Shown here: in pieces, positions 1 through 5,745 of the stretch
How the letters are laid out: each line of letters opens with the position of its first letter
Numbering within the stretch: the stretch's first letter is position 1
From: Pseudomonadota bacterium
GTDB taxonomy: Bacteria; Pseudomonadota; Gammaproteobacteria; Burkholderiales; Thiobacillaceae
Reading direction: 5' to 3'
DNA length: 5,745 bases
Assembly: GCA_021802595.1 (NCBI GenBank)
Contig: JAJZRT010000274.1
Coordinates: forward strand, 1-5,745
Notes under the pieces: model-generated
The model's input: the letters and a program-made list of their open reading frames with translations, nothing else
Told to the model about the DNA's origin: nothing
Databases searched by the model: none
Program-made: the position numbers and the translations under genes

Positions 1-465
1 CAGACGGCGAAAGCTTACAGCCTGGTCGGTCCGGTTGCGCGCGCTTCGGGACTCGCCCGCGACCTGCGCTGCGCGCAGCCCTATTCGGGTTACGGGTCGT
101 TCCAATTCGACGTCCCGACCGAGGTGGAAGGCGATGGCTACGCGCGGCTACGCATCCTTTTCGCCGAAGCACGACAATCGCTGCGCATCATGGAGCAGGC
201 CGCTGCCGCGCTTTTGCAGGGCGAAGTCCGCGCGCCGGTGAATTTCCGGGCGGGCGCCGCGCTCGGCTGGGTCGAGGCGCCACGCGGCGCGACGTTTCAC
301 TGGGTCAGGCTGGATGACAGCGGCCGGATCTCGCGCTACCGCGTCGTCACTCCGTCCTTCACGAATTGGCACAGCTTCCACCTCGCCGCGGAGAAATTCG
401 CATTTCAGGATTTTCCCATCATTCTGTCCACCTTCGATTTGTCCGTGGCCGAGAACGATCGCTGA
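1..465 (+). CDS. Group 4 hydrogenase-like large subunit (NuoD/HyfG family), 3' part only, Ni site lost
   Basis: The gene enters from the left edge in frame 1; 154 residues and the TGA stop (463-465) are visible. Family marks in order are GPVARASGLARDLR (residues 10-23), FDVPTEVEGDGYARLRI (36-52), QSLRIMEQ (59-66), VEAPRGATFHWV (91-102) and YRVVTPSFTNWHSF (113-126). These match the C-terminal half of the large subunit of membrane-bound [NiFe] hydrogenases and complex I (NuoD/49 kDa). In true group 4 hydrogenases the end reads DPCxxCxDR, and those two cysteines bind nickel. Here the aligned end is DLSVAENDR (146-154), with Ser and Glu in place of the cysteines, and no cleavable tail follows. 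I infer a non-hydrogenase, Ehr-type subunit that sits on the inner face of the membrane next to the small subunit. The stop is 28 bases before the small-subunit start, so the genes are probably cotranscribed. The N-terminal CxxC motif lies outside the window and cannot be checked. Confidence 0.88.
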   Translation, partial: QTAKAYSLVGPVARASGLARDLRCAQPYSGYGSFQFDVPTEVEGDGYARLRILFAEARQSLRIMEQAAAALLQGEVRAPVNFRAGAALGWVEAPRGATFHWVRLDDSGRISRYRVVTPSFTNWHSFHLAAEKFAFQDFPIILSTFDLSVAENDR

Positions 466-493
466 CGATGACAGCAACAATCTGGAAAACCGT

Positions 494-1246
494 ATGAGCC
501 GATGGGTCATTAAAGGTATCCGCACTGGCATCAAGACCAGCGCATATCCGCGCGGCGTGGACAGCGCCGCCGGCGTCACGCCGGGGTTGCCGGACGGGGG
601 CGAGTTTGGCGCGGAAGCTGCGGCGCTCGTTGAACGCTGTCCCACGCAGGCGCTCAGCCAGACGAACGGGGTCATCACGGTGGATTATCGCCGTTGCGTT
701 CACTGCTACCGCTGCGTCCGCGGCGTGCCGCAGCCAGTGCACTGGCTGCCGACTTACGAATGGGGCGGCGCAGGCGCTGCGCCGCCGCTGCAAAATGAAT
801 TGGGCCAGCCGTTCCAGCGTTCGATCCATGTCCTCGTGGTGGACGCAGGCGACTGCGGCGCTTGCCTCAACGAGGTCAGGCAACTCAACAATCCGTATTA
901 CAACATGCACCGCTTGGGCTTCTTCATCACGCCGACGCCGCGCCACGCCGACGTGCTTCTGGTCGTCGGCCCCGTCACCGATCACATGCGCGCGGCGCTG
1001 AAGAAGATTTACGATGCGATGCCGACGCCCAAGCGCGTCGTTGCCGTGGGCGCGTGCGCATTGTCGGGCGGGGTATTCGCGCAGAGCTTCGTGTGCGCCA
1101 AGGGCGTGAGCGATCTGCTGCCGGTGGATGTCGCGGTGCCGGGAAATCCGCCGCCGCCGCTTGCGATCCTGCACGGCCTGCTCGTGGCGGTCGGACGCAA
1201 GTCGCCGGTGGCGCTCGCTTCCACCTTCTCGGGACCGGGGCGGTGA
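494..1246 (+). CDS. Ferredoxin-NuoB fusion: small subunit of group 4 hydrogenase-related complex
   Basis: This 250-residue protein passes electrons through iron-sulfur clusters to the large subunit encoded upstream. Residues 1-90 are a ferredoxin-like domain: a degraded first motif that keeps only the CP cysteine (C49, RCPTQAL), then C68xxC71xxC74. Together these form one complete [4Fe-4S] site, while the ligands of the second site are missing. Residues 110-235 are a NuoB/HyfI/HycG-like domain: GDCGACLNE (C121, C124, replacing CNGCxxE), PRHADVLLVVGPVT (149-162), VGACALSGGVF (C188) and VPGNPPPPLAILHGLL (215-230). The family ending is PGCPPRP; here the fourth cluster cysteine is Asn218. C201 is the only nearby spare cysteine. 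The ATG at 494 is chosen because the protein then begins MSRWVIKGIRTGIKTSAYPR, the usual short lead of these fusions (GLKTGxxTxxYP). A weak GGA lies 7 bases upstream. The reading frame stays open further upstream but shows no family sequence. The stop overlaps the next start as TGATG. Confidence 0.88.
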   Translation: MSRWVIKGIRTGIKTSAYPRGVDSAAGVTPGLPDGGEFGAEAAALVERCPTQALSQTNGVITVDYRRCVHCYRCVRGVPQPVHWLPTYEWGGAGAAPPLQNELGQPFQRSIHVLVVDAGDCGACLNEVRQLNNPYYNMHRLGFFITPTPRHADVLLVVGPVTDHMRAALKKIYDAMPTPKRVVAVGACALSGGVFAQSFVCAKGVSDLLPVDVAVPGNPPPPLAILHGLLVAVGRKSPVALASTFSGPGR

Positions 1247-3396
1247 TGGCGCCGCTCACGCTCATCGCCCTCGTCTTTGCGACATGCGGCGTCGGAATCT
1301 TGCTTTCCCTGGCGCTACGCCCCTCGCAGCAAGCCACCGTGCTTGCATGGCTGGGCTGTCTTGCCGCGACTGCGGCCGCCGCGGCGGGCGCCACAGTTTT
1401 ATTCAGCGGCGGCGGCTTCACCCTGACGCTGTGGACATTGCCCGGACTGGCAGCGCTCACGCTGCGTATCGACCCGCTCGCGGCGGCGTTCGTGCTGGTA
1501 ACGGGCCTGGTGCTGTTCCCGGCCTCGATCTATGCCGGCGGGGAATTGAGGCGCGAATCGCTGCGCGGACGCGAACGCGCGTTTACGCTGATGCTGCTCG
1601 CGCTTTATGCGTCGATCGTCCTGATCCTGATCTCGGGTGACGCGGTGCTGTTTCTTCTGGCGTGGGAGCTCATGTCGATCCTGTGCTATCTGCTTGTGCT
1701 GTGCGGCCAGGGCGACGAGACCGGCCAGCGGGTCGCGTCGGGATATCTGCTGCTCGCCATGGGCGAGGCGGGAACGCTTGCGATCGCACTCGGCTTCCTG
1801 CTGTTGGCGCTCAATGCGAGCTCGATGGAATTCGACGCGCTCAGGTCCGCCGCGGCGGGCCTGGGAACGAGCGCCCGCTGGGGCGTGTTTCTCCTGACGT
1901 TCTTCGGATTCGGTGTCAAGGCCGGCCTGGTGCCGGTGAACTCCTGGCTGCAGCGGGCTTATGCCGTCGCGCCGCGCGCGTTCGTGCCGGTGCTCGCCGG
2001 CGCGACGCTGAACCTCGGCCTGTACGGCATCCTGCGGGTGAACGCCGACCTTTTGCCCGCGGCGCACGCGGGCACGGGCCTGGTCGCGCTGGTGGTCGGC
2101 ACCGCTTCGGCGCTGATCGGGATCCTGTATGCGACCACGGTCAACGATCTCAAGGCGATGCTCGCGCACAGCTCGATCGAGAACGCCGGCATCGTCGTGG
2201 CGGGCGCCGGTGCCGGGATGGTCTTTTCCGCCACGCATCATCCCGCGATCGCCGCGATCGCCTTCGTGGCCGCGCTCTACCATCTGATCAACCATTCGCT
2301 CTACAAGACGCTGCTTTTCGTCGGCGTCGGCGAGGTGGAGACGCAGACCGGGACGCGCGACATGGATCGGCTCGGCGGCCTGATCAAATGGATGCCGCTG
2401 ACCGCGCTCGGCTTCCTTGCCGGAACGCTGTCGATCGCTGCGCTGCCGCCGTTCAACGGCTTCGTCAGCGAATGGCTCACGCTGCAGACCATGCTGCGCA
2501 CGGCGGAACTGTCCTCGACCGGAGCGAAGATCGTCTTCGCCCTGTCCGGCGCCGGCCTCGCGCTGACGGCTGCGCTCGCGGTGACCTGCTTCGTGAAGGT
2601 GTTCGCGATGAGCTTTCTGGGAATGCGCCGGCTGGACGAAGGGCGGCGGGTGAGCGAAGCCAGTCCCGCTGCGCTCGCCTCGATGGGGATTCTCGCGGTG
2701 CTGTGCCTCGCGTTCGGTGTGCTGCCGACTTACGTGATTCCGATGCTGGACCCGGCAACGATGCAACTGGCGGGGGCGAGTGCAGCCGACGCTCTGGTGC
2801 CGCCATTCTTTGCCGCGGCTCCTACGCATGGCACGTTACCGGCCCCATTCGTGGCCGACTTCCACGATCTTGGCGCGCAGGTTGGACAAAGCGTCCTGCC
2901 CGGGCGCGGGCTGGTGGTGCTGCACCGGGGCGGCGAGGCGAATCCGGTGATCTTCGCCATGTCCACGTCGTACCTGCTGGTGGTGCTGGCGGGTTTGCTG
3001 GTTCTGACCTACGTCATCATTCGGGTGTGGCTGACCCGCCGCAGGAAGCTCGTACGGCGCGAGCGCTGGGACGGCGGGCTGCGGCGGCTGCTACCGGAGA
3101 TGAGCTACACGGCGACGGGTTTCTCCAACCCGGTGCGGGTGATTTTCGACGCGGTGTTCCGGCCGACGACGGTGGAGGACACGCGCGAGACGGTGGCCGG
3201 GCACTTTCGCAACGCCATCCGGCGCGAGAAGGACCGCGTTCATCTGGTGGATAGGCTGGTATTCCGGCCGGTCAGATCGGCAACGCTATGGTTCGCGCGC
3301 GGTCTGGCCCTGATGCACCACGGGCGCCTCAACGCCTACGTCACGTACGCGTTATTGGCACTGTTGATCGTGTTGGTCTTGCTATCGGTGTCCTGA
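1246..3396 (+). CDS. HyfB/HycC-like proton-translocating membrane subunit (NuoL/NuoM family)
   Basis: A 716-residue integral membrane protein of the Mrp antiporter / NuoL-M-N family, close to hydrogenase-4 subunit B, which is usually about 670 residues. About 14 hydrophobic helices fill residues 1-500. A polar loop of about 65 residues follows, then a helix at about 570-597, a cytoplasmic segment with WDGG (608-611) and MSYTATGFSNPVRVIF (619-634) typical of HyfB ends, and a last helix at 697-714. Conserved charges of the ion path are present: Glu141 (AWELMS), Lys225 (GVKAGLVP), Lys303 (NDLKAML), Lys354 (HSLYKTLLF) and Lys451 (CFVKVF). Two family positions differ: HxWLPEAH is NSWLQRAY (232-239), and the TM8 lysine of NuoM/HyfB (xxIKxGxYG) is Asn256 (TLNLGLYG). 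The ATG at 1246 overlaps the small-subunit stop, has GGGG five bases upstream and begins a hydrophobic helix at once. It is the last gene of this operon in the window, and no HyfC/NuoH-like gene follows it. Confidence 0.92.
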   Translation: MAPLTLIALVFATCGVGILLSLALRPSQQATVLAWLGCLAATAAAAAGATVLFSGGGFTLTLWTLPGLAALTLRIDPLAAAFVLVTGLVLFPASIYAGGELRRESLRGRERAFTLMLLALYASIVLILISGDAVLFLLAWELMSILCYLLVLCGQGDETGQRVASGYLLLAMGEAGTLAIALGFLLLALNASSMEFDALRSAAAGLGTSARWGVFLLTFFGFGVKAGLVPVNSWLQRAYAVAPRAFVPVLAGATLNLGLYGILRVNADLLPAAHAGTGLVALVVGTASALIGILYATTVNDLKAMLAHSSIENAGIVVAGAGAGMVFSATHHPAIAAIAFVAALYHLINHSLYKTLLFVGVGEVETQTGTRDMDRLGGLIKWMPLTALGFLAGTLSIAALPPFNGFVSEWLTLQTMLRTAELSSTGAKIVFALSGAGLALTAALAVTCFVKVFAMSFLGMRRLDEGRRVSEASPAALASMGILAVLCLAFGVLPTYVIPMLDPATMQLAGASAADALVPPFFAAAPTHGTLPAPFVADFHDLGAQVGQSVLPGRGLVVLHRGGEANPVIFAMSTSYLLVVLAGLLVLTYVIIRVWLTRRRKLVRRERWDGGLRRLLPEMSYTATGFSNPVRVIFDAVFRPTTVEDTRETVAGHFRNAIRREKDRVHLVDRLVFRPVRSATLWFARGLALMHHGRLNAYVTYALLALLIVLVLLSVS

Positions 3397-3416
3397 CGCG
3401 AGGTTGCTCGATGGGC

Positions 3417-4799
3417 TTAGGAAAAACCGCAAAATCTGCCCAATCCAACTCTCCACGGCGCATGCAGACAATCTCCGGTTTCGTGTTCATGTGTCCCGTG
3501 CTCCCCTTCATCGAGACTCCTTGCGAACTCGGCCAGCCTGTTCCGCTGGTCTTCGGCAAGCATCGACCGAACTAAGCCTTTTGGCGCCAACAGATATGTC
3601 TGTGCGAAGTGTCTCATGCATAGACCGTCACACCGGCCGAAGGCATCGCGATACTTTTTTTGGTGGAGCAAATCGACCAACTTACCCGCGGTTCCAATTT
3701 CGGCGATCTCGATACGCGCGCAGCCGGGACACGGCGCCAAACGAGCCGTCGGAACTTTTTCGTCAACGGTATTCTGCTTGGCTCGTTTTCGCTTGTGTGC
3801 AGCCCAGACTTCGGGTCCTTCGGCCTTGATCCTGGCTTGCTCATCCCTGAGTTCGGCTGCCCGGACCAGAACCTGGATTTGTTGTCGTAGATAGCGGCGA
3901 GTGACGGACAAGGCGCGCGAGACGACGGCAGCAGTCAATTTCGGCTCGCCGAGCCGGGCAACCATCCCTATATGTTCGGAACATGTGGGAAAGAAAAGCC
4001 AGGCGTCCTGTTCGAAGTGGGCGGCAGCTTGCACGTTCTGCAGCCAACGTTGACGCGCGCGTGCCGTCTCGATGCAAATCGGGCAGGCTTGCCGGAGGGA
4101 AATCGCATCGACGAGGGTGGGGCAATGTTCCAGAACACCGGCGAACCCAGCGTCCGAAGACGGAGCACCGGCGGCCGGCATGCCGGCGACGAGGCCGAGT
4201 GGGTGATTCAGCGTCGCGGCGGTGTCGTCGGGCGGCCAGGCATCCGTTTCCGGCGCCGTCCGGAGTAGCACCTTCATCGTCCCCGCCACGCGATCCAGAT
4301 TGTCCGCATAGGCAATCAGAACGGCCAGCCGCGGCGTCGGTGCCAGGTCCGCCGCAAACCTCTGGAAATGCCCGACGCAGAGCGCATCGAGCCGCCCGAA
4401 ACCGGCTTGATTCGCAGCGCCGGAAAATTGCCGGGCGAGACTTGCTGCGTGCCGTCCGACAGCTCGACTGGCATAGGTGCAGGCAGGACAGGCGCTGCCC
4501 GCTGCAAACAACGCTTGCTGAACCTGGGGTTCACGCAAATAGTCCTCGTTCAACAGCAGCATGACTCGTGGAATTGCGTTCCGAAGCACCTGGACGACTC
4601 CGTCCGACAACTGTTCCTGGGAGAGCAGGCTTGCCCCGTGCCGCGGGCAGAATCCGAGGGCGTCAGCCATGGCCTCGCCGGTTGCGGCGAACAGACGTGG
4701 CTCGCCGAATGCCCGCGCGAAATAGCCGGCATCGCTGCTCGTGGATGTCTCGCACAGCGGGCACGGGCATTCCCCGAAACCGGTTTCCGTGGCGTTCAT
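3417..4799 (-). CDS. Uncharacterised protein with four CPxC...CxxH (zinc-ribbon-like) modules
   Basis: I do not recognise a named gene. The 460-residue product has no signal peptide or membrane helix and is probably cytoplasmic. It carries four paired motifs: CPLC (13-16) with CPRH (51-54); CPAC (104-107) with CVGH (141-144); CPIC (239-242) with CSEH (273-276); and CPGC (357-360) with CMRH (394-397). The gap inside each pair is 30-34 residues and mostly helix-forming, so each pair looks like one C2-CH metal site, most simply zinc. A basic stretch HKRKRAK (335-341) precedes module 4. The tail is acidic, then rich in His and Cys (H434, H437, H439, C444, H446, C457). The ATG at 4799 is preferred because it overlaps the stop of the small ORF upstream (ATGA) and module 1 follows within ten residues. 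An in-frame ATG at 4829 would add ten residues but has no ribosome binding site. The CPxC/CxxH layout recalls DUF6062-type proteins, but I could not test that. The partner gene suggests a job tied to a MutS-like ATPase. Confidence 0.82.
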   Translation of the reverse strand: MNATETGFGECPCPLCETSTSSDAGYFARAFGEPRLFAATGEAMADALGFCPRHGASLLSQEQLSDGVVQVLRNAIPRVMLLLNEDYLREPQVQQALFAAGSACPACTYASRAVGRHAASLARQFSGAANQAGFGRLDALCVGHFQRFAADLAPTPRLAVLIAYADNLDRVAGTMKVLLRTAPETDAWPPDDTAATLNHPLGLVAGMPAAGAPSSDAGFAGVLEHCPTLVDAISLRQACPICIETARARQRWLQNVQAAAHFEQDAWLFFPTCSEHIGMVARLGEPKLTAAVVSRALSVTRRYLRQQIQVLVRAAELRDEQARIKAEGPEVWAAHKRKRAKQNTVDEKVPTARLAPCPGCARIEIAEIGTAGKLVDLLHQKKYRDAFGRCDGLCMRHFAQTYLLAPKGLVRSMLAEDQRNRLAEFARSLDEGEHGTHEHETGDCLHAPWRVGLGRFCGFS

Positions 4800-4921
4800 G
4801 GCGCATCGTTCGCTCGGCCGAAGTGACATAGACGAAGCAGATCGGCCTTGATCCTGTCGGGCAAGGCCAGCCTCCCCGCCGACTGACGCCATCGACCGTG
4901 AGCATCGATCACCTTGGGCAT
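4796..4921 (-). CDS. Putative 41-residue small ORF between the MutS-like gene and the CPxC/CxxH gene
   Basis: The ATG at 4921-4919 lies two bases after the MutS-like stop (TGACGATG), and the frame runs 41 codons to a TGA at 4798-4796 that overlaps the next gene's ATG as ATGA. A GGGGA element sits seven bases before the ATG, better than anything before the downstream gene. About two thirds of its codons end in G or C, similar by eye to the flanking genes. The peptide starts MPKVIDAHGRWRQSAG and ends with PDRIKADLLRLCHFG and a short polar tail; it is basic with a possible amphipathic helix and one Cys-His pair. I know no family for it. It may be a real small protein of the operon or only a leader whose translation carries ribosomes onto the next start. 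Such junctions at both ends argue for translation, but its length is too small to prove a product. Confidence 0.5.
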   Translation of the reverse strand: MPKVIDAHGRWRQSAGRLALPDRIKADLLRLCHFGRANDAP

Positions 4922-4923
4922 CG

Positions 4924-5745
4924 TCAGATCCCCGTCGCGGCGCCGAAGATCTCTTCATACAGATCCGTGCCGAAGCTCGTCTGCAAGGGTTCGCCGTCGA
5001 GCAATTTGAAGCTTCGCCTGCCGTCGGCTTGTCTTTCCGCGCGCAGGAAGACGGCATTGTCCAGCCGCTGTTCGCACAGGCCGTGCGCAAATTCGTACAA
5101 ATGCGTCACGAAGAAGACCTTGACGGGTGTCTCCGATAGAGCAAGTACGATTTGGCGCGCAATCTCGGAACCCTCCCGTTCGTTGGTCGCGGCGAAGGAC
5201 TCGTTGAATAGCAGCATCGAATCCGGCGTCAACGCGTCGACGACATCGCTCATCCGGCTGAGCTCTTCATCGAATTTGCCGCTTGTCATGGTGCTGTCTT
5301 CCTCACGCTTGTAGTGGGTGAGCAGGCGGCGGCCAATATCGGCGCTGAAAGCCTCGGCCGCCACGAACATGCCGCATTGCATCATCAGTTGTGCCAGCCC
5401 GATGCCGCGCAAGAAGGTGGACTTGCCGCCCTGATTGGCGCCGGTGACGATCACGAGGTTCTTCTCGTCGGCATCCAAGTCGTTGCCCACGACCTCATGC
5501 CCCAGACTGAGAGCGAGACAGACGTCGTAAAGTCCGCGGCAGGTATGCCTGCGAGTGCCGCCGGGCGCGGGAATGGGAAAGCACACCAGTGTCCCCTGGC
5601 CGACGAGCCGGCCGTGCAGATTCACGCAAGCGACATAGAACGCCAGCTCCGTTCGCAGCATGGTGAAAAAACTTAGAATATGCTCCGCAGACTGCGCCAG
5701 CGCATTCGCCACCAGATTGATACCGAGGTCCCGCATTATCGACAG
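4924..5745 (-). CDS. Stand-alone MutS-like ATPase, C-terminal part (5' end beyond the right edge)
   Basis: The frame is open to the window edge and 273 residues are visible. The product is the ABC-type ATPase domain (MutS domain V) of a MutS-related protein. Counting from the edge, Walker A is TGANQGGKST (101-110; MutS has TGPNMGGKST). The signature-like stretch is TSGKFDEELSRMSDVV (154-169), equivalent to the STFMxEM region. Walker B is MLLFNESFAATNEREG (177-192; MutS has LLDEIGRGTSTFDG), and the switch histidine lies in FFVTHLYEFAHG (211-222; MutS has FATHYFEL). The Walker B aspartate is Asn and the catalytic Glu is kept, which I believe is usual in these stand-alone relatives. The protein ends about 50 residues after the switch histidine, so it lacks the helix-turn-helix dimer domain that closes MutS. 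Residues 1-35 look like the end of the helical lever domain. A mismatch-binding domain, if any, would lie outside the window, so mismatch repair should not be assumed. It is the first visible gene of the minus-strand unit. Confidence 0.9.
   Translation of the reverse strand: MSIMRDLGINLVANALAQSAEHILSFFTMLRTELAFYVACVNLHGRLVGQGTLVCFPIPAPGGTRRHTCRGLYDVCLALSLGHEVVGNDLDADEKNLVIVTGANQGGKSTFLRGIGLAQLMMQCGMFVAAEAFSADIGRRLLTHYKREEDSTMTSGKFDEELSRMSDVVDALTPDSMLLFNESFAATNEREGSEIARQIVLALSETPVKVFFVTHLYEFAHGLCEQRLDNAVFLRAERQADGRRSFKLLDGEPLQTSFGTDLYEEIFGAATGI
4929..4933 (-). promoter_or_regulatory. Ribosome binding site (GGGGA) for the small ORF
   Basis: GGGGA on the minus strand lies inside the last codons of the MutS-like gene, seven bases before the ATG at 4921. 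It is the only good Shine-Dalgarno match near the start of either downstream reading frame. The 460-residue protein may therefore be translated by coupling through the small ORF. Confidence 0.45.

Follow-up and report, generated by a model that had tools for sequence, protein, structure and literature searches.

A double DUF6062 protein encoded beside a MutS-like ATPase and its probable link to the bacterial fluoride response

The window considered here, the whole 5,745-nt stretch of DNA that was analyzed, carries on its minus strand a gene for a 460-residue protein with repeated CPxC and CxxH motifs, preceded by the frame of a MutS-like ATPase. The locus raises the question of what such a protein does and whether the ATPase is its partner. 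In the original prediction, the two products were proposed to be a two-component system for handling nucleic acids or proteins. Most likely, however, the protein in the window helps the cell to cope with fluoride and does not serve a private MutS-like partner.

Motif pairs, fused units, and predicted structure

The gene occupies positions 3417 to 4799 of the minus strand (ATG at 4799), and its product matches PF19538 (DUF6062, a Pfam family of unknown function) in two stretches, with 49 bits against a cut-off of 27. The CxxC motifs start at residues 13, 104, 239, and 357 and the CxxH motifs at residues 51, 141, 273, and 394, with a spacing of 34, 33, 30, and 33 residues in pairs 1 to 4. Pair 1 is comprised of CPLC (13-16) and CPRH (51-54) and is encoded at 4638-4763, pair 2 of CPAC (104-107) and CVGH (141-144) at 4368-4490, pair 3 of CPIC (239-242) and CSEH (273-276) at 3972-4085, and pair 4 of CPGC (357-360) and CMRH (394-397) at 3609-3731, all on the minus strand. 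In 100,000 composition-preserving shuffles of the window protein, one pair appeared in 423, two in 14, and three or more in none, which bears out the claim that four pairs stand in one chain with a regularity beyond chance.

A protein search yielded 54 proteins, namely P0003, the database record of the window's own protein (a 513-aa version), and 53 homologs. The frame in the window is open upstream of the ATG as far as a TTG at 5090. Four pairs are kept in 53 of the 54 aligned proteins (query included), and P0044 has three. Of the 16 motif Cys/His residues, 14 are invariant across the 54 rows of the alignment (A3), including all those of pairs 2, 3, and 4, and the other two, C13 and C16 of the conserved pair 1, reach at least 90%.

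Judged by the two Pfam stretches, the window protein is composed of two tandem fused DUF6062 units with two motif pairs each. The proposal that four modules arose by internal duplication therefore holds in part: a duplication is supported, but the duplicated unit is the two-pair DUF6062 domain and not a single module. Profile comparison within the window protein matched module 2 to module 4 (probability 90, E 1.7e-6) and one half to the other (probability 73, E 3.2e-5); all other module-to-module comparisons gave unsupported probabilities of 3 to 10, and modules 1 and 3 have diverged too far for their share in the duplication to be judged. Among 33 genomic DUF6062 ORFs, two pairs occur in 22, four in eight, and one in three, and 30 of the ORFs have two pairs or more, each with a CxxH site of its own. 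The one-pair ORFs are those of G713 (129 aa), G929, and the C98 copy of G718, the last two at contig ends. The window protein shares with the family both CPxC...CxxH pairs per unit and an above-gathering score, whereas most of these genomic members have the two pairs of a single unit and the window protein has four. Homologs lacking four pairs, a conceivable objection to the original reading, are solely such single-unit relatives, and these retain two. Two adjoining single-unit genes behind one fluoride riboswitch were observed at L047:13844-15802, possibly showing what preceded the fused double gene.

The AlphaFold model of the window protein contains only helices (pLDDT 83, pTM 0.81), with every CPxC and CxxH located at a helix start; the protein is thus predicted to be all-helical and is presumably cytoplasmic. 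Profile comparison yielded no relative of known structure (the best match, ribosomal S18, had E 0.069), and no convincing PDB chain was found by Foldseek and VIA fold searches, although the fold need not be new for that reason.

DUF6062 loci, their neighbors, and fluoride riboswitches

A single scan of genome contigs for DUF6062 gave four loci. Genome searches were conducted on samples from one class, one order, and two phyla. By whole-genome search, DUF6062 was matched in 1 of 369 genomes in the class of G001. The phylum of G003 gave 9 matched genomes out of 198 (8 above cut-off) and the phylum of G004 gave 17 out of 95 (16 above cut-off). The A1 profile matched 3 of 300 genomes in the order of G001, including one weak match. 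The locus set is comprised of 32 DUF6062 loci in 28 genomes, with two loci each in G451, G718, G869, and G957. It leaves out G609 (a single weak partial match), G677 (below cut-off and absent from the DUF6062 ORF cluster), and a frame of L063 that is DUF6062-like by BLAST without a Pfam match; extra ORFs of G869 C226 and G004 were merged with one gene of their own locus, and short or overlapping same-cluster ORFs in L001 and L090 were excluded from the count. The nearest genomic relative of the window protein is that of L001 (59% identity), which alone among the genomic loci belongs to its close subfamily. No relatives were found in viral contigs scanned with the window DUF6062 protein (P0001). 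No paper naming DUF6062 was found in the literature searched, and the family could go by another name in the supplement of Baker 2012.

Within 6 kb of the 32 loci, a Na+/H+ exchanger gene is present at 13, always on the same strand. By ORF cluster, the other neighbors within this distance are MFS (9 loci), Zn-HEAT (8), dynamin (6), HIT (5), HAD (4), CrcB (3), MutS-like (3), and enolase (2). These labels denote single-linkage ORF clusters, some with alternative frames included, and were assigned by Pfam on representatives. A membrane pyrophosphatase was considered for two large neighbor clusters but is not claimed, as frames that overlap the Na+/H+ exchanger gene in L084 and L088 account for at least part of these clusters. 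In L001, the order is riboswitch-HIT-DUF6062-enolase, and a HAD gene also lies beside DUF6062; in G929, a frame of the CrcB cluster overlaps the DUF6062 locus. The exchanger, dynamin-like, MFS, Zn-HEAT, enolase, HIT, HAD, and CrcB neighbors led us to suspect a fluoride regulon, and Rfam scans detected RF01734 at many of the loci.

In 16 of the 32 loci, a same-strand fluoride riboswitch (RF01734) precedes DUF6062 by no more than 350 nt, against a chance expectation of about 0.004 loci, the distance being taken from the riboswitch end to the longest reading frame or allowing an overlap with the frame start by up to 50 nt. Five of the 16 overlap the start of the longest frame by 17-50 nt. Fourteen reach the 34-bit gathering score, with G866 (23.5) and G871 (33.1) falling under it. 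When the distance is extended to 2.7 kb, same-strand riboswitches precede 23 loci, 19 of them at gathering score. The seven more distant ones (505-2,697 nt; intervening genes inspected in part) belong to G001, G003, the second copy of G451, G713, G725, G867, and G869 C81, of which G867 and G869 C81 are below gathering. Nine loci had no upstream RF01734; some of these, not all, are contig ends or short contigs, and in G929, G950, and G956 (3 of the 28 DUF6062 genomes) RF01734 was matched nowhere in the assembly. DUF6062 genes therefore often come first, or early, after a fluoride riboswitch.

An association was also seen at the level of whole genomes. A genome-wide RF01734 search of 36 genomes gave matches in 32, of which 28 had matches over the cut-off. 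In the phylum of G004, where the riboswitch-led relatives are single-unit DUF6062 proteins, the riboswitch was matched in 14 of 17 genomes with DUF6062 versus 21 of 78 others at E ≤ 1e-3 (Fisher p 3.3e-5). At gathering score, the proportions are 10 of 17 versus 20 of 78 (p 0.010), a modest association. In the riboswitch survey of this phylum, run with stricter filters, 37 fluoride riboswitches reached the gathering score, and a DUF6062 gene stands directly behind 10 of them; DUF6062 is no marginal member of the fluoride-riboswitch genes there.

Could the riboswitch mark only the clusters and say nothing about the job of DUF6062, which would then be a thiol redox sensor or a general zinc protein? 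The Cys3His sets are compatible with redox-sensitive zinc, but a riboswitch directly upstream in 16 of the 32 loci means that fluoride is the usual trigger where the element is present, and such a general role appears quite unlikely.

The window itself differs from the regulon in carrying no riboswitch. Rfam gave no match at gathering in its 5,745 nt and one chance-level match at E ≤ 5, RF01734 was absent even at a permissive threshold, and the 5′ ends of both of its operons lie outside. The remaining gene types of the window, mutS-like and formate-hydrogenlyase-like, match the gene list published for the crcB RNA (PMC2864571). With its MutS-like B gene and formate-hydrogenlyase-like genes, the window appears to be the same kind of cluster, and it is very probable that the copy in it belongs to the fluoride response as well.

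MutS-like ATPases and the plus-strand complex

The MutS-like frame (4924-5745, minus strand; MutS_V, Pfam E 4e-19) encodes the C-terminal 273 aa of an ATPase truncated by the window end. That it shares the minus strand with the DUF6062 gene was correctly predicted, and it precedes that gene, but the supposed translational linkage was not confirmed: the ATPase stop ends at 4924 and the ATG lies at 4799, with 124 nt between them (4800-4923, no Rfam match).

The fragment (P0002) is of type B of a tandem A/B pair, being 66.5% and 63% identical to the type B genes of G451 and G559, both of which follow a type A gene. Type B was matched at high score in 2 of 200 genomes (G451 and G559), 8 of 198, and 1 of 95, giving 11 genomes; in the 200-genome search, some MutS-like match was seen in 186, nearly all weak. 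G713 is outside the 11, as it was missed at E ≤ 1e-40 and has two A-type pieces only. Type A stands directly before type B in all nine genomes in which the preceding sequence is covered, and in the other two, G762 and G957, the locus starts right at the end of a contig.

By domain content and score, neither ATPase is an ordinary MutS, because MutS_V is the sole Pfam match (E ≤ 0.01) of the full-length G559 proteins and the full-length G451 proteins score far below the MutS, MutS2, and KamC cut-offs. The window fragment shares the MutS_V ATPase domain with these families but is likewise far under their equivalog cut-offs (mutS1 62 vs 641.7, mutS2 64.4 vs 400, KamC 68.8 vs 300). A KamC-type reactivase was rejected as the identity of the neighbor (68.8 for the fragment and 69.4 for the type B protein of G451, vs 300) and is retained as an analogy. 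In LLFNES (window 4924-5745) and IIMNEI (L046:8064-11116), which we take to be the Walker B position of these MutS-like proteins, N replaces D before the glutamate. AlphaFold modeling of a type B protein gave a poor structure (pLDDT 55.5).

The pair has its own relation to the fluoride riboswitch. In 6 of the 11 pair genomes, a riboswitch lies within 201 nt before the A gene, at gathering score in G779, G855, G847, and G688 and below it in G754 and G812. In the last two, an enolase gene is followed by the weak riboswitch match and then by mutA-mutB. In G451 and G559, a riboswitch lies 4.5 and 14.5 kb upstream of the pair on the same strand, and in G773 none was found near the pair. A single co-directional stretch of G559 contains a riboswitch, HIT, complex subunits, a toroid protein, a dynamin-like protein, the MutS-like pair, and enolase.

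These data bear on the proposal that DUF6062 serves the MutS-like ATPase as its metal-binding adaptor, with both acting on one nucleic-acid or protein target. The two genes adjoin and are co-directional in the window, and DUF6062 lies within 8 kb in 3 of the 11 pair genomes (G451, G773, and G957, the last at 7.5 kb and on opposite strands). On the other hand, a MutS-like gene lies within 6 kb of only 4 of the 32 DUF6062 loci (both of G451, and those of G713 and G773). L001 has no MutS-like neighbor, and the one P0002 match of its genome has 26% identity, in the ATPase part. The constant partner of the B ATPase, in nine of nine genomes, is the A ATPase. In the phylum of G003, both families occur in 2 of 198 genomes (DUF6062 in 9 and the pair in 8; hypergeometric p 0.045), and in one of these two, G754, they are on different contigs. 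The family is thus largely scattered without MutS-like neighbors, apart from those four loci, and a dedicated two-component machine is unlikely. A looser functional relation between DUF6062 and the pair is supported, because both occupy fluoride-riboswitch gene clusters.

With regard to the plus strand, its operon converges with the minus-strand operon at about 3396/3417. It contains the end of a complex-I 49-kDa-like or hydrogenase-large-subunit-like gene (1-465; Pfam and comparison with G559), a NuoB-like subunit with an N-terminal ferredoxin-like part (494-1246; Oxidored_q6, 39% identity to the G559 cluster), and a HyfB/NuoL-like proton-antiporter subunit (1246-3396 as translated; 29% identity to G559 over 573 columns). 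The set thus resembles formate hydrogenlyase, hydrogenase-4, and complex I in its 49-kDa, NuoB, and HyfB-like subunits. The nickel-ligand CxxC motifs of NiFe hydrogenases, however, are absent at the C-terminus of the large subunit in the window (the N-terminal part of the gene lies outside) and from both ligand regions of its G559 homolog (L095:6761-8509), where neither the N-terminal ligand region nor the C-terminus has Cys. The complex is probably not a hydrogenase, because its large subunit is without these motifs.

DUF6062 might be an assembly or metal-delivery factor for this complex, whose convergent operon encodes iron-sulfur subunits and a like of which is co-directional with the MutS-like pair behind a riboswitch in G559. 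However, no DUF6062 frame was found in the 28.5 kb examined in G559, although the complex is encoded there; the large subunit lacks Ni ligands. In addition, no complex subunit formed a recognized cluster spanning at least three genomes near DUF6062 or the MutS-like pair, in contrast with the Na+/H+ exchanger of 13 DUF6062 loci. An assembly role is therefore decidedly unlikely.

A probable fluoride-response role and the wider gene cluster

The neighbors of DUF6062 are of kinds already tied to fluoride, namely the Na+/H+ exchanger, FluC/CrcB, enolase, HAD, and MutS-like genes. The crcB motif was reported to precede mutS, ion-transport, and formate-hydrogen-lyase genes (PMC2864571), and fluoride exporters, Na+/H+ antiporters, pyrophosphatase, HAD, enolase, and formate hydrogen lyase were also named (PMC11139923). 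The name DUF6062 does not appear in the available parts of these two papers. The correspondence with the regulon is twofold: DUF6062 and MutS-like pair genes elsewhere stand directly behind RF01734, and the exchanger, CrcB, enolase, and HAD genes occur among the neighbors.

The best explanation overall, which we consider probable, is a fluoride-response protein of two fused DUF6062 units. The leader RNA would bind Mg-bound fluoride and switch on the copy in the window. Each DUF6062 unit would provide two Cys3His sites, each set binding one metal, probably zinc, and the bound metal may pin the starts of two helices together to form a rod. As an adaptor or a metal buffer, the rod could support ion and pH homeostasis (Na+/H+ exchange) as well as the recovery of fluoride-poisoned metalloenzymes. 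The metal-stapled helical adaptor or metal buffer is the mechanism that we favor, though with low confidence. If DUF6062 does act in the fluoride response, the family would gain its first testable role. The bacterial fluoride response would also gain candidate members in the dynamin-like, HIT, and Zn-HEAT genes, and the regulon's "mutS" in these genomes is indicated to be a tandem MutS-like ATPase pair.

A more specific and rather unlikely extension is that DUF6062, the MutS-like A/B pair, and the dynamin-like GTPases form a system for recovery from fluoride damage. The ATPases would be reactivases, freeing poisoned enzymes (enolase, for example) of the Mg-fluoride-phosphate complexes trapped in them, and DUF6062 would be the metal-stapled adaptor. 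If true, it would account for "mutS" in the fluoride regulon without DNA repair.

The same dynamin-like and MutS-like genes could instead suggest that DUF6062 belongs to an anti-phage defense island. The dynamin-like neighbor in G559 matches PADLOC LeoBC (E 2.6e-25), and the 273-aa fragment P0002 has two PADLOC matches (E 4e-4 and 9e-4). However, neither P0001 nor the full-length MutS-like pair of G559 has a PADLOC match at E ≤ 0.001, and the neighboring genes, which lie under fluoride riboswitches, serve ion homeostasis and glycolysis; a defense role was rejected on the PADLOC result and is extremely improbable.

Some other genes were also observed in these clusters. Dynamin-like GTPase genes lie in fluoride clusters at L015:15271-17103, L015:12713-14788, L046:3154-5004, L063:15018-16799, and L079:1362-3095, and some of them come right after a fluoride riboswitch (L015, 17118-17180; L063, 16940-17008; L079, match below gathering). 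None of the papers listed by a literature search combined dynamin-like GTPases with "fluoride riboswitch". Small proteins occur near DUF6062 or MutS-like genes at L003:3200-3619 (in the dynamin-like ORF cluster), L056:15370-15858 (resembling the former), and L003:6439-6861 (no Pfam match). Toroid proteins, which are prenyltransferase- or terpene-cyclase-like, are found at L046:2310-3200 (by Pfam) and at L003:3712-4548 and L074:2758-3596 (by likeness only), and the first of two toroid frames in L074 starts just downstream of a fluoride riboswitch. Finally, an M-box (magnesium) riboswitch precedes a large frame amid fluoride-riboswitch genes at L074:6417-9726 and L055:12566-15873; the frame in L074 encodes a P-type cation ATPase by Pfam, and a link between magnesium and fluoride is possible.
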